The position numbers and the translations under genes were made by a program. Of a DNA stretch of 64,000 nt, positions 1 through 64,000 are shown one piece after another. The DNA lies in NCBI RefSeq assembly GCF_014610845.1, contig NZ_JABTCG010000001.1, positions 620,001 to 684,000 on the forward strand. The letters run 5' to 3'. The notes under the pieces were generated by a model that was not told where the DNA came from, ran no database searches, and worked only from the letters and a program-made list of their open reading frames with translations. This DNA is from Maribacter arenosus (GTDB lineage: Bacteria; Bacteroidota; Bacteroidia; Flavobacteriales; Flavobacteriaceae). How positions within the stretch are numbered: position 1 is the first letter of the stretch; each line of letters starts with the position of its first letter.

Positions 1-222
1 AGCGTTCTTCTCCTCCAAAGAAGTAGATAGAAATACCTCTTCTATAGGCATAATACCATATCGCTTATCCACGGCAGCACCTTCAAATATTTTAACCACC
101 TTACGTTTAAATCGCGGATCCTGTCCTTGCAACCATATTTCAACAAATGGCAATATATCCTTTGTTTCCCGGCAGTATATCGGCAATTCTTTAGTTACGG
201 CAACAATTCGTGATTTATTCAT
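1..222 (-). CDS. Type III polyketide synthase, N-terminal part (cut by window edge)
   Basis: Only the first 74 codons are present, starting at the ATG at 222 and running off the left edge. The translated start reads MNKSRIVAVTKELP, followed by a segment with the pattern DILPFVEIWLQGQDPRFKRK and KIFEGAAVDKRYG, which I recognise as the N-terminus of bacterial chalcone/stilbene-synthase-like (type III PKS) proteins; VDKRYG precedes the substrate-tunnel region in this family. The catalytic Cys-His-Asn triad lies outside the window. The start overlaps the end of the upstream methyltransferase gene by 8 bases, so the gene is the third cistron of an oxidoreductase-methyltransferase-PKS operon. Such trios usually make alkylpyrones, alkylresorcinols or phloroglucinol-like phenolics; the product here cannot be told. 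Confidence 0.82.
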   Translation of the reverse strand, partial: MNKSRIVAVTKELPIYCRETKDILPFVEIWLQGQDPRFKRKVVKIFEGAAVDKRYGIMPIEEVFLSTSLEEKNA

Positions 223-943
223 AGGAACTCGATTGTTGCTTCTTTCTTAGAATCCAGACATATCGAAAAGCCCATTTCCAAGCAATTTCATGATCGACAT
301 TGGGCAACGAATTGGCCAGTTCCCAAAGTTCCGATTTCTGAAAGGCCCGCCTTATGGAGATCAATCCGTCTATCCTAGCAACTTTTGTTTTTATAAAAAT
401 AAGGCTAAAAACTTTAAATAGATAATAGGCAATGACACTGCGCTGTAGGTCATTTATAACGACCCCAATAGTCGATAACCGGGTAAACTTTTGGATAAAA
501 TTCAGTATTTCAGGATTTTTAAAATGATGCATGGTCAAGGTGGTAATTACAATATCACAGCCAAAATCGGAAAAATCTGCGCTAAGGATATCCTTTGCAT
601 GGTAGGTTATTTCCGGAAAATTTGCCGATGATGATCTTGCCAAGGTCAAAGCATCGCTATTGAGGTCCACCCCAATCAAGTGTAGTTTTATATTTCGCTT
701 TTTGGCGGTCTTTGCAAGCTCACGGAGCATATTTCCTTCAGCACAGCCTATATCCAAAATCGTATATGATTTTTTCGGATATTCCTGAATCAGCCTCAAT
801 ACAGCGTTTAGTGTAATGGAGTAACCACCTAGCAAACGATTCACCCTATTTATATCCTTTAAAACAATAGCCAGTTCTTCTATCGTTCCTTGGTAGTCAT
901 CCAGTAGCTCTTTCCGGTCGCTTCGGTTTCTAAAATCGCTCAT
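215..943 (-). CDS. Class I SAM-dependent methyltransferase of the PKS operon
   Basis: A 242-residue soluble methyltransferase. Motif I of the Rossmann-type SAM fold is visible as ILDIGCAEGNML near residues 62-73, with the acidic end of strand 2 in LIGVDLNSDAL and a motif-IV-like DIVITTLTMHHF segment. Its ATG overlaps the stop codon of the preceding oxidoreductase (TAATG on the minus strand), and its end overlaps the PKS start, so translation of all three is probably coupled. By analogy with other type III PKS clusters it likely O- or C-methylates the polyketide product; that role is inferred from context and not from the sequence. Confidence 0.85.
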   Translation of the reverse strand: MSDFRNRSDRKELLDDYQGTIEELAIVLKDINRVNRLLGGYSITLNAVLRLIQEYPKKSYTILDIGCAEGNMLRELAKTAKKRNIKLHLIGVDLNSDALTLARSSSANFPEITYHAKDILSADFSDFGCDIVITTLTMHHFKNPEILNFIQKFTRLSTIGVVINDLQRSVIAYYLFKVFSLIFIKTKVARIDGLISIRRAFQKSELWELANSLPNVDHEIAWKWAFRYVWILRKKQQSSSYE

Positions 944-2088
944 TATTCTATAATTTGCCCATGGGTTTTTTGAATTAGGAACCCCAAAAGGTTTTTTGAA
1001 CTCCCTACCATTCTTACACCAACCTCAAAATACCTTTTTCCCAGTAATAAATATTGTAGTTTTCTTCCATACCACAATCTCTGTTTAAAAGTTCTATTCC
1101 AAACTTTCGCATAGTCATGCTCCATTTGTGAGCGGCTGTATGCGGCTTTACCAAAATATTCGCCTATAACCGTTGAAGCAAGTTTAGCACTATGGATGGC
1201 CATCGCCATGCCATTACCGCAAAGCGGGTGAATGAGTCCTGCTGTGTCACCACACATCAAGATATTGTTGACAACAGGCGATTTCTTTTGAAATGAAATT
1301 TGGGCGATGGTTTTGGGACTGTCAAATACGGGTTGGGCTTCGTTCAGGAATTGTTTCAAAAACTTGTTTTCAGCTACTACATTTTGATTGAACTTCGCAA
1401 TATCATTATATCTTTTAAAACTCTGGTAATTGGCCAAGTAGCAAAAGTTAACCGCACCGCTCTCGGTTCTTGATAGGCCTCCATATCCACCTTCGAAGTT
1501 ATGAAGTGCGACCAAGTTCTGTGGAAAACTTGGATGGTAAAAGTGCCCTTTGACTGCCAACCAAGCATTTTTCTTAAAACTAAAATCACGCCCTAGGGAT
1601 TTGTCTAAAACCGACCGTTTGCCATATGCGCCAATGACCACTTTGGCATAAAACATTTTATTACCGGCCTTAATATTAAATCGGTCGTTTTTATATTCAA
1701 CTTCGGTCACTTTCAAAAAGTTGCATGAAACGCCCTGTTCAATCGCTTTTTGGTACAACAGGTTGTCGAAGGCATATCGGCTCATGCCCATACCCCCTAA
1801 AGGCAATCGGGCCACTGCCTTATACCCATTGACCGTACTTATTTCGAAGTCGGTAATTTCAACGGCACCTTCTGCTGATAGATCTATTCCCAATCGTTTT
1901 AAGTACGGACGTACTTCATTGGAAATATATTCCCCACAAACCTTATGATGAGGATAGGTATTGGTTTCAAAAAGAACCACTTCGTACCCCTGGCAGGATA
2001 AATCGATTGCTGCCGTAAGTCCTGCTAGGCCCCCTCCTATTATAATGATATCATGTACGTACACTTTTGGTAAGGTACATAATTCCAT
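943..2088 (-). CDS. FAD-dependent oxidoreductase of the geranylgeranyl-reductase type
   Basis: A 381-residue flavoprotein. The N-terminus carries the dinucleotide-binding motif IIGGGLAGLTAA (about residues 15-26) and then PHHKVCGEYIS, typical of the geranylgeranyl reductase/halogenase branch of group A flavoproteins; a second FAD contact, LMCGDTAGLIHPLCGNGMAM, lies near residues 277-296. It is the first cistron of the operon with the methyltransferase and the type III PKS, so it most likely oxidises or reduces the polyketide or a lipid-like product. There is no clear ribosome binding site: the ATG at 2088 follows directly on the T-run of the terminator of the upstream OmpA gene. A GTG 7 codons further in is the only near alternative. 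Confidence 0.8.
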   Translation of the reverse strand: MELCTLPKVYVHDIIIIGGGLAGLTAAIDLSCQGYEVVLFETNTYPHHKVCGEYISNEVRPYLKRLGIDLSAEGAVEITDFEISTVNGYKAVARLPLGGMGMSRYAFDNLLYQKAIEQGVSCNFLKVTEVEYKNDRFNIKAGNKMFYAKVVIGAYGKRSVLDKSLGRDFSFKKNAWLAVKGHFYHPSFPQNLVALHNFEGGYGGLSRTESGAVNFCYLANYQSFKRYNDIAKFNQNVVAENKFLKQFLNEAQPVFDSPKTIAQISFQKKSPVVNNILMCGDTAGLIHPLCGNGMAMAIHSAKLASTVIGEYFGKAAYSRSQMEHDYAKVWNRTFKQRLWYGRKLQYLLLGKRYFEVGVRMVGSSKNLLGFLIQKTHGQIIE

Positions 2089-2093
2089 AAAAA

Positions 2094-2118
2094 AATCCCG
2101 GCAATATGTGCCGGGATT
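2094..2118 (-). terminator. Intrinsic terminator of the OmpA/lipocalin operon
   Basis: A perfect 10-bp stem (AATCCCGGCA / TGCCGGGATT) with a 5-base loop is followed, in minus-strand sense, by a run of five T. It lies 21 bases after the stop codon of the OmpA-family gene and ends 5 bases before the start codon of the oxidoreductase gene. Confidence 0.88.
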
Positions 2119-2139
2119 CCTATTAAAACTTTTTGCTTA

Positions 2140-2835
2140 TTACCCCTTGGTTTTCTCGATGGCTTCTTGCTTGAGCTCCTCACTGGCAACAATGGCCAGT
2201 TCGACCCTACGGTTTTTTGATTTACCTTCTGCGGTGGAATTATCAGCCTTAGGCTGATTTTCGCCATACCATTTAATAGTAAAACGATCCGCACTTATAC
2301 CTTGGGATATAAGGTAATTGGTAACCGATTCCGCTCTTTGTTGCGAAAGCTTCATATTGTAATCGTCAGGTCCGGCACTATCGGTATGTCCCTCTACGAG
2401 AATGTTGCTTTTGGGATATTCTTTGAATATACCGGCTAGTTTTTCCAATGTGGCGGCTGATGTTCCTTTAACGTATGATTTATTGGTGTCAAAGTAAACT
2501 CCAGCCTCCTCGGTAAATGTTACATTAATACCCTCACCTACACGGGTTACTTCCGCCCCTGGGATTTCTTCCTCGATGCGTTCGGCTTGGCGGTCCATTC
2601 GATCCCCAATATATCCACCGGCAACACCACCAACGACAGCACCGATAATGGCGCCTAAAGCTGTATTGTTCCCTTTTCCTATGTTGTTCCCAAGTACCCC
2701 TCCGATAACGGCACCTCCACTGGCCCCTATAACCGCGCCTTTTTGCTTATTATTGGCATTACGGGTGGCACTACACCCAGTAATCAATACCATGCTTAGG
2801 ATTATATAAACACTGTTTCTTGCTAAATTTTTCAT
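2140..2835 (-). CDS. OmpA-family lipoprotein with glycine-zipper segment (YiaD-like)
   Basis: A 231-residue outer-membrane lipoprotein. A signal peptide ends in the lipobox LITGC (Cys21). Residues about 33-75 are a glycine-rich zipper (GAVIGASGGAVIGGVLG and GAIIGAVVGGVAGGYIG). The C-terminal OmpA/MotB peptidoglycan-binding domain spans about 105-220, with LVEGHTDSAGPDDYN and the closing NRRVELAI motif. The layout matches YiaD-type proteins, which tie the outer membrane to peptidoglycan. The gene starts only 3 bases after the lipocalin-like gene ends, so the two form an operon closed by the hairpin at 2094-2118. Confidence 0.92.
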   Translation of the reverse strand: MKNLARNSVYIILSMVLITGCSATRNANNKQKGAVIGASGGAVIGGVLGNNIGKGNNTALGAIIGAVVGGVAGGYIGDRMDRQAERIEEEIPGAEVTRVGEGINVTFTEEAGVYFDTNKSYVKGTSAATLEKLAGIFKEYPKSNILVEGHTDSAGPDDYNMKLSQQRAESVTNYLISQGISADRFTIKWYGENQPKADNSTAEGKSKNRRVELAIVASEELKQEAIEKTKG

Positions 2836-2838
2836 GTT

Positions 2839-3321
2839 CTATTTTTTGGTAAAATTATAAACGATGGTAATGCTTTCACCATCAACTTGATTGTTCGATT
2901 TTAAAGTCATGTCGGTAGCGGATAATGAGGCAATATTAAGACGATATCCCAATCCACCCGAAATATCCTTGTTCTTAGCATCTATAAATTTGAATTGCAA
3001 TTGACTGGTATAATTTTCGTCCCGATCGATCACCGACCACCGAATATAACGATCTCCACCAGCGCATAAGCTCGAAGGGGCTATAGTATAACGACCAGTA
3101 CTATTATTATCCCTAAAAAACCAATTACTTCCCTCAAAACAGATATCCTTGGCATCATTGAAAAGGATTGACGAGAAATTCCCGGTGTTATTTTCATAAG
3201 AAACATCCTCCAGAATCCAGGTTCCACTTAGAAGATTTCGTTTTTCACGGGCAACTTTTGAGACAGAACAGGATGATAAAAGCAATCCTATCGCCCCAAA
3301 CAATACTATTATTTTTTTCAT
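2839..3321 (-). CDS. Small lipocalin-like lipoprotein
   Basis: A 160-residue lipoprotein with signal peptide and lipobox LLSSC (Cys18). After the Cys, LLSGTWILEDVSYEN resembles the start of the lipocalin-like family common in Flavobacteriia, in which a G-x-W near the N-terminus begins the calyx; the rest is beta-rich and ends in VYNFTKK. The ligand is unknown. It is the first gene of a two-gene operon with the OmpA-family lipoprotein, which suggests a cell-envelope role. The 116 bases between it and the E1 gene hold only a weak -7-like element (TATATTTA on the minus strand near 3344-3351). Confidence 0.7.
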   Translation of the reverse strand: MKKIIVLFGAIGLLLSSCSVSKVAREKRNLLSGTWILEDVSYENNTGNFSSILFNDAKDICFEGSNWFFRDNNSTGRYTIAPSSLCAGGDRYIRWSVIDRDENYTSQLQFKFIDAKNKDISGGLGYRLNIASLSATDMTLKSNNQVDGESITIVYNFTKK

Positions 3322-3437
3322 TTTTGAATTTTTGGGTTACGTTTAAATATACGTGAACAAGAAGTTCTTGGATGTAATTTTTCGAAGAATATTTAACTCA
3401 ATTAATAAGTTGCCCTATCATCGCTTCATTTATGGTT

Positions 3438-5426
3438 TCAATACGCCAACAATTCCAATAAAGCGACCTCAAACCGTTTTTTGGGCAAATAATTGTCTTC
3501 CAGACTCTTGGCGAATGGAATTGGGGTTTCTAAACTGGCAACACGTTTTACCGGGGCATCGAGATACTCAAAACAATTTTCCATAACCAAAGCTGAAATA
3601 TCACTGGCGACACCGCCAAAAAGGCTGTCTTCTTGAAGAATAATTAGCTTTCCTGTCTTTTTTACCGAAGTGAATACCGCCTCGATGTCTAAAGGTTGTA
3701 AGCAGCGTAGATCGATAAGGTCTGCCCTAATGTCCTTGTTATCTTTCAAGGTTTCCAGGGCCCAATGTACGCCGGCCCCATAACTCACGACACTTATATC
3801 TTCCCCTTGCTTCAAAAGGCTGGCTTTACCTAACGGAAGGGTATAATAATCCGTGGGCACGTTTTGATATATACTACGGTATAATGCCTTATGTTCAAAA
3901 AACAATACAGGATTAGGGTCATTGATAGCCGTGGCCAAAAGACCTTTTGCGTCATATGGAAAAGCAGGATAGACCACTTTTAAACCAGGGGTTTTGGTAA
4001 ACCAAGCCTCATTGGTCTGCGAATGAAAAGGTCCTGCGGCTACCCCACCCCCGCACGGCATACGAATAACCACATTGGCATTCTCTTCCCATCGGTAATG
4101 CGATTTAGCCAAATAATTGACAATAGGATTAAAACCGGAACTTACAAAATCGGCGAACTGCATTTCCATAACGGCTTTCATTCCATTTATCGAAAGTCCC
4201 ATGGCGGCCGAAACCACGGCCGATTCACAAATCGGGGTATTTCGAACCCGATCTTTACCAAAGGTATTAATGAACCCGTCGGTAATTTTAAAAACACCAC
4301 CATATTCGGCGATATCCTGCCCGAGAATCACGAGATTACCATGCCTTTCCATAGATTGCCTTAGCCCATCTGAAATAGCATCGACCAATCGAATGTTCTT
4401 TATTATGGCACCGGGTTTGACCTCTTCATAGTCATATTCCTTATAAACACTAAATAATTCCTTTCCCGTATCCGCTTCAATTTCTTCTTCAGCAAATGCA
4501 AGTTTCAAATTATCATCAATCTCATGTAAGATTTCCTTTTTATAGGTTTCCTCTGCTTCTGCTGATAGGATATTTTCAGTATTCAAGTATCGCACATAGT
4601 TTTCTAAAGGATCCTTGGCTGCCCATTGATCCAATAGTTCCTGTGGGACATATTTCATGCCACTGGCCTCTTCATGACCCCGCATTCTAAAAGTTTTGAA
4701 CTCTACCAAAACAGGGCGTGGATTTTCCCGTATACTTTTACAAAGCGCACCGATCTTCGTATAGACCTCTAAAATATTGTTTCCGTCTACAATATGTGAC
4801 TCCATACCATAGCCAATGCCCTTGTCGGCCAAATGTTCGCATTTGAATTGTTCATTTGTTGGCGTAGACAAGCCATATCCATTATTTTCAATACAGAAAA
4901 GTACGGGCAAGTCCCATACTGCAGCAATATTCAATGCTTCATGGAAGTCTCCCTCACTGGTTGCACCTTCACCAGTAAAGACAGCGGTTACCCGTTTTCT
5001 TTTTTTTAATAATTCGGCAAGAGCAATACCATCAGCTACGCCCAATTGGGGGCCTAGATGCGAGATCATGCCCACTATTTTATATTCCTGGGTGCCAAAA
5101 TGAAAACTTCGGTCACGCCCATTGGTGAAGCCACTGGCCTTTCCCTGCCACTGTGAAAAAAGCCGATGCAAAGGAATGTTGCGGGATGTAAAAACGCCCA
5201 AATTACGATGCATGGGAAGAATATATTCCTTTGGATCCATTGCCATGGCCACACCGACCGAAATCGCTTCCTGTCCGATACCACTGAACCATTTGGATAT
5301 TTTGCCCTGTCGCAATAAAATCAACATTTTCTCCTCTATCATTCGAGGCTTTAACATCGATGTATAAAGTTTCAACTTTAACCCATTATCCAGGGTGTAT
5401 TTGCCATAGTCCATGTCAACTGTCAT
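3438..5426 (-). CDS. Fused alpha/beta E1 component of a 2-oxoacid dehydrogenase complex
   Basis: A 662-residue thiamine-diphosphate enzyme with E1-alpha and E1-beta in one chain, as is usual in Bacteroidota. The alpha half has the TPP/Mg motif GEGATSEG (about 152-159) closing with ENNGYGLSTP (about 180-189). The beta half starts near residue 345 with RLVDAISDGLRQSMERHGN and includes DIAEYGGVFKITDGF and the substrate-channel region TPICESAVVSAAMGLS. It would decarboxylate a branched-chain 2-oxoacid or pyruvate and pass the acyl group to an E2 lipoyl protein, which is not in the window. I chose the ATG at 5426 because family similarity begins near there; the open frame extends 27 codons upstream with a sequence that does not look like an E1. 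A second, divergent fused E1 lies at 56801-59212. Confidence 0.9.
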   Translation of the reverse strand: MTVDMDYGKYTLDNGLKLKLYTSMLKPRMIEEKMLILLRQGKISKWFSGIGQEAISVGVAMAMDPKEYILPMHRNLGVFTSRNIPLHRLFSQWQGKASGFTNGRDRSFHFGTQEYKIVGMISHLGPQLGVADGIALAELLKKRKRVTAVFTGEGATSEGDFHEALNIAAVWDLPVLFCIENNGYGLSTPTNEQFKCEHLADKGIGYGMESHIVDGNNILEVYTKIGALCKSIRENPRPVLVEFKTFRMRGHEEASGMKYVPQELLDQWAAKDPLENYVRYLNTENILSAEAEETYKKEILHEIDDNLKLAFAEEEIEADTGKELFSVYKEYDYEEVKPGAIIKNIRLVDAISDGLRQSMERHGNLVILGQDIAEYGGVFKITDGFINTFGKDRVRNTPICESAVVSAAMGLSINGMKAVMEMQFADFVSSGFNPIVNYLAKSHYRWEENANVVIRMPCGGGVAAGPFHSQTNEAWFTKTPGLKVVYPAFPYDAKGLLATAINDPNPVLFFEHKALYRSIYQNVPTDYYTLPLGKASLLKQGEDISVVSYGAGVHWALETLKDNKDIRADLIDLRCLQPLDIEAVFTSVKKTGKLIILQEDSLFGGVASDISALVMENCFEYLDAPVKRVASLETPIPFAKSLEDNYLPKKRFEVALLELLAY

Positions 5427-5506
5427 GCAGAGGATATTAAAAAGTGGCATAAATGTAACAAAAAAGAAAGCAGGCACACCAAATGAGCCATCCTTTAAAT
5501 CCAACA

Positions 5507-5514
5507 TAAATTTG
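5507..5514 (+). promoter_or_regulatory. Probable -7 promoter element of the oxygenase/SUI1 operon
   Basis: TAAATTTG fits the Bacteroidota -7 consensus TAnnTTTG and lies 28 bases before the ATG at 5543. No convincing TTG -33 box was found at the expected distance. The element supports 5543 over the TTG at 5519, which would fall at the expected transcription start. Confidence 0.5.
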
Positions 5515-5542
5515 TAATTTGGCTTCAGTTAAAAAAGAACTT

Positions 5543-6493
5543 ATGAATACTATACCCAGTGTGGATTTACAGGATTTTGTTTCTGGAGACCCCCAGCGAA
5601 AACAGAAATTCATTACCGAAATAGGGAATGCCTTTGAGCAAATCGGGTTTGTGGCCTTAAGCGGTCATTTTCTTCCGGACAGCTTGGTTGACGACCTTTA
5701 TGCAGAAGTAAAGAATTTCTTTAACCTTCCGCAGGATATAAAGGATAAATACGAGATCGAAGGTATTGGTGGGCAGCGTGGTTACACTTCCTTCGGAAAG
5801 GAACATGCGAAAGGCAGAAAGGAAGGGGACTTGAAGGAATTCTGGCATTTTGGTCAATATGTAGTTGATAACCCCAAACTGGAAGCCGAATATCCTAACA
5901 ATGTCATGGTCACAGAGTTGGAAAAGTTCAATGTGGTTGGCAAAGAAACCTATAAAATGTTAGAAAAAACAGCTAAATATGTACTTCGTGCCTTGGCATT
6001 GCATTTAGGGCTGGATGAATATTATTTTGATGAATTTATACTAAATGGCAACTCTATCCTAAGGCCCATCCACTACCCCCCTATTACCCAAGAGCCCAAA
6101 AATGCCGTTCGGGCGGCAGCCCATGGGGATATCAATTTGATTACCCTTTTAATGGGTGCCCATGGTCGTGGATTACAAGTCATGAACCATAAGGGGGAAT
6201 GGATCGATGCCATCGCCAAACCCGACCAATTGATGATAAACGTGGGTGATATGCTATCTAGATTGACCAATAACAAACTCAAATCCACAATCCATCAAGT
6301 AGTGAATCCGCCTAAGGAACTATGGGGCACTTCCCGATATTCCATTCCGTTTTTTATGCATCCAATCAGTGAAATGCCCTTAAACTGTCTGGTTAATTGT
6401 ATTGATGCGGAACATCCCAAACAATTCGAGGATATTACAGCCGGGGAATTTTTGCACGAACGTTTGATTGAATTGGGATTGATAAAAAAGTAG
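5543..6493 (+). CDS. Isopenicillin N synthase-like 2-oxoglutarate/Fe(II) oxygenase
   Basis: A 316-residue non-haem iron oxygenase. The N-terminal DIOX_N part includes EIGNAFEQIGFVALSGH, and GQRGYTSFGKEHAKGRKEGDLKEFW follows. The iron ligands are visible in AAHGDINLITLL (His-x-Asp) and, about 55 residues later, STIHQV; RYSIPFF supplies the Arg-x-Ser pair that binds the 2-oxoglutarate carboxylate. The substrate cannot be told from sequence; no beta-lactam genes are nearby. I use the ATG at 5543 rather than the in-frame TTG at 5519 because of the promoter at 5507-5514. The gene is followed after 3 bases by the SUI1-type factor. Confidence 0.88.
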   Translation: MNTIPSVDLQDFVSGDPQRKQKFITEIGNAFEQIGFVALSGHFLPDSLVDDLYAEVKNFFNLPQDIKDKYEIEGIGGQRGYTSFGKEHAKGRKEGDLKEFWHFGQYVVDNPKLEAEYPNNVMVTELEKFNVVGKETYKMLEKTAKYVLRALALHLGLDEYYFDEFILNGNSILRPIHYPPITQEPKNAVRAAAHGDINLITLLMGAHGRGLQVMNHKGEWIDAIAKPDQLMINVGDMLSRLTNNKLKSTIHQVVNPPKELWGTSRYSIPFFMHPISEMPLNCLVNCIDAEHPKQFEDITAGEFLHERLIELGLIKK

Positions 6494-6496
6494 ACC

Positions 6497-6823
6497 ATGG
6501 ACTTAAACGATCAATTAAAAAACCTATTCCCTGACCACGTTTCATCCGAAGAATCGAGTACCCCAAAAAAGCCGGATATTTGGCTTCAAGATGACCCGAT
6601 CATCTGTAAGTATGAGAAACGCAAAGGCAAACCCATTACGATTTTGGAAGGCTATAACGGTGCCGATAGCGACTTCAAGAAACTGGCCAAAGAATTGAAA
6701 ACCAAATTAAGCGTTGGCGGCACGTTTAAGGATGGCCGTATCATCATACAAGGTGATTACCGTGATAGAATAATGCAATTACTTCAAGATAAAGGGTTTA
6801 ATGTAAAACGGGTGGGAGGATAA
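6497..6823 (+). CDS. SUI1/eIF1-like translation initiation factor (YciH family)
   Basis: A 108-residue protein with a C-terminal SUI1 domain: a basic patch KYEKRKGKPITILEGY, then KKLAKELKTKLSVGGTFKDG and a final IIIQGDYRDRIMQLLQDKGF, the usual order in bacterial YciH/eIF1 homologues. These proteins can influence start-codon selection on the 30S subunit. It begins 3 bases after the oxygenase stop, so the two are co-transcribed. The next 114 bases are AT-rich and hold no clear gene or terminator. Confidence 0.9.
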   Translation: MDLNDQLKNLFPDHVSSEESSTPKKPDIWLQDDPIICKYEKRKGKPITILEGYNGADSDFKKLAKELKTKLSVGGTFKDGRIIIQGDYRDRIMQLLQDKGFNVKRVGG

Positions 6824-6937
6824 AAAGACCTTTAGTTTAGCTATTTTTTCAAGGGTTGCGTAAATATTTGTTAATTTTTTTTGTAATTTTCGATTAAATG
6901 TTACTTTTATTGGACAAAACCTAAACCACACCTAACG

Positions 6938-7870
6938 ATGAGTTCCCTATTACATATAACCAATGGTGATAGCCTGACCAATAGGTTGAAGTCCATGGAC
7001 TTAAAAGGCGATATTATCACATGGCGTGAAATGCTTTGTGAAGGTAAGACATTGACCAATGTAGGGAGTGAGTCCTTTTGGAAAACACGTTTTGAATTTC
7101 TGAATAAAAATTATAAGGTTTCCAAATCTTGGTTTATTGAAAAGACCCTGAAGGAATACCGTTCGCTTTGCAACCATAAGCAACAGGATGAAATCGTACT
7201 TTGGTTCGAGTATGACCTTTTCTGCCAGATCAATATGTTGGCCGTCATTAGCTGGTTAAAGACCCACCGTAAATACGCTAATATTTCCTTGGTATGCAGT
7301 GGTAATGAAGATGATACCGATAAATTGTACGGTTTTGGGGAATTGGATGATGCTTACTTGGTTCAACTTTTCGAAAATAGAACGGAATTAAAACAAGACG
7401 ATATTGAGTATGCCGATTATGTTTGGCAATTATATTGCAGTGATAATCCTATACGATTGGAAAACCTCAGTGATTTTGAAAATTACGGCTTTAATTATCT
7501 TTCCGACGTCATAAAGGCTCATCTAAGACGATTTCCTTCCATTAAAAATGGGTTAAATGATATTGAAAATAACGTTTTACGGTTATCGGTTGACGAGAAG
7601 CCCAAATCAAAGCGACAATTATTATCCACTATTTTAACCAATCAAGGGGTATATGGGTATGGGGATACCCAAGTGGAAAGAATCATCACCACTTTAAAAC
7701 CGTTATATCATTCGTTCAATCCAGTCCGGTTGACAAAAAAAGGTAAAGAAATCCTCGACGGACAAACAAGTTACTATGCCTGCATACAAGATAATGATGC
7801 TTATTTGGGAGGCGCTTTAAAATATAATTTCCTTTACAACACGGAATCAGGCAGAATACTAAAATTATAG
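6938..7870 (+). CDS. DUF1835 domain-containing protein
   Basis: A 310-residue soluble protein. The N-terminus has the DUF1835 pattern: LLHITNGDSLTNRLK, DIITWREMLCEG, FWKTRFEFLNKNY, then EIVLWFEYDLFCQINML. The C-terminal part, about 215-300, resembles a winged-helix region (SKRQLLSTILTNQGVYGYGDTQVERII followed by LTKKGKEIL). The biochemical role of the family is unknown. The downstream phosphorylase gene starts 1 base after its stop, so a shared transcript and perhaps a nucleotide-related task are likely; that is inference. Confidence 0.82.
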   Translation: MSSLLHITNGDSLTNRLKSMDLKGDIITWREMLCEGKTLTNVGSESFWKTRFEFLNKNYKVSKSWFIEKTLKEYRSLCNHKQQDEIVLWFEYDLFCQINMLAVISWLKTHRKYANISLVCSGNEDDTDKLYGFGELDDAYLVQLFENRTELKQDDIEYADYVWQLYCSDNPIRLENLSDFENYGFNYLSDVIKAHLRRFPSIKNGLNDIENNVLRLSVDEKPKSKRQLLSTILTNQGVYGYGDTQVERIITTLKPLYHSFNPVRLTKKGKEILDGQTSYYACIQDNDAYLGGALKYNFLYNTESGRILKL

Positions 7871-7871
7871 T

Positions 7872-8741
7872 ATGTTAGAAGCTTCCGAGCTCATCCTAAA
7901 TGCTGATAACAGCATATATCACCTTAATTTATTACCAGAAGATATAGCGGACACAATTATCGTCGTGGGCGACCAAAATCGTGTGGCCCAAGTTTCTAAA
8001 TATTTTGACACCATCGAAGTCAAGAAAAAAAAACGTGAATTTTATACCCATACAGGCTTATTGAATGGTAAACTCATAACTGTTTTATCAACGGGTATCG
8101 GAGCCGATAATATTGATATTGTCCTGAATGAATTGGATGCCCTGGCCAACATCGACTTTAATTCTAGGACGATAAAAGGGGAATTCAAACAGCTTAAAAT
8201 CGTCCGTATCGGAACGTCTGGGGCCATTCAAGCGGATATCCCAGTGGATTCTTTTGTGCTAAGTGAATATGCCCTTGGTTTTGACGGGGTTTTACACTTT
8301 TATAAATGTGAAGGAATTTTTGACGAGGATTTCGCCAAGGCTTTTGTAGAATATACTTCATGGTCTGCGAGGAAACCGTGGCCATATCTGGTGAAAAGCG
8401 ATGATTCGCTGCGCGACAAGCTTTCCTCAAATCGTATACGATATGGCGTAACTATCACTAATTGTGGTTTTTATGGTCCACAAGGCCGTAAACTACGGTT
8501 AGACTTGCAAGACAACACCATAAATAACAAACTAACCTCCTTTAGGTATAAGGAGTTGCGTATCACTAATCTGGAAATGGAGTCCTCTGCCATCTATGGA
8601 CTATCAAAATTAATGGGACACCAGGCCGTTTCCCTTAACTGTATCATTGCCAATAGAGTGCTGGGAGAATTTTCCAAAAACCCGCTACAAACCATAGATA
8701 GTTTGATCCGGTATGCCCTGGAAAAATTAACAGATGGTTAA
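7872..8741 (+). CDS. Nucleoside phosphorylase (PNP/UDP family 1)
   Basis: A 289-residue enzyme of the purine/uridine phosphorylase fold. It shows the phosphate-binding start ADTIIVVGDQNRVAQVSKYFD, the GIGADNIDIVLNELDAL helix, VRIGTSGAIQADIPVDSFVLS and the ribose-binding ITNLEMESSAIYGLSKLMGH (Met-Glu-Ser). It would cleave a nucleoside with phosphate to base and ribose-1-phosphate. Base specificity, purine or uridine, is not decidable by eye. It is tightly coupled to the DUF1835 gene. About 46-64 bases after its stop a weak 7-bp stem (CTGATAA / TTATCGG) followed by TTTTAT may act as a terminator. Confidence 0.88.
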   Translation: MLEASELILNADNSIYHLNLLPEDIADTIIVVGDQNRVAQVSKYFDTIEVKKKKREFYTHTGLLNGKLITVLSTGIGADNIDIVLNELDALANIDFNSRTIKGEFKQLKIVRIGTSGAIQADIPVDSFVLSEYALGFDGVLHFYKCEGIFDEDFAKAFVEYTSWSARKPWPYLVKSDDSLRDKLSSNRIRYGVTITNCGFYGPQGRKLRLDLQDNTINNKLTSFRYKELRITNLEMESSAIYGLSKLMGHQAVSLNCIIANRVLGEFSKNPLQTIDSLIRYALEKLTDG

Positions 8742-8871
8742 TTCTCAATTAACAAACCCAACGTACTTAAAATATTATTAAATGGAATCTGATAAATTAT
8801 TATCGGTTTTATGATTGATAGGATTATTAAGATTAGTCAGAGCTTTATATTAAATCAGAAACATTGAATCC

Positions 8872-9729
8872 ATGAAAAAAGTGAAAATCATCGGCGTACC
8901 TGAGCATTTCAATCTACCTTGGCATTTAGCCATTGAAGAAGGGGCATTTGAAGCACGAGGAATTGACCTTGAATGGACAGATATTCCCGAAGGTACCGGT
9001 AGAATGTGCCAAATGCTTGAAGATCATGAGACTGATTTGGCGATAATATTAACGGAAGGGCTTATAAAGAGCATCACGGAAGGTAATCCGGCCAAAATTG
9101 TGCAGGAGTATATCGCCACTCCCCTGCTTTGGGGTATTCACGTTGGTGCTAAAAGTGATTTTAAGGCCATCGCTGATTTAAAGAATACTACGGCAGCCAT
9201 TAGCCGGTTTGGTAGTGGCAGCCATCTTATGGCCTTCGTAAATGCCAAAAATCAAGGTTGGGATATCGATAATTTGGATTTTGAGGTGATTAACAATCTG
9301 GATGGCGCCGTTGAGGCATTGGCCTCTGGCAGGGCTGATTATTTTATGTGGGAACATTTTACGACCAAACCCTTGGTAGATAATGGTACCTTTCGACGCT
9401 TGGGCGACTGCCCTACGCCTTGGCCTTGTTTTATGATTGCTGCAACTGATAAATTCATCACTGAAAACCAGTCCGTTTTATACCATATTCTAGAAATAAT
9501 CAATCTGTATACCACGGAGTTCAAACAGATTCCGAGTATAGACCGAACCCTTGCCAATCGCTATGAACAAAAATTGACCAATATTCAAGAATGGCTCGCT
9601 ATAACACGATGGAGTCAAACGCAGTTACAAACGCAAACACTTGAAATAGTACAAGATACATTACTTTATTTAAAGTTGATTGACAGGAAAATAAAGCCTT
9701 CGGAAATTTTAGAAAATTTTAATAATTAA
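8872..9729 (+). CDS. Periplasmic-binding-protein fold, apparently cytoplasmic
   Basis: A 285-residue protein with the class II substrate-binding fold of NMT1/SsuA-type proteins: PEHFNLPWHLAIEEGAFEARGIDLEWTD at the start, ETDLAIILTEGLIKSI, then AAISRFGSGSHLMAF and a hinge near GRADYFMWEHFTTKP. There is no signal peptide or lipobox; the protein begins MKKVKIIGVPEH, directly in the first beta strand. No ABC permease or ATPase gene is nearby and it stands alone with 130 bases upstream. Homologues in this group may act as intracellular sensors or enzymes in thiamine-like or sulfonate metabolism, but no function can be assigned here. Confidence 0.72.
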   Translation: MKKVKIIGVPEHFNLPWHLAIEEGAFEARGIDLEWTDIPEGTGRMCQMLEDHETDLAIILTEGLIKSITEGNPAKIVQEYIATPLLWGIHVGAKSDFKAIADLKNTTAAISRFGSGSHLMAFVNAKNQGWDIDNLDFEVINNLDGAVEALASGRADYFMWEHFTTKPLVDNGTFRRLGDCPTPWPCFMIAATDKFITENQSVLYHILEIINLYTTEFKQIPSIDRTLANRYEQKLTNIQEWLAITRWSQTQLQTQTLEIVQDTLLYLKLIDRKIKPSEILENFNN

Positions 9730-9733
9730 GGCC

Positions 9734-9764
9734 TTGACAAAGAAAAGTTAGCTTTTTAACTTTA
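9734..9764 (+). promoter_or_regulatory. Probable promoter of the small secreted protein gene
   Basis: A TTG at 9734-9736 and TAACTTTA at 9757-9764 are separated by 20 bases, close to the Bacteroidota TTG / TAnnTTTG arrangement with one mismatch in the -7 box. The start codon is 42 bases further on. Confidence 0.45.
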
Positions 9765-9806
9765 GGATAAAATATAAATTGTACTCTGATTTGATCCTGT
9801 ATTGTC

Positions 9807-10247
9807 ATGAAAAGCCTTACCATTTCGATAACACGATTTATACTTTCAATTTCCTTTATGATGGTCACCCTTAATGCCATGGGACAAACGTATTATGCCT
9901 TACAAATCGACAGGAACATTCGATTTAAGGCGGCCGACATCACCGCTGAATATCAACCAAGATTAGTCATGGGTGCCGATCAGGCCCTAGAATTTCAACA
10001 AACCGTAGCTCGATTTTTAGTAAAGAAAAAAGCCGTTGAAGAAGATCATAATCTGTCGCCAAAGGCCAAGTATGAATTACTGAAGCGAGTATCGAGTCAT
10101 GAAACCGCTGAAATGGCCGATGTTTTGGAATCGTACCGCTGGCAGGAATATATGCGTATTAAACCTGAAATTCAGCCCATTCCGGAACCGGAAAGGCTCG
10201 GAGGTTTTCAGGATGCGATTGTCGTAATCGATACTACCAATCAATAG
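9807..10247 (+). CDS. Small secreted protein of unknown function
   Basis: A 146-residue protein I do not recognise. An N-terminal signal peptide (about residues 1-27, ending near LNAMGQT) suggests export; no lipobox Cys is present. The mature part is helical and charged, with KYELLKRVSSHETAEMADVL and a C-terminal proline-rich IQPIPEPERLGG segment. Its end overlaps the convergent ung gene by 14 bases. The gene appears to stand alone behind the promoter at 9734-9764. Confidence 0.65.
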   Translation: MKSLTISITRFILSISFMMVTLNAMGQTYYALQIDRNIRFKAADITAEYQPRLVMGADQALEFQQTVARFLVKKKAVEEDHNLSPKAKYELLKRVSSHETAEMADVLESYRWQEYMRIKPEIQPIPEPERLGGFQDAIVVIDTTNQ

Positions 10248-10899
10248 GGGCTTTACCCAACTTCCTTAGAATTTCATTGGTTTTACTAAAATGTTTATTC
10301 CCGAACCAATACCCTCGATTCGCACTTAAAGGTGATGGGTGTCCGGAGGTAAGGATATAATGCTTGTTCTTATCGATCAATGAGGCTTTTTTCTTGGCAA
10401 AACCACCCCATAGCAAAAAAACAACCCCTTCCTTTTCATCTGAAATAGTTTTGATGACGCGATCGGTAAAAGCCTCCCATCCTTTCCCTTGGTGGCTACC
10501 GGCCATATGGGACCTAACGGTTAATGTGGCATTTAATAGCAATACCCCTTGGTTGGCCCAAGGCTCCAAATTACCACTTTGTGGATAGGGTTTTCCCAAA
10601 TCGGTTTCGATTTCCTTAAAAATATTGATCAACGATGGTGGATGGGGAATACCGTCTTGTACCGAAAAACAAAGTCCGTTCGCCTGCCTAGGGCCATGGT
10701 AGGGATCCTGCCCTATGACTACGACCTTGGTTCTTTCAAATGGACTGTGATCAAAAGCGGAAAATATTTGTTTACCCGGTGGGTAACAGGTATGATCACT
10801 ATACTCGGACTTCACAAAACTGACCAAATTTTGAAAATAAGGTTGAACAAATTCGTCGCTCAAGGCTTGTTTCCAGCTTGCATCGATATTTACGGTCAT
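10234..10899 (-). CDS. ung: Uracil-DNA glycosylase (family 1)
   Basis: A 221-residue enzyme that removes uracil from DNA. All family-1 motifs are present: the water-activating GQDPYHGPRQANGLCFSV, the uracil-binding LLLNATLTVR, and the minor-groove loop SGHPSPLSANRG. VVFLLWGGFAKKK lies between the last two. I use the ATG at 10899; a GTG three codons upstream is open but unlikely. The gene is convergent with the small secreted protein gene and its last 14 bases overlap it. The 222 bases upstream carry no clear consensus promoter. Confidence 0.97.
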   Translation of the reverse strand: MTVNIDASWKQALSDEFVQPYFQNLVSFVKSEYSDHTCYPPGKQIFSAFDHSPFERTKVVVIGQDPYHGPRQANGLCFSVQDGIPHPPSLINIFKEIETDLGKPYPQSGNLEPWANQGVLLLNATLTVRSHMAGSHQGKGWEAFTDRVIKTISDEKEGVVFLLWGGFAKKKASLIDKNKHYILTSGHPSPLSANRGYWFGNKHFSKTNEILRKLGKAPIDW

Positions 10900-11121
10900 A
10901 AAAAGCACTTTTTATCGCAACTCCTGAAACTTCGGGAATCTTACTTTTAATTTGGGTAAAATTAATTAAAATTCATGTCAATGGTTTTACAAATACCCTG
11001 ATAATCAGATATAAAGTTTCTATTTACAGTGTAATCGGCAACACTTAGGATTACTGATGACGGATATCATTGTATTTGTAGATCCGATTATTGATTTTTA
11101 TCGATTAGTTGATCAATTGAT

Positions 11122-11610
11122 ATGGACCTTTTAAGGGAATACTTTATCCAGTGGATGGCCTCCAATACCATTGCAATTCTACTCTTGATTGCCTCCTTTC
11201 GCAGACCAAAACTGGCGCGCTTGGTTTTCTCGCTGCTATTTGCATGGGCGTGTTGGTTGAATTATACCACTGCCCATCACCATCCGGAAGATTATTTAAA
11301 TTATGCTTCCATGACACCATTTGTTTGGGTCCGTGATTTTATCAATGATTGGTTTAAGGGGCATATAACCGGTATAATCACTGTGATATCAGTAGGTCAG
11401 GGATTGATTGCTCTAGGCATGCTCCTTCAAGGTTGGTGGGTACAAGTTGCCAGTGTTTGCGCAATTCTATTTCTTTTGGCCATAATACCGTTGGGTATAG
11501 GTTCTGGGTTTCCATGTTCCTTGATTTTAGCCTTGGCGGTTTATATCATGTTAAAAAAGGATGATTTGGATTATGTGTGGAAAATAAAAAAGCGTACCCA
11601 TTCGCACTAA
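11122..11610 (+). CDS. Integral membrane protein of unknown function
   Basis: A 162-residue protein with about four hydrophobic segments (residues roughly 10-28, 33-48, 78-100 and 108-145) and a basic C-terminus (KIKKRTHSH). A conserved-looking HHHPEDYLNYA motif sits on the loop between the second and third segments and could bind a metal, but I do not recognise the family. It is flanked by more than 200 bases of gene-free DNA on both sides; the downstream 223 bases to the aldo/keto reductase show no feature I can name. Confidence 0.7.
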   Translation: MDLLREYFIQWMASNTIAILLLIASFRRPKLARLVFSLLFAWACWLNYTTAHHHPEDYLNYASMTPFVWVRDFINDWFKGHITGIITVISVGQGLIALGMLLQGWWVQVASVCAILFLLAIIPLGIGSGFPCSLILALAVYIMLKKDDLDYVWKIKKRTHSH

Positions 11611-11833
11611 AACCGGGACAAAACGGAATCTGAACAGGTTTTTAATGGGTTTGAGTCAATCATTGAACTTCCTTGTGCACTAGATGGCCGTCTTATCAAA
11701 CATTCGCTATCGATTATAGATCACTGACCACCGAATATTAGGATAACCCATTATGGATATTGTCTTTGGTAAGGAGACCAAAAACACCTAACTTCGTTAG
11801 CATAAAAGCTCTATTCAATAAAGCACGCTTAAA

Positions 11834-12781
11834 ATGAATGAAAAAAAACATTCCAACGGTATAAAACGACGTGAATTTATGCAGACCGGGGCATTGTTTG
11901 CAGCCACCGCTATTTTTTTGCCTTTAAGCGGTTATCAAATACTCGCGGCCCAGGACAGTAGCAAAACGATTAGTACAATGCCTACAGCAACCCTCAATAA
12001 CGGTCTTTCCATGCCAATGATCGGTTTAGGAACCCATTCCTTGAAGGGCGATATTTGCGTGCGAAGTGTTGCAGAAGCAATTTCAGTGGGATATCGACTG
12101 ATTGATACCGCTACCGTTTACGGCAATGAGGAATTTGTTGGGGAAGGAATAAAACTGAGTGGTATACCTAGGGATGAACTGTTCGTCACTTCGAAACTTT
12201 GGGTTAGCGATTCAGGGTATGAGACTACAAAACAAGCTTTTGAGACCTCTTTAACAAAGTTGGGTCTGGAGTATTTAGACCTTTATCTTATACATCGACC
12301 CAGAGGGGATGTAAAAGGGACATGGAAAGCCATGGAGGACCTCTATAAAGAAGGTAGGATCAAGGCTATTGGCCTGAGTAATTTTGAACCTGACCAACTT
12401 GATGAATTGTTGACTTATTCCACAGTTAAACCTACGGTAAACCAGATTGAAAGCCATGTTTACTTTCAGCAGCATAAAGCCCATGACTATTTAAAACAAA
12501 AACAGGTACAAATGGAGGCATGGTCGCCATTTGCGGCGGGACGTAATGGGATGTTCACCAACCCTATACTAGCTCGCATAGGTAAAAAGTACAACAAGAG
12601 CAACGCCCAAGTATGTTTGCGATGGCACTACCAAAGGGATGTAGTTACCATCCCTAGAAGCTCCCAAAAGGCCCATATGGTTGAAAATTTGGATATTTTT
12701 GACTTTGAGTTGAATGAAGCGGATATGCAAACCATAGCGACCTTAGATCTGAATCGCACCCAGTTTCCTGAATGGAGTTAG
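11834..12781 (+). CDS. Aldo/keto reductase with twin-arginine signal
   Basis: A 315-residue NADPH-dependent oxidoreductase. The N-terminus has KRREFMQTGALFAATAIF, a Tat-type signal with adjacent arginines and a hydrophobic core, so the folded enzyme is probably exported. The AKR catalytic tetrad is complete: Asp91 and Tyr96 in LIDTATVYGNE, Lys121 in VTSKLWV, and His154 in YLIHRP, where the usual Trp after His is replaced by Arg. GLSNF and the C-terminal IPRSSQKAHMVENLDIFDF bind the cofactor. It stands as a single gene. The Tat call rests only on the motif. Confidence 0.85.
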   Translation: MNEKKHSNGIKRREFMQTGALFAATAIFLPLSGYQILAAQDSSKTISTMPTATLNNGLSMPMIGLGTHSLKGDICVRSVAEAISVGYRLIDTATVYGNEEFVGEGIKLSGIPRDELFVTSKLWVSDSGYETTKQAFETSLTKLGLEYLDLYLIHRPRGDVKGTWKAMEDLYKEGRIKAIGLSNFEPDQLDELLTYSTVKPTVNQIESHVYFQQHKAHDYLKQKQVQMEAWSPFAAGRNGMFTNPILARIGKKYNKSNAQVCLRWHYQRDVVTIPRSSQKAHMVENLDIFDFELNEADMQTIATLDLNRTQFPEWS

Positions 12782-12949
12782 GGAAGGAATCGGTTGTTTT
12801 TTCGTTAATAACCCTTAATAAATCGTGTATTATTTATCTTGATTATCGAGAGTGAATTACCGAACTTGGCTTTCGTTAACTTAACTTGGCCAATCATCAG
12901 GAGATTAGGATTCAAATCTTAAGGTTTTAGTGCACATAACCAATACGAT

Positions 12950-12957
12950 TATATTTG
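12950..12957 (+). promoter_or_regulatory. -7 promoter element of the permease/mannitol dehydrogenase operon
   Basis: TATATTTG matches TAnnTTTG exactly, 62 bases before the ATG at 13020. The expected -33 region holds only a T-rich stretch near 12925-12928. The resulting leader of about 55 bases ends in a run of nine A directly before the ATG, as is common for Bacteroidota, which lack strong Shine-Dalgarno signals. Confidence 0.55.
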
Positions 12958-13019
12958 CATGGTAATCCAAAAGAACTAGAATCTTCAATTAACCAAAATC
13001 AAACGCCAACAAAAAAAAA

Positions 13020-14741
13020 ATGGGCACATCCAAAGAGTTTCAACAGTTTGAAAACCTTGAAGAAGAACAATTACCAGTTGCCAAACATAAACTACACGAT
13101 TGGACTCATTTTGCCGGACTCTATGCAGCCGAACATGTGGCTGCGACCGAGTTCGTTATTGGGGCGACTTTTGTTGCCTTAGGCGCAAAAACAATTGACA
13201 TTTTATTGGGTTTGTTGATCGGGAACATATTGGCCGTGCTTAGTTGGACGCTCATTACCTCCCCAATTGCTGTTGATACGCGATTGAGTTTATATACTTA
13301 TCTCAATAAGATTGCCGGCGATTCGATGACCAAGCTTTATAATTGGGCGAATGTCATCATCTTTTCGGTAATATCGGCCGCAATGGTGACCGTTTCGGCT
13401 ACAGCCGTTCGGTTTGCGTTTGACATTCCCGCACAACTTAACTGGTATCCTACCAATCTATGGTTTATCTTGATAGTGATCAGCGTCGGTATTGTAGTAG
13501 TCTTCATAGCAATGTATGGATTTAATGCCGTTTCCGAATTTTCGGGAATTTGTGCTCCTTGGCTTTTCGTAATGTTTACCAGCGGGGCTATGGTACTACT
13601 GCCCGCCCTATCTATAGATGTTTTAGGCAAGACCTTACCAAGTGGATGGAATGATTTTATTGCCCTTGGTAATCAGTCGATATGGACGGGTATAGACAGC
13701 AATGGTGAACCTGGCATCGGATTGATCGAGGTAATTGGGTTTGCTTGGGCAGCCAATACCATAACGCATTTCGGCTTGATCGACATGGCCCTGTTGCGAT
13801 TTGCGAAAAAGAAAGTTTATGGCCTGGCTACAAGTACTGGAATGATGTTTGGCCATTATGTCGCATGGATTGCCGCTGGTATTATGGGTGCGGGAGCTGC
13901 AGTTATTTTAGGAAAGTCCATTGTAGAACTAGACCCGGGTGATGTTGCATACTATGCGTTGGGCTGGTCCGGATTTGTTATTGTAATCGTTGCCGGTTGG
14001 ACAACCGCCATTACCAACCTGTACAGGGCTGGATTGGCGGCACAGGCCATATTCTACAACCATTCCCGGCGAAAAACCACCCTTACCGTCGGTTTGCTAA
14101 CGATTGCGATAGGATGTTTTCCTTTTGTTTTTTCTCAAATACTTCCTTTACTGACCTATGCCGGTCTATTAGTGGTACCCGTAGGTGCTATTGTCTTCGC
14201 TGAACATCAGATTTTTCCCAGAATAGGATATACCCGATATTGGTCGTCTTACCGTAAATTAACGTTTAGCACGCCCGCTGTCGCATCATGGGCATTAGGA
14301 TTGATTTTCGGTTTTGGATTGAATGCTTTTAATGTGATGTCCTTTTTCTACCTATTTATCCCCACATGGGTGTTCACAATTCTGGTCTATACGATTTTAG
14401 CTGCCCGTTATGGAGCTAAAAAAGAATATCCTGAGGCCGAGGAGGAGGAAAACATACGCAATGCGATGATTGAAAAATTTCAAGAACAAAAAGCTAAATT
14501 GGAATCAGAACCTATTAAGGACAATTCCATTTTCACAAAAGCATTAAAAAGTGTCGCTATTGCGGCATTGCTGATTACCTTAATACTGGCCTTTATCGTA
14601 TTATTCCTAAGTGCGGATGAGTATAATTACATCGAAAATCGCGAAATTTTCTATAGATATGGCTTTATCTGTACAATGATATATTTTATAACCGCCTATT
14701 GGGCTTTACAACGCGGAAAACAAAAAAAAGATAAACTATAA
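13020..14741 (+). CDS. NCS1-like (purine/cytosine permease-type) membrane transporter
   Basis: A 573-residue protein with about 12 to 14 transmembrane segments. The start KLHDWTHFAGLYAAEHVAATEFVIGATF and the early LLGLLIGNILAVLSWTLITSPIAV resemble the first helices of nucleobase:cation symporter-1 proteins; GWTTAITNLYRAGLA near residue 325 resembles the family's helix 8 region. A cytoplasmic acidic loop (EYPEAEEEENIRNAM, about 470-485) precedes two final helices. The mannitol dehydrogenase gene overlaps its stop (TAATG), so the natural substrate is more likely a sugar alcohol or sugar than a nucleobase. That reassignment is inference from gene order alone. Confidence 0.68.
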   Translation: MGTSKEFQQFENLEEEQLPVAKHKLHDWTHFAGLYAAEHVAATEFVIGATFVALGAKTIDILLGLLIGNILAVLSWTLITSPIAVDTRLSLYTYLNKIAGDSMTKLYNWANVIIFSVISAAMVTVSATAVRFAFDIPAQLNWYPTNLWFILIVISVGIVVVFIAMYGFNAVSEFSGICAPWLFVMFTSGAMVLLPALSIDVLGKTLPSGWNDFIALGNQSIWTGIDSNGEPGIGLIEVIGFAWAANTITHFGLIDMALLRFAKKKVYGLATSTGMMFGHYVAWIAAGIMGAGAAVILGKSIVELDPGDVAYYALGWSGFVIVIVAGWTTAITNLYRAGLAAQAIFYNHSRRKTTLTVGLLTIAIGCFPFVFSQILPLLTYAGLLVVPVGAIVFAEHQIFPRIGYTRYWSSYRKLTFSTPAVASWALGLIFGFGLNAFNVMSFFYLFIPTWVFTILVYTILAARYGAKKEYPEAEEEENIRNAMIEKFQEQKAKLESEPIKDNSIFTKALKSVAIAALLITLILAFIVLFLSADEYNYIENREIFYRYGFICTMIYFITAYWALQRGKQKKDKL

Positions 14742-16246
14742 TGGAACATACTCTACCAGTTAGTCAAGAAAACCTGTCGCAATTTGCTAACCATATTCGG
14801 ATCCCCACATTCGATCGTAAAAGCCTTAAAATGGGAATTGTTCATATTGGGGTCGGAGGTTTTCATCGTTCACACCTTGCTTTTTATACAGATAAAATAC
14901 TTGAGAAAACCAATACGCCCGAATGGGGAATTTGTGGAGTTGGTTTACGCGAGGGTGATAGAAAAATATATGATGTTCTTAAAAAGCAAGAAGGTCTATA
15001 CACCCTTATCGTAAAGCATCCCGATGGAAAAATAGAATCGCAGTTAATAGGTTCAATAGTCGATTTCATATTTGGTTTCGATAATCCTGATCCTATGCTA
15101 GAACGAATGGCCCATCCCGATACAAAAATCGTTTCCCTTACCATAACAGAAGGAGGCTATAATTTCAATCCATCGACGGGCGCATTTGATTTTGAAAATC
15201 CAGATATCCAATATGATTTGGATCATCCTGATAAACCAAGGACGGTATTTGGATTATTAACCGCCTCCTTAGCGAAACGTCGGGATGCAAAACTACCGGC
15301 GTTCACCGTCATGTCTTGTGACAATATTGAGCACAACGGTGATGTTACACGGGACATGTTACTTGCATTTGCCAAAAGGCATGATGATGATTTGGCTGAT
15401 TGGATTGAACAGAAGGTGTGCTTTCCGAATAGCATGGTGGATCGCATAACACCTGTTACCACACAATCGGATATAGATTACCTAGAGAAATCCTACGGAA
15501 TGAAAGATGAGTGGCCCGTGACCTGTGAACCATTCATACAATGGGTCATCGAAGATAAATTTTCGAACGGACGACCTGAATTCGAAAAAGTGGGTGTACA
15601 ATTCGTACCTGATGTGAAACCTTACGAGAAAATGAAACTTCGTCTATTGAACGCCGGTCATTCCGTACTTGGGATTTTGGGAGCTATCCATGGATATAAA
15701 ACGATTAATGCCTGTATGGAAGACGAAACTTTTGTTGGCTTTTTGAGGGCATTTATGGATAAGGAGGCTACCCCGGTTTTGGATGAGGTAAAAGGTATTG
15801 ATCTAAAAAGCTACAAAGACAGTTTGGCGGTGCGTTTTGCCAACCCCAATATTAAGGATAGCGTTAGTCGGATTTGTTCCGAAAGTTCCGCTAAATTACC
15901 GAAATTTTTAATCGCTACTCTTCAAGAAAATTTAGATAGGGAAGGCAGTATTCATTTCGCAACCTTGGTAATTGCTGCCTGGTGCTACTACAGTGACATA
16001 CGTACCGATAAGAATGGACAAGCACTAGAAATAATAGATGCTATGGATGTCGAGCTTCACCAAGCGGCCAAACAAACCAAAACCAATCCTTTTGCCTTTA
16101 TACAACAGGAATCTCTTTTTGGTAATCTTGCTAAGAATGAGCGATTTACAAAAATATACCAGGTTACGCTCCAAAAGATTTATAAAAACCCCGACGTTAA
16201 AACGCATATGCAGGACATCCTCTCATACTATAAATCCAATCGTTGA
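14741..16246 (+). CDS. Mannitol dehydrogenase family protein
   Basis: A 501-residue polyol/uronate dehydrogenase of the long-chain mannitol dehydrogenase family. The NAD-binding N-terminus is MGIVHIGVGGFHRSHLAFYTDKI; VMSCDNIEHNG and KMRLLNAGHSVLGILGAIHGY-like sequence (written here KLRLLNAGHSVLG) form the catalytic region, with the Lys-Asn-His arrangement of the family visible in KMKLRLLNAGH. It would interconvert mannitol and fructose or a related polyol/ketose pair. Translational coupling to the upstream permease indicates an uptake-oxidation pair. After the stop, 224 bases of AT-rich DNA separate it from the convergent DUF6340 gene; I see no strong terminator there. Confidence 0.9.
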   Translation: MEHTLPVSQENLSQFANHIRIPTFDRKSLKMGIVHIGVGGFHRSHLAFYTDKILEKTNTPEWGICGVGLREGDRKIYDVLKKQEGLYTLIVKHPDGKIESQLIGSIVDFIFGFDNPDPMLERMAHPDTKIVSLTITEGGYNFNPSTGAFDFENPDIQYDLDHPDKPRTVFGLLTASLAKRRDAKLPAFTVMSCDNIEHNGDVTRDMLLAFAKRHDDDLADWIEQKVCFPNSMVDRITPVTTQSDIDYLEKSYGMKDEWPVTCEPFIQWVIEDKFSNGRPEFEKVGVQFVPDVKPYEKMKLRLLNAGHSVLGILGAIHGYKTINACMEDETFVGFLRAFMDKEATPVLDEVKGIDLKSYKDSLAVRFANPNIKDSVSRICSESSAKLPKFLIATLQENLDREGSIHFATLVIAAWCYYSDIRTDKNGQALEIIDAMDVELHQAAKQTKTNPFAFIQQESLFGNLAKNERFTKIYQVTLQKIYKNPDVKTHMQDILSYYKSNR

Positions 16247-16470
16247 ATAAAAAATAGATAGTCTGAAATAATTCAAAAAAGATATTCAACAAAACAAGAT
16301 AGGTTATCAATTGCGGGCGGATTTTCCACAAAAAAATCACGGGATTGAATATTTTCGGAATTGGAGGGCTATTGTTTTTTGGCAGGTGTAGCGACTCTCC
16401 TACTGTCTGAACAGTCGGCGTGCCACTGATCATACATTTAAGGATTAAAGGGATGCAGAAAACCAGAATA

Positions 16471-17556
16471 TTATTCCAGCTCCACCGAAGCAGACAAATT
16501 GCTTCGTTCTAACTGTTCACGTACAATCTGGTTTTGTGACATGCGTTCTTTTAAGGCATTTAAATAGGTTGATGACATTTTGTTATCCACCAAGTTTGCA
16601 GCTTTTTCGGCCCATTCGATGGCTAGATCAAAATTACCGTTCATTTCATTATAAAATGCCATATTATAGCAGGCTTTTGCTTTTATTTTAACCTCTTCAT
16701 TGGTCGTTTCCTGCTCCCACAGAATTGCGGCAGCTTGCCAATTCCCCTCAGCAGCCAGTTGTTTGGCCTCGACAAATTTTTCGGAACCTCTTACATGGTA
16801 TTCGCGAACCACCTCATGTGCTTGTGGTAGTATCCGCAGACCATATGCACTCCCAGAATGCTTGCTTTGATCCAAAACAGCTTCCCTTCGGTCATTGATA
16901 TCATAAAAGGCATCCATAGGATCGATGCCCCTCCCCTTTGAAGTAATCTGGTCATTGAACACCAGCTCATCGATTACCTTTTGGTTGTAGGGATCGTATA
17001 TACGCCATCCATTTTCTATCAAAGTTTCCAAGGTAATCTCGTTTCCGGGAATTTTAACACGTTGGCGCAGCATATTCTGTTCTTCAATGGTTTTTTTCTT
17101 TACGGAAACTTGGGTATCCGCTTCATAATACGCCAGGGAGAAAATGGCATCCACGCCATGTGCATCACATATCTCTTTAATAGCATCCCAAGCGATGTTA
17201 TCGGCTAAATCGCCTAAGCCCATGCTATTATTGATTTTAGTTTCAATAAGTTGAACGGTATCAAAACGTTGGTCTTTGACCAACTCATTAAAAAGTCCTT
17301 TGATCGCGGCATCTATACCATCTTTCTGCAATTGTTGATCCTTGGCGGACAAGAGCTGTTCGATTCGGGTCAAATAAGAACTTTTTGCTGTAGTATTGCA
17401 CTCATTGATAACCCCGATTTTGGTCATAGTGGTCGAGAGGTCCACTGACGCGGGTTTCATGGCGCTAAGTGTATGCGGTTTTGTAGCGCTACAACCCATT
17501 AACGAAAGCAAAATGCCCAATAAAAGAGTGATGATAGCTGGGTATTTTTTGAACAT
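16471..17556 (-). CDS. DUF6340-type lipoprotein, second copy of a tandem pair
   Basis: A 361-residue lipoprotein with lipobox LSLMGC (Cys22) followed by SATKPHTLSAMKPASVDL. It is clearly paralogous to the neighbour at 17581-18630: both share the GCSAT start, a TKIGVIN strand, an LVENGWRIYDPYNQ segment, DELVFNDQITSKGRGIDP, and a C-terminal tetratricopeptide-like helical repeat (AAILWEQETTNEEVKIKAKACYNMA). I assign it to the DUF6340 family of Bacteroidota envelope proteins; the function is unknown. The gene begins 24 bases after its paralogue ends, so the pair is probably one transcript. Confidence 0.8.
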   Translation of the reverse strand: MFKKYPAIITLLLGILLSLMGCSATKPHTLSAMKPASVDLSTTMTKIGVINECNTTAKSSYLTRIEQLLSAKDQQLQKDGIDAAIKGLFNELVKDQRFDTVQLIETKINNSMGLGDLADNIAWDAIKEICDAHGVDAIFSLAYYEADTQVSVKKKTIEEQNMLRQRVKIPGNEITLETLIENGWRIYDPYNQKVIDELVFNDQITSKGRGIDPMDAFYDINDRREAVLDQSKHSGSAYGLRILPQAHEVVREYHVRGSEKFVEAKQLAAEGNWQAAAILWEQETTNEEVKIKAKACYNMAFYNEMNGNFDLAIEWAEKAANLVDNKMSSTYLNALKERMSQNQIVREQLERSNLSASVELE

Positions 17557-17580
17557 TGGACTAGGTTTTATTGTAAGTTT

Positions 17581-18630
17581 TTATTTTGATAATTGCCGGT
17601 TTAAGGCGTCCTTTTGCCTTACCCGATATCTTAATGTGTTCAGATATGTTAAGGCATAATTGTTATTGTAATCTGTGTAGGATTTGGAGGCCCAATGCAG
17701 GGCTTGGTCCAAATTGCCATTGATTTCATTGCTTATGGCCATATTATAACAGGCTCGACCAGCTATTTTAGGATCCCTATTGGTGGTTTCCATTTCCCAA
17801 AGTTCTGCGGCTCCATCCCAATCACCTGCCTGGGCCCTGCGTTGTGCAATCTTGAAATTCTCAGTACCACGTACAAAGTAATCCCTGTTTACGCGATGCT
17901 TAAAGGGCAATAAGCGCTGGGCATAATCCATTCCCATATATTTACTTTGATGCAATACAGCTTCTTTTCTTCCGATAATGGCCTCATACGCCTTAATAGG
18001 ATTGATTCCTTTTCCAGAAGAAACCACATGGTCACTAAAAACCAATTCATCGGCAATACGCCTACTGTAAGGGTCATATACCCGCCATCCGTTCTCAACC
18101 AAGGTGTTCAAGGTCAATTCGTGGGCAGGAAGTATTACCCTGACCCCTAGTTCATTTGGGATTTCCATGGTAGTACTTGTAAAATTCACTTTGGTATCGG
18201 TATCATAGAATTCCAAAGAAAATAAGGCATCAACCTTATATTGATCACATAGGATTTCAACTTCATTCCAAGTTAGCGTGGTTGGGAAAACACCCAGCCC
18301 TTTCCGAAGATTTGGAGTATCATCAATAATGATAATCTCTTCCATGTTTTGATTTTGCTGCAATTGTTCTTTTAAGGCAATAATAGCGGCGGTTGAACCT
18401 TCCTTATCCAGGTTTAATCCTTCAGCGGAAAGTATTTGATCGATTTTATCGGCTGTTTTATTCCCTTCGGAAGGCAAGCTTCTATTAATGATCCCTATAC
18501 GGGTCACATCTTTTGAAAGGGTAATTGGAGCAGGCTCCACAGCGCTCATCGTTAGGTTATTGGTGGCGCTACAGCCCGTTAATAGTAGGGTAATTCCTGT
18601 AAAAAGTAGGATTTGGTTAATGCACTTCAT
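17581..18630 (-). CDS. DUF6340-type lipoprotein, first copy of a tandem pair
   Basis: A 349-residue lipoprotein, lipobox TLLLTGC, then SATNNLTMSAVEPAPITL. The body has VTRIGIINRS, a region around DALFSLEFYDTDTKVNF, LVENGWRVYDPYSRRIADELVFSDH, and a TPR-like C-terminus (AAELWEMETTNRDPKIAGRACYNMA). The start at the ATG at 18630 places the signal peptide correctly; the frame extends 7 codons further to a TTG that is unlikely to be used. It is divergent from mutS2 across 173 bases. The similarity to the following gene shows a local duplication. Confidence 0.8.
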   Translation of the reverse strand: MKCINQILLFTGITLLLTGCSATNNLTMSAVEPAPITLSKDVTRIGIINRSLPSEGNKTADKIDQILSAEGLNLDKEGSTAAIIALKEQLQQNQNMEEIIIIDDTPNLRKGLGVFPTTLTWNEVEILCDQYKVDALFSLEFYDTDTKVNFTSTTMEIPNELGVRVILPAHELTLNTLVENGWRVYDPYSRRIADELVFSDHVVSSGKGINPIKAYEAIIGRKEAVLHQSKYMGMDYAQRLLPFKHRVNRDYFVRGTENFKIAQRRAQAGDWDGAAELWEMETTNRDPKIAGRACYNMAISNEINGNLDQALHWASKSYTDYNNNYALTYLNTLRYRVRQKDALNRQLSK

Positions 18631-18777
18631 TAAAATGGATTTTGTATACAACGTTAAAACAAGGTATTATCGTATGTAAATGCTTATTATTTAATGTACT
18701 AAGTGCTTGTTTCGGCATCATTTCAAATCCGATATGGCGTAAATGGGCTTTATGTTCTTCATATCGACCCTAAATAG

Positions 18778-18785
18778 TACCTTTG
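18778..18785 (+). promoter_or_regulatory. -7 promoter element of mutS2
   Basis: TACCTTTG fits the Bacteroidota -7 consensus exactly and lies 18 bases before the ATG at 18804. It overlaps the TTG at 18783, which therefore cannot be the start codon. Confidence 0.6.
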
Positions 18786-18803
18786 TCTTCGATTAACACG
18801 GCA

Positions 18804-20975
18804 ATGTCAAAAATTCATACAAAAACATTACAGGATCTGGAATTCGATACGGTCTTACAGCAACTTGCGGTGCGTTGTACTACCGATTTGGGTAAACTAA
18901 GGGCCTTGGCCATATCCCCTTTTCCCAAGCCTGAAACCATACATCGTTTGCTAGGAGAGACCTCGGAGTATGTCTCGTCATTGATTAGCGACAATCGAAT
19001 ACCAAACCATGGTTTTGATAGTATCGATGGTGATCTGAAATTATTGAAGATTGAAAATACCACCTTGGAAATCGGCGGTTTTCGACGTATTGGTAGCATT
19101 TGCAAGACTGTAGCGGAGCATAAGAAGTTCTTTAAAAAGTTCAAAGAGTATTTCCCAAGGTTGTTCGAGGCAACCGAAGAAATAGCATTGAATTCCGAAA
19201 TCCCAGCCCATATTGATAGGGTAATCGACCGTTTTGGTGAGATCAAAGACGATGCTTCCGACAAGCTCTTCCACATTCGCCAGGATATCAATCAGGTAAA
19301 AGGCAAGATCAACCAAAGTTTTGCCTCCGCTTTAAGCACCTATAAAACGTCCGATTATCTGGATGACATTCGGGAGTCGGTCGTTGAAAACCGTAGGGTT
19401 TTGGCGGTAAAGGCGATGTATCGTAAAAAAGTGAGGGGTACGGTTATGGGTTCGTCCAAGACGGGGAGTATTGTCTATATTGAACCTGAGGCCGCCTTGA
19501 AATATAGCAGACAACTCAATAATCTGGAGTTTGACGAAAAGGAGGAGGTACATCGCATTTTAAACGAGCTCACAGCCCACATTCGTCCTTTTGCCCCTTA
19601 TCTATATGCATATCAGAATTTCTTGGTCCATATGGATATCACAGCCGCCAAGGCGAAATATGCCACTGAGATGAACGCCGTATTGCCAAAGATAAACGAG
19701 GATCGGCGAATGTTTTTGCGGGATGCCTTTCATCCGTTATTGTATCTAAGCAATAAATTAAAACGGGAAAAAACCTATCCACAGACCATAGAATTACATC
19801 CTGAAAATCGGATTATCGTTATCTCAGGACCTAATGCAGGCGGTAAGAGTATCACCCTCAAGACTATTGGTTTACTGCAGGTAATGTTGCAGAGCGGTTT
19901 TTTAGTTCCTGTGCACGAACGCAGTACCATGTGCCTTTTTGATCAGATATTGACCGATATTGGGGATAACCAAAGCATCGAGAATCACTTGAGTACCTAT
20001 AGCTACCGATTGAAGAACATGAACAACTTTTTGCGAAAGTGCAATAAAAAAACCTTGTTCTTGATCGATGAATTCGGCACAGGAAGTGATCCTGAGCTGG
20101 GAGGTGCTTTGGCCGAAGCATTTTTGGAAGTGTTCTATGAACGCGGTGCCTATGGGGTAATTACCACCCATTACGCCAATTTAAAAGCCCTCGCCGATGA
20201 ATTGCCTTTTACGACCAATGCGAATATGCTTTTCAATTCAAAAACCTTGGAACCTACCTTTCAGCTCGTATTGGGAGAGGCGGGCAGTTCTTTTACTTTT
20301 GAGGTGGCACAGAAAAACGGCATTCCCTATTCATTGATCAACAAGGCAAAGAAGAAGATAGAGCGTGGCAAAGTGCGTTTTGATGCAACCATAGCCAAAT
20401 TGCAAAAAGAACGCAGCAAAATGGCTGAAACAGGCTCTAAATTGCATGAAGAGGAGCTGAAAGCAAGAGAAGAAGCACGACGATTGGAAAATTTGAATTC
20501 CAAGGTCAAATCCAAATTAGAGAATTACCAAGAGCTTTACGATCATAACCAGCGCATGATCTATTTGGGCAACAAAATCAATACAGTCGCGGAGCGCTAT
20601 TTTCAGGATAAGAAGAAACGGGTATTGGTATCTGAACTGCTGCGCATCGTAGAGACAGAAAACAGTAAGCGAAAGAAGAAATCGGCGAAGGAGGTCAAAG
20701 CCGCTCGTGTTAAAAAAGCCCAAGTGATGCAAGAGGTGGAAAAGAAGGTCAATGTTATCCGACAGAAAAAAAAGGTGGAAAAGAAAAAGGCCATTCAGAA
20801 GGAGAAGAACAAACCACGTCCTGTTTTCAAGGTAGGTGATCGTGTTCGTTTAATGGATGGAAAGGCAGTAGGCAGTATCGATACGCTTGAAAAGAACAAG
20901 GCCATTGTGAATTACGGCATATTCACCACCAATGTCAGTGTAGATCAGTTAGAGTTGGTCGATGCCAAGAAATAA
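18804..20975 (+). CDS. mutS2: MutS2-type ATPase lacking a C-terminal Smr domain
   Basis: A 723-residue MutS-family ATPase. The ABC-type core has Walker A ISGPNAGGKSITLKTIG near residue 335, the signature region QSIENHLSTYSYRLKNM, and Walker B LFLIDEFGTGSDPELGGALAEAF. A long charged coiled coil (about 510-690, very Lys/Glu rich) follows, and the protein ends with a KOW-like segment VFKVGDRVRLMDGKAVGSIDTL. Canonical MutS2 carries a further Smr nuclease domain of about 80 residues; it is absent here and the stop is clean. MutS2 proteins act on recombination intermediates or on collided ribosomes; which applies here is open. A standalone gene. Confidence 0.9.
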   Translation: MSKIHTKTLQDLEFDTVLQQLAVRCTTDLGKLRALAISPFPKPETIHRLLGETSEYVSSLISDNRIPNHGFDSIDGDLKLLKIENTTLEIGGFRRIGSICKTVAEHKKFFKKFKEYFPRLFEATEEIALNSEIPAHIDRVIDRFGEIKDDASDKLFHIRQDINQVKGKINQSFASALSTYKTSDYLDDIRESVVENRRVLAVKAMYRKKVRGTVMGSSKTGSIVYIEPEAALKYSRQLNNLEFDEKEEVHRILNELTAHIRPFAPYLYAYQNFLVHMDITAAKAKYATEMNAVLPKINEDRRMFLRDAFHPLLYLSNKLKREKTYPQTIELHPENRIIVISGPNAGGKSITLKTIGLLQVMLQSGFLVPVHERSTMCLFDQILTDIGDNQSIENHLSTYSYRLKNMNNFLRKCNKKTLFLIDEFGTGSDPELGGALAEAFLEVFYERGAYGVITTHYANLKALADELPFTTNANMLFNSKTLEPTFQLVLGEAGSSFTFEVAQKNGIPYSLINKAKKKIERGKVRFDATIAKLQKERSKMAETGSKLHEEELKAREEARRLENLNSKVKSKLENYQELYDHNQRMIYLGNKINTVAERYFQDKKKRVLVSELLRIVETENSKRKKKSAKEVKAARVKKAQVMQEVEKKVNVIRQKKKVEKKKAIQKEKNKPRPVFKVGDRVRLMDGKAVGSIDTLEKNKAIVNYGIFTTNVSVDQLELVDAKK

Positions 20976-21108
20976 CCTATATTGGCCCATACTAAAATGT
21001 GATTATCAGATAGTTACAGAAAATCGTATATGATTTGGGATATAGCAGCATATTGTAAATGGGAAAAAAAAGAAATAATTATATTCCGCTTAAGTTGAAT
21101 TAAAAGAA

Positions 21109-21126
21109 TACCCAATTAAGTGGGTA
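21109..21126 (+). promoter_or_regulatory. Small hairpin just upstream of the DCC-protein start
   Basis: A 6-bp inverted repeat TACCCA / TGGGTA with a 6-base loop ends 9 bases before the ATG at 21136. It could influence translation start; no trailing T-run makes it a terminator. Confidence 0.3.
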
Positions 21127-21135
21127 GGACCAATA

Positions 21136-21546
21136 ATGGAAATGAAAAAAAAGATAGTGCTCTTTGATGGGGTTTGCAATTTGTGTGACCGTTCAGTTCA
21201 ATTCATCATCAAGCATGATAAAAAGGATGAATTCAGGTTCGCTACCTTACAAGGGGAAATCGGGAATTCATTGATGCAAAAACGCAATATAGATACTTCA
21301 CGAATAGATTCCATAATCCTTATCGAGCCTGGAGTTGCGTTTTATACCAAGTCTGATGCCGCTCTGCAAATCGGAATGCATTTGAAAGGGTACCGCACAA
21401 TTTCGAAATTACTATATTTGATTCCCAGTAAGTTACGTGATATCGTATACGATATTGTAGCGTGCAACCGCTATAAATGGTATGGTAAAAAAGAGGCCTG
21501 CTTGGTTCCAACTCCGGAATTGAAAGCGAAATTCTTAGCTAACTAA
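21136..21546 (+). CDS. DCC1-like thiol-disulfide oxidoreductase (DUF393)
   Basis: A 136-residue thioredoxin-fold-like protein. The hallmark is KIVLFDGVCNLCDRSVQFIIKHD, with the Asp-x-x-Cys-x-x-Cys motif at the N-terminus, followed by FRFATLQGEIGNSL. The C-terminal half, with YRTISKLLYLIPSKLRDIVYDIVACNRYKWYGK, is the usual conserved end. The family is thought to carry out thiol-disulfide chemistry, though substrates are largely unknown. ATG codons at 21136 and 21142 are both possible starts. Confidence 0.88.
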   Translation: MEMKKKIVLFDGVCNLCDRSVQFIIKHDKKDEFRFATLQGEIGNSLMQKRNIDTSRIDSIILIEPGVAFYTKSDAALQIGMHLKGYRTISKLLYLIPSKLRDIVYDIVACNRYKWYGKKEACLVPTPELKAKFLAN

Positions 21547-21648
21547 CCCAAGTTTACATTTCACTCACCCTACCCCACTCTTCACGTACTGCTTATTTCA
21601 ATCATCGGTTTTTAAATTGACATTTATCCAACACTAAAAACAAATACG

Positions 21649-23700
21649 ATGAAAAAACTAGTCACCCTTTTACTGTTAATTCCTATTGTGGCATTCGGTA
21701 ACGACCAAAAGATTCCAACTAATATCAAGGAAGTCACTGTTTATTTAAGTGGCGCACAAATAACCAGAACTGCTCAACTGCAACTCGCCATTGGTGCCAA
21801 TGAAATAAGTTTTACGGGCTTATCCCCTAAAATTGATGAAAGTAGTATTCAGATATCGGGGCTTAAATCGGTTTCAATCCTTTCAGTGGCATTTGATTTG
21901 GATTATTTGGAACCTTCCAAAGACAACCCTGAAGTTGCATTGTTAGAATTAAGGATCATTGCGACGAATCATACGGTCGCTAAGTTGCAAAACAAAATTG
22001 CAGGATTGGAAGAGGAACAAAAAGTAATCAATGCCAACCGATTGGTGAGTGGTGAAAACCTAACCTTGGATTTAGAGAGGATAAAGCAGATCAGTACGTA
22101 TTACAGGCAACGTATTACCGCCATCAAAAATGAGATATTCGATACCAATATTGAAATCAATAAACTTAAATTGGACGTTGGATTTCTTCAGAAGCAAATG
22201 ACCGAAATCAATAGTTCCCCTATCAAGGAGCATGGGGTAGTACGCCTAAAATTAGACGCTCCGGTGGCAACCAGTTTAACGCTTCAAATATCGTATACGA
22301 TTCAGGATGCGGGTTGGATACCCAATTATGATATAAAATCATGGCAAATTAACGATCCATTGCGCCTAACCTATAAGGCACATGTATATCAAAGATCTGG
22401 TATTGATTGGGAGAATGTAAAAATCAATCTATCATCCGGCAGTCCATCATTGAACGTGGCAAAACCCAATTTAACTACCAAATATCTCGACTTTGTGAGT
22501 CGGCAAGCAAAACGTTCTGATGGTCCTGTTCAGAAACAAAAATACTTTCACAATCCGACGGTCAAAAAAGTGGTCGGGCAGGTAACTGATGAATCAGGCC
22601 TTCCCCTACCCGGCGTGAACATTTCGGTAATAGGAACTTCCAATGCAACAACTACCGATTTTGACGGGAATTACTCCCTGGATGTTCTAAATGGACAAGG
22701 GCTTACCTATTCCTATATTGGTTTTAAATCCGTTGAAATACCGGTGTATTCTTCGATAATGAATCTACAGCTCCAAGAAGATGCACAGCATTTGGACGAA
22801 GTTGTTGTAGTTGCCTATGGATCAAGTTCTAATACGTTGCAGGGAAAAGCAGCAGGAATTAGAATTAGAGGAGCTGCTAGCAATCCTAGCGATGAAAGGT
22901 CGCCTGAGGTTAAGTTGCCTTTGTATATCATTGATGGTATTCCCGTGGCTGATTTTATGGATGGGGATTTGGATGAGGACGAAATTCAGTTCATTGAAGT
23001 CCTAAAAGGATCGAATGCTGAAGCTCTTTACGGAGTAAGGGCAACCAATGGTGTTGTATTGATATCCACCAAAAAGAGCTACTTAAAAGAAGGCATAACC
23101 GACACCAGATTTGAGATTAAAAAGCCCTATTCAATTCTATCTGATGGGGATATTACCGCTATTGAATTGAATATCTTCGATCTTCAGGCCGATTATGAAC
23201 ATTTTGCAGCACCAATATTGAATGAGAATGTCTTCATGACCGCCACCTTCAAGGATTGGGAACAACACAATTTATTGCCAGGGGAGGCCAACGTTTATTT
23301 CGAAGGTGCATTTGCCGGTAAAACCACCATTGACCCCTATACCACGAAAAAAGAAATGACATTGTCACTGGGTATAGATCCGAACATTACGGTTGTGCGC
23401 AAACAGGATAAAAACTTTAAAAGCAAGTCGTTCACAGGAAGTAATCGTATTTTAGACCGTACCTACGAACTAGTGGTAAAGAACAATAAATCCGTACCGA
23501 TCAACATTAAACTAATGGACCGGGTACCCTTGTCACAGAACAAGGAAATAAAAGTGGATGATATAGAGACGTACAATGCCGATTATGACTCCAAGAAAGG
23601 ATTATTGGTTTGGAAACTTGAAGTAGCTCCAAAGGCAAGTAAAACGGAAGTCTTCTCCTTCAAAGTTAGGTATCCTAAATTCAGGACGATTTCCCTTTAG
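21649..23700 (+). CDS. MuiA/DUF4139-type protein with nested carboxypeptidase-reg and TonB-plug module
   Basis: A 683-residue exported protein; signal peptide about residues 1-17 (LLLLIPIVAFGND). Residues about 25-125 are the DUF4140-like N-terminus (KEVTVYLSGAQITRTAQL) with a coiled coil near 100-190, then DUF4139-type sequence (SYTIQDAGWIPNYDIKSW). Residues about 306-390 are a carboxypeptidase-regulatory-like domain (VGQVTDESGLPLPGVNISV) and about 390-476 a SusC-type plug fragment (LPLYIIDGIPVADF, FIEVLKGSNAEALYGVRATN, GVVLIST). DUF4139 resumes to the C-terminus (PGEANVYFEGAFAGKTTIDPY). No outer-membrane barrel follows the plug. The role is unknown; single gene. Confidence 0.82.
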   Translation: MKKLVTLLLLIPIVAFGNDQKIPTNIKEVTVYLSGAQITRTAQLQLAIGANEISFTGLSPKIDESSIQISGLKSVSILSVAFDLDYLEPSKDNPEVALLELRIIATNHTVAKLQNKIAGLEEEQKVINANRLVSGENLTLDLERIKQISTYYRQRITAIKNEIFDTNIEINKLKLDVGFLQKQMTEINSSPIKEHGVVRLKLDAPVATSLTLQISYTIQDAGWIPNYDIKSWQINDPLRLTYKAHVYQRSGIDWENVKINLSSGSPSLNVAKPNLTTKYLDFVSRQAKRSDGPVQKQKYFHNPTVKKVVGQVTDESGLPLPGVNISVIGTSNATTTDFDGNYSLDVLNGQGLTYSYIGFKSVEIPVYSSIMNLQLQEDAQHLDEVVVVAYGSSSNTLQGKAAGIRIRGAASNPSDERSPEVKLPLYIIDGIPVADFMDGDLDEDEIQFIEVLKGSNAEALYGVRATNGVVLISTKKSYLKEGITDTRFEIKKPYSILSDGDITAIELNIFDLQADYEHFAAPILNENVFMTATFKDWEQHNLLPGEANVYFEGAFAGKTTIDPYTTKKEMTLSLGIDPNITVVRKQDKNFKSKSFTGSNRILDRTYELVVKNNKSVPINIKLMDRVPLSQNKEIKVDDIETYNADYDSKKGLLVWKLEVAPKASKTEVFSFKVRYPKFRTISL

Positions 23701-23752
23701 AACTATTGTGGATAAAGTATGCCATACGTGCGGCAAATCGCCATTGATCCAT

Positions 23753-23760
23753 TAATTTTG
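23753..23760 (+). promoter_or_regulatory. -7 promoter element of the MscS-type channel gene
   Basis: TAATTTTG fits TAnnTTTG exactly and lies 55 bases before the ATG at 23816. No TTG was seen at a suitable -33 distance. Confidence 0.5.
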
Positions 23761-23815
23761 CATCGAAAAATAAAGGTTCGATTATAGGTATAAGCGAACC
23801 CTAAAATCATATTGT

Positions 23816-25063
23816 ATGAAAAAGATATCGCATTGGATCTTTGATTTGTTATCGAATAATGGGCTTTCGGACTATTGGGCAGAGATTATCAATATGCTCA
23901 TATTTCTTTTAATGGTAATAATCGCGCTCTTTATACTCGATTTTATTTTACGAAAGGTGATCATCGGAGTGTTCGTTCGGCTTTCTAAGACTTCTAAAAC
24001 GCATTTCGATGATTTTCTGGTTAAGAACAAAGCTCCAAGAAATATTGCCCATATCATTCCTTTAGCATTGGCCTATAAGGTTGTTCCTGATATTTTTAGG
24101 GATTTCCCGAATACGGAAGTCTTTGCCGCCAAAACCCTAGAGGTTTTTGGCATAGTGTTGTTCCTTTGGATTGTACGAAGTTTGTTACATACCATTAAAG
24201 ACTATTTAAAAACACTGCCAAGTCTTAAGGACAAACCCATAGATAGCTATATTCAGGTATTTATGATTTTTGCTTGGGCCATCGGGTTATTTTATGCCTT
24301 TTCGATTATATCAGGGATTGAATTATGGAAATTCCTTACCGCCTTGGGAACGGCCTCCGCTGTAATCATACTTATCTTTAAGGATACCATATTAGGCTTT
24401 GTTGCTAGTATACAAGTTTCCATCAATGATATGGTACGGATTGGGGATTGGATTACCTTCGATAAATATGGAGCCGATGGCGACGTTATCGAAATCAACT
24501 TGGCAACGGTAAAAGTCCAGAACTTCGATAAGACGATTACTACCATTCCGACCTATGCCCTGATTTCCGATTCTTTCAAGAATTGGCGGGGAATGACCGA
24601 TTCCGGTGGTAGGCGTATAAAAAGGGCCCTGATTATTAAACAAGACAGCATTAAATTTTTGAAAAAGGAAGATTTGGGAGCGCTTAAAAAGATCGAATTG
24701 ATCCGTGAATACCTTAAAAGTCGGGGCACTGCCATTGACACGTTCAATATGGAAAACAAAATCGATAAGTCGCTTTTGATCAATGGTAAGAATCTTACCA
24801 ATGTGGGGGTATTTCGAAAATATATCGACACCTATATCAACGCTCATTCGGGTATTAATAAGAATATGACCATTATGGTACGCCAATTGGAGCCCACATC
24901 ACAAGGGCTACCAATAGAGATCTATGCCTTTAGCAGTGATAAACGGTGGGCTAATTACGAATACATTATGGCGGATATCTTCGATCACCTTCTTGCAGCC
25001 ATCTCCTATTTTGAACTGGAAGTATTCGAATTGCCAAGTAGCTCAAATTTTAAGGCCATTTGA
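23816..25063 (+). CDS. Mechanosensitive ion channel of the MscS family
   Basis: A 415-residue membrane protein. Four hydrophobic segments lie at about 24-48, 78-90 with 100-122, 146-166 and 172-202; the last is the pore-lining helix. It is followed by FVASIQVSINDMVRIGDWITFDKYGADGDVIEINLATVKVQNFDKTITTIPTYALIS, the beta-domain signature of MscS proteins, here in the YbdG-like longer subgroup. The C-terminal domain is soluble and ends in VFELPSSSNFKAI. It opens under membrane tension during osmotic downshock. The next gene is convergent. Confidence 0.92.
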   Translation: MKKISHWIFDLLSNNGLSDYWAEIINMLIFLLMVIIALFILDFILRKVIIGVFVRLSKTSKTHFDDFLVKNKAPRNIAHIIPLALAYKVVPDIFRDFPNTEVFAAKTLEVFGIVLFLWIVRSLLHTIKDYLKTLPSLKDKPIDSYIQVFMIFAWAIGLFYAFSIISGIELWKFLTALGTASAVIILIFKDTILGFVASIQVSINDMVRIGDWITFDKYGADGDVIEINLATVKVQNFDKTITTIPTYALISDSFKNWRGMTDSGGRRIKRALIIKQDSIKFLKKEDLGALKKIELIREYLKSRGTAIDTFNMENKIDKSLLINGKNLTNVGVFRKYIDTYINAHSGINKNMTIMVRQLEPTSQGLPIEIYAFSSDKRWANYEYIMADIFDHLLAAISYFELEVFELPSSSNFKAI

Positions 25064-25115
25064 CCCCGTAAACCTATAACTTATAGCAAACCTTAAGGCG
25101 TGGCTATTTTCCCAT

Positions 25116-26441
25116 CTATTTGACTTCATCCAAGTGGTCATCCCAATTCTCCACATGGGGTTCTCCCAACTTACCTACTGATTTGGCAACCACAGTGGCA
25201 ACCGTAGCATCGCCGGTTACATTTACAATAGTTCTACACATGTCCAAGGGTCTATCGACTGCAAAAATCAAGGCCAAGCCAATCGCCAATTTATCGGCCG
25301 GGAAACCTACCGATTCCAAAACGATAACCAACATGACCATGCCCGCTCCAGGCACTGCAGCCGATCCAATGGAGGCCAATAAAGCCGTTAAGACGATGGT
25401 CAATTGTGCCCCAATACCTAGATGAAAGTCCAGGGCTTGGGCAATAAAGACTGCCGCAACACCTTGATATAGGCTCGTACCATCCATATTAATCGTGGCT
25501 CCCACCGGTAATACAAAACTGGAGACTTCCTTATCGACACCAATATGTTCCTCCACCCTTTCCATGGTTACGGGCAAGGTCGCAGCACTTGAACTCGTGG
25601 AAAAAGCCAATAATTGGGCTGGACTTATTTCTTTTAAGAACCAGAATGGATTTTTTTTCGCGATAGTCGAAATCACAATAGCGTAGAATACAATCATTAA
25701 AAACAATCCCAGCACCACTACACCTGCATACTTTAAAAGGGCCAAAAGTAAATCAGGGTCGCTTGAGGATACGACGACGCTGGCCAAAAGTGCAAAAACG
25801 GCGAAAGGTGCCGACAGCATGATCAAATCGACCATTTTCAATACCACATAATTGAGGGCGTCGAAGAATGCTTTAAGTGGCTTTGCCTTTTTTTCGCCAA
25901 TCAATAACATAGAGATTCCCATGAAAATCGTAAAGAAAATAACCTGTAGCATTAATTTATTATCGCTCATGGCCATAATGGCGTTGTCCGGGACCATATC
26001 CTCCAAAAAGCTTAAGGGTCCCGCCTCTTTTTGTTTGGAGGCCTCGGCAATCTTGGAGGTTACCTCGCTATCATTGGCGTAGGTAGCGGTTAACTTATCT
26101 ATAGTATCTTGCGAAATACCATCACCTGGTTGCAGGATATTGACCAAAATCAATCCGATCGAAATGGCAATAATGGTAGTGCAAATATAAATGAGTATGG
26201 TGCGTAAGCCGATGTTCTTGAATTTTGAAATATCCTTTAGGTCCGATATTCCCTTAATCAGGGAGGCCAATATCAAGGGTATTGCGATAAGTTTCAACAG
26301 TTTTACGAAAATAGTACCAAATGGTTGTATCCAATCGGCAACAAAACCCCTGCCCCAACTTATCTGCGTCATGGCAAATCCGAATAGGATGCCTAAGATC
26401 ATCCCGATTAAAATCTGCCAATGCAATTCCATTTTCTTCAT
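25116..26441 (-). CDS. Dicarboxylate/amino acid:cation symporter (DAACS family)
   Basis: A 441-residue transporter of the glutamate/aspartate/C4-dicarboxylate family. It has eight membrane helices and two re-entrant loops; the first is marked by AFSTSSSAATLPVTMERVEE (the serine-rich signature), then VLPVGATINMDGTSLYQGVAAVFIAQA, and the second by SIGSAAVPGAGMVMLVIVLESVGFP, then DRPLDMCRTIVNVTGDATVATVVAK with the substrate-binding Arg/Asp region. I start it at the ATG at 26441, giving MKKMELHWQILIG; the frame extends far upstream into aroC with unrelated sequence. It lies 61 bases after aroC on the same strand and may be read from the aroC promoter. Confidence 0.93.
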   Translation of the reverse strand: MKKMELHWQILIGMILGILFGFAMTQISWGRGFVADWIQPFGTIFVKLLKLIAIPLILASLIKGISDLKDISKFKNIGLRTILIYICTTIIAISIGLILVNILQPGDGISQDTIDKLTATYANDSEVTSKIAEASKQKEAGPLSFLEDMVPDNAIMAMSDNKLMLQVIFFTIFMGISMLLIGEKKAKPLKAFFDALNYVVLKMVDLIMLSAPFAVFALLASVVVSSSDPDLLLALLKYAGVVVLGLFLMIVFYAIVISTIAKKNPFWFLKEISPAQLLAFSTSSSAATLPVTMERVEEHIGVDKEVSSFVLPVGATINMDGTSLYQGVAAVFIAQALDFHLGIGAQLTIVLTALLASIGSAAVPGAGMVMLVIVLESVGFPADKLAIGLALIFAVDRPLDMCRTIVNVTGDATVATVVAKSVGKLGEPHVENWDDHLDEVK

Positions 26442-26460
26442 AAACCTAAATTTTGATTGG

Positions 26461-26477
26461 AATGGTAATATACCATT
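26461..26477. repeat. Inverted repeat between aroC and the symporter gene
   Basis: AATGGTA / TACCATT form a perfect 7-bp stem around ATA. It is not followed by a T-run in the minus direction, so it may be an operator or leader hairpin rather than a terminator. Confidence 0.35.
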
Positions 26478-26502
26478 TTGTCGGGAATAGTCGAGGAAGC
26501 TT

Positions 26503-27567
26503 CTATAATTTAATGGTCCGCGCAAGCAAAGTATACTCTGCGAGTACCAACGCAGCCATGGCTTCCACAATAGGAACGGCCCTAGGAACCACACAAGGAT
26601 CATGTCGTCCTTTACCTTTCGTTGTTACCTTATTCCCCTTTTTATCGATGGTGTCATAGGGTTGTATAACAGTGGCTACCGGTTTAAAAGCCACATTGAA
26701 ATAGATATCCATCCCATTACTGATACCGCCTTGGATACCGCCGCTATGATTGGTTTTTGTACTGCCATCCTCATTGTACTGGTCGTTGTGTTCGCTCCCT
26801 TTCATTTTAACACCTTCAAAACCACTACCGAATTCAAACCCTTTTACCGCATTTATAGATAGCATGGCCTTGCCCAACTCGGCATGCAGTTTGTCAAAAA
26901 CCGGTTCTCCCAAACCTATGGGTACGTTTTGGATCACACAGGTAATCACCCCTCCAATAGTATCGCCTTCTTTACGGATATCCTTTATATAATCTTCCAT
27001 TTTTGCGGCCATTTCCGGATCTGGACAACGAACAGGGTTCGATTCGATCAACGAAAAGTCCAAATTCTGATAATCCTTATCCAACTTTAAATTTCCAACT
27101 TGGGAAACAAAGGCATTGATTTGTATCGTTGACAGGAATTGTTTGGCAATGGCCCCGGCCACTACCCTACTCGCCGTTTCACGGGCCGAACTACGTCCTC
27201 CTCCACGGTAATCCCTAAAACCATATTTTTTGTCATATACATAATCGGCATGGGAAGGCCTGTAGGAATCTTTGATATGGGAATAATCCCCCGATTTTTG
27301 ATTTGTGTTATAAATAGCAAAACCAATGGGTGTACCTGTCGTCATTCCTTCGAATATGCCCGAAAAAAACTCTACGGTATCGGGCTCTTTCCGTTGGGTG
27401 ACAATCGCTGATTGTCCGGGTTTACGCCGATTAAGTTCTTTTTGAATCGCCTCGAGGTCCAAGACGATTCCAGGCGGACATCCATCCAAAACCCCACCTA
27501 TCGCCGCGCCATGCGATTCCCCGAAAGTGGTCAATTTAAAAAGGTTTCCGAAAGTATTCCCTGCCAT
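26503..27567 (-). CDS. aroC: Chorismate synthase
   Basis: A 354-residue FMN-dependent lyase that converts EPSP to chorismate in the shikimate pathway. Signatures are clear: [31 protein letters not shown] at the start (first family signature), [40 protein letters not shown] in the middle, and the late FDTIDK-like [10 protein letters not shown] and [21 protein letters not shown]. Length and order match bacterial AroC. It has a well-formed promoter of its own (27593-27621) just beyond the end of the next gene upstream. Confidence 0.97.
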
Positions 27568-27592
27568 GCTTTGTGTGTTAAATTATTTGAAT

Positions 27593-27621
27593 CAAAGGTA
27601 AAAGTTAATTAATGGATTCAA
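27593..27621 (-). promoter_or_regulatory. Promoter of aroC
   Basis: On the minus strand TTG (27621-27619) is followed after 18 bases by TACCTTTG (27600-27593), an exact -33/-7 pair of the Bacteroidota type. The predicted transcript would start near 27586, about 20 bases before the aroC ATG. The -33 box is only a few bases from the stop codon of the upstream FAD/Fe-S gene. Confidence 0.68.
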
Positions 27622-27624
27622 AAA

Positions 27625-30537
27625 TCAATTTACCAATGCGTTTTTTAATATTGATATAGGATGTTGGGCCTTCCTGCCCGTTCCATCATGAATCTGATGC
27701 CTGCAACTTGTACCATTGGCGGCGATAATGGTATTGTCATCACTCTTGCGTATGGCAGGAAATAATTTCAATTCGCCAATTTGCATGCTCACGTCGTAAT
27801 GTTCTTTCTCATATCCGAATGAGCCAGCCATACCGCAACATCCGGAGCTTATGATCGATACCGAATAATTTTCGGGTAAGTTGAGAATATCAAAAGTTAC
27901 CTTCTGGTTAGACAAGGCTTTTTGATGGCAATGGTTGTGAATCTTAATGGTTTTGGGTTCCTTGGTAAACTTATCCGCTTTAAGCGACCCCTTTTCGACC
28001 TCATTGGCCAAAAATTCCTCGATTAAAAAAGAATTTTTCGCTATGGCCGCTACTTCAGGGTTATTAGGCACCAATCTTTTGTATTCGTCCCTAAAAGACA
28101 AAATAGCCGAAGGTTCCAACCCGAGTACGGGAATATTTTGTTCCGCAAAAACCTTCAACGCCTTCACATTATCAAGGGCCAGTTGCTGAGCTTCTTTTAA
28201 AAAACCTTTCGACAAGTAGGTGCGCCCACTTTCTGCATAGAACAGCTGTACGTCATACCCCAATCTTGATAGAAGACCAATGGCATCAGTTCCCAAACCA
28301 TTGTCCATATAACGCGTAAATTCGTCAATGAATAAAACAACTTTTGTTTTTGGCTTTAAATCTTGATTTATAATACTTTGAAGATATTTATCAAAATTTA
28401 TACTTGAAACTTTTGGCATGGTGCGTTCCTTGGCCACACCTACTGATTTTTTCAAGAGTCCGCTTAAAAATTTAGAACCGTAAACTGCATTCGTAAGCCC
28501 GGCAACCTTACTGCCAATCCTATTCAACTTGGTGTTCTGTGCAAAGAGTTTACTCCGTAGCGAATACCCATTTTGCTCTTGATATTGGTATAAAAACTCC
28601 GCTTTAAGGGCAGCGACATCGACATTACTGGGACATTCACTGGCACAGGCCTTGCAACTTAGACAAAGGTCAAAAACCTCTTTCAATTCCTTTTGATTGA
28701 ATTTATTGGATCCTTTTCCGGTGGTTAAAAATTCACGCAGCGCATTCGCCCTACCCCTGGTCGTATCCTTTTCATTTTTCGTGGCATGATAACTAGGGCA
28801 CATTCCTCCATGTGCATGGTGCGTCTTACGGCAATCACCGCTGCCATTGCACTTCTCCGCGGCTTTTAGAATGCCTTCACTGTCGGAGAAATCCATTAAG
28901 GTTGAAATCTCTGGCTCAACCCTGTCCACTTCGTAACGGAGTGATTCATCCATAGGGTAGGCATCGACAATCTTACCTGGATTAAAGATTCCCTTGGGGT
29001 CAAAGTACCCCTTGATACGCCTTAATAGCGCATAATTGTTTTCCCCAATCATAAATGGAATAAACTCCGCCCGAACAATTCCATCCCCATGTTCCCCACT
29101 AAAGGATCCTTTATATTTTTTGGTCAAATGTGCCACGTCTGTAGTGATGGCCCGGAACAAGGCTACATCCTTTGATTTTTTCAGATTCAAGATAGGCCGT
29201 AAATGCAATTCACCTGCGCCGGCATGGGCATAATACACAGCCTCTTGTTTATATCCGTTCATTATGGCGGTAAATTCGCCAATGAAGTCCTTCAAATCCT
29301 CCAAAGCCACTGCGGTGTCTTCAATACAGGCCACCGCCTTCATATCGCCAACAATGTTACCCAAAAGACCTAAACCCGCTTTCCGGAGCTCAATCGCTTT
29401 ATCAATCCCATCACCATATAAAATAGGGCTGGCATAACTTAGTCCTGACTTATTAATAGTCACAATAAGCTTTTTCAGCTCAATTTCAAGGGCATCCTTA
29501 CTACTGGCCTTAACCTCTAACATCAATAAGGCTGCAGGATCACCTTCGACAAAAAACCGGTTCTCGAGCTGGGTTTTATTGTTCTTTGTACAATCCAAGA
29601 TAACCTTATCCATCATTTCACAAAGGTGAAGACCATGGGCCATAACAGGCACCACATCACTCAAACAATCTTCCAAGGACTTATAATGTGTGACCACCAT
29701 TGCCGAGAATTCGGGAGGAATTTCGTCCAATTGCAAAGTGATTTCCGTGGTAAAAGCCAAAGTGCCCTCACTACCGCTTAATAATTCACAGGCATTGAAA
29801 TTTTCTTCCTGTCCGCCAAAGACATTGCTTTTCAATAATTCATCAATCGCATACCCTGTGTTTCTTCTATGGATTTCAGATTTAGGGAATTCATTTAATA
29901 TTTCTTTTTGTATATCTTTGTTTGATAGTTCTTTATATATATTATTATAAACTCTTCCTTCAAGTGTTTCCAAGTTCGTTTTTTCGTGGAATTCTGCCTT
30001 TGAAAGCGATTTGAATTCAACTTCGGAACCATCGCACATAATGGTTTTCATCGAGACAACCTTATCCCTCGTCACCCCATATTGAATGGAGGTCGTTCCG
30101 GAGGAATTGTTACCTACCATTCCCCCTATCATACAGCGGTTCGATGTAGAAGTATTCGGCCCAAAGAACAATCCGTGCGGTTTTAGGTATTGATTGAGTT
30201 CGTCCCGAACGACTCCTGGCTGCACAGTAACCTGTTTTTTTTGGACATCAACACTTATTATTTGGGTAAAATGCTTTGAAACATCAACAACAATGCCATC
30301 TCCGACACACTGCCCGGCCAAGGAAGTGCCAGCAGCCCTGGGAATAAGGCCTATGTTGTTTTCAGATGCAAAAGCAATTAATTCTTTAATATCATGGGTA
30401 TTCTTGGGAAATGCAACAGCCAAGGGTATTTTACGATACACTGAAGCGTCAGTAGCATACAAAGTGGTGCTTAAATTATCGTTCAGCAGGTCTCCAGTTA
30501 GCCTTTGTTTTAATAATTCTATGCTATTCTTGATCAA
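27625..30537 (-). CDS. Fused FAD-linked oxidase and Fe-S (CCG-domain) oxidoreductase, D-2-hydroxyacid dehydrogenase type
   Basis: A 970-residue two-part enzyme. The first half is a GlcD/DLD-like FAD domain: IPRAAGTSLAGQCVGDGIVVDVSKH and GMVGNNSSGTTSIQYGVTRD bind FAD, and GEHGDGIVRAEF with HAGAGELHLRPI lies near 435-500. The second half carries cysteine clusters for iron-sulfur centres (GSGDCRKTHHAHGGMCPSYH and DLCLSCKACASECPSNVD, about 545-640) and CCG-type motifs (HNHCHQKAL and ISSGCCGMAGSFGYEKEHY near 920). It probably oxidises D-lactate, D-2-hydroxyglutarate or glycolate and passes electrons to quinone. The start codon is TTG at 30537; there is no ATG close by that keeps the first helix. 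Single gene. Confidence 0.88.
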   Translation of the reverse strand: MIKNSIELLKQRLTGDLLNDNLSTTLYATDASVYRKIPLAVAFPKNTHDIKELIAFASENNIGLIPRAAGTSLAGQCVGDGIVVDVSKHFTQIISVDVQKKQVTVQPGVVRDELNQYLKPHGLFFGPNTSTSNRCMIGGMVGNNSSGTTSIQYGVTRDKVVSMKTIMCDGSEVEFKSLSKAEFHEKTNLETLEGRVYNNIYKELSNKDIQKEILNEFPKSEIHRRNTGYAIDELLKSNVFGGQEENFNACELLSGSEGTLAFTTEITLQLDEIPPEFSAMVVTHYKSLEDCLSDVVPVMAHGLHLCEMMDKVILDCTKNNKTQLENRFFVEGDPAALLMLEVKASSKDALEIELKKLIVTINKSGLSYASPILYGDGIDKAIELRKAGLGLLGNIVGDMKAVACIEDTAVALEDLKDFIGEFTAIMNGYKQEAVYYAHAGAGELHLRPILNLKKSKDVALFRAITTDVAHLTKKYKGSFSGEHGDGIVRAEFIPFMIGENNYALLRRIKGYFDPKGIFNPGKIVDAYPMDESLRYEVDRVEPEISTLMDFSDSEGILKAAEKCNGSGDCRKTHHAHGGMCPSYHATKNEKDTTRGRANALREFLTTGKGSNKFNQKELKEVFDLCLSCKACASECPSNVDVAALKAEFLYQYQEQNGYSLRSKLFAQNTKLNRIGSKVAGLTNAVYGSKFLSGLLKKSVGVAKERTMPKVSSINFDKYLQSIINQDLKPKTKVVLFIDEFTRYMDNGLGTDAIGLLSRLGYDVQLFYAESGRTYLSKGFLKEAQQLALDNVKALKVFAEQNIPVLGLEPSAILSFRDEYKRLVPNNPEVAAIAKNSFLIEEFLANEVEKGSLKADKFTKEPKTIKIHNHCHQKALSNQKVTFDILNLPENYSVSIISSGCCGMAGSFGYEKEHYDVSMQIGELKLFPAIRKSDDNTIIAANGTSCRHQIHDGTGRKAQHPISILKNALVN

Positions 30538-30623
30538 TCTGGTATAATTTTGGCTGCTAAATTAAGATATTATTTACAGCCAAGTTAATATTCATTATTT
30601 TTACACCTCTAAAATTAAAACTT

Positions 30624-31124
30624 ATGAAAATTTTAAAAACACTTACCTTAATTGCTTGTTTCACTTCATTTTCGACCGTTTTCGGTCAGGAAATTGCAGA
30701 TCATGCCTTAGGCCTACGTCTTGGGGATAGTGATGGTTTTGGTGCGGAAATCTCTTATCAAAAATCAATTTCACAATACAATCGTTTGGAGGTTGATTTA
30801 GGGTGGAGGGATCATCGCTATTTTAACGCTTTTAAATTAACTGGAGTGTACCAATGGGTACATCAATTGGATGGCAATTTTAATTGGTATTATGGCGTTG
30901 GCGGCGGTTTAGGTAATGTCAGCTTTGACAATATCCCGAATAGTAGCTCGGACGATGACGGCTTATTTATCTTTGGGGCCGGCGACATAGGAATTGAGTA
31001 CAACTTTGACATACCGCTTCTTATATCCTTGGACTTTAGACCCGAAATCGGATTGGTCGGATATGATGGTTTCTCGGATAATTTTGATTTTGATATTGCC
31101 TTAGGTATACGATATCAATTCTAG
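30624..31124 (+). CDS. Small outer-membrane beta-barrel protein
   Basis: A 166-residue exported protein. The signal peptide is about residues 1-22 (ending FSTVFGQE). The mature part consists of alternating strands with aromatic girdles, such as GAEISYQKSISQYNRLEVDLGWRDHRYFNAFKLTGVYQW, and ends in Phe (DIALGIRYQF), the BAM-recognition pattern of outer-membrane barrels. Eight strands are plausible. The function is unknown. A TATTTTTA element about 30 bases upstream may be its -7 box. It is followed by a strong terminator. Confidence 0.78.
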   Translation: MKILKTLTLIACFTSFSTVFGQEIADHALGLRLGDSDGFGAEISYQKSISQYNRLEVDLGWRDHRYFNAFKLTGVYQWVHQLDGNFNWYYGVGGGLGNVSFDNIPNSSSDDDGLFIFGAGDIGIEYNFDIPLLISLDFRPEIGLVGYDGFSDNFDFDIALGIRYQF

Positions 31125-31147
31125 AACCCGGCTAATAAAGAAAAAAC

Positions 31148-31177
31148 AAAGCCCTTAACAGTTGTTGGGGGCTTTTT
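31148..31177 (+). terminator. Intrinsic terminator after the barrel gene
   Basis: AAAGCCC / GGGCTTT form a 7-bp outer stem, with further A-T, C-G and wobble pairs inside, followed by TTTTTATTT. It lies 24 bases after the stop at 31124. Confidence 0.85.
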
Positions 31178-31196
31178 ATTTATGCGGACTTATAAC

Positions 31197-31204
31197 TACA
31201 TTTG
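31197..31204 (+). promoter_or_regulatory. -7 promoter element of the TlpA-like gene
   Basis: TACATTTG is an exact match to TAnnTTTG, 29 bases before the ATG at 31233. Confidence 0.6.
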
Positions 31205-31232
31205 CACATCAATAATATATATACATTTATAA

Positions 31233-32363
31233 ATGAGAAATAGTTTTTTATCCTTAATCGCCTTAGGAATATTAGCCTCCTGTAATTCAAATCCGGCAGG
31301 TTATACGATTAATGGGACAATTACCGGTGAGGTTGCCGATGGCACTGAAGTTTATCTGAAAAAGAGCGATGATAATAATCGCCTAGTCGATATTGATACC
31401 GTTACGGTAACCAAAGGAACCTTCGTCTTTTCAGGCACTCAAGATCAGCCCGAAATGCATTATATTTTCGTGGATCAGCTGGGCGGATATGCCGCGGCGG
31501 TATTGGAAAATGGTGTTATAGAATTCTCTGCCCACAAAGACAGTCTTGGGTTTGCCCAGTCAACCGGGACCCCACAAAATGAGTTTCTACTTGATTTTCA
31601 AAAGAAATCTAGGAAAGTATCGCAACAGGCCATGAATATCCAGCAGGATATTAGAGCGGCTAACAACGCTCGGGACACGGTGTTGATCAATTCTTTGCAA
31701 GAAGAATTGAATGAGTTGCGCGATGAGTATGAAGTTTTTGAGATGGATTATATTAAATCAAATCCCAATGCCCTCATTTCGGCCCTGTTAATCGAGCGGG
31801 CCATCAATAACAGATCATCGGACGCTCAAGAACTTCAAGGGTTATATGATGGCCTATCGCCTGAAATCAAAGAAACCGAATCGGCCAAAAAGGTATTAAA
31901 AACGTTGGACGAGTTGAAAAAACGAGAGGCAAATTCCAAAGACACCAATGTAGGGTCAGTAGCACCTAATTTCTCTGCCCCCACGCCATCAGGGGAACTT
32001 TTGGCATTGAATGACATTAAGGGTAAGGCAACCCTTATCGATTTTTGGGCTGCATGGTGTAGACCCTGTCGTGCCGAAAACCCCAATGTGGTAAAAGTGT
32101 ATAACAAATACCGCGGGAAAGGGTTGAGTATTATCGGCGTTTCTTTAGATAAAACTGCTGAAGCCTGGAAAAAAGCCATCGAAGAAGACGGGTTGGATTG
32201 GCACCATGTTTCGAACGTTGCCTATTTTAACGATGCCATTGCCAAACTGTATAATGTAGATGCCATTCCTGCCACTTTTCTTTTAGATGAAAACGGTGTT
32301 ATCATAGCCAAGAATTTAAGGGGTCCTGCTTTAGAGGCCAGGGTTTCTGAATTGCTCAATTAA
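31233..32363 (+). CDS. TlpA-like thiol-disulfide oxidoreductase lipoprotein with DUF4369 domain
   Basis: A 376-residue lipoprotein, lipobox ILASC (Cys16). Residues about 22-115 form a DUF4369-like beta domain (YTINGTITGEVADGTEVYLKKS). A helical linker follows, and the C-terminal thioredoxin domain (about 238-376) has the active site FWAAWCRPCRAENP and the cis-Pro region AIPATFLLDENG. In Bacteroidota such proteins keep periplasmic or outer-membrane partners reduced. It is a single gene between its own promoter and a strong bidirectional terminator. Confidence 0.9.
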   Translation: MRNSFLSLIALGILASCNSNPAGYTINGTITGEVADGTEVYLKKSDDNNRLVDIDTVTVTKGTFVFSGTQDQPEMHYIFVDQLGGYAAAVLENGVIEFSAHKDSLGFAQSTGTPQNEFLLDFQKKSRKVSQQAMNIQQDIRAANNARDTVLINSLQEELNELRDEYEVFEMDYIKSNPNALISALLIERAINNRSSDAQELQGLYDGLSPEIKETESAKKVLKTLDELKKREANSKDTNVGSVAPNFSAPTPSGELLALNDIKGKATLIDFWAAWCRPCRAENPNVVKVYNKYRGKGLSIIGVSLDKTAEAWKKAIEEDGLDWHHVSNVAYFNDAIAKLYNVDAIPATFLLDENGVIIAKNLRGPALEARVSELLN

Positions 32364-32383
32364 ACCAAAAATCACTATTTAAA

Positions 32384-32419
32384 AACAAAGCCCTGACGTT
32401 ACTACATCAGGGCTTTGTT
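32384..32419. terminator. Bidirectional intrinsic terminator
   Basis: A perfect 13-bp stem AACAAAGCCCTGA / TCAGGGCTTTGTT with a 10-base loop lies between the two convergent genes ending at 32363 and 32437. T-rich tracts on both sides allow it to work in both directions. Confidence 0.9.
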
Positions 32420-32436
32420 CATTATAATACTAGTTC

Positions 32437-34068
32437 TTAAAACTTGTTCTTGGCATCCTCAAAGTTGCCTAATACCGATACTGAACCATTCCTCTGGACA
32501 GCCCCAAAAATAGTAACCACGGAGTCATCACCGATAAATTCGATGGTTGCACCATCATTGAGAATCAAATCACCATAAATGGTCAATTCTCCTTCCACCC
32601 TAAAAGTAGCTCCTGTATTTACAATAATGTTTTTTCGTTTATTATTCCTTCCAATCGTGAGTTTACCGTTCATTTCAAACAATCCATCACTATTGATGTT
32701 GCTGTCGTTATTCACCGTCCATGAACCACAAAGCAATAAGTTGCCATTGACCGAAATACTATTGAATCGCTTAGCTCCACTATACTCCATTGTCTCCCCT
32801 TGATTTACATTCAGGTTGGCACTACCGGAATATTTAGGCAAACTGGAACAGCGATTTTCAAGGGATGCGTCGGGTCTGTTCAATTTAATGACCTGCAGCC
32901 CTTGTTTTCCTGAGGCCGCAAATATATAATCACCTTTGGACTCTACGTAATTAATTGATCCTTCTAATTCAATAATACCTACAATGCCCATATCACCATC
33001 CTTATCTTCCGAAAGGCATAGACCGGATCCCCCATTAGCCATTAAAATAACTTCAGCATTGGTGGCAACGGCGTTTGTTTCACTCCATTCAGAAGTTCCA
33101 TCCGTAAGGATTGGTAAATACTCGATCAATGAACCACTTAATACGCTATAGATTCCTGCGCCCTTGGCGCCTTCGGAAACAATCACCCTATCATTGTTAA
33201 AAGCTAGGGTTCTTTTGGTCCCTGCCCCAAAATCGGTATTAATCGCAATCTCTTTGGTGATGTTCAAATCATTATCCAAAATACTTACACCCTTACTGGC
33301 ATCGAGCACTGCAAATTGATTATTGTTCAAGGATACCGAACGTAAGTCTTGGAACGGTGCATCTTTCACAATGGATAGATCCCTTTTGTCATAAACGGTT
33401 ATTGACCCGTCCTTACCACTAGAAACTACCACACTAGTTGAGGTCACCTCAATATCGGTACTATTGAAACCCTCTTGAAAACCGTAAATAATTCCGGCAT
33501 CAACATTCATTCGACCATCGGACACAGGTATTTTGGCCACAAAGGAATTTGATGTGGCTCTAATTGATTTTTCAGAATCAACGCCACCAACAGCATAAAC
33601 ATAGCCATCACTATATTCTATTGCATTTACATCTGCATTTGAATAATATAATCTTGAACTTACCTTTGGGTTAAGTGGATCACTGATATTAATAACATCG
33701 ATAGCGCCTACATAACCATCCTCTACGGTGTTGTAGGATACATAGGCATAGTTACCGTCTAAATGTACGTGTGTAGCGGTCAAATTCTCTCCACCACTGA
33801 AAGTAGGTGGATCGATTTGGGCTACCAAAGTAAGTGGGTAATCCCCTGCCAATTGCTCTTTACCAGTCCTGGAAGATTTGCCGGTAATGATATCCTCATC
33901 GGCAATATCCAAAACCCCGGCATTATCGAGATCTATACTATTTTCAAGAATTTGTTGATTTTTTTCTAAGGATAGTTCATCCTGGGGGTCACTGAAAACT
34001 GTGGTTTCATCGTTACAAGAAGCTGTAAATAAGATAATTGACCAAAGTAGTAGGTATACTTTTTTCAT
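32437..34068 (-). CDS. LVIVD-type beta-propeller lipoprotein with beta-helical tail
   Basis: A 543-residue lipoprotein. The lipobox is FTASC (Cys18), followed by NDETT; acidic residues after the Cys are the surface-export signal used by Bacteroidota. Residues about 80-410 form repeats such as HVHLDGNYAYVSYNT, GAIDVINISDPLNPKVSSRLYY and NAIEYSDGYVYAVGG, typical of LVIVD propellers. The last 120 residues have regular short strands (NGNLLLCGSWTVNNDSNI, GKLTIGRNN, GELTIYGDLILNDGATIEFIG) like a right-handed beta helix. It is probably a surface-exposed binding or adhesion protein. It has its own promoter at 34111-34137. Confidence 0.75.
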   Translation of the reverse strand: MKKVYLLLWSIILFTASCNDETTVFSDPQDELSLEKNQQILENSIDLDNAGVLDIADEDIITGKSSRTGKEQLAGDYPLTLVAQIDPPTFSGGENLTATHVHLDGNYAYVSYNTVEDGYVGAIDVINISDPLNPKVSSRLYYSNADVNAIEYSDGYVYAVGGVDSEKSIRATSNSFVAKIPVSDGRMNVDAGIIYGFQEGFNSTDIEVTSTSVVVSSGKDGSITVYDKRDLSIVKDAPFQDLRSVSLNNNQFAVLDASKGVSILDNDLNITKEIAINTDFGAGTKRTLAFNNDRVIVSEGAKGAGIYSVLSGSLIEYLPILTDGTSEWSETNAVATNAEVILMANGGSGLCLSEDKDGDMGIVGIIELEGSINYVESKGDYIFAASGKQGLQVIKLNRPDASLENRCSSLPKYSGSANLNVNQGETMEYSGAKRFNSISVNGNLLLCGSWTVNNDSNINSDGLFEMNGKLTIGRNNKRKNIIVNTGATFRVEGELTIYGDLILNDGATIEFIGDDSVVTIFGAVQRNGSVSVLGNFEDAKNKF

Positions 34069-34110
34069 TATTGTAATATGGTTTATTAGATTTGGGCTCT
34101 AATTAAACGT

Positions 34111-34137
34111 CAAAATTAGTCAAAGCTTATATTTCAA
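34111..34137 (-). promoter_or_regulatory. Promoter of the LVIVD lipoprotein gene
   Basis: On the minus strand TTG (34137-34135) is followed after 16 bases by TAATTTTG (34118-34111), an exact -7 match. The leader would be about 36 bases. Confidence 0.62.
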
Positions 34138-34225
34138 CCCCTATTTTTTCGATGAAAGGTCAACAATAAACAGTAATCGAAAGGTATCTAGGGATTAGTT
34201 TGGGCGTATTTTATTGTGAGAGACG

Positions 34226-34876
34226 CTAAATTTTACCCAATTTCTCCATTATAAAAAGGATAACAATGGGAACGGCCAATAAAATGACCATCATAGTGTC
34301 GGTAACCAAAAGGTCGGGCTTGAAAACCAGCGTAGTGACATATCCCCCAATGGCCCCACCGAAATGGGCTGTATGACCAATGTTACCCAATCGTTTTTTC
34401 ATGCCGTATATAGAATACAAAAGATAAGCAATGCCCAATACATAGGCTGGCAAGGGGATTGGGATGAACATGATGCCTAAACGCATATCGGGATGGAGCA
34501 AAATGGCCGCATACAATATCCCCGTGACTGCGCCACTGGCGCCCACAGCACTGTAAAAAGGTTCGTTTTTATGAAAGAAAAGGGCTAGTAAACTGCCCGC
34601 CACAAGACTGATGAAATATATACCCACAAATTTTATCGGACCAAACCAAGTGATTACCACATCGGCAAAAAAGTAGAGCGTAAGCATGTTCATTAGGAGA
34701 TGGGACATATCTACATGCAAAAAACCAGAGGTCAGCATCCTATCTTTTTGCCCACCTTTGATTGCTCCTATACTAAATTTATAGCGTTCAAAAAATGGCA
34801 TATCATTAAACCCTTTTAAGGAAGCGATTACATTGGCTGCAATAATGGCAATAGTTGCGATGTGGAGATTATACAT
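34226..34876 (-). CDS. Rhomboid family intramembrane serine protease
   Basis: A 216-residue membrane protease with about six helices. The catalytic serine is in AVGASGAVTGILYAAI and the catalytic histidine in HTAHFGGAIGGYVTTL; HVDMSHLLMNMLTLYFF carries the conserved HxxxN element of helix 2. It would cut membrane-anchored substrates within the bilayer. Two ATGs are possible, at 34888 and 34876. I prefer 34876 because the divergent promoter palindrome at 34901-34918 would leave only about 6 bases of leader before 34888. Confidence 0.9.
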   Translation of the reverse strand: MYNLHIATIAIIAANVIASLKGFNDMPFFERYKFSIGAIKGGQKDRMLTSGFLHVDMSHLLMNMLTLYFFADVVITWFGPIKFVGIYFISLVAGSLLALFFHKNEPFYSAVGASGAVTGILYAAILLHPDMRLGIMFIPIPLPAYVLGIAYLLYSIYGMKKRLGNIGHTAHFGGAIGGYVTTLVFKPDLLVTDTMMVILLAVPIVILFIMEKLGKI

Positions 34877-34900
34877 GTGCTGAAGCATTATATTTCGTGC

Positions 34901-34918
34901 CAAATATAGCTATATTTG
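34901..34918. promoter_or_regulatory. 18-bp palindrome holding two back-to-back -7 elements
   Basis: CAAATATAGCTATATTTG is a perfect palindrome. Read on the plus strand it ends in TATATTTG, an exact -7 box 19 bases before the acyltransferase ATG at 34937; read on the minus strand it ends in the same box for the rhomboid gene. Both predicted transcripts therefore start from the edges of one palindrome and RNA polymerase could bind only one way at a time. Confidence 0.6.
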
Positions 34919-34936
34919 CCGTTTACTACGTAATTC

Positions 34937-35851
34937 ATGCAGTTACTTGCCTTTATTTTCATCTACCCTTTGTTATGGATAATTTCTATCCTGCCCCATC
35001 GTCTCTTTTATGGATTTTCAGATCTTATTTATTTTTTGGTATATCGCATTATCGGATATCGTAAAAAGGTGGTTCGGGGCAACTTGGAGTTGGTTTTTCC
35101 CAACAAATCAAAAATAGAACTCGATGCAATAGAAAAGAAGTTTTATCATCATATGTGCGATATGTTCTTAGAAATGGTCAAGACCATGGGGTTGTCAAAA
35201 GAAGCGGTCAAAAAGAAATATGATGTTGTGAATATCGATGTGCTTTTAGAGATCGAGAAAGAGAAAAGTATCTTGCTGGTCTGTTCGCACTATGCCAATT
35301 GGGAATGGAATGTAAGCATTAATAATTATGTAAACTCCAAAGGTTATGCCGTATACCAAAAAATAAGCAACCCATATTTTGATAATTTGGTCAAAAGAAT
35401 TCGAGCCAAATGGAACACCGTTTTAATAACACAAAAAGAAACGGTTAAAACCGTGGTGCGCAACCACCAAAATAATATAAGTGCTATTTACGGCATGGTT
35501 AGCGACCAATCACCGCAGGTTCACAGGGCCCAATACTGGAAAGATTTCATGGGAGTGAAAGTGCCTATATTCAATGGTGCGGAAACCTTGGCTCGAAAAC
35601 TGGACTTAGCCGTGGTTTTTATTAAAGTAAGCAAAGTAAGACGAGGGTATTACCAAGCTGAATTTATTCCTATCACCTTGGCTGGAAAAAAAACGGAAAA
35701 AAATGAAATAACCGATAGATTTTTGGCACTTACCGAACAGCAGATCAAAGAACGTCCTGAGCATTATCTTTGGACACATCGCCGATGGAAACACAGGGGC
35801 AAGCCCCCCCATCAAAGTGCTAAAACTAATCGTTTAAAGGATAACCCCTGA
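34937..35851 (+). CDS. LpxL/HtrB-like lipid A acyltransferase
   Basis: A 304-residue membrane-associated acyltransferase. A hydrophobic N-terminal anchor (residues 1-30) is followed by the catalytic motif CSHYANWEWNV (His-x-x-x-x-Asp/Glu type, about 115-125) and by GMVSDQSPQVHRAQYWKDFMGVKVPIFNGAETLARK, the second conserved block of the LpxL/LpxM family. It adds a secondary acyl chain to lipid A or an amino-lipid at the inner face of the inner membrane. It is divergent from the rhomboid gene and shares its promoter palindrome. No terminator was seen in the 114 bases before the convergent glmM. Confidence 0.9.
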   Translation: MQLLAFIFIYPLLWIISILPHRLFYGFSDLIYFLVYRIIGYRKKVVRGNLELVFPNKSKIELDAIEKKFYHHMCDMFLEMVKTMGLSKEAVKKKYDVVNIDVLLEIEKEKSILLVCSHYANWEWNVSINNYVNSKGYAVYQKISNPYFDNLVKRIRAKWNTVLITQKETVKTVVRNHQNNISAIYGMVSDQSPQVHRAQYWKDFMGVKVPIFNGAETLARKLDLAVVFIKVSKVRRGYYQAEFIPITLAGKKTEKNEITDRFLALTEQQIKERPEHYLWTHRRWKHRGKPPHQSAKTNRLKDNP

Positions 35852-35965
35852 TAGCCGCTTACCCTTTATAATGAACCTGTCTCCAAACCTTGTTTTGAAC
35901 ATATTCTTAGGAATCTACTTATACATTAAAACAGTGAAGGTCATTTATTTTCAACCTTTAGACGT

Positions 35966-37354
35966 TCAGATACCTGCAATCCCCTTGATTTCGCCAATAA
36001 TGCGATCCGCCAAACCATCAGCCTCATTTTGACTTTGGGCTTCGGTGTAAATTCGAATGATGGGTTCCGTATTCGATTTACGAAGATGCACCCAATTCTC
36101 GGCAAAATCGACCTTTACGCCATCAATGATTGAAATATCCTCATCACTGTATTTGATAGCCATCGCATTAAGAATGGCATCAACATCCAATTCCGGTGTT
36201 AATTGAATTTTCTTTTTACTCATAAAATAGCTGGGGTAACTATCACGCAATTCCTTTACGGTTCCTCCCCTTTCCGCCATCAGCATCAAAAACAAGGCGG
36301 TACCTACCAAAGCATCACGGCCATAATGGCTTTCTGGATAAATAATACCCCCGTTGCCTTCACCACCGATAATGGCTTTATTGGCTTTCATCTTGGTCAC
36401 AACATTCACTTCACCAACAGCGGCTGCTTCATACGTGCCACCGTGTTTTTGGGTGATATCCCTTAAGGCCCTTGAGGATGATAAATTGGAAACGGTATTT
36501 CCCTTGGTCTTGCCCAGCACATAATCAGCACAGGCTACCAAAGTGTATTCCTCCCCGAACATTTCACCATCATTGCTAATAAAGGCCAAACGATCAACAT
36601 CCGGGTCTACAACGATTCCGAAATCCGCTTTTTCTTGAACCACAAGTTTACAGATATCGCCCAAATGTTCCTTTAAAGGCTCTGGGTTATGGGGAAAATG
36701 ACCTGTAGGATCACAATATAATTTAACCACTTCAACGCCCAAGGTTTCCAATAATTTGGGAATGGCGATGCCTCCGGTAGAATTGACCCCATCTACCACC
36801 ACTTTGAATTTGGCTTTACGAATGATGTCGGCATCCACTAACGAAAGGTTCAAAACCTCATCGATGTGGATATCTATATAAGCATCATTTTTTGTTATAC
36901 TACCTAAATCATCAACTTCGGCAAAATTAAAATGTTCCTTTTCTGCAATTTCTAAGATTTTAGCCCCTTGAGCCGCATCGAGAAACTCCCCTTTTTCGTT
37001 CAGGAGCTTTAGGGCATTCCATTGTTTAGGGTTATGGCTTGCGGTTAAAATGATACCGCCATCCGCCTTCTCCATAGGAACCGCAATTTCAACCGTTGGA
37101 GTTGTAGAAAGATCCAAATCAATAACATCGATACCCAACCCTATCAAGGTTGAAACCACTAGGTTTTGGATCATCTCGCCAGAGAGTCTTGCATCACGTC
37201 CAATGACAACTTTCAAATTTTCTTTTTTTGAATAGTCTTTTAACCAAACGCCGTATGCCGCCGCAAATTTGACCGCATCAATAGGTGTTAAATTGTCACC
37301 AGGTTGCCCACCAATGGTTCCCCGTATTCCCGAAATTGATTTTATTAATGTCAT
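35966..37354 (-). CDS. glmM: Phosphoglucosamine mutase
   Basis: A 462-residue phosphohexomutase. The phosphoserine loop is ILTASHNPKQWNALK with Ser106; the metal-binding loop is VVDPDVDRLAF; the substrate-specificity loop region GGEGNGGIIYPESHYGRDALVG and the phosphate-binding RKSNTEPIIRIYTEA end the protein. The GEGNGG form is typical of GlmM rather than phosphomannomutase, so it probably makes glucosamine-1-phosphate for peptidoglycan and LPS. It is a single gene with a -7 box 21 bases upstream. Confidence 0.9.
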   Translation of the reverse strand: MTLIKSISGIRGTIGGQPGDNLTPIDAVKFAAAYGVWLKDYSKKENLKVVIGRDARLSGEMIQNLVVSTLIGLGIDVIDLDLSTTPTVEIAVPMEKADGGIILTASHNPKQWNALKLLNEKGEFLDAAQGAKILEIAEKEHFNFAEVDDLGSITKNDAYIDIHIDEVLNLSLVDADIIRKAKFKVVVDGVNSTGGIAIPKLLETLGVEVVKLYCDPTGHFPHNPEPLKEHLGDICKLVVQEKADFGIVVDPDVDRLAFISNDGEMFGEEYTLVACADYVLGKTKGNTVSNLSSSRALRDITQKHGGTYEAAAVGEVNVVTKMKANKAIIGGEGNGGIIYPESHYGRDALVGTALFLMLMAERGGTVKELRDSYPSYFMSKKKIQLTPELDVDAILNAMAIKYSDEDISIIDGVKVDFAENWVHLRKSNTEPIIRIYTEAQSQNEADGLADRIIGEIKGIAGI

Positions 37355-37374
37355 AATATGTTAAAAAGTTTTTG

Positions 37375-37382
37375 CAAATATA
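37375..37382 (-). promoter_or_regulatory. -7 promoter element of glmM
   Basis: On the minus strand this reads TATATTTG, an exact match to TAnnTTTG, 21 bases before the glmM ATG. The -33 position has no TTG. Confidence 0.55.
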
Positions 37383-37448
37383 AAGTACTGATGCCAATCC
37401 TAACCTCCAAATTGGTAAATTCGACCTTATGAACTATTTTACAGTCGA

Positions 37449-38033
37449 ATGAATTTTTTAGCCCATATTTACTTGTCTTTTGGTGATGATGAAATTGCGA
37501 TAGGCAACTTCATTGCCGATAGTATCCGTGGAAATAAAATAGACCATTTACCACAACGCGTGCAAGATGGGGTCATTTTGCATCGTGAAATAGATACCTT
37601 TACGGACTCGCACCGTATCCCAAAACGAAGTAGCAAACGGTTACACAAAAACTACAGTCATTATAGTCGGGTAATCGTTGACATCTATTACGATCATTTC
37701 TTGGCTAAAAATTGGAAGAAATATTCCGAAACCCCCCTTAAGGTTTTTGTCAATGGATTTTATGATCTCCTCAAGGAAAATTATAGTATTCTACCTGATG
37801 GAGTGCAACGCATGATGCCCTATATGATTACCGATAATTGGCTTTATAACTATTCAAAGATGGAAGGAATTGATAGGGTTTTAAACGGCATGAACAGAAG
37901 GACAAAAAACAGGTCGAATATGAATTTTGCCATTTTGGATTTGGAAGATCATTATACTGAATTTGAAAAGGAATTCACTTCATTTTTTGATGAACTAATT
38001 GTTTTCTCGAAACATAAATATATTTCATTATAA
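37449..38033 (+). CDS. acpH: Acyl carrier protein phosphodiesterase
   Basis: A 194-residue soluble enzyme of the AcpH family. The signature is MNFLAHIYLSFGDDEIAIGNFIADSIRG followed by QDGVILHREIDTFTDSHRI, giving the His/Asp residues of an HD-like metal site; VDIYYDHFLAKNW and MMPYMITDNWLYNYS follow in family order. It removes the 4'-phosphopantetheine arm from acyl carrier protein. The gene is divergent from glmM across 94 bases and is followed by ggt on the same strand 30 bases later. Confidence 0.9.
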   Translation: MNFLAHIYLSFGDDEIAIGNFIADSIRGNKIDHLPQRVQDGVILHREIDTFTDSHRIPKRSSKRLHKNYSHYSRVIVDIYYDHFLAKNWKKYSETPLKVFVNGFYDLLKENYSILPDGVQRMMPYMITDNWLYNYSKMEGIDRVLNGMNRRTKNRSNMNFAILDLEDHYTEFEKEFTSFFDELIVFSKHKYISL

Positions 38034-38063
38034 TTTACATATCAATAAGTTAACAAATTTAAA

Positions 38064-39758
38064 ATGAAGCATTTGTTTAAATATGGTATTCTTTTGGTTT
38101 TACTGTCCACCCTTGTACAATGCAAGAAGCATTCGGCTAAACCCACCGGTTTGGTCACTAAAAATGCCATGGTGGTTTCCGCCCGTGAAGAAGCTTCCGT
38201 CATTGGTGCTGAAATACTTGAAAAGGGCGGTAATGCCTTCGATGCCATGGTAGGCACTGAACTGGCTTTAGCTGTGGCCTATCCTTTCGCCGGAAATCTT
38301 GGGGGAGGCGGATTTATGGTATACCGCAAGAACAATGGGGATGTTGGGGCCTTGGATTATCGCGAAAAAGCTCCCCTATCGGCCCATAAAGACATGTATT
38401 TGGATTCTTTGGGCAATGTCATAGAGGGTAAAAGCACCAAAGGGGCAACCGCTGTTGGTGTGCCGGGAACCATTTCAGGGATATTCGAAGTGCACGAAAA
38501 ATTTGGAAGCCTTCCGATTGAAGATATCCTAAGTCCTGTTATCGCATTGGTCGAGCGGGGCGTCATTGTAACCGAAAAGCAGGCACTTCGCCTTGAATAT
38601 TATAGAGAACAAATACTTGAGGTAAATGGTGATAACACTTTGTTTTTCAATAGCTGTAATGTAGGTGATACATTAAAATATCCTGCGTTGGGGAATACTT
38701 TAAGGCGTATTGCAGAGAATGGACGTGATGAATTTTATAAAGGGGAAACTGCTAAAAAACTTGTTTCCTTTATTCAGGAAAAAGGCGGTTATGTCACACT
38801 GGAGGACTTAGAAAAATACGAAGCAATATGGCGACAGCCCATTATTTTTAAATATAAGGATTTGCGTATCATTTCCATGAGCCCACCAAGTAGTGGGGGT
38901 GTTACCATGAACCAAATCCTTAAAATGATAGAACCTTACGATATTTCAAGTTTTAAGCATAATTCCACTAAAGCCATACAATTATTTACCGAAGCCAGCC
39001 GTAGGGCCTACGCTGATCGCAATTACTATTTGGGAGATCCTGATTTTGTTGATATTCCATTGGATGTGCTTTTGAGTCAGAAGTACTTGACCGAGCGAAT
39101 GGCGGATTTTACCTTTGATCAGGCTACGTTATCATCTGATATAGAACGGGGCAATATTCAAATATCGGAAAGTTCGGAGACAACCCACTACTCCATCGTT
39201 GATCAAGAAGGTAATGCGGTATCGGTTACCACCACCTTAAACGGGGCCTACGGTTCCAAATTGTATTGTGACGAACTGGGCTTTTTCCTGAACAACGAAA
39301 TGGATGACTTTAGTGCCAAACCGGGAGTACCCAATATGTTCGGACTCATAGGTGCGCAGGCGAATAGTATTGCCCCGGAAAAACGGATGTTAAGTTCAAT
39401 GACACCTACTATTGTGGAAAAAGACAATAAACTTTGGCTTGTAATTGGTAGTCCTGGTGGGGCGACAATCATTACGGCCGTGACCCAAACCATTCTTAAT
39501 GCGTATGAATTCAATATGAGCATGCAAGAAGCTGTTGATGCCCCTAGATTCCATCATCAATGGTTGCCAGATCATATTGTTTTTGAAACTGAAGGATTTT
39601 CCACTAGTTTAAAAAACTCATTAAAATCCAAAGGATACAACATCAATGAAGATCGCACCCCTATCTTGGGTAAAGTCGATGCTGTACGAGTATTGCCCGA
39701 TGGGAGATTGGAAGGTGGGGCGGATTATCGTGGTGATGATACCGCCGTTGGTTTTTAA
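38064..39758 (+). CDS. ggt: Gamma-glutamyltransferase lipoprotein
   Basis: A 564-residue Ntn-hydrolase precursor. The N-terminus has a lipobox-like STLVQC (Cys20), so the protein is probably anchored in the outer membrane. The large subunit begins with KNAMVVSAREEASVIGAEILEKGGNAFDAMV and FAGNLGGGGFMVYR. The autocleavage site is ETTHYSIVDQEGNAVSVTTTLN, with Thr373 as the new N-terminal nucleophile. The oxyanion and substrate residues are in RMLSSMTPTIVEK and IGSPGGATIITAVTQ. It hydrolyses glutathione and other gamma-glutamyl compounds outside the cytoplasm. Confidence 0.93.
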   Translation: MKHLFKYGILLVLLSTLVQCKKHSAKPTGLVTKNAMVVSAREEASVIGAEILEKGGNAFDAMVGTELALAVAYPFAGNLGGGGFMVYRKNNGDVGALDYREKAPLSAHKDMYLDSLGNVIEGKSTKGATAVGVPGTISGIFEVHEKFGSLPIEDILSPVIALVERGVIVTEKQALRLEYYREQILEVNGDNTLFFNSCNVGDTLKYPALGNTLRRIAENGRDEFYKGETAKKLVSFIQEKGGYVTLEDLEKYEAIWRQPIIFKYKDLRIISMSPPSSGGVTMNQILKMIEPYDISSFKHNSTKAIQLFTEASRRAYADRNYYLGDPDFVDIPLDVLLSQKYLTERMADFTFDQATLSSDIERGNIQISESSETTHYSIVDQEGNAVSVTTTLNGAYGSKLYCDELGFFLNNEMDDFSAKPGVPNMFGLIGAQANSIAPEKRMLSSMTPTIVEKDNKLWLVIGSPGGATIITAVTQTILNAYEFNMSMQEAVDAPRFHHQWLPDHIVFETEGFSTSLKNSLKSKGYNINEDRTPILGKVDAVRVLPDGRLEGGADYRGDDTAVGF

Positions 39759-39819
39759 TTCTTGAAGAGATAATTTCCTAGAACTTTGTAAAAAATAATA
39801 CCTAAGACTGTCTATTAAA

Positions 39820-40527
39820 ATGATTAGAAAGCTTGTTAAAATAATTCTTGTTTTGGCCTCAGCATTAATAGTCGTTTCGATTACCCTATATGCCTTATAT
39901 AACGAACCCTTGCCTATCGGCAAGTCTGGGCCAGAAGCCGATGCCTTGGCTCAAAAGATGCTGTACTCCATTAACGTCGAGGCTTTTAAAAATACACGTT
40001 ATCTAGAATGGACATTTCGTAATGGCGAACACGCTTACATCTGGGATAAAACCTTGGGCAAGGTAAAGGTTTCTTGGGATGATATCAGGGTAGATCTCGT
40101 TTTGGCCAGTCCGATGGTGAGTACTGTTATAATAAAAGGTGTAACCATAGATGATGACAAACAGCGTGAAAAAGTCATTGAAAAGGCAATCCAACACTTC
40201 AACAATGATTCCTTCTGGCTGGTAGCTCCCTTTAAGGTTTTTGATCAAGGTGTAAAACGCAGTTTGGTAGAACTGGAGGACGGTACAAATGGACTTTTGA
40301 TCACTTATTCCCAAGGTGGTAGCACCCCTGGGGATTCCTATTTGTGGAAATTACAGCCCAACGGTTTTCCTGTAAGCTTTAGGATGTGGGTCCAAATTAT
40401 CCCTATAGGCGGATTGGAAGCGACTTGGGACGATTGGCAATTGGTTGAAAGCGGTGCATTTCTTCCAAAATCACATCAACTAGGACCACTGACGATTGAT
40501 ATGGGCACGGTAAAAGGGTATAATTAG
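39820..40527 (+). CDS. Membrane-anchored protein of unknown function
   Basis: A 235-residue protein I cannot assign to a family. One N-terminal hydrophobic segment (about 5-27) serves as a signal anchor. The remainder looks like a beta-rich extracytoplasmic domain, with RYLEWTFRNGEHAYIWDKTLGKVKVSW near residues 66-92 and LIPIGGLEATWDDWQLVESGAFLPK-like sequence (here PIGGLEATWDDWQ) close to the C-terminus; it loosely recalls LolA-like lipid-binding folds. It lies between ggt and the SLC12-type transporter on one strand, with 61 and 77 bases of spacing. Confidence 0.7.
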   Translation: MIRKLVKIILVLASALIVVSITLYALYNEPLPIGKSGPEADALAQKMLYSINVEAFKNTRYLEWTFRNGEHAYIWDKTLGKVKVSWDDIRVDLVLASPMVSTVIIKGVTIDDDKQREKVIEKAIQHFNNDSFWLVAPFKVFDQGVKRSLVELEDGTNGLLITYSQGGSTPGDSYLWKLQPNGFPVSFRMWVQIIPIGGLEATWDDWQLVESGAFLPKSHQLGPLTIDMGTVKGYN

Positions 40528-40604
40528 TTCGATTATTCTCAAGTTTGCTAGCTTTACAGCATCCTGATCTTTATTTTTATACCCCAAGCCAACGACAAGA
40601 ACGA

Positions 40605-42806
40605 ATGCCAGAAAAAAAGAAGTTCGGAACCTTTGCAGGTGTATTTACCCCATCTATACTGACCATTTTAGGGGTTATCATGTATATGCGTTTGGGTTGG
40701 GTAGTTGGTAATGCTGGGCTTTTGGGTGCTATTGGCATTATAATCATTGCCCATATCATTGCAGTTACTACGGGTTTGAGTGTTTCATCGGTTGCCACAG
40801 ATAAGAAAATCGGGGCTGGAGGTATCTATTACGTATTATCTCGAAGTATGGGCATTCCCATTGGAGGTTCTATTGGTATAGCACTATACGTAGGAACGGC
40901 ATTTTCCATAGCGCTATATCTTATAGGTTTTTCAGAAAGTTTTAATTCGTTTTTTGGCTATGGAATGTCCGTAAATGATTTTCGCCTAACGGGTACCATC
41001 GCACTTACGGCCTTGACTGTATTGGCCCTGATAAGTACATCAGTGGCCTTAAAGGCACAATTCTTTATTTTGGCGGCCATCGCCTTATCCTTGATCTCCG
41101 TTTTTTTGGGCACTACGGAATTTGCGCCTCAATCGGTTCCCCTTTTTGCCACCGAAGGTGCGGTACCACTAGAAGTCGTTTTTGCCATATTCTTCCCGGC
41201 GGTAACCGGATTTACAGCAGGTATTGCCATGAGTGGGGATTTGAAAGATCCAAAAAAATCAATTCCGGTAGGTACCCTGGCAGCCATTGGCACAGGGCTT
41301 TTAGTCTATATCCTTTTGGCCATTTTCATGGCTTTTGCCATAAACCCCGACCTTTTAAAATCTGATTATAATATTTTAATGAAAATGGCCTTTTTTGCGC
41401 CAGCCGTTGTTGCTGGTATTTGGGGTGCGACCTTATCTTCCGCCTTAGGAGGAATCCTTGGTGGACCACGTATTTTGCAGGCCATGTCAATCGATAAAGT
41501 AACCCCTAGGATATTTGGCAAAGGAAATGGCAAGAACAACGAACCCGTCAATGCACTGTTCATGGTCTTTATCATTGCTGAAGCGGGCATTCTTATCGGG
41601 GAATTGGATGTTATTGCCCGCGTGGTCTCCATGTTTTATTTGACCGCCTACGGCTTCATCAATATCTCCTATTTCTTGGAAAGCTGGGCCAATCCTGATT
41701 TTCAACCCAGCTTCAAGATCAAACGATGGATCGGTTTATTGGGTTTTATTGCGTGTTTTGTGGTCATGTTCAAGTTGGATATGATTGCCATGATGGCTGC
41801 ATTGGCTGTAATTACGGCACTGTATTTTGCACTACAGCGGAAAGAAGTCAAAATACAATCCAATGATGTCTGGCGAAGTGTTTGGGAAAATGTGGTTAAC
41901 AAAGGACTTAAGAAAATCGATGAAAAGGATGACGAAAATATGAATTGGAATCCGAATATCATTCTCTTCAGTGGTAAAAGTGACCACCAAAAATATCTGT
42001 TGGAACTGGGGAAAACCGTATCTGGAAGAACCGGTATTGTGACCAACTTTAAACTAATACTTGATAAGAAGAATGATATTCCACTTCGAAAGGCCGAGCA
42101 AACTGTACGGGATGAAAATTTTAAGGAACTTGGCATTTTTGCACGACAGATCAAAGTTGATAACATCTATTCTGGGATTACCAATATCGCATCAACCTTC
42201 GGTTTTTCAGGGGTTGAGCCTAATACAATCATGATGGGTTGGCCCAAAGGTTTGGAGAATTCCACGGAATATTCGAAAATGACCGAAACTCTGTTGCATT
42301 TGGATTATAACCTATTGTATTTGGACTTTGACAGAAAGGCGAAATTCGGGAACTACAAAACAGTAGATCTATGGTGGCGCGAAACAGATAGCAAAAATGC
42401 GGAGATGATGCTCAATATTGCCCGTTTCATTATTGCTTCACCCAAATGGAACAATCCTGATATTCGAGTTTTATTTGTAAACAACAATAATGTTGATATT
42501 GAAGTCATTCATGAAAAAATCGCCAGACTTGTAGAGGATCTTCGTGTGAATGTCGAAATCAAGATCATCAATAACGCAGTGGAACAGAAACCTTTTTATG
42601 ATATTATAGCCGAAGAATCGGCAAGGACCAATCTTACACTTGTAGGCATTCCGAATTATCGGATTGAAAAGCAGGCCGAATTTGTATTAAAGACGAACCA
42701 TCTGTTCGAAACTATAGGTTCTACCCTCCTCGTTAAAGCAGCAAACAACTTCAATGAATTGGATTTGGATCTGATACGAAGTGAATCTACGGTAGCTGAT
42801 GGATAA
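40605..42806 (+). CDS. SLC12-type (cation-chloride cotransporter-like) membrane transporter
   Basis: A 733-residue transporter. The membrane part has 12 helices and starts with FGTFAGVFTPSILTILGVIMYMRLGWVVGNAG, the diagnostic first-helix sequence of the cation-chloride cotransporter family within the APC superfamily; FAIFFPAVTGFTAGIAMSGDLKDPKKSIPVGTLAA is another family block. A cytosolic domain of about 290 residues follows (PNIILFSGKSDHQKYLLELGKTV and later GWPKGLENSTEYSKM), as in eukaryotic NKCC/KCC proteins. Ion specificity cannot be read. I start at the ATG at 40605; a longer frame from 40545 adds unrelated residues. Its stop overlaps the lysoplasmalogenase start. Confidence 0.9.
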   Translation: MPEKKKFGTFAGVFTPSILTILGVIMYMRLGWVVGNAGLLGAIGIIIIAHIIAVTTGLSVSSVATDKKIGAGGIYYVLSRSMGIPIGGSIGIALYVGTAFSIALYLIGFSESFNSFFGYGMSVNDFRLTGTIALTALTVLALISTSVALKAQFFILAAIALSLISVFLGTTEFAPQSVPLFATEGAVPLEVVFAIFFPAVTGFTAGIAMSGDLKDPKKSIPVGTLAAIGTGLLVYILLAIFMAFAINPDLLKSDYNILMKMAFFAPAVVAGIWGATLSSALGGILGGPRILQAMSIDKVTPRIFGKGNGKNNEPVNALFMVFIIAEAGILIGELDVIARVVSMFYLTAYGFINISYFLESWANPDFQPSFKIKRWIGLLGFIACFVVMFKLDMIAMMAALAVITALYFALQRKEVKIQSNDVWRSVWENVVNKGLKKIDEKDDENMNWNPNIILFSGKSDHQKYLLELGKTVSGRTGIVTNFKLILDKKNDIPLRKAEQTVRDENFKELGIFARQIKVDNIYSGITNIASTFGFSGVEPNTIMMGWPKGLENSTEYSKMTETLLHLDYNLLYLDFDRKAKFGNYKTVDLWWRETDSKNAEMMLNIARFIIASPKWNNPDIRVLFVNNNNVDIEVIHEKIARLVEDLRVNVEIKIINNAVEQKPFYDIIAEESARTNLTLVGIPNYRIEKQAEFVLKTNHLFETIGSTLLVKAANNFNELDLDLIRSESTVADG

Positions 42807-43461
42807 TTTTTGGCCAAAATATTGGTTTTCAATATTGGTTTTGGTTCAGATTTTCACAGGGATAGTGGCCTCGGTAACCGATATTTTCCTATTTAAAATA
42901 AGCGTTGCCGCCTTGGGCTCGATAGCCCTTTTACTTGTATACCGCGGTGAGCTGCTAAAAATTATTGATGTTTGGATCATTATTTTGGCCTTTGTCTGCT
43001 CAATGATTGGCGACTACTTTCTTTCCCATATGCTGGGGGACACTACCTTCTTCATCATAGGAATTTCATTCTATCTATTGGCGCATATAGGGTATTTAAT
43101 TTTTTCCTTGCTCAATGGTGCTATATACTGGAAGGGTACCATCGGCCTAACATTGGTCTTCTTGGTTTTCTTCTATTTGGCATTGTATCCAACGTTGGAC
43201 GATAAAACCCTCGCTTTTATGGTCTTATTTTATCTGTTGGTTTCCTGTGCCTCCTTAGGTGCGGCTTTGGGGATAAAAGCGATACCGGCCGTTAAATGGC
43301 CGTATGTCTTTGGAATCATCTTGATCTTATTTTCAGACACCATAATTTCACTTAAAGAATTCGTAGCCTATGATTCCTTTAATTTTTTGATTTTACCCAC
43401 CTATTATATGGCACAGATAGCGATAACCATTGCCTTGTTTAACAAAAGCAAAGTGGCTTAA
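42799..43461 (+). CDS. Lysoplasmalogenase (YhhN/TMEM86 family)
   Basis: A 220-residue membrane protein with about eight short helices. The family pattern includes FVCSMIGDYFLSHML and, near the C-terminus, GIILILFSDTIISLKEF and LPTYYMAQIAI, where the two Asp residues are the conserved acidic pair. YhhN proteins hydrolyse the vinyl-ether bond of lysoplasmalogens. The ATG overlaps the end of the transporter gene by 8 bases (ATGGATAA), indicating co-translation. Downstream lies a 446-base gene-free stretch filled with intergenic repeat elements. Confidence 0.86.
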   Translation: MDNFWPKYWFSILVLVQIFTGIVASVTDIFLFKISVAALGSIALLLVYRGELLKIIDVWIIILAFVCSMIGDYFLSHMLGDTTFFIIGISFYLLAHIGYLIFSLLNGAIYWKGTIGLTLVFLVFFYLALYPTLDDKTLAFMVLFYLLVSCASLGAALGIKAIPAVKWPYVFGIILILFSDTIISLKEFVAYDSFNFLILPTYYMAQIAITIALFNKSKVA

Positions 43462-43563
43462 AACAGCACCTCTAAATCCTTGCTTTTAATAGCCCATACA
43501 TGCGCACGATGTGACTTCTTGTCTGACCTAATGTTTATTTTATTTCATTAAAACAAACCCCAC

Positions 43564-43681
43564 TGTCAGTTCGAGTGGTTTTTCCTTTAAATGAAATGCA
43601 AAGGAAAAATTGTATCGAGAATATTAGCATTACGAAAGCTTCTCGATATAAATTATCCCATACCTCCAAAATTCACTCGAA
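43564..43681. repeat. Intergenic repeat element, CAGTTCGAGTG family
   Basis: The element starts with CTGTCAGTTCGAGTGG and ends with CACTCGAAGT, an inverted-repeat border, and contains an inner inverted pair TATCGAGAA (43613-43621) and TTCTCGATA (43640-43648). Together these fold into a nested hairpin. I recognise the sequence as one of the dispersed intergenic elements common in Flavobacteriia genomes. The preceding 100 bases hold no gene; a stretch at about 43508-43555 resembles the 3' flank of the repeat at 43803. Confidence 0.7.
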
Positions 43682-43693
43682 GTAACAAAAGCG

Positions 43694-43795
43694 GTCATTT
43701 CGAACAAGTGCTACCAGGAGAAATCATACAAGTAGTTCCAATAACATCGAAAGATCAGTATGTGATTCCTCGGCGCTTCGCTTTGTCGGAATGAC
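43694..43795. repeat. Intergenic repeat element, GTCATTtCGAaC family, copy A
   Basis: A 102-base element bordered by GTCATTTCGAAC and GTCGGAATGAC (imperfect inverted ends), with an inner AGGAGAAATC / GATTCCTCGG pair. The second half reads GTGATTCCTCGGCGCTTCGC. It is a diverged copy of the elements at 43803 and 46942 and is followed by the shared flank AGACATAG. Confidence 0.75.
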
Positions 43796-43802
43796 AGACA
43801 TA

Positions 43803-43912
43803 GTCATTTCGAACGAGTGCAACGAGGAGAAATCACACAAGTAGATTCAAAACATCTTCAAATCAGGATGTGACTCCTCGTCTTTCATAGTGTTTATTGT
43901 GTTTTAATTATT
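43803..43912. repeat. Intergenic repeat element, same family, copy B (3' end replaced)
   Basis: Its first 42 bases are identical to copy C at 46942-46983, and the similarity continues to about CTCCTCG near 43881. The closing half (GCTTTGCTTTGTCGGAATGAC) found in copies A and C is missing; instead an AT-rich sequence leads into the cysteine-rich frame. The right border at about 43912 is approximate. Confidence 0.7.
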
Positions 43913-44771
43913 AATCCCCTATGTCACTCGAGAAATTTGTACAGGAACAGGGGATTGTGACGCAGTATGTCAAGTAGATGATTTGGGAAATACCTTTGGT
44001 TGCCAAGAAGTTTGTACAAATTATAATTGTCAAACGGTAACAAGTTATCATGGGGCAGAATGTGCTCTTACTTCAAGTTCTACTTGTGTTATTAGTACTC
44101 AAAGTGAAACCTTAGATTCAATTGATTCGAGTGGTGTGAGTAATTGTGCACCATTAGGGGTCTGTAATCAATTTGGTTGTGCAGCGAGTGCCTGTGATGA
44201 ATATGGTTGTCCAGCAAGTCCTCAATACTTCCAAAAAGATACAGTTTGTGAAGAAAATTATTATTGCAATGATTTAGCTTGTGCTGGCGGTGTAAATAAT
44301 CTTAACGAACCAGACATGAGATGTTTCTTAGAAACCGTTGATAATGGAAATCCATTATTGTTAAATATTACTGAAGGAGCTGGCGCAGTACTAACAAACA
44401 CACTCTTCCAATGTAATCCTGTAGATCAATTTGAAGAAGGAGATCCTTGGTGTGAATATTCTGCGAGTAGTGATCCTATTAGATATCAAACTACATCGAA
44501 TAGATGTGAATCATTAACACCGGCCGTTTGCGACACTAGTCCAGTTTCTGGTGGAGTAATTCAATCTGGAACGAGTAATGGCTGTGATGTGATTAATTCA
44601 ACAGGTAGCGATTACTGGAATTTGTATAATGGTGCTTGTGTTATTGATGGAGGTTTGCCTTCAAACGTATATGAAGCTGCTTGTTGCTTTGCTTATAGCA
44701 TTGATAGTTTTGATGTTTATGATAATGCTCTGACAAACGGTCAAGTAGAGAATGGTATTCGAATTTATTAA
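43908..44771 (+). pseudogene. Start-less cysteine-rich reading frame (probable 5'-truncated gene)
   Basis: An open frame runs from just after a stop at 43905-43907 to a TAA at 44769-44771, about 287 codons, with no ATG at its beginning; the first usable start would be a TTG at 43983 inside the repeats of Cys motifs. The translation has 25 cysteines, many in C-x(3)-C or C-x(4-5)-C spacing (ICTGTGDCDAVC, NQFGCAASACDEYGC), no signal peptide and no membrane helix. The second half has fewer Cys and resembles an extracellular beta domain. I do not recognise the family. The lack of a start and the position right after the broken repeat copy B suggest the 5' end of a larger secreted protein gene was lost. 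Confidence 0.55.
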
Positions 44772-44798
44772 AAGTCTATTTTTTATAAGAAAAAATTT

Positions 44799-46718
44799 TT
44801 ATTCGAATTTTGTTGGCATACTATATTCTATTGGTCTACCTTCACTATCTGTTTGCGTATAATGGTTTTTTTGCATTTGTAATGTATAAGGCATTAATGT
44901 TTCATCCCATTTTGATTCATCAATTTGAACTATTTCGCTAGCTAACGGGGATCTGGAAGTGATAAAAAATTCTCCATTAGATAGAGTTATATTTCCATCG
45001 ATGAGGGGCCAATTAAGATTACCGAATTCGTGATGGTCTAGTGCTTCAGTTCCACCTAAATTAAACGTTGTGGTGTAGATATTAGCTATTCGTCCATTGG
45101 AAAGAAGTTTACCTGCGTTTCCTGTTGCAGTTCCAAAATAACTAGTAACATTAGTTGTTATTAGTCCTGGGAATGTTTCTCCGCCAGGAAAGGGGTTGTA
45201 TTGGGAAATCATTTCTCCGCTTGGGTATCCTTGAAATTGTGAAAGCTCATCATACGCGACAAAATTTGTTAATCCAACTAAACTTGCTGCATTTGTCAAA
45301 TGCTCGATTGCAGTATCTTGTTGGTCTGCTTCTGGGAAAAATATAATTAATTCATCTTTAGCCATTTGAGTATTGTCTTGTCTTGGTAAATACCAGTTAA
45401 TAATTTCTGCTTCAACAGGTTTACCGTCTGCAAGATAGTTAATTTTTTGATTTGCCAATACATTAAGGGTTATATCAGCTTCACTCACTCTATCAACAAA
45501 AGGAATTGGATGAGTTTCATTAGTTTTTGTATAGTAATTTAATTTACTTCCAACAACTTGTATATTTGTTTCTCCTGGAATGTTTTCAAAAAGTATTTGA
45601 CCATTCCCATCCGTTGTTGCTGTTGCAATGACTGCACCTGTATCTGCGTTTTGTAATTCTACTGTATAATTGCTAACAAATTGATTTAAGTTATCGAATT
45701 CTCTCACATACATAGTAATGTCTTGTTCGTTTTGAACTTTATCAACATCTATAATAAAATTTTTGTCCTCGCTTGAGGAAACTTCAACAGTATCTATAGT
45801 TGTGAAAAAAATAGGATCTTCTTCATTACTTGCAATGGTTATTTGATATGGTCCACTAACAGCTACATCTTCAAAAATAGCTTGGTCATTTGTAGTTGGT
45901 TGTGTATAAGTGTATTCTGGTGAGTCTATACTGGTTGCTGTAATAGTTGCATTATATACAGCATTTACTTCATTGATGGTTGGTGTGATTGCAAAAGCGA
46001 TTCCTGCTCCAATTCCTGATTCGAACTCGAAAATGAAATTTTTTGGATCTGTGTTTGAATCACTAATCGTCACGTTTGGAAATGTCCTTTGTTCTAAGTC
46101 TGGATTGTTTGGATTTACCGTAATACTATCTAGAGTTCTATTTTTTTCTGTATCATAAAATGCGAAAAAGCCATTTCCTTCATCATCAGTAATTGTGGAT
46201 GTTTTTGATCTAATTGTTCCATCTCTGTTAAAACTAATTCCGGGAATTGTTTGTCCCTCATCCCAAAAGGTAGTTGTTGCTCCAGCAACGTTGCAATAAA
46301 TACTTACACGATGTATATAATCTTCCACATTTAGCGTTGGATTGTTTAAAAGGCTTACATTTGTGTAGCTGTGGATGGTGTCTTTATTTCTAATTCCATA
46401 GACAAAGTCGAATGCTGCTGCACTTCCTTTTCCTGTTAGATTGGATTTTCCATCTGTAACACTTACTAAATTTTTATTTATTCTTAGTACAGCATCTCCA
46501 TTTATATCGGCGGTATCATCTACTTTTGTTGATCCTAAAACACCTACCCATTTTAAGAATGGTTCTTCACCATCTATTGGTAATCTATAAAATTCTGCAG
46601 TTGGTGTTGGCGGAATAACTGGTCCATCATCTCCTTTGGAACATGAATTGAAAAATGGTAGGACGGATAAAAACAATAGCCCTATCCAGACTAATTTGGA
46701 AGTATTTGATGTACGCAT
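44799..46718 (-). CDS. Large surface-type lipoprotein of unknown function
   Basis: A 639-residue lipoprotein. The signal peptide ends FFNSC (Cys26) and is followed by SKGDDGP, a Bacteroidota surface-export signal. A linker PVIPPTPTAEFYRLP leads to several beta-sandwich-like segments; the middle (about 350-400) looks like a carboxypeptidase-regulatory/Cna-B-type repeat (YTVELQNADTGAVIATATTDGNGQILF). No enzyme motif was found. Base composition is more AT-rich than in the flanking core genes, and the gene faces the cysteine-rich frame convergently with 27 bases between. Both lie between copies B and C of the intergenic repeat, which suggests acquired DNA. Confidence 0.75.
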   Translation of the reverse strand: MRTSNTSKLVWIGLLFLSVLPFFNSCSKGDDGPVIPPTPTAEFYRLPIDGEEPFLKWVGVLGSTKVDDTADINGDAVLRINKNLVSVTDGKSNLTGKGSAAAFDFVYGIRNKDTIHSYTNVSLLNNPTLNVEDYIHRVSIYCNVAGATTTFWDEGQTIPGISFNRDGTIRSKTSTITDDEGNGFFAFYDTEKNRTLDSITVNPNNPDLEQRTFPNVTISDSNTDPKNFIFEFESGIGAGIAFAITPTINEVNAVYNATITATSIDSPEYTYTQPTTNDQAIFEDVAVSGPYQITIASNEEDPIFFTTIDTVEVSSSEDKNFIIDVDKVQNEQDITMYVREFDNLNQFVSNYTVELQNADTGAVIATATTDGNGQILFENIPGETNIQVVGSKLNYYTKTNETHPIPFVDRVSEADITLNVLANQKINYLADGKPVEAEIINWYLPRQDNTQMAKDELIIFFPEADQQDTAIEHLTNAASLVGLTNFVAYDELSQFQGYPSGEMISQYNPFPGGETFPGLITTNVTSYFGTATGNAGKLLSNGRIANIYTTTFNLGGTEALDHHEFGNLNWPLIDGNITLSNGEFFITSRSPLASEIVQIDESKWDETLMPYTLQMQKNHYTQTDSEGRPIEYSMPTKFE

Positions 46719-46941
46719 AATGGTTGGTGTATATCACCATATACATAGTAAATACAGGACTAAATAATAATCAGGTGGTTAGGCAAGGAAAGATGTTCTT
46801 TTAAGGGACTTAAATTTAACATAATATGCTCTTTTATCAAAGCTTTAAACCCAGAGAAACACTTATTTAGAGGGTTTATAAATAATAGCTGTGGTTTTGA
46901 TTAAGATTTGGTATTTTTCTTTGGTAAAATGAACAATACTG

Positions 46942-47042
46942 GTCATTTCGAACGAGTGCAACGAGGAGAAATCACACAAGTAGCTCCAAAACATCTTCAG
47001 ATCGGGATGCGATTCCTCGGTGCTTTGCTTTGTCGGAATGAC
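46942..47042. repeat. Intergenic repeat element, same family, copy C, with degenerate copy D beyond
   Basis: A complete 101-base copy bordered by GTCATTTCGAAC and GTCGGAATGAC, in direct orientation to copies A and B. A further partial copy starts at about 47052 (GTCATTTCGAAGGAACAGAG) and fades by about 47090. The gene-free stretch 46719-47221 otherwise shows only AT-rich DNA and an imperfect hairpin near 46727-46742. Confidence 0.75.
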
Positions 47043-47221
47043 AGACATAGTCATTTCGAAGGAACAGAGTGACTGGGAAATCATATTAGTACGAGCTAAT
47101 ACATTGTCTAATGCGTGTTCTTGAAAATCAGGATGGGATTGTTGAATGCACGGAAATGGAATAACAAAGCTGATACAATCCCAAAATTCGTTACTTTTAA
47201 CTAAATGAAAAATAGTCCGTT

Positions 47222-47647
47222 ATGACCTTGACCATTTTACAGAAAGAGGATATTACCCCTATAATTAAGAAGCAAGTACATGATTTGTTCAAGGTATTGA
47301 ATGCCGATATCAACCAATGGGATATCGAAGAAGTCCTGTCGCAGGGCAATGAATTTATATGCGCTTGTTGCTGGGAGGACGAAAAGCTAGTCGGAATGGC
47401 TTCTTTGGCCACTTATAAGGCAATTTCAGGATACAAAGGCATGGTTGAGGATGTTGTAGTATCCGAGGCCTTTCGAGGCCAGGGTCTTGGTCGTAAATTA
47501 ATGGAACGACTTATTGCGGAAAGCCAAAATCTACATTTATCGGAAATTTTACTTTTCAGTGGGCACCATAGAAAACCGGCCATTGCCCTTTATAAAAGTT
47601 TAGGTTTTAATCTAAAAAACAGTGGCTTATATACTCTAAAGCTCTGA
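47222..47647 (+). CDS. GNAT-family N-acetyltransferase
   Basis: A 141-residue acetyltransferase. Motif A is VEDVVVSEAFRGQGLGRKLMERLI (about 80-103) with the acetyl-CoA pyrophosphate loop R/Q-x-x-G-x-G. The end GHHRKPAIALYKSLGFNL is motif B. The overall order resembles the aminoglycoside 3-N-acetyltransferase-like and small metabolite GNATs; the substrate is unknown. A near-consensus -7 box TACTTTTA lies about 20 bases upstream. Its stop is one base away from the stop of the convergent XRE/S24 gene. Confidence 0.88.
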   Translation: MTLTILQKEDITPIIKKQVHDLFKVLNADINQWDIEEVLSQGNEFICACCWEDEKLVGMASLATYKAISGYKGMVEDVVVSEAFRGQGLGRKLMERLIAESQNLHLSEILLFSGHHRKPAIALYKSLGFNLKNSGLYTLKL

Positions 47648-47648
47648 T

Positions 47649-48410
47649 CTAACTTTTACCTTGATTGAATTGACTTTTTAATTCCTCCATAGATTCTTGT
47701 AGTTGACGCAACAATCCTTTTTCAGTGGTTGCATCTACCCCAAAGGTTATCTTGCTGTTTACTTGCCATATTTCCTGTATCTGCTGCGGCTCAATTAAAT
47801 AAGGAGGATAGGTTTCATTCAGGGAGATTAAAGTGATGTGGTTTGAATTGGGCGCCTTTTCAATTTTTTTGACCAAAACAGCATCTTCCAATACAATGAC
47901 ATAGATTTTATTGGGATTAACATCGGCAATATCCTCCACCGCCTTGGCCAATACCCATTCCCCAGGTCTTAAATTGGGCAACATACTATCCCCCTCTACC
48001 TGAAAACCACGGTAGGTGGCATTCCTGAATTCAGGAAGGGGAAGGTCAAATGCAGGCAATTGCCTATACCAACTCGTATCCTGTATGTTCTGGGGATACC
48101 CCGCTGCCGCCTTGGCATTTACCAAGACCATATTCTCATTGTCCGAAGAATCCACCGTAACCACTTTAGGAATGACACTGGTTTTCGATGGTTCCAAATA
48201 CTGCATCTCGCTCTCGCCAAACAACCATAACGGGTTTATCTTGAATTGTTTCAAAAGTTCTGCAACCACCTTACCCGATAATTTGGTTCGCCCTCTTTCG
48301 ATATCAGCCGTAGTATTGCGGATACCCAAGACTTTTGCAAATTCCGCCTGCGTATAACCGAGATCCCGGCGCACGTCGACAAAACGCTTTAATGTAAGTT
48401 CATTTTCCAT
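47649..48410 (-). CDS. XRE/S24 repressor with LexA-type self-cleavage features
   Basis: A 253-residue regulator. Residues about 8-66 form a helix-turn-helix of the XRE type (VRRDLGYTQAEFAKVLGIRNTTADIERGRTKLSG). A linker leads to NAKAAAGYPQN, where Ala103-Gly104 matches the cleavage bond of LexA and UmuD. The S24 peptidase domain has Ser142 in FQVEGDSMLPNLRPGEWVLA and Lys181 in VLVKKIEK, the Ser-Lys dyad. It is therefore a probable DNA-damage-sensitive repressor, inactivated when RecA filaments promote self-cleavage. It is divergent from the small clamp-motif protein and TIGR03915 genes across 191 bases holding operator-like palindromes. Damage control is inference. Confidence 0.88.
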   Translation of the reverse strand: MENELTLKRFVDVRRDLGYTQAEFAKVLGIRNTTADIERGRTKLSGKVVAELLKQFKINPLWLFGESEMQYLEPSKTSVIPKVVTVDSSDNENMVLVNAKAAAGYPQNIQDTSWYRQLPAFDLPLPEFRNATYRGFQVEGDSMLPNLRPGEWVLAKAVEDIADVNPNKIYVIVLEDAVLVKKIEKAPNSNHITLISLNETYPPYLIEPQQIQEIWQVNSKITFGVDATTEKGLLRQLQESMEELKSQFNQGKS

Positions 48411-48423
48411 AATAATTGTCTGG

Positions 48424-48481
48424 TCGAGCGCAGTCGAGACCTATAATGTATACTATCTATCAACCTCTCGACTGCGCTCGA
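48424..48481. repeat. Inverted repeat, CTCGACTGCGCTCGA family, in the repressor leader
   Basis: TCGAGCGCAGTCGAGA (48424-48439) and TCTCGACTGCGCTCGA (48466-48481) are exact 16-bp inverted copies separated by 26 bases. The core CTCGACTGCGCTCGA is itself nearly palindromic and is a dispersed intergenic repeat in many Flavobacteriia. It lies between the predicted transcription start and the start codon of the XRE/S24 gene, so the mRNA leader would carry a strong stem. Confidence 0.75.
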
Positions 48482-48504
48482 GGGGACATTGAGCTTATAT
48501 GACC

Positions 48505-48534
48505 CAAAGATACATAATTTGGAATATATCCAAA
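48505..48534 (-). promoter_or_regulatory. Promoter of the XRE/S24 repressor gene
   Basis: On the minus strand TTTG (48534-48531) and TATCTTTG (48512-48505) are separated by 18 bases, an exact Bacteroidota promoter. The predicted transcript starts near 48498, giving a leader of almost 90 bases. The -33 box lies inside the first operator-like palindrome. Confidence 0.68.
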
Positions 48535-48594
48535 ATATTTATAGGAATATTTCCATATTTAGGATTTATTCCATATTTTTGGATTATATACCAA
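48518..48594. promoter_or_regulatory. Four operator-like palindromes between the divergent genes
   Basis: Site 1, TTTGGAATATATCCAAA (48518-48534); site 2, GGAATATTTCC (48544-48554); site 3, GGATTTATTCC (48562-48572); site 4, TTGGATTATATACCAA (48579-48594). All share GGA/TCC or TTGG/CCAA half-sites around an AT spacer, and their centres are 18 to 23 bases apart, about two helical turns. Site 1 covers the -33 box of the repressor promoter, and sites 3 and 4 flank and overlap the -7 box of the opposite promoter, as expected for autorepression and repression. Confidence 0.58.
48574..48581 (+). promoter_or_regulatory. -7 promoter element of the small protein/TIGR03915 operon
   Basis: TATTTTTG is an exact TAnnTTTG match, 20 bases before the ATG at 48602. 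Its last bases are shared with operator-like site 4. No TTG -33 box was found. Confidence 0.55.
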
Positions 48595-48601
48595 TATAAA
48601 A

Positions 48602-48787
48602 ATGACAAATACATTGCTTCAAGATAAACTAGGTTTTTACGCTATGGCTGGAACAATGGATGTCCAATCAGAAAATAAGATCGTCCATCCTATGACATCT
48701 TCAATGGAAACCCACCCTAGTGTAGAAATACACCGTAAAAACAAGAAGCGATTTGTAAAGAGGAGCGTTCAATTAAGTTTATTTTAA
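48602..48787 (+). CDS. Small protein ending in a sliding-clamp-binding motif
   Basis: A 61-residue protein I do not recognise. It is rich in polar residues, and the basic C-terminal third NKKRFVKRSVQLSLF ends exactly in QLSLF, the consensus bacterial beta-clamp-binding pentapeptide seen in translesion polymerases and other repair proteins. There is no signal peptide or membrane helix. The gene is first in an operon, 5 bases before the TIGR03915-type repair gene, and is controlled by the promoter region shared with the XRE/S24 repressor. The reading frame is supported by that position and by its promoter, but no homologue is known to me. A role in handing repair or polymerase partners to the clamp is inference. 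Confidence 0.62.
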   Translation: MTNTLLQDKLGFYAMAGTMDVQSENKIVHPMTSSMETHPSVEIHRKNKKRFVKRSVQLSLF

Positions 48788-48792
48788 AAATT

Positions 48793-49452
48793 ATGGAAAA
48801 TCCTAGGATATTAATTTATGATGGAAGTTTTAATGGTTTTCTTACCGCTATTCATATTGCACTAGGAAACGATATCGATGTTGTGGGTTTTAGAAAATAC
48901 AAACCCAATCAGGAAGGTCTCTTTATCGACAACATGATTATAACAACCCAGCAAAAGAAAGCAAAAAATGTTTGGACAGGTATAGAAAAGAAAAGTCACG
49001 TAGCGATTAGAAATATTTATTTTGCTTTTTTAAGCGAAACGGATGGTGTTGATTTTATGTTGTACCAACATATAAGGAAACTTTACTGTAGGCTTGATAG
49101 TGATGAAGTTGACCAAGCAGCTTTGATCGAAGCGAAAATCTCTAAATTGGCTTTGCAGGTAAATCGGGAGAAATCCTATATTGAGAATAACGTCGATTTT
49201 AAAACCACCAAAGATTCTCTATATATCGGCGAATTGGAACCTGGATTCAATATCCTGCCCCTAATATCCAGACATTTCAGACATAAATATCCGAAACACC
49301 CGTGGATTATCTATGATCGTAAACGTAAGTACGGTGTTTATTACAATGGGATATCACTGGAGCTAATCAACAAGGAGATCAAGGATAGCTATTTAAAGGC
49401 AAATATGGGGTCGAATCCCTATTCGGAAAATAACTATAGAATGGCTATGTAA
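48793..49452 (+). CDS. TIGR03915-type putative DNA repair protein
   Basis: A 219-residue protein of the family that is usually adjacent to a radical-SAM DNA-repair protein (TIGR03916) or fused to a uracil-DNA-glycosylase-like domain (UdgX). The family pattern is visible in ILIYDGSFNGFLTAIHIAL at the start, HVAIRNIYFAFLSE, RHFRHKYPKHPWIIYDRKRKYGVYY in the C-terminal third. Its biochemical activity is not established; I infer a DNA-processing role. Here the radical-SAM partner is not adjacent: a small clamp-motif protein precedes it and a convergent gene follows after 6 bases. Confidence 0.78.
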   Translation: MENPRILIYDGSFNGFLTAIHIALGNDIDVVGFRKYKPNQEGLFIDNMIITTQQKKAKNVWTGIEKKSHVAIRNIYFAFLSETDGVDFMLYQHIRKLYCRLDSDEVDQAALIEAKISKLALQVNREKSYIENNVDFKTTKDSLYIGELEPGFNILPLISRHFRHKYPKHPWIIYDRKRKYGVYYNGISLELINKEIKDSYLKANMGSNPYSENNYRMAM

Positions 49453-49458
49453 TTGTGC

Positions 49459-49992
49459 TTAGGACGATTTTGATCTTTCCCCAATGAATTGATCGCTCTT
49501 ATTTTGAAATAGGACATTAAAAGTGGTAAGACTGCCATAAATACGAGTAATATATTGCTGTAGGTCTACCTTTTCCTGATCATCCAGATTATTACTTGCA
49601 TTGATTTTTTGTTCCATGACCCGAATCCTGTCACGGACCATTACGATTTTATGAAAAAATGTATCTATGGGTATTTCCTTATCGGACAAATCACCTGCCC
49701 CAGGTTTCAGAACCAGTGAACCCCCTTTCCATTTGCTTGCGAGAGCAGTAGCATTATTGGTATCGCTCCAACGTCTTAAAATGGAAATCAAGGACAATTC
49801 AACGTCGGAAAAGCTTACAGTGTCCACTTCATCCGTAACAGCTTCGATAACCTCAAATTCCGAATCGATTTCAATGGTTTCTAAACCTCCTTCGATAAAT
49901 GTGACCCAATATTTGCTATGCGCAACGTTGGTGACGACGCCTTTGCCCAATTCCCGATGATCGATCCTTGAACCTATGCCTAATAATTTCAT
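49459..49992 (-). CDS. Protein with N-terminal Tudor-like domain, function unknown
   Basis: A 177-residue soluble protein. The first 45 residues, GIGSRIDHRELGKGVVTNVAH followed by KYWVTFIEGGLETIEID, resemble the Tudor/SH3-like domain at the C-terminus of UvrD/PcrA helicases (pattern G-x-R-V-x-H-x-x-x-G-x-G-x-V). The remainder is helical with VRDRIRVMEQKINASNNLDDQEKVDLQQYITRIYGSL near the end. It looks like a conserved Bacteroidota protein without an assigned role. It has an own promoter and is divergent from uvrA, which fits a nucleic-acid-related task but does not prove it. Confidence 0.7.
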   Translation of the reverse strand: MKLLGIGSRIDHRELGKGVVTNVAHSKYWVTFIEGGLETIEIDSEFEVIEAVTDEVDTVSFSDVELSLISILRRWSDTNNATALASKWKGGSLVLKPGAGDLSDKEIPIDTFFHKIVMVRDRIRVMEQKINASNNLDDQEKVDLQQYITRIYGSLTTFNVLFQNKSDQFIGERSKSS

Positions 49993-50020
49993 GTGTATAT
50001 TTTATTTACTATTTTTCATC

Positions 50021-50048
50021 CAAATGTAATTCGCCTTTAACATCCAAA
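50021..50048 (-). promoter_or_regulatory. Promoter of the Tudor-like protein gene
   Basis: On the minus strand TTTG (50048-50045) and TACATTTG (50028-50021) are separated by 16 bases. Both boxes match the Bacteroidota consensus. The ATG at 49992 lies 28 bases downstream of the -7 box. Confidence 0.65.
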
Positions 50049-50163
50049 TAGGCGCTAAGCGCTGACATCGGTTATTATATAGAATAATGAATTTAAATCA
50101 AAAATAACTTTCAATTGTGATAAATCAAAACTAAGGCAGCTTCCTTTTTAGAGGCCAAAACCA

Positions 50164-50171
50164 TACCTTTG
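50164..50171 (+). promoter_or_regulatory. -7 promoter element of uvrA
   Basis: TACCTTTG is an exact -7 match, 18 bases before the ATG at 50190. It overlaps the in-frame TTG at 50169, which argues against that longer start. Confidence 0.6.
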
Positions 50172-50189
50172 CAACCTTGCTGTGAAAAA

Positions 50190-53030
50190 ATGACAAACTA
50201 CGAGGAAAATATTGAGGTTAAAGGAGCCCGTGTGCATAACCTCAAGAACATCGACGTTACCATTCCAAGGGAAAAATTGGTGGTTATCACCGGTTTGTCC
50301 GGTAGCGGGAAGTCATCACTTGCCTTTGACACTATTTATGCCGAAGGGCAGCGCAGATATATCGAGACCTTTTCTGCCTATGCCAGACAGTTTTTAGGTG
50401 GATTGGAACGTCCTGATGTTGATAAAATCGATGGTCTTTCACCGGTTATCGCCATTGAACAGAAAACCACATCAAAATCCCCTAGGTCAACCGTAGGTAC
50501 AATTACCGAGATTTATGACTTTCTTAGGCTCCTCTATGCCCGTGCCGGGGATGCCTATAGTTATCTCACCGGAGAAAAAATGGTCAGTTATAACGATGAA
50601 CAAATAAAAGAACTGATCATAGCCGATTTTGAAGGCAAAAAGATAAACGTACTTGCCCCGATTATCAAATCGAGAAAGGGACATTACCGGGAATTGTTCG
50701 AGCAAATCGCCAAACAAGGTTTCGTGAAAGTCCGAATAGATGGGGAAATCAAGGATATTGTTAAGGGCATGAAGGTAGACCGTTACAAGACCCATGATAT
50801 TGAGATAGTCATTGATCGCCTTAGGATTAGTGAAAATTCAGAATTGGATAAACGCATGTCCGAAACCATAAATACGGCCATGTACAGCGGCGAAAATGTT
50901 TTATTGGTCCTGGAAGAAGGCAAAAATGAACCACGGTATTTCAGTCGAGACCTCATGTGTCCGACTTCAGGTATTTCATACCCCAATCCAGAGCCAAACA
51001 CCTTTTCCTTTAATTCACCCAAGGGCATGTGTAGCAAATGCAATGGTCTGGGTCACGTTTATGAGGTAAATGAGGTAAAGATCTTTCCAAACAAAAAGCT
51101 TTCAATCCACGCTGGTGGTATAGCACCTTTAGGACCCTATAAAAAATCCTGGGCCTTCAAACAAATAGAAACCATAGCCAAACGATTTGACTTTGAACTT
51201 TCGGAACCTATTGGCAAAATACCTGGTGAGGCTATAGAAGTGCTTTTAAACGGAGGTAAGGAGAGTTTTAACATTGAATCAAAAACGCTTGGTGTAAACC
51301 GTACTTATAAAATCGATTATGAAGGTATATCCAACTTCATAAAGAACCAGTTCGAAGAATCCGATTCTACTTCGATAAAACGATGGGCCAAGGAATATAT
51401 GGATAAGATATCCTGTCCGACCTGCATGGGCACAAGATTACGTCAAGAATCATTGAATTTTAAGATTAATGGGCGCAACATTGCCGAACTCGCCAACATG
51501 GATATTGCCGAATTGGCGGATTTCTTTAATCGTTTGGAAAGCAAACTTACGGGGAACCAATTGAGGATTGCTGAGGAAATCATAAAGGAAATAAAGACCC
51601 GCGTAAAATTTTTATTGGATGTAGGGCTCGATTATCTATCCTTGGACCGCAGTTCAAAATCACTTTCAGGTGGTGAGGCACAACGCATTCGTTTGGCCAC
51701 CCAAATAGGCACCCAATTGGTCGGGGTCCTCTATATCCTTGATGAACCTAGTATTGGTCTTCATCAAAGGGACAACAATCGCTTGATCAGTTCTTTAGAA
51801 GCGCTACGCGATATCGGTAATTCGATTATCGTTGTGGAACATGATCGGGATATGATCGAAAGGGCCGACCATGTCATAGATATGGGTCCAAAAGCCGGCC
51901 ATCATGGGGGTGAAATAATTTCAGAAGGCACACCAGCAGAATTAAAAAACCATCATACCCTTACGGCCGACTACATCACCGGAGTAAAAAAAATTGCCAC
52001 TCCCAAAAAACGTAGAAAAGGGAATGGTAAAAAAATAACGCTGTCAGGTTGTACCGGAAATAACCTTAAAAATATTACCATAGACATTCCTTTAGGTAAA
52101 ATGATCGGGGTTTCCGGGGTTTCCGGTAGTGGTAAATCCACTTTGATCAACGAAACACTTTATCCAATTATGAATGCCCATTATTTTAATGGCGTTCGGA
52201 AGCCCATGCCTTACAAATCCATAAAAGGTTTAGATTATATTGATAAGGTCATTGATATTAACCAAAGTCCAATAGGCAGGACCCCAAGGTCGAATCCGGC
52301 AACCTATACGGGTGTTTTCAGTGAAATACGTTCGCTATTTACCAAAACCCCTGAAGCGGCAATAAGGGGCTATAAACCGGGTCGATTTAGTTTTAATGTT
52401 AAAGGGGGAAGATGTGAGACCTGTCAGGGAGGTGGACTACGGGTAATAGAAATGAACTTTCTTCCCGATGTTTATGTAGAATGCGAAACCTGTAACGGAA
52501 AACGCTTTAATAGGGAGACCTTGGAAATCAGGTATAAAGGAAAATCGATTTCCGATGTGTTGGAGATGACCATTGATGATGCCGTCGATTTCTTTGAACT
52601 GATTCCCAAAATACATAGAAAGTTAAAGACCATTCAAGATGTAGGATTGGGGTATATATCATTAGGCCAACAATCTACTACCTTGTCGGGTGGCGAGGCT
52701 CAACGTATAAAATTAGCTACAGAACTGTCAAAAAGGGATACTGGCAATACTTTTTATATCTTGGACGAACCAACCACGGGTCTCCATTTTGAAGATATAC
52801 GGGTGTTGATGGAGGTTTTGAATAAATTAGTCGATAAAGGAAATACCGTTTTGGTGATAGAGCACAATTTGGACGTGATTAAAATGGTCGACCATATAAT
52901 CGATATTGGATATGAAGGGGGTCGCGGTGGTGGAATGGTCGTGGCCGAAGGTAGCCCAGAAGAGATTTGTAAAAATAAAAAAAGTTATACGGCGCAGTTT
53001 TTAAGTAAAGAATTGAATTTAAATTTGTAG
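50190..53030 (+). CDS. uvrA: Excinuclease ABC subunit A
   Basis: A 946-residue damage-recognition ATPase of nucleotide excision repair. Two ABC modules are complete: Walker A sites [14 protein letters not shown] near residue 31 and [14 protein letters not shown] near 645, signature motifs [16 protein letters not shown] and [16 protein letters not shown], and Walker [12 protein letters not shown] and [11 protein letters not shown]. Zinc modules appear as [25 protein letters not shown] and CETCQGGG to CETCNGKRF. Length is typical. It lies beside the LexA-like cassette but has its own promoter, without the GGA/TCC palindromes found there. Confidence 0.97.
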
Positions 53031-53101
53031 CTGGCTAAAGTAATCCAAGAGTATAAATCCAATACCCAATAGGTACTATTTTCTAAACGGGAATAAATAT
53101 A

Positions 53102-53788
53102 ATGAGAAAAGAACAGCATCATAAAGGTTGGAACGAAATAAAAACCAACGATTCATGGGCCATTTTTAAAATAATGGGCGAATTCGTCATGGGCTTTGAA
53201 AAAATGAGTGAAATAGGACCCTGCGTTTCCATTTTCGGTTCGGCGCGAACCAAGGAACATTCGGATTACTATAAACTCACCGTAAAAATTACCAAAAGCA
53301 TTGCAGAGGCTGGTTATGGGGTCATCACCGGTGGAGGCCCTGGCATAATGGAGGCAGGTAACCGTGGTGCCCATTTGGCAGGTGGTACTTCCGTTGGTTT
53401 GAATATAGACCTTCCTTTTGAACAGCATGACAACCCATATATAGATAGCGATAAAAGCCTAGACTTCGATTACTTTTTTGTAAGAAAGGTAATGTTCGTA
53501 AAGTATTCCCAGGGGTTTGTGGTTATGCCTGGTGGTTTTGGTACTTTGGATGAATTATTTGAGGCTATTACCCTGATACAAACCAATAAAATTGAAAAAT
53601 TCCCGATAATCCTGGTTGGCAGTAAGTTTTGGGGAGGTCTCATCGATTGGGTGAAGGGCACCATGCTCGAAGCCGGGAATATTAGTGCGCATGATTTGGA
53701 CTTGATAAAAGTAGTGGATACAGAAAATGAGGTTGTTGAAGTTTTGGATGATTTCTATAAAGGCAAATCCCTAAGCCCGAATTTCTAA
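53102..53788 (+). CDS. LOG-family Rossmann-fold protein (TIGR00730)
   Basis: A 228-residue protein of the LONELY GUY family. The motifs GGGPGIMEAGNRGAHLAGG and MPGGFGTLDELFEAITLIQTNKI (PGGxGTxxE) are the nucleotide-binding and catalytic sequences of cytokinin riboside 5'-monophosphate phosphoribohydrolases; many bacterial members hydrolyse AMP or related nucleotides. The gene is followed after 9 bases by the peptidase-like gene, on the same strand. Confidence 0.9.
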   Translation: MRKEQHHKGWNEIKTNDSWAIFKIMGEFVMGFEKMSEIGPCVSIFGSARTKEHSDYYKLTVKITKSIAEAGYGVITGGGPGIMEAGNRGAHLAGGTSVGLNIDLPFEQHDNPYIDSDKSLDFDYFFVRKVMFVKYSQGFVVMPGGFGTLDELFEAITLIQTNKIEKFPIILVGSKFWGGLIDWVKGTMLEAGNISAHDLDLIKVVDTENEVVEVLDDFYKGKSLSPNF

Positions 53789-53797
53789 ATTAGATCA

Positions 53798-56638
53798 TTG
53801 AAAAAGAAAATATATTTTAATTCCGTTTTTGGGGCATTAGCCTTTTTTATAAGTGTTACTGCGGCCTATTGTCAACATAGGAACATCCTTTCCGTGAGAT
53901 TGAACGGAGAGACCAAGGAATTGAATATACAACAGGAATTCATTTATCACAATTCTTCCAAGCATACCTTAAACCTACTTTATTTTAACGATTGGGCACA
54001 TGCCTACTCGAATAAAAATACGGGGCTGGCTAAACGATTTGCCGAGGAATTTAAAAAAAGCCTTCACCTCGCCCATGATGATGAACGTGGTAGAACAACC
54101 ATTCTAAGTGCGGTTGATGATGAATATCGAGGCCTGCAATGGGAACGTACGGTCGAAAAGGACATACTTAAAATCATCCTTAATAAACCTTTGCGACCAG
54201 GGGAAGAGGTGCAATTATTTTTGACGTACAACGTAAAATTACCTCCGGATAAATATACGACCTATGGTTATAATAATAGGGATGAGTACTATTTGAAAGA
54301 TTGGTACCTCTCCCCTGCCGTTTTTGATGGCAAGTGGCATTTATATTCCAATAAAGATCTCGGAGACCTCTATACAGATATTACCAGGACTACGGTAAAT
54401 TTTAGATATCCAGGTAACCTATTTTTAACAACGAATTATAGGAACCTAGGTACTTCCAGCTTTCCGAATGGTAAACAAACCCAATTAGAAGCCTTACAGC
54501 AAAAAAATTGTGAGATCGTGTTAAGTCCATTCCAAAAATTCAAAACACATGTCACACCTTATATGACCTTGGTCACCGACTTAGGGTCACCCAAATATGA
54601 CGATATTTCCCAAGGAATTTCTATTGATAAAGTATCTAGGTTCATTTATGACAACCTTGGTAAATATCCCCATGCACAATTATTGGTCAGTCAAAAGGAT
54701 TATGATGAGAGCCCGTTGTACGGACTAAACCAACTACCCTCCTTTGTAAGACCTTATGAAGAACAGTTTCAATTTGAAATGAAATTCTTAAAGACGGCAT
54801 TGAATAAATTCTTACAAGAGACGCTTTATCTCAATCCTAGAAAAGAACAATGGCTTAAGGATGCTATCTCAAATTATTTGATGATAGCGTATGTTGAAAC
54901 CTATTATCCCGATCAAAAACTACTTGGCAAACTTTCGAAGATTTGGGGCATTCGAGGTTTTAACCTAGCGAAGATGGACTTTAATGAGCAATATCCATTT
55001 TTATATATGCTAACGGCCCGGAAGAATCTGGACCAAGCACTACGGACCCCTAATGATTCATTGATAAAGTTTAACCAAAAAATAGCCAATAAGTACAAGG
55101 CGGGTATGGGGCTGTCCTATTTGGCCGATTACGTTGGCAAAGACAAAATTGATCAAAGCATTAAGACCTATTATAAACATTATTCACTGAATTCGGCCAA
55201 AGTCATCGATTTCGAATCCATATTAAAAAGATCCACGGATACCGATATCGATTGGTTTTTTAAAGATTACTTGTCAACGGCCAAAAAAATTGATTATAAA
55301 ATAAAGAAGATAACAAAGTTAGACGATTCCTTAAGGGTAACTATAAAAAACAAAGAAGGCACCAATGTTCCAATATCCCTCTTTGGCATTAAGAAAGACT
55401 CTGTGGTCTCAAAATATTGGTTTACCGATATCAGTGGCGAAAAAACATTTACCATTCCCAGAGGTGAAGAAGAACGAATGGTCCTGAATTATGACCATAA
55501 AATACCCGAGTTCAATGAAAGGGACAACTGGAAGTCCTTGAAAGGTTTTTTTTCCAGTAATAAGAAATTGCAATTCCGTTTTTTCAAGGATGCAGAAAAC
55601 CCATATTACAATCAAGTCTTCTATGTCCCCGTACTAAATTTCAACATTTATGACGGATGGAGCCCAGGGATGCGAATTTACAACAAGACCTTTTTAGAAA
55701 AACCATTTGTATATGACTTCGCCCCTTCCTATGCAATAAAGGAAAAATCCTTAGTAGGGTATGGCAAGTTCAACTATCGTAAGTATTTGAGTAAAAGTGG
55801 ACTCTATGTGGCCAATTATGGGTTAAGGGCATCAACATCACATTATCAGATAAATTCGAGATATTCGACCATTACCCCTTCAATTGCTTTTGGGTGGCGT
55901 CCTGAAAATTTGCGTTCGAATAAAAGGGATTTTGTCAGTTTACGCCATGTCAATGTATTTAGAAGTCTTGACGATAATCTTGAAAACATAGAAACAGACC
56001 CTGATTACAGCGTATTGAATGCTCGCTTTACCCATGTTGACAATGGCATTATCGATTACTTTTCTTGGTTTGCCGATGCCCAATACAGCGAAAACTTCAG
56101 TAAACTTTCCTTTGAACTAGAGTATAGGAAACTGTTTGAGAATAATAGACAATTCAATTTTAGGTTTTTCGCTGGTAAGTTTCTGAACAATACCATTGAA
56201 CCCAATGTCAGATTCTTTGATTTTGCCCTGGACCGACCGAGCGATTATCTCTTTGACTATAACTACTTGGGAAGGTCGGAGGAGACAGGGCTCTATAGCC
56301 AACAAATCATTATTGCAGAAGGGGGATTCAAATCCAAACTCCAGAACCCTTTTTCGAACAATTGGATGGCTACGGTAAATACAAGTATTAATGTTTGGCG
56401 ATGGGTTGAGTTCTACAGCGATATGGGATTTTTAAAACGTAAGAATGAAAAAGAAAGGTTGGTATATGACTCCGGCATTCGATTAAACCTTGTGACGGAC
56501 TACTTTGAACTGTATTTTCCTCTATACTCCAATAATGGCTGGGAAATCTCACAACCCAATTATGAGGAGAAAATTAGATTCATCATTACCTTAAGCCCCA
56601 GAACATTGACAGGGTTGTTTACTAGAAAATGGTTTTGA
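53798..56638 (+). CDS. Peptidase M1-like protein without zinc motif, fused to a probable beta-barrel
   Basis: A 946-residue exported protein starting at a TTG: only there does the signal peptide KKKIYFNSVFGALAFFISVTAAYCQ begin correctly, and a stop sits four codons upstream. Residues about 28-210 resemble the M1 N-terminal beta domain; about 270-480 the peptidase domain. Where HExxH and the downstream Glu should be, the sequence reads FLQETLYLNPRKEQWLKDAISNYLM (about 336-360), so the metal ligands are missing. Residues about 600-946 are alternating aromatic strands (FAPSYAIKEKSLVGYGKFNYRKYLSKSGLYVANYG) ending in KWF, like an outer-membrane barrel. It is probably a non-catalytic surface protein. 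Confidence 0.68.
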   Translation: MKKKIYFNSVFGALAFFISVTAAYCQHRNILSVRLNGETKELNIQQEFIYHNSSKHTLNLLYFNDWAHAYSNKNTGLAKRFAEEFKKSLHLAHDDERGRTTILSAVDDEYRGLQWERTVEKDILKIILNKPLRPGEEVQLFLTYNVKLPPDKYTTYGYNNRDEYYLKDWYLSPAVFDGKWHLYSNKDLGDLYTDITRTTVNFRYPGNLFLTTNYRNLGTSSFPNGKQTQLEALQQKNCEIVLSPFQKFKTHVTPYMTLVTDLGSPKYDDISQGISIDKVSRFIYDNLGKYPHAQLLVSQKDYDESPLYGLNQLPSFVRPYEEQFQFEMKFLKTALNKFLQETLYLNPRKEQWLKDAISNYLMIAYVETYYPDQKLLGKLSKIWGIRGFNLAKMDFNEQYPFLYMLTARKNLDQALRTPNDSLIKFNQKIANKYKAGMGLSYLADYVGKDKIDQSIKTYYKHYSLNSAKVIDFESILKRSTDTDIDWFFKDYLSTAKKIDYKIKKITKLDDSLRVTIKNKEGTNVPISLFGIKKDSVVSKYWFTDISGEKTFTIPRGEEERMVLNYDHKIPEFNERDNWKSLKGFFSSNKKLQFRFFKDAENPYYNQVFYVPVLNFNIYDGWSPGMRIYNKTFLEKPFVYDFAPSYAIKEKSLVGYGKFNYRKYLSKSGLYVANYGLRASTSHYQINSRYSTITPSIAFGWRPENLRSNKRDFVSLRHVNVFRSLDDNLENIETDPDYSVLNARFTHVDNGIIDYFSWFADAQYSENFSKLSFELEYRKLFENNRQFNFRFFAGKFLNNTIEPNVRFFDFALDRPSDYLFDYNYLGRSEETGLYSQQIIIAEGGFKSKLQNPFSNNWMATVNTSINVWRWVEFYSDMGFLKRKNEKERLVYDSGIRLNLVTDYFELYFPLYSNNGWEISQPNYEEKIRFIITLSPRTLTGLFTRKWF

Positions 56639-56748
56639 TCTCTTGGAATATTTTTATATAATGTGGTTTATTTTTGAATTAACTGATTATCTCCTAACAA
56701 ATTAGCGTGTTTATTGATGAAAATGAAATGATTAAACCAATTTCTGCA

Positions 56749-56779
56749 TTGCAAAATCCCTTACCGTTTGGTATTTTTG
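56749..56779 (+). promoter_or_regulatory. Promoter of the second fused E1 gene
   Basis: TTG (56749-56751) and TATTTTTG (56772-56779) are separated by 20 bases and both match the Bacteroidota consensus. The ATG is 21 bases downstream. Confidence 0.6.
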
Positions 56780-56800
56780 TAAAAATCGAAAATGCATTAA

Positions 56801-59212
56801 ATGGACCTCTCTCCTAAAACTAGTACTGATATTTCCTTTGATGATTTTAAAACCCAAATACTACAGGATTATAAATTGGCATTTTCAAGTCGAGTCTGTA
56901 GTATTTTAGGAAGAAAGGAAGTGCTGACTGGGAAGGCCAAATTTGGCATTTTCGGTGACGGCAAGGAACTTCCCCAATTGGCGATGGCACGATCTTTTAG
57001 AAATGGTGATTTTCGAAGTGGTTATTATAGGGATCAAACCTTTATGATGGCTTTAGGCCTATTGAATGCCAAAGAATTTTTTCATGGTCTCTATGCTACG
57101 GCCGATATTGATAAAGAACCCATGAGTGCAGGAAGGCAAATGGGGGGACATTTTTTAACCTATAGTTTAAATAAGGATGGTTCGTGGAAGAACTTGATCC
57201 AACAAAAAAACAGCAGCGCTGATATCTCTTGTACAGCCGGACAAATGCCCAGATTATTAGGTTTGGCACAAGCGTCTAAAGTATATCGAAACTTGCCTGA
57301 TCTAGATGCCTCTAACTTCTCCGATAATGGCAATGAGGTCGCTTGGGGAACCATTGGGAATGCCAGTACAAGCGAAGGGCTTTTTTTTGAAACGGTCAAT
57401 GCCGGCGGTGTACTTCAAGTACCTATGGTCATTAGTGTTTGGGACGATGGCTATGGCATTTCGGTACCAGCCAAATATCATACGACCAAAGAAGATATTT
57501 CAAAATTGCTCAGCGGTTTTCAAAGGGAAGATGACCTTCCGGGTTACGAGATTTTAAAAGTAAAAGGATGGGACTATACCGCCTTGATGCATACCTATGA
57601 GAATGCTTCGGACATTGCCAGGGAACAACATGTGCCTGTTATCATTCATGTGACCGAATTGACCCAACCTCAAGGACATTCCACTTCGGGGTCCCATGAA
57701 CGCTATAAAAGTTCGGAACGATTGCAATGGGAAAAAGAGTTTGATTGCAATGCCCGTTTTAGACAATGGATACTGGAATCGGGCATTGCAACCGACAAGG
57801 AATTAAGCGTCATTGAACGTGATATCCGTATTGCCGTACGAACAGCCAAAAAGGATGCTTGGTCTGAGTTTTTAGCGCCCCATAAGCACATGAAATCTTC
57901 CTTGATCGGAATATTGGAAAAAGTTGCTGTAAAAAGTGTAAACAAAAGGTTCATTACAAAACTCAAAAATGATCTTATTGCCATAGAGGAACCTGTAAAA
58001 AAGGATTTGGCCAAAATTTCTAGAAAAGCATTGCGCTATATTATTGGGGAGGATTTTGATGAAAGAAATGTATTGATCAATTGGGTAGATCAATTTTTGA
58101 AAAAAGAGCAACCAAAATACAGCGATTATCTTTATAGTGAAAATGCGAACAAGGCAACAAGCATTGAGGCGATACTGCCTACGTACGGCTCGGGATCAGA
58201 AAAGGTCGATGGTCGTGTGATCTTAAGGGATAATTTTGACAAAATATTCGAAAAATATCCTGAGGCTCTTGTTTTCGGTGAGGATAGTGGGGCTATTGGC
58301 GATGTAAACCAAGGTTTGGAAGGCCTACAAAAAAAGTATGGGGAAATTCGGGTTTCAGATACGGGTATTCGAGAGGCTACGATCATAGGGCAAGGTATCG
58401 GTTTGGCGCTAAGAGGCTTAAGACCAATAGCTGAGATACAATACCTTGACTACATATTTTATGCCATATCCCCCCTTACAGATGATTTGGCAACCATGCA
58501 TTATAGAACATACGGAAAACAAAAGGCACCGGTTATCGTAAGAACTAGAGGTCATCGATTGGAGGGTATATGGCATTCAGGATCTCAAATGGGTGGTCTT
58601 ATACACTTGCTTAGGGGAATGTATGTCATCGCCCCCAGAAATATGACCCAAGCAGCCGGATTTTATAACACCTTGATGAAAAGTGATGAACCTGCCTTGG
58701 TCATCGAAAGTTTGAACGGATATCGCATTAAAGAAAGAAAGCCTACGAACCTAGGCGAATTTTGTACTCCGATCGGTGTGGTCGAAACCTTGAAAACAGG
58801 AACTGATATTACATTGGTCTCTTATGGGTCCACTGTGCGGATTGTACTAAAGGTGGCCAGGGACCTTGCTGAATTCGGAATCGAAGCCGAGGTAATTGAC
58901 GCACAGACCCTGCTGCCGTTCGACATTAACCATGACACCGTTAAAAGTATTCAAAAAACAAATAGATTATTGGTCATTGATGAAGATGTTCCCGGAGGAT
59001 GTTCTGCATACTTAGTTCATGAAATTATAGAAAAACAGGGTGGTTATCAATATTTGGACAGTCCCCCACAGACCTTGACCGGTAAGGCACATAGACCGGC
59101 TTATGGTACAGATGGCGATTATTTTTCAAAACCCAATGCCGAGGATATTTTTGAAAAAGTGTACGACATTTTACATGAGGCTAGACCTTCTGACTTTCCT
59201 AAATTGAATTAG
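56801..59212 (+). CDS. Fused E1-type 2-oxoacid dehydrogenase, long divergent form
   Basis: An 803-residue fused alpha/beta E1. The alpha half contains MSAGRQMGGHFLTYSLNKDGS, then ISCTAGQMPRLLGLAQASK and the TPP-motif region GTIGNASTSEGLFFETVNAGG followed by VWDDGYGISVPAKYH; the beta half begins near residue 470 with VILRDNFDKIFEKYPEALVFGEDSGAIGDVNQGLEGLQKK and has VSDTGIREATIIGQGIGLALRGLRPI. In the TPP motif the usual Asp/Glu (GDG/GEG) is Asn and the usual Asn-Asn is Asp-Asp. It is longer than the 662-residue paralogue at 3438-5426. Substrate is probably a branched-chain or aromatic 2-oxoacid; not certain. Confidence 0.86.
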   Translation: MDLSPKTSTDISFDDFKTQILQDYKLAFSSRVCSILGRKEVLTGKAKFGIFGDGKELPQLAMARSFRNGDFRSGYYRDQTFMMALGLLNAKEFFHGLYATADIDKEPMSAGRQMGGHFLTYSLNKDGSWKNLIQQKNSSADISCTAGQMPRLLGLAQASKVYRNLPDLDASNFSDNGNEVAWGTIGNASTSEGLFFETVNAGGVLQVPMVISVWDDGYGISVPAKYHTTKEDISKLLSGFQREDDLPGYEILKVKGWDYTALMHTYENASDIAREQHVPVIIHVTELTQPQGHSTSGSHERYKSSERLQWEKEFDCNARFRQWILESGIATDKELSVIERDIRIAVRTAKKDAWSEFLAPHKHMKSSLIGILEKVAVKSVNKRFITKLKNDLIAIEEPVKKDLAKISRKALRYIIGEDFDERNVLINWVDQFLKKEQPKYSDYLYSENANKATSIEAILPTYGSGSEKVDGRVILRDNFDKIFEKYPEALVFGEDSGAIGDVNQGLEGLQKKYGEIRVSDTGIREATIIGQGIGLALRGLRPIAEIQYLDYIFYAISPLTDDLATMHYRTYGKQKAPVIVRTRGHRLEGIWHSGSQMGGLIHLLRGMYVIAPRNMTQAAGFYNTLMKSDEPALVIESLNGYRIKERKPTNLGEFCTPIGVVETLKTGTDITLVSYGSTVRIVLKVARDLAEFGIEAEVIDAQTLLPFDINHDTVKSIQKTNRLLVIDEDVPGGCSAYLVHEIIEKQGGYQYLDSPPQTLTGKAHRPAYGTDGDYFSKPNAEDIFEKVYDILHEARPSDFPKLN

Positions 59213-59366
59213 GAACTATAAATGCATTTTAAGGTTTATTAGTAAAGACAATCATTAGGAAATATAACACAAATAGCATTATTTTTCTAATTGATAATTT
59301 TAAACGTTACCTGGATTATTATTGGCAAAGAGCATTTACAGCGTTAAGCAAGATTTAATCTTCTTT

Positions 59367-59395
59367 TTGGTTTAATCAAAAATTTGGTACATTTA
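59367..59395 (+). promoter_or_regulatory. Promoter of the DoxX gene
   Basis: TTG (59367-59369) and TACATTTA (59388-59395) are separated by 18 bases, one mismatch from TAnnTTTG, and precede the ATG at 59419 by 23 bases. Confidence 0.5.
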
Positions 59396-59418
59396 GAGGC
59401 TTTCAAATTTTACACTTT

Positions 59419-59796
59419 ATGAAAAACAACCTTCAGTCCCATATCGGATTGGCATTCCTTAGAATAGTGCCTTCCATAATGTTGCTAACACATGGTCTTC
59501 CTAAATTTCAGAAATTGATCAGTGGTGATTTTGAATTCGGAGATCCCATCGGAATTGGCGCGACCCCTTCCCTATTCCTTGCGGTCATTGGAGAATTCAT
59601 TTGCCCCATTCTTGTAATCATCGGTTTCAAGACCAGGTGGATGGCTGTTCCCCCGGCAATAACCATGGCGGTTGCTGGTTTTATTGTTCATTCAGCCGAT
59701 CCGTTTGGCACAAAGGAAAAGGCATTTCTATTTTTGACTTTCTTTATAGCCATTATGCTTTTAGGCCCAGGCAAATTTAGTATCGATAGGAAGTAG
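59419..59796 (+). CDS. DoxX-family membrane protein
   Basis: A 125-residue protein with four transmembrane segments. The family pattern is seen in LAFLRIVPSIMLLTHGLPKFQKL (Arg and the His-Gly element), FLAVIGEFICPILVIIGFKTRWMAVPPAITMAVA and the C-terminal hydrophobic segment. DoxX-type proteins are linked to quinone or redox stress functions, but their role is often unclear. Its stop codon abuts that of the convergent holA. Confidence 0.85.
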   Translation: MKNNLQSHIGLAFLRIVPSIMLLTHGLPKFQKLISGDFEFGDPIGIGATPSLFLAVIGEFICPILVIIGFKTRWMAVPPAITMAVAGFIVHSADPFGTKEKAFLFLTFFIAIMLLGPGKFSIDRK

Positions 59797-60798
59797 TTAA
59801 AAGATCTTTGCCAAAAGTTCTTTCAATAAATCGGATGGTGGAAGGGCATTGGCCCCTACTCCTTTTCCCTTGAGGTCCATTTCGCGCAAATGCGAAATGA
59901 TCGAGCTCACCTCTTTCATGGAGTAATGTTTTGCAGCGACTTGATATTCACCTACAAAATAAGGGTTTATTCGAAGGGCACTGGCCACATTCTTTGGAGA
60001 ATGGTCATTTAAACCATGGTATTGTAATAACTGTGAAAAAAAGTTATAAAGCAGGGTTATGGTCAATACGAAGGGGTTGTCTTTTGGATTTTGGGAAAAA
60101 TAGTTGATTATTTTAGACGCCTTTAATATATCTCTTTCCCCTATCGCTTTCTTGAGTTCAAAATTATTATAGTCCTTGCTAATACCGATATGTTCCTCTA
60201 TGTGATCCGGGGTTATCTGACTTTCCTTGGGTAATATCAAAGTAAGTTTGTCCAATTCTTTGCTTATTCTACTTAAATCCGTTCCCAAATTTTCAACCAG
60301 CAAGAGCGCTGCTTTATGGGATATGCTATACCCTTTACCATGTAGAACTTTACGCAGCCATTCCGAGACTTGGTTTTCATATAGTTTCTTGCTCTCGAAG
60401 AGGACCCCATTCTTTTGGACCGACTTATATAATTTCTTCCGTTTGTCCAGTTTCTTGTATTTGTAACAGATGACGAGTACGGTCGTCGGTTGGGGATTTT
60501 CGGCATAATCGACCAATTGCTCAATGGTTCTTGACAGTTCCTGTGCCTCTTTTACTATCACCACTTGGCGTTCGGACATCATTGGATAGCGTTTGGCATT
60601 CGCTACAATATCATCGATCGTGGTCTCTTTGCCATACAGCACCATTTGGTTAAAGCCTTTCTCCTCTTCAGTCAAAACATTTTTCTCAATAAATTGGGAT
60701 ATTTGATCAATATAGTAAGGCTCTTCCCCGAAAAGAAAGTAGAAAGGACTTATATTCCCATTTCGAATATCTGCAACTATTTGTTTTACTTCATCCAT
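59797..60798 (-). CDS. holA: DNA polymerase III subunit delta
   Basis: A 333-residue clamp-loader subunit. The start PFYFLFGEEPYYIDQISQFIEKNVLTEEEKGFNQMVLYGKE has the nucleotide-binding-like fold without a working Walker site, as in HolA. The middle KLILPKESQITPDHIEEHIGIS and the C-terminal block LREMDLKGKGVGANALPPSDLLKELLAKIF follow the family order. It opens the beta sliding clamp for loading. The gene is divergent from the HsdR_N-type gene across 26 bases. Confidence 0.9.
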   Translation of the reverse strand: MDEVKQIVADIRNGNISPFYFLFGEEPYYIDQISQFIEKNVLTEEEKGFNQMVLYGKETTIDDIVANAKRYPMMSERQVVIVKEAQELSRTIEQLVDYAENPQPTTVLVICYKYKKLDKRKKLYKSVQKNGVLFESKKLYENQVSEWLRKVLHGKGYSISHKAALLLVENLGTDLSRISKELDKLTLILPKESQITPDHIEEHIGISKDYNNFELKKAIGERDILKASKIINYFSQNPKDNPFVLTITLLYNFFSQLLQYHGLNDHSPKNVASALRINPYFVGEYQVAAKHYSMKEVSSIISHLREMDLKGKGVGANALPPSDLLKELLAKIF

Positions 60799-60824
60799 CC
60801 AAAAAAAATCATCAAATTTGTTCT

Positions 60825-61271
60825 ATGCAACGGCTTAACTTTCCTGTCTATGATTTTCGTTTCAAAAATAGCGAAAATAAGGTCTACATTTTTGATGCCA
60901 TCCGCAAAAAGTTTGTGGTATTGCAACCCGAGGAATGGGTGCGTCAAAACGTGGTGCAGTTCTTGATCTATGATAAGAAATACCCGCATAGTCTCATCAA
61001 TGTTGAAAAGCAAATGATCATAAACAATATTAAGAAAAGATATGATATCGTTGTTTTCGACAGTTCTGGCAGCATTACCCTACTTGTTGAATGTAAATCA
61101 CCCCAGATACCTATAACCCAGACAACTTTTGATCAAATTGCGAGGTACAATATGCAGTTGAAGGCAAAATACCTGATGGTGACCAATGGCCTAGATCATT
61201 TTTATTGCAAAATGGACTATGATTTAGAAAATTATATGTTTTTAAAGCATATTCCTGATTTTAGCCGTTAA
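60825..61271 (+). CDS. HsdR N-terminal-like protein with PD-(D/E)xK nuclease motif
   Basis: A 148-residue protein covering just the nuclease-fold domain found at the N-terminus of type I restriction HsdR subunits. The motif is KKRYDIVVFDSSGSITLLVECKSP, giving Asp, Glu and Lys of the PD-(D/E)xK site, preceded by a Glu-containing helix (PEEWVRQNVVQFLIY) and followed by QTTFDQIARYNMQLKAKYLMVTNG. No helicase or methylase genes are near, so it is not a restriction system. The position next to holA appears conserved in Flavobacteriia as far as I know. Confidence 0.85.
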   Translation: MQRLNFPVYDFRFKNSENKVYIFDAIRKKFVVLQPEEWVRQNVVQFLIYDKKYPHSLINVEKQMIINNIKKRYDIVVFDSSGSITLLVECKSPQIPITQTTFDQIARYNMQLKAKYLMVTNGLDHFYCKMDYDLENYMFLKHIPDFSR

Positions 61272-61283
61272 TTTGCAAGCGTT

Positions 61284-62285
61284 TTGAGAATAGCTATCGT
61301 CATACTAAATTGGAACGGAGAGGTGCTTTTGGAAAGGTACCTACCTTCAGTGGTGCAATATTCAGAAGATGCCGATATTTATGTTGCTGACAATGCGTCC
61401 AACGATAATTCGGTCGATTTTGTAAAATCCAACTTTCCACAGGTAAAGATCATACAAAACACGGTTAATGGGGGCTTTGCCAAAGGATATAATGACGCAT
61501 TGAAGACCGTTAAAGCCGATGTATACTGTTTGCTGAACAGCGATGTAGAGGTCACTCCGAATTGGTTGGCTCCCATTAAAGAGGCTTTTAACAAGATTCC
61601 TGAAGCGAGTATCATTCAGCCAAAAATATTGGATTTGATGCGGAGGGACCATTTTGAGTATGCCGGTGCCGCAGGCGGTTTTCTTGATCAATTAGGGTAT
61701 CCCTTCTGTCGGGGGAGGATATTCCAGAAACTTGAGAAAGACAAGGGCCAATATGATGATATTCGGGAAATTTTCTGGGCAACTGGCGCATGCATGTTCA
61801 TAAAGCAGGAGGTTTTTGAAAATTTAGGAGGTTTCGATGAGGATTATTTCGCACACCAAGAAGAAGTAGATCTTTGTTGGAGGGCACAGAATAAAGGATA
61901 TAAGGTCTATTACGTAGGGACTTCAAGTGTATATCATTTAGGAGGCTTTACACTTAGTAACATGAATCCGAAAAAAACCTTTCTCAATTTTAGGAACTCA
62001 CTATACTCCATCACCAAGAACCTTCCCCGTAGAAAGGCATTCCTCATTATCTTTTTCAGATTACTATTGGATGGCGTTGCGGCCCTAAGGTTTGTCTTCC
62101 AACTAAAGTTCAGTCACTGCTTGGCCATTTTGAAGGCCCATTTCAGTTTTTATAGGAATTTTTGGAAGATGTACAGAAAGCGTGAAAAATCGAGTTTTAC
62201 AAAAAAATATTACATCACGAAATCCATAGTATATGCCCATTTCGTACATGATGTAAATAATTTTAACATTTTAGTAAAAGATTAA
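61284..62285 (+). CDS. Glycosyltransferase family 2 protein
   Basis: A 333-residue inverting glycosyltransferase of the GT-A fold. RIAIVILNWNGEVLLERYLPSV and VADNASNDNSVDFVKS bind the nucleotide-sugar; YCLLNSDVEVTPNW has the D-x-D-like motif; FWATGACMFIKQEVFENLGGFDEDYFAHQEEVDLCWR is the acceptor-side signature of rhamnosyl-type GT2 proteins. A hydrophobic C-terminal helix (LIIFFRLLLDGVAALRF) suggests membrane attachment. The only usable start is TTG at 61284, 12 bases after the stop of the preceding gene; no in-frame ATG or GTG occurs earlier. Confidence 0.9.
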   Translation: MRIAIVILNWNGEVLLERYLPSVVQYSEDADIYVADNASNDNSVDFVKSNFPQVKIIQNTVNGGFAKGYNDALKTVKADVYCLLNSDVEVTPNWLAPIKEAFNKIPEASIIQPKILDLMRRDHFEYAGAAGGFLDQLGYPFCRGRIFQKLEKDKGQYDDIREIFWATGACMFIKQEVFENLGGFDEDYFAHQEEVDLCWRAQNKGYKVYYVGTSSVYHLGGFTLSNMNPKKTFLNFRNSLYSITKNLPRRKAFLIIFFRLLLDGVAALRFVFQLKFSHCLAILKAHFSFYRNFWKMYRKREKSSFTKKYYITKSIVYAHFVHDVNNFNILVKD

Positions 62286-62286
62286 C

Positions 62287-62326
62287 TAATTTTGCCGATA
62301 ATAAGAAGGCTAATTGTATAATTTTG
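62287..62326 (+). promoter_or_regulatory. Two tandem -7 elements before the OmpA-family gene
   Basis: TAATTTTG occurs exactly at 62287-62294 and again at 62319-62326, both fitting TAnnTTTG. The second is 64 bases before the ATG at 62391. This may indicate two transcription starts for an abundantly expressed envelope gene. Confidence 0.5.
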
Positions 62327-62390
62327 GGCTTTAAATTTTAAATATTTTTACCGATTGTTAATTAAGTAAAACAAGTTTTAAACATAGATT

Positions 62391-63242
62391 ATGAAGAAAA
62401 TTATTTTAGGTGTTTTAGGCGTAACCCTTTTGTTATCGTCATGTGTTTCACAAAAGAAATATGCCGATTTGGAGTCTAAGCACAAGGAAACACAGGATTT
62501 ATTGAATTCTGCAACCGTTAAATTGAACAGTTGTCTGGAAGACAAAGCAACAGCAACGTCAAGATTACAAACCCTTGAAGATCAAAATGCGTTTTTAAAG
62601 GCAAATAACCAAGAGTTGATTAATAACATGGGCAATTTGACCACGTTGACAACTAAAGGTGCTGAAAATCTTGAAAAATCATTGGAAAGTCTTCAAGAAA
62701 AAGACCTTACCATAAGAAAATTGCAAAATGCGATTACAAGAAGGGATTCTGTAAACCTTTCTCTAGTTCAAAGTTTAAAAGGTGTTTTAGGCAATTTGGA
62801 TGATGAGGATATTGAGATCAGTGTTGAAAAAGGAGTGGTATTTGTATCGATTTCAGACAAATTATTGTTTAGCAGTGGAAGCTATAACATTACAAGTAGG
62901 GCTAAGGAAGTTTTAGGTAAGGTTGCCAAAGTGGTAAACAACAAGCCAGATTTCGAATTCATGGTCGAAGGCCATACCGATGATGTTCCTTATAGAAAAG
63001 GTATATTGTTAGATAACTGGGATTTGAGTGTGAAGCGTGCCACCGCAGTTGTAAGAGTTTTACAAAACGATTATAACGTTGATCCAAAACGTATGACCGC
63101 TGCCGGTAGAGCCGAGTATATTCCTGTTTCACCAACTGAAAAATCGAAAAACAGAAGAACCAGAATTGTGGTACTTCCTAAATTGGACCAGTTCTACAGT
63201 ATGATTGAAGAAGGAATGAAAGATCCTGCGATCAACAATTAG
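62391..63242 (+). CDS. OmpA-family lipoprotein with coiled coil
   Basis: A 283-residue outer-membrane lipoprotein: lipobox LLLSSC (Cys18), then a heptad-rich coiled coil (about 20-125; KYADLESKHKETQDLLNSATVKL), and an OmpA/MotB-type domain (about 140-265) with LLFSSGSYNITSRAKEVLGKVAKVV, FMVEGHTDDVPYRKG and NRRTRIVVLPKL for peptidoglycan binding. It probably holds the outer membrane to the wall. Two -7 boxes and a strong terminator frame it as a single-gene unit. Confidence 0.92.
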   Translation: MKKIILGVLGVTLLLSSCVSQKKYADLESKHKETQDLLNSATVKLNSCLEDKATATSRLQTLEDQNAFLKANNQELINNMGNLTTLTTKGAENLEKSLESLQEKDLTIRKLQNAITRRDSVNLSLVQSLKGVLGNLDDEDIEISVEKGVVFVSISDKLLFSSGSYNITSRAKEVLGKVAKVVNNKPDFEFMVEGHTDDVPYRKGILLDNWDLSVKRATAVVRVLQNDYNVDPKRMTAAGRAEYIPVSPTEKSKNRRTRIVVLPKLDQFYSMIEEGMKDPAINN

Positions 63243-63268
63243 GTCAAAATATAATTCTTAGAAAAAAC

Positions 63269-63290
63269 GCCCTGGCCAAATGGCCAGGGC
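63269..63290. terminator. Bidirectional intrinsic terminator
   Basis: GCCCTGGCC / GGCCAGGGC form a 9-bp perfect stem with an AAAT loop; eight T follow on the plus strand and six A precede it, giving a T-run on the minus strand. It serves the convergent genes ending at 63242 and 63309. Confidence 0.92.
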
Positions 63291-63308
63291 ATTTTTTTTA
63301 CAATCGTT

Positions 63309-63929
63309 TTAGAAAATATCCAGACTTCCTTTACCTTCCCTTAGTATTTCAGGCTCATTCCCTGAAAGATCGATTACCGTCGAAGCCACATTGCCACCAT
63401 TCCCCCCATCAATAACTATATCGACAAGATTGTTCCATTTTTCATAAATGAGTTCAGGATCCGTAGTATACTCCAAAAGTTCATCTTCGTCATATATCGA
63501 AGTAGAAACAATTGGGTTGCCCAATTCCCGGACCAAGGTTTGGGCAATGGAGTTAGCGGGCACTCGAATACCTACGGTTTTCTTTTTCTTGAAATCCTTG
63601 GGTAGATTAGAACTTCCGGGTAACACAAAGGTATAGGGTCCCGGAAGTGCCCGTTTTAATATTTTAAAGGTTTTGGAGTCGATTTGACGAACATAATCGG
63701 AAAGATTGCTAAGATCGGCACAAATAAAAGACCAATTGGCCTTGTCTAATTTAATTCCCTTTATCCGGGCTATTTTTTCCAATGCCCGTGTTTTTGTTAT
63801 ATCACAACCTAGACCATATACTGTATCTGTAGGATAAATGACGAGTCCACCTTTCTTAAGCACTTGTACCACTTTTGAAATCGCCTTCGGATTGGGATTT
63901 TCCTCATATATTCTTATCAACTCGGCCAT
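63309..63929 (-). CDS. tsaC: L-threonylcarbamoyladenylate synthase (Sua5/YrdC family)
   Basis: A 206-residue enzyme with the YrdC fold. PTDTVYGLGCDI is the ATP/threonine-binding start; KRALPGPYTFVLPGS and VGIRVPANSIAQTLVRELGNPIVSTSIY are the conserved blocks. It makes threonylcarbamoyl-AMP for the t6A37 modification of tRNAs. There is no Sua5 C-terminal domain, so it corresponds to the short TsaC/YciO form; YciO cannot be excluded. It begins 11 bases after the end of a gene on the same strand that is cut by the window edge. Confidence 0.88.
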   Translation of the reverse strand: MAELIRIYEENPNPKAISKVVQVLKKGGLVIYPTDTVYGLGCDITKTRALEKIARIKGIKLDKANWSFICADLSNLSDYVRQIDSKTFKILKRALPGPYTFVLPGSSNLPKDFKKKKTVGIRVPANSIAQTLVRELGNPIVSTSIYDEDELLEYTTDPELIYEKWNNLVDIVIDGGNGGNVASTVIDLSGNEPEILREGKGSLDIF

Positions 63930-63940
63930 CTTTTCAAATA

Positions 63941-64000
63941 TTATTGTTTAACCTGATACACCCTAACAAAATCGACCTCCATAACTGCTGGGAAAATGGT
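63941..64000 (-). CDS. C-terminal end of a probable GH16 glycoside hydrolase (cut by window edge)
   Basis: The last 19 codons of a minus-strand gene are visible, reading TIFPAVMEVDFVRVYQVKQ before a TAA at 63943-63941. The M-E-V-D-F/Y-V-R-V-Y-Q ending is typical of family 16 glycoside hydrolases such as laminarinases and agarases. Only the tail is present, so substrate and architecture are unknown. The stop is 11 bases upstream of the tsaC start. Confidence 0.55.
   Translation of the reverse strand, partial: TIFPAVMEVDFVRVYQVKQ

Follow-up and report, generated by a model that had tools for sequence, protein, structure and literature searches.

The locus examined here raises the question of what a gene of the TIGR03915 family does in Maribacter arenosus when its usual operon partner, a radical-SAM protein of family TIGR03916 (hereafter rSAM), is missing and a gene for only 61 amino acids (hereafter mini) lies in its place. 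The window, meaning the whole stretch of DNA analysed, comprises 64,000 nucleotides (positions 620,001 to 684,000 of contig NZ_JABTCG010000001.1). An earlier note, made from the letters of the window, had described an XRE/S24 regulator with Ser142, Lys181 and an Ala-Gly bond, a divergent two-gene operon coding for a 61-residue protein ending in QLSLF and a TIGR03915 protein, and four palindromes over both promoters, and each of these observations is borne out below. Judged from its genes and sites, the locus is an SOS-type operon with a variant payload, in which TIGR03915 occurs without its radical-SAM partner and with a conserved protein of about 60 amino acids in the partner's slot.

The leftward gene (47649-48410, minus strand) codes for a repressor of 253 amino acids, in which HTH_3 (PF01381) and Peptidase_S24 (PF00717) domains both score above the Pfam cut-off and whose Ser142, Lys181 and Ala103-Gly104 are shared by all of 120 aligned relatives. 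The intergenic region contains three exact GGA-N5-TCC sites, operator 1 (GGAATATATCC, 48521-48531), operator 2 (GGAATATTTCC, 48544-48554) and operator 3 (GGATTTATTCC, 48562-48572), followed by a degenerate operator 4 with one mismatch (GGATTATATAC, 48581-48591), to which a like site at equal distance corresponds in many loci; the successive spacings are 23, 18 and 19. An operator core spaced by 22 or 23 and then 18 is retained in 85 of the 107 loci with a repressor more than 70% identical and enough flank, the remaining 22 comprising 20 with two or three sites and two with none in the scanned stretch, and shuffling the window by single bases 200 times produced no site pair at 18 bp. Among the 97 loci having the site pair at 18 bp, a TANNTTTG-type -7 element is located to the left of operator 1 in 95 and to the right of operator 3 in 96. 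In the window the probable -7 elements are TATCTTTG on the minus strand (48505-48512) for the repressor and TATTTTTG on the plus strand (48574-48581) for the rightward promoter, both labelled by what we take to be the -7 consensus. With -7 elements on either side of operators 1 to 3, both promoters are covered by the sites. An inverted repeat rich in GC (GGTCGAGCGCAGTCGAG ... CTCGACTGCGCTCGA) was also noticed by eye at 48420-48485, in the stretch that separates operator 1 from the start of the repressor gene, and similar sequence 5' of the repressor in two other loci (L153 and L168) gives it the appearance of a dispersed repeat.

Passages of a study on the non-canonical LexA of Bacteroidetes (PMC8565304) report a repressor with a CI-type HTH and S24 domain, an Ala-Gly bond, a Ser-Lys dyad and GGA-N5-TCC sites at its own promoter, features which are all found here; the Salegentibacter protein binds GGA-N5-TCC and its gene is induced by mitomycin C. 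According to the same passages, the regulon in Flavobacteriaceae includes dinB-dnaE, an SplB-like radical-SAM gene, a SRAP gene and an operon of two genes, COG1573-COG4277 (PMC8565304); on this class of repressor the earlier note is out of date. When the M. arenosus genome was scanned for tandem sites, a search that covers paired sites and which single sites escape, matches were obtained at the cassette, at three further upstream regions and at two positions inside open reading frames, and the reversed control gave none. The three upstream regions belong to dinB (followed by a 121-aa frame and then dnaE), a PA0069-type radical-SAM gene and a SRAP gene. The COG4277 member of the published operon is presumably TIGR03916. 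Tandem sites occur in ten of ten other genomes (42 on the forward strand), with control matches in none of the ten, and 20 loci fetched from these genomes comprise nine cassettes (six distinct), five PA0069 genes, three dinB genes, one of them with a SRAP gene alongside, one SRAP gene and two loci with none of these genes. Canonical lexA (TIGR00498) gave no match in the M. arenosus genome, the control giving matches in nine of 14 genomes. By its domains, residues and sites the repressor fits the published non-canonical LexA of the GGA-N5-TCC group, the predicted regulon of its genome matches the published one, and the locus is almost certainly under non-canonical LexA control. Both the repressor class and an operon of the rSAM/TIGR03915 type as its usual payload are thus already known. 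The DinB protein of the regulon bears QINLF, a clamp-type motif. The PA0069 proteins end in QMKLF, QLKLF or QMSLF at the very C-terminus in all five that were read (L240:4033-5106, L246, L247, L250 and L261), and the family is a second radical-SAM enzyme of the regulon with a probable clamp tail. At one further locus (L255 of genome G212) the PA0069 gene that follows the tandem operator is apparently split in two frames, by a break or a sequencing error.

A TIGR03915 match is encoded in 101 of 299 Flavobacteriaceae genomes. The loci compared were the window, 80 more of the 103 TIGR03915 match rows, seven further Maribacter loci and the best 80 of 196 named loci, which gave 149 loci once identical TIGR03915 proteins had been merged, two of them being reassigned to the rSAM class on inspection. 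The rSAM gene is present in 108 of these loci and missing in 41, of which 26 carry a mini of 55-75 amino acids in its slot and 15 carry neither, shares that are not frequencies since the named loci were chosen by similarity to the window's type; this absence and the small gene in its stead are new here. The usual layout, where both genes are seen, is XRE, operators, rSAM, TIGR03915 and often then uvrA, and the small frame in the mini loci likewise lies between the operators and TIGR03915. The rSAM type also occurs within Maribacter, in M. algarum and M. halichondriae. Genome-wide searches for TIGR03916 gave no match in the M. arenosus genome and none in the 21 rSAM-less genomes checked, and recovered it in three of three positive genomes. 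The earlier note, which was right about the regulator, the operon and the microprotein, had missed TIGR03916 as the usual TIGR03915 partner, and with it both the echo of the TIGR03916 ends in the small protein in its slot and the C-terminal shortening of TIGR03915.

The TIGR03915/DUF4130 protein of the window (48793-49452, plus strand) has 219 amino acids, whereas most rSAM-paired relatives have about 255-260, and is without the conserved C-terminal stretch of some 40 residues of the latter; its score of 125.2 bits exceeds the TIGR03915 cut-off (112.25) with profile positions 1-195 of 243 only. Searches of Pfam and NCBIfam matched DUF4130 and TIGR03915 and found no UDG domain in it. At a UvrA identity of 85-90%, the TIGR03915 proteins of two rSAM-paired loci share a median identity of 72.9% (637 pairs), those of two rSAM-less loci 44.2% (211 pairs) and those of loci from different classes 50.6% (790 pairs), although the higher divergence without rSAM may in part reflect how long ago the exchanged alleles diverged and not a faster rate. 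Residues conserved in at least 95% of 67 rSAM-paired rows are retained in the 41 rSAM-less rows to 87-88% in columns 1-100, 56% in columns 101-150, 75% in columns 151-200 and 24-32% in columns 201-260, and the window's protein retains none of those in columns 201-260. The YDGSFNGFL motif and residues E126, K127, D175 and R178 persist without rSAM. From this pattern we infer that the core of TIGR03915 is kept and that what was probably its rSAM-facing surface is lost. A structural model of the window's protein (48793-49449, pLDDT 88.5) yields weak Foldseek matches to DHH phosphoesterases (TM 0.48 or less), among them PAP phosphatase (E 2.4e-4) and RecJ (E 2.4e-3); by this likeness TIGR03915 may be a relative of the DHH type, perhaps an inactive one, and no solved structure related to it by sequence was found. 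Beyond it, a 177-aa gene on the minus strand (49459-49992), matching no NCBIfam or Pfam family, separates it from uvrA, which lies farther along the plus strand (TIGR00630, 1309.5 bits); a number of relatives have frames of 174-177 amino acids in the same orientation 3' of TIGR03915, paired with it by length and position only.

The mini gene itself (48602-48787, plus strand) has no NCBIfam match and one Pfam match far below the cut-off; at 61 amino acids and without a radical-SAM core, its product is not a member of TIGR03916. The protein is predicted to consist of an N-terminal helix (residues 3-23 of a low-confidence model with nothing further; pLDDT 64.4, pTM 0.26), a basic linker and the C-terminal QLSLF, and the linkers of the minis have a median net charge of +6 (range 0 to 11). 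Lengths of 59-62 amino acids are found in 21 of the 26 loci, and all 26 frames end between seven bases before and three bases after the called TIGR03915 start. Of 397 Flavobacteriaceae genomes, 20 match a profile of mini, each a single time; 14 of these copies are in the model and six are new, the latter without exception in a locus that also has XRE and TIGR03915, and no copy away from these two genes was found by this search. The profile matched none of seven empty-type and none of five rSAM-type genomes, and gave one match each in 15 mini genomes, all of them in the model. The pN/pS pooled over six hand-chosen pairs is 0.44 (p 8e-7), with 0.22 for the N-terminus (p 8e-6), 0.60 for the linker (p 0.008) and 0.26 for the last eight residues (p 0.054), the p values being approximate because one locus (L115) is in two of the pairs; purifying selection is thus clearest at the N-terminus. 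The medians over all pairs are 0.54 for mini, 0.32 for TIGR03915 and 0.09 for the repressor in Maribacter, and 0.38, 0.16 and 0.05, respectively, in Arenibacter, mini being the least constrained of the three genes. One of the six new copies (G160, L284) is also the sole case, among 80 scanned rSAM loci, of such a frame with a clamp-type end, so that mini, an intact rSAM (660.9 bits) and TIGR03915 occur there in a row, which argues that mini is an independent gene and not only a deletion scar. The small frame, whose possible lack of conservation or selection the earlier note had itself raised against its reading, is therefore conserved in 26 of 149 loci and in six more copies and is under selection, and there can be very little doubt that mini is a real gene.

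The C-terminal ends of mini and rSAM are alike. Measured against the beta-clamp consensus Q-aliphatic-x-[L/M]-[F/L], as worded in a passage of PMC13254535, a motif within the last 20 residues is present in 107 of 107 rSAM proteins longer than 380 amino acids, 106 times as QLxLF, and in 25 of the 26 minis. L042, which ends in QFTLFD, departs from the consensus, and so does one of the new copies (G568), which ends in QPSLFD. Among 3929 other open reading frame ends of the fetched loci Q[LF]xLF occurs twice, one of the two being a further mini copy. Across Bacteroidota, where TIGR03916 exceeds the cut-off in 59 of 198 genomes, the tails of the 30 best-scoring loci fit the pattern in 20 cases, the other ten reading QLVLPG[L/I]F (seven), QL[S/T]LL (two) and QMLLPGLHA (one). 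QLxLF and QLVLPG[L/I]F thus appear as the main TIGR03916 ends in these loci (L201-L230), as if they were two forms of one clamp tail. By its conserved motif, mini probably binds DnaN. In calling the repressor of the damage type, the small protein a clamp-motif microprotein and the operon associated with repair, the earlier note is judged right.

A mechanism can be proposed from these elements. In the undamaged cell, repressor dimers on the four operators would cover both -7 elements; RecA filaments would trigger self-cleavage of the repressor at Ala103-Gly104, and both transcripts would rise. Mini would then bind the beta clamp (DnaN) through QLSLF at its C-terminus, as the absent rSAM probably does with its own tail, and its N-terminal helix, resembling the N-terminus of rSAM, would dock a partner, most likely the TIGR03915 protein encoded by the next gene, which would in this way still reach clamp-marked DNA although the radical-SAM catalyst is gone. 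That mini is an SOS-induced clamp adaptor which took over the recruitment role of rSAM is, in our estimation, an evenly balanced proposition, and the narrower suggestion that it tethers TIGR03915 is put forward a little more tentatively. Several points stand against an adaptor: the coexistence of mini with an intact rSAM in G160 makes it no simple replacement, the 15 of 149 loci with neither gene keep TIGR03915 without mini, and selection on the C-terminus taken alone reaches only p 0.054; the off-consensus ends of L042 and G568, the low confidence of the mini model, the low hhalign probability and the four minis that fail or are weak in the N-terminal register described below also count against it. 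Mini might instead be a free-standing clamp ligand, occupying DnaN pockets and slowing or re-routing polymerases after damage independently of TIGR03915. The clamp motif is the one recognisable functional feature of this tiny protein, the rSAM next to it in G160 has a clamp motif of its own, and other regulon members bear such motifs (QINLF in DinB, the very end of all five PA0069 proteins read). The clearest selection, however, falls on the N-terminal 20 residues, implying a second contact, and the profile detects no mini apart from XRE and TIGR03915; a free ligand is regarded as unlikely.

The adaptor reading also draws on the N-terminus. Scored in a fixed register against the N-terminus of rSAM, 22 of the 26 minis fall in the top 0.8% of 2591 open reading frame N-termini; L073 is weak and L037, L056 and L070 fail, probably owing to shifted starts. 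For 15 chosen minis the register at the rSAM N-terminus scores highest among 402 windows (7.92, against 0.85 for the runner-up and a mean of -15.9 with sd 5.2), and hhalign places residue 1 on residue 1 (P 6e-4), but with a low probability of 28.5%. It is likely that the N-terminus of mini descends from or mimics TIGR03916. That mini is unrelated to rSAM and acquired a like helix and clamp tail by convergence would accord with the modest and short N-terminal similarity, the low hhalign probability and the presence of both genes side by side in G160; the top register of 402 is, however, exactly the rSAM start, and the two share gene slot and C-terminal motif, which leaves convergence improbable. 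That mini is what decay has left of an rSAM gene after its deletion, retained temporarily through translation coupling to TIGR03915, would explain the two rSAM ends, the slot and the 26 of 26 frames that end at the TIGR03915 start, but is already disfavoured and highly improbable given the purifying selection, the near-constant length and persistence across genera, the intact rSAM in G160 and the 15 loci without any such frame.

The history of the alleles was followed on a tree of XRE and UvrA, which retains 75 of the 149 loci (46 of 108 with rSAM, 19 of 26 with mini and 10 of 15 empty), the others having been left out because a flank was absent or too short or the repressor was below 70% identity. 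Mini changes eight times on this tree, at least six of them by well supported branches, and a single origin is rejected by the AU test both for mini (p 0.0003) and for the loss of rSAM (p 0.001). Four empty alleles, picked after inspection of the TIGR03915 tree, form one clade in that tree, a grouping which is rejected by XRE and UvrA together (p 4e-6), by XRE (3e-4) and by UvrA alone (0.03). This grouping against the flanks shows that exchange of alleles between repressor and uvrA, both of them conserved, is also at work, and changes on the tree therefore give no count of losses. The TIGR03915 tree over the 75 loci has many long branches that meet, and no weight is put on where it joins distant minis. 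Two simpler histories were set aside: mini as a plain in-place deletion product of rSAM is hard to square with the presence of both genes in G160, and independent loss of rSAM in every scattered lineage does not take account of the exchange between flanks. A fuller reading, possible though speculative on this comparative evidence, is that an SOS enzyme has been pared, in circulating alleles of one locus, to a partner-docking helix, a basic linker and a clamp tail, a minimal adaptor that would keep TIGR03915 at the fork without the catalyst, with full, mini and empty payloads swapped between a constant repressor and uvrA.

Among known systems, the sites at dinB-dnaE, the SplB-like radical-SAM gene, the SRAP gene and the two-gene operon ally the locus with the non-canonical LexA regulon, but the COG4277 member of that operon is absent here and a microprotein is present; no small protein appears in the passages of PMC8565304 concerned, nor does the word 'clamp' in its main text. 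The earlier note had taken the trio for undescribed, which stands for the small protein; passages of PMC8565304 already contain the repressor class, the motif, the mitomycin C induction and the two-gene operon. No description of mini was found among the matches listed in open-licence PMC literature for COG4277/COG1573, radical-SAM clamp motifs and small SOS clamp proteins, and neither TIGR03915/TIGR03916 biochemistry nor the name TIGR03915 was found there. The locus resembles the TIGR03916 (rSAM_link_UDG) and TIGR03915 (SAM_7_link_chp) pair in the TIGR03915 partner, the operon position and the TIGR03916 ends echoed in mini; it differs in that the genome is without TIGR03916 and TIGR03915 is shortened, diverged and without a UDG domain. 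The PA0069 family (NF033668) shares with mini the predicted regulon and a clamp-type motif at the very end, but is a full-length enzyme encoded elsewhere in the genome, outside the operon. A precedent for a non-catalytic, clamp-acting repair protein is ImuB, which a passage of PMC11791113 describes as catalytically inactive and predicted to act via the beta clamp in the mutasome; ImuB is, however, a Y-family polymerase homologue, whereas mini consists of helix, linker and tail only.

The tail motif of rSAM, common to mini and the PA0069 protein, offers a testable handle, since it makes the sliding clamp the probable place of action of these enzymes. Alleles without rSAM separate the solo role of TIGR03915 from its rSAM-dependent one and single out residues as possible contacts to rSAM. 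An adaptor of about 60 amino acids that outlives its enzyme would, if true, show clearly that recruitment can persist after catalysis is lost.
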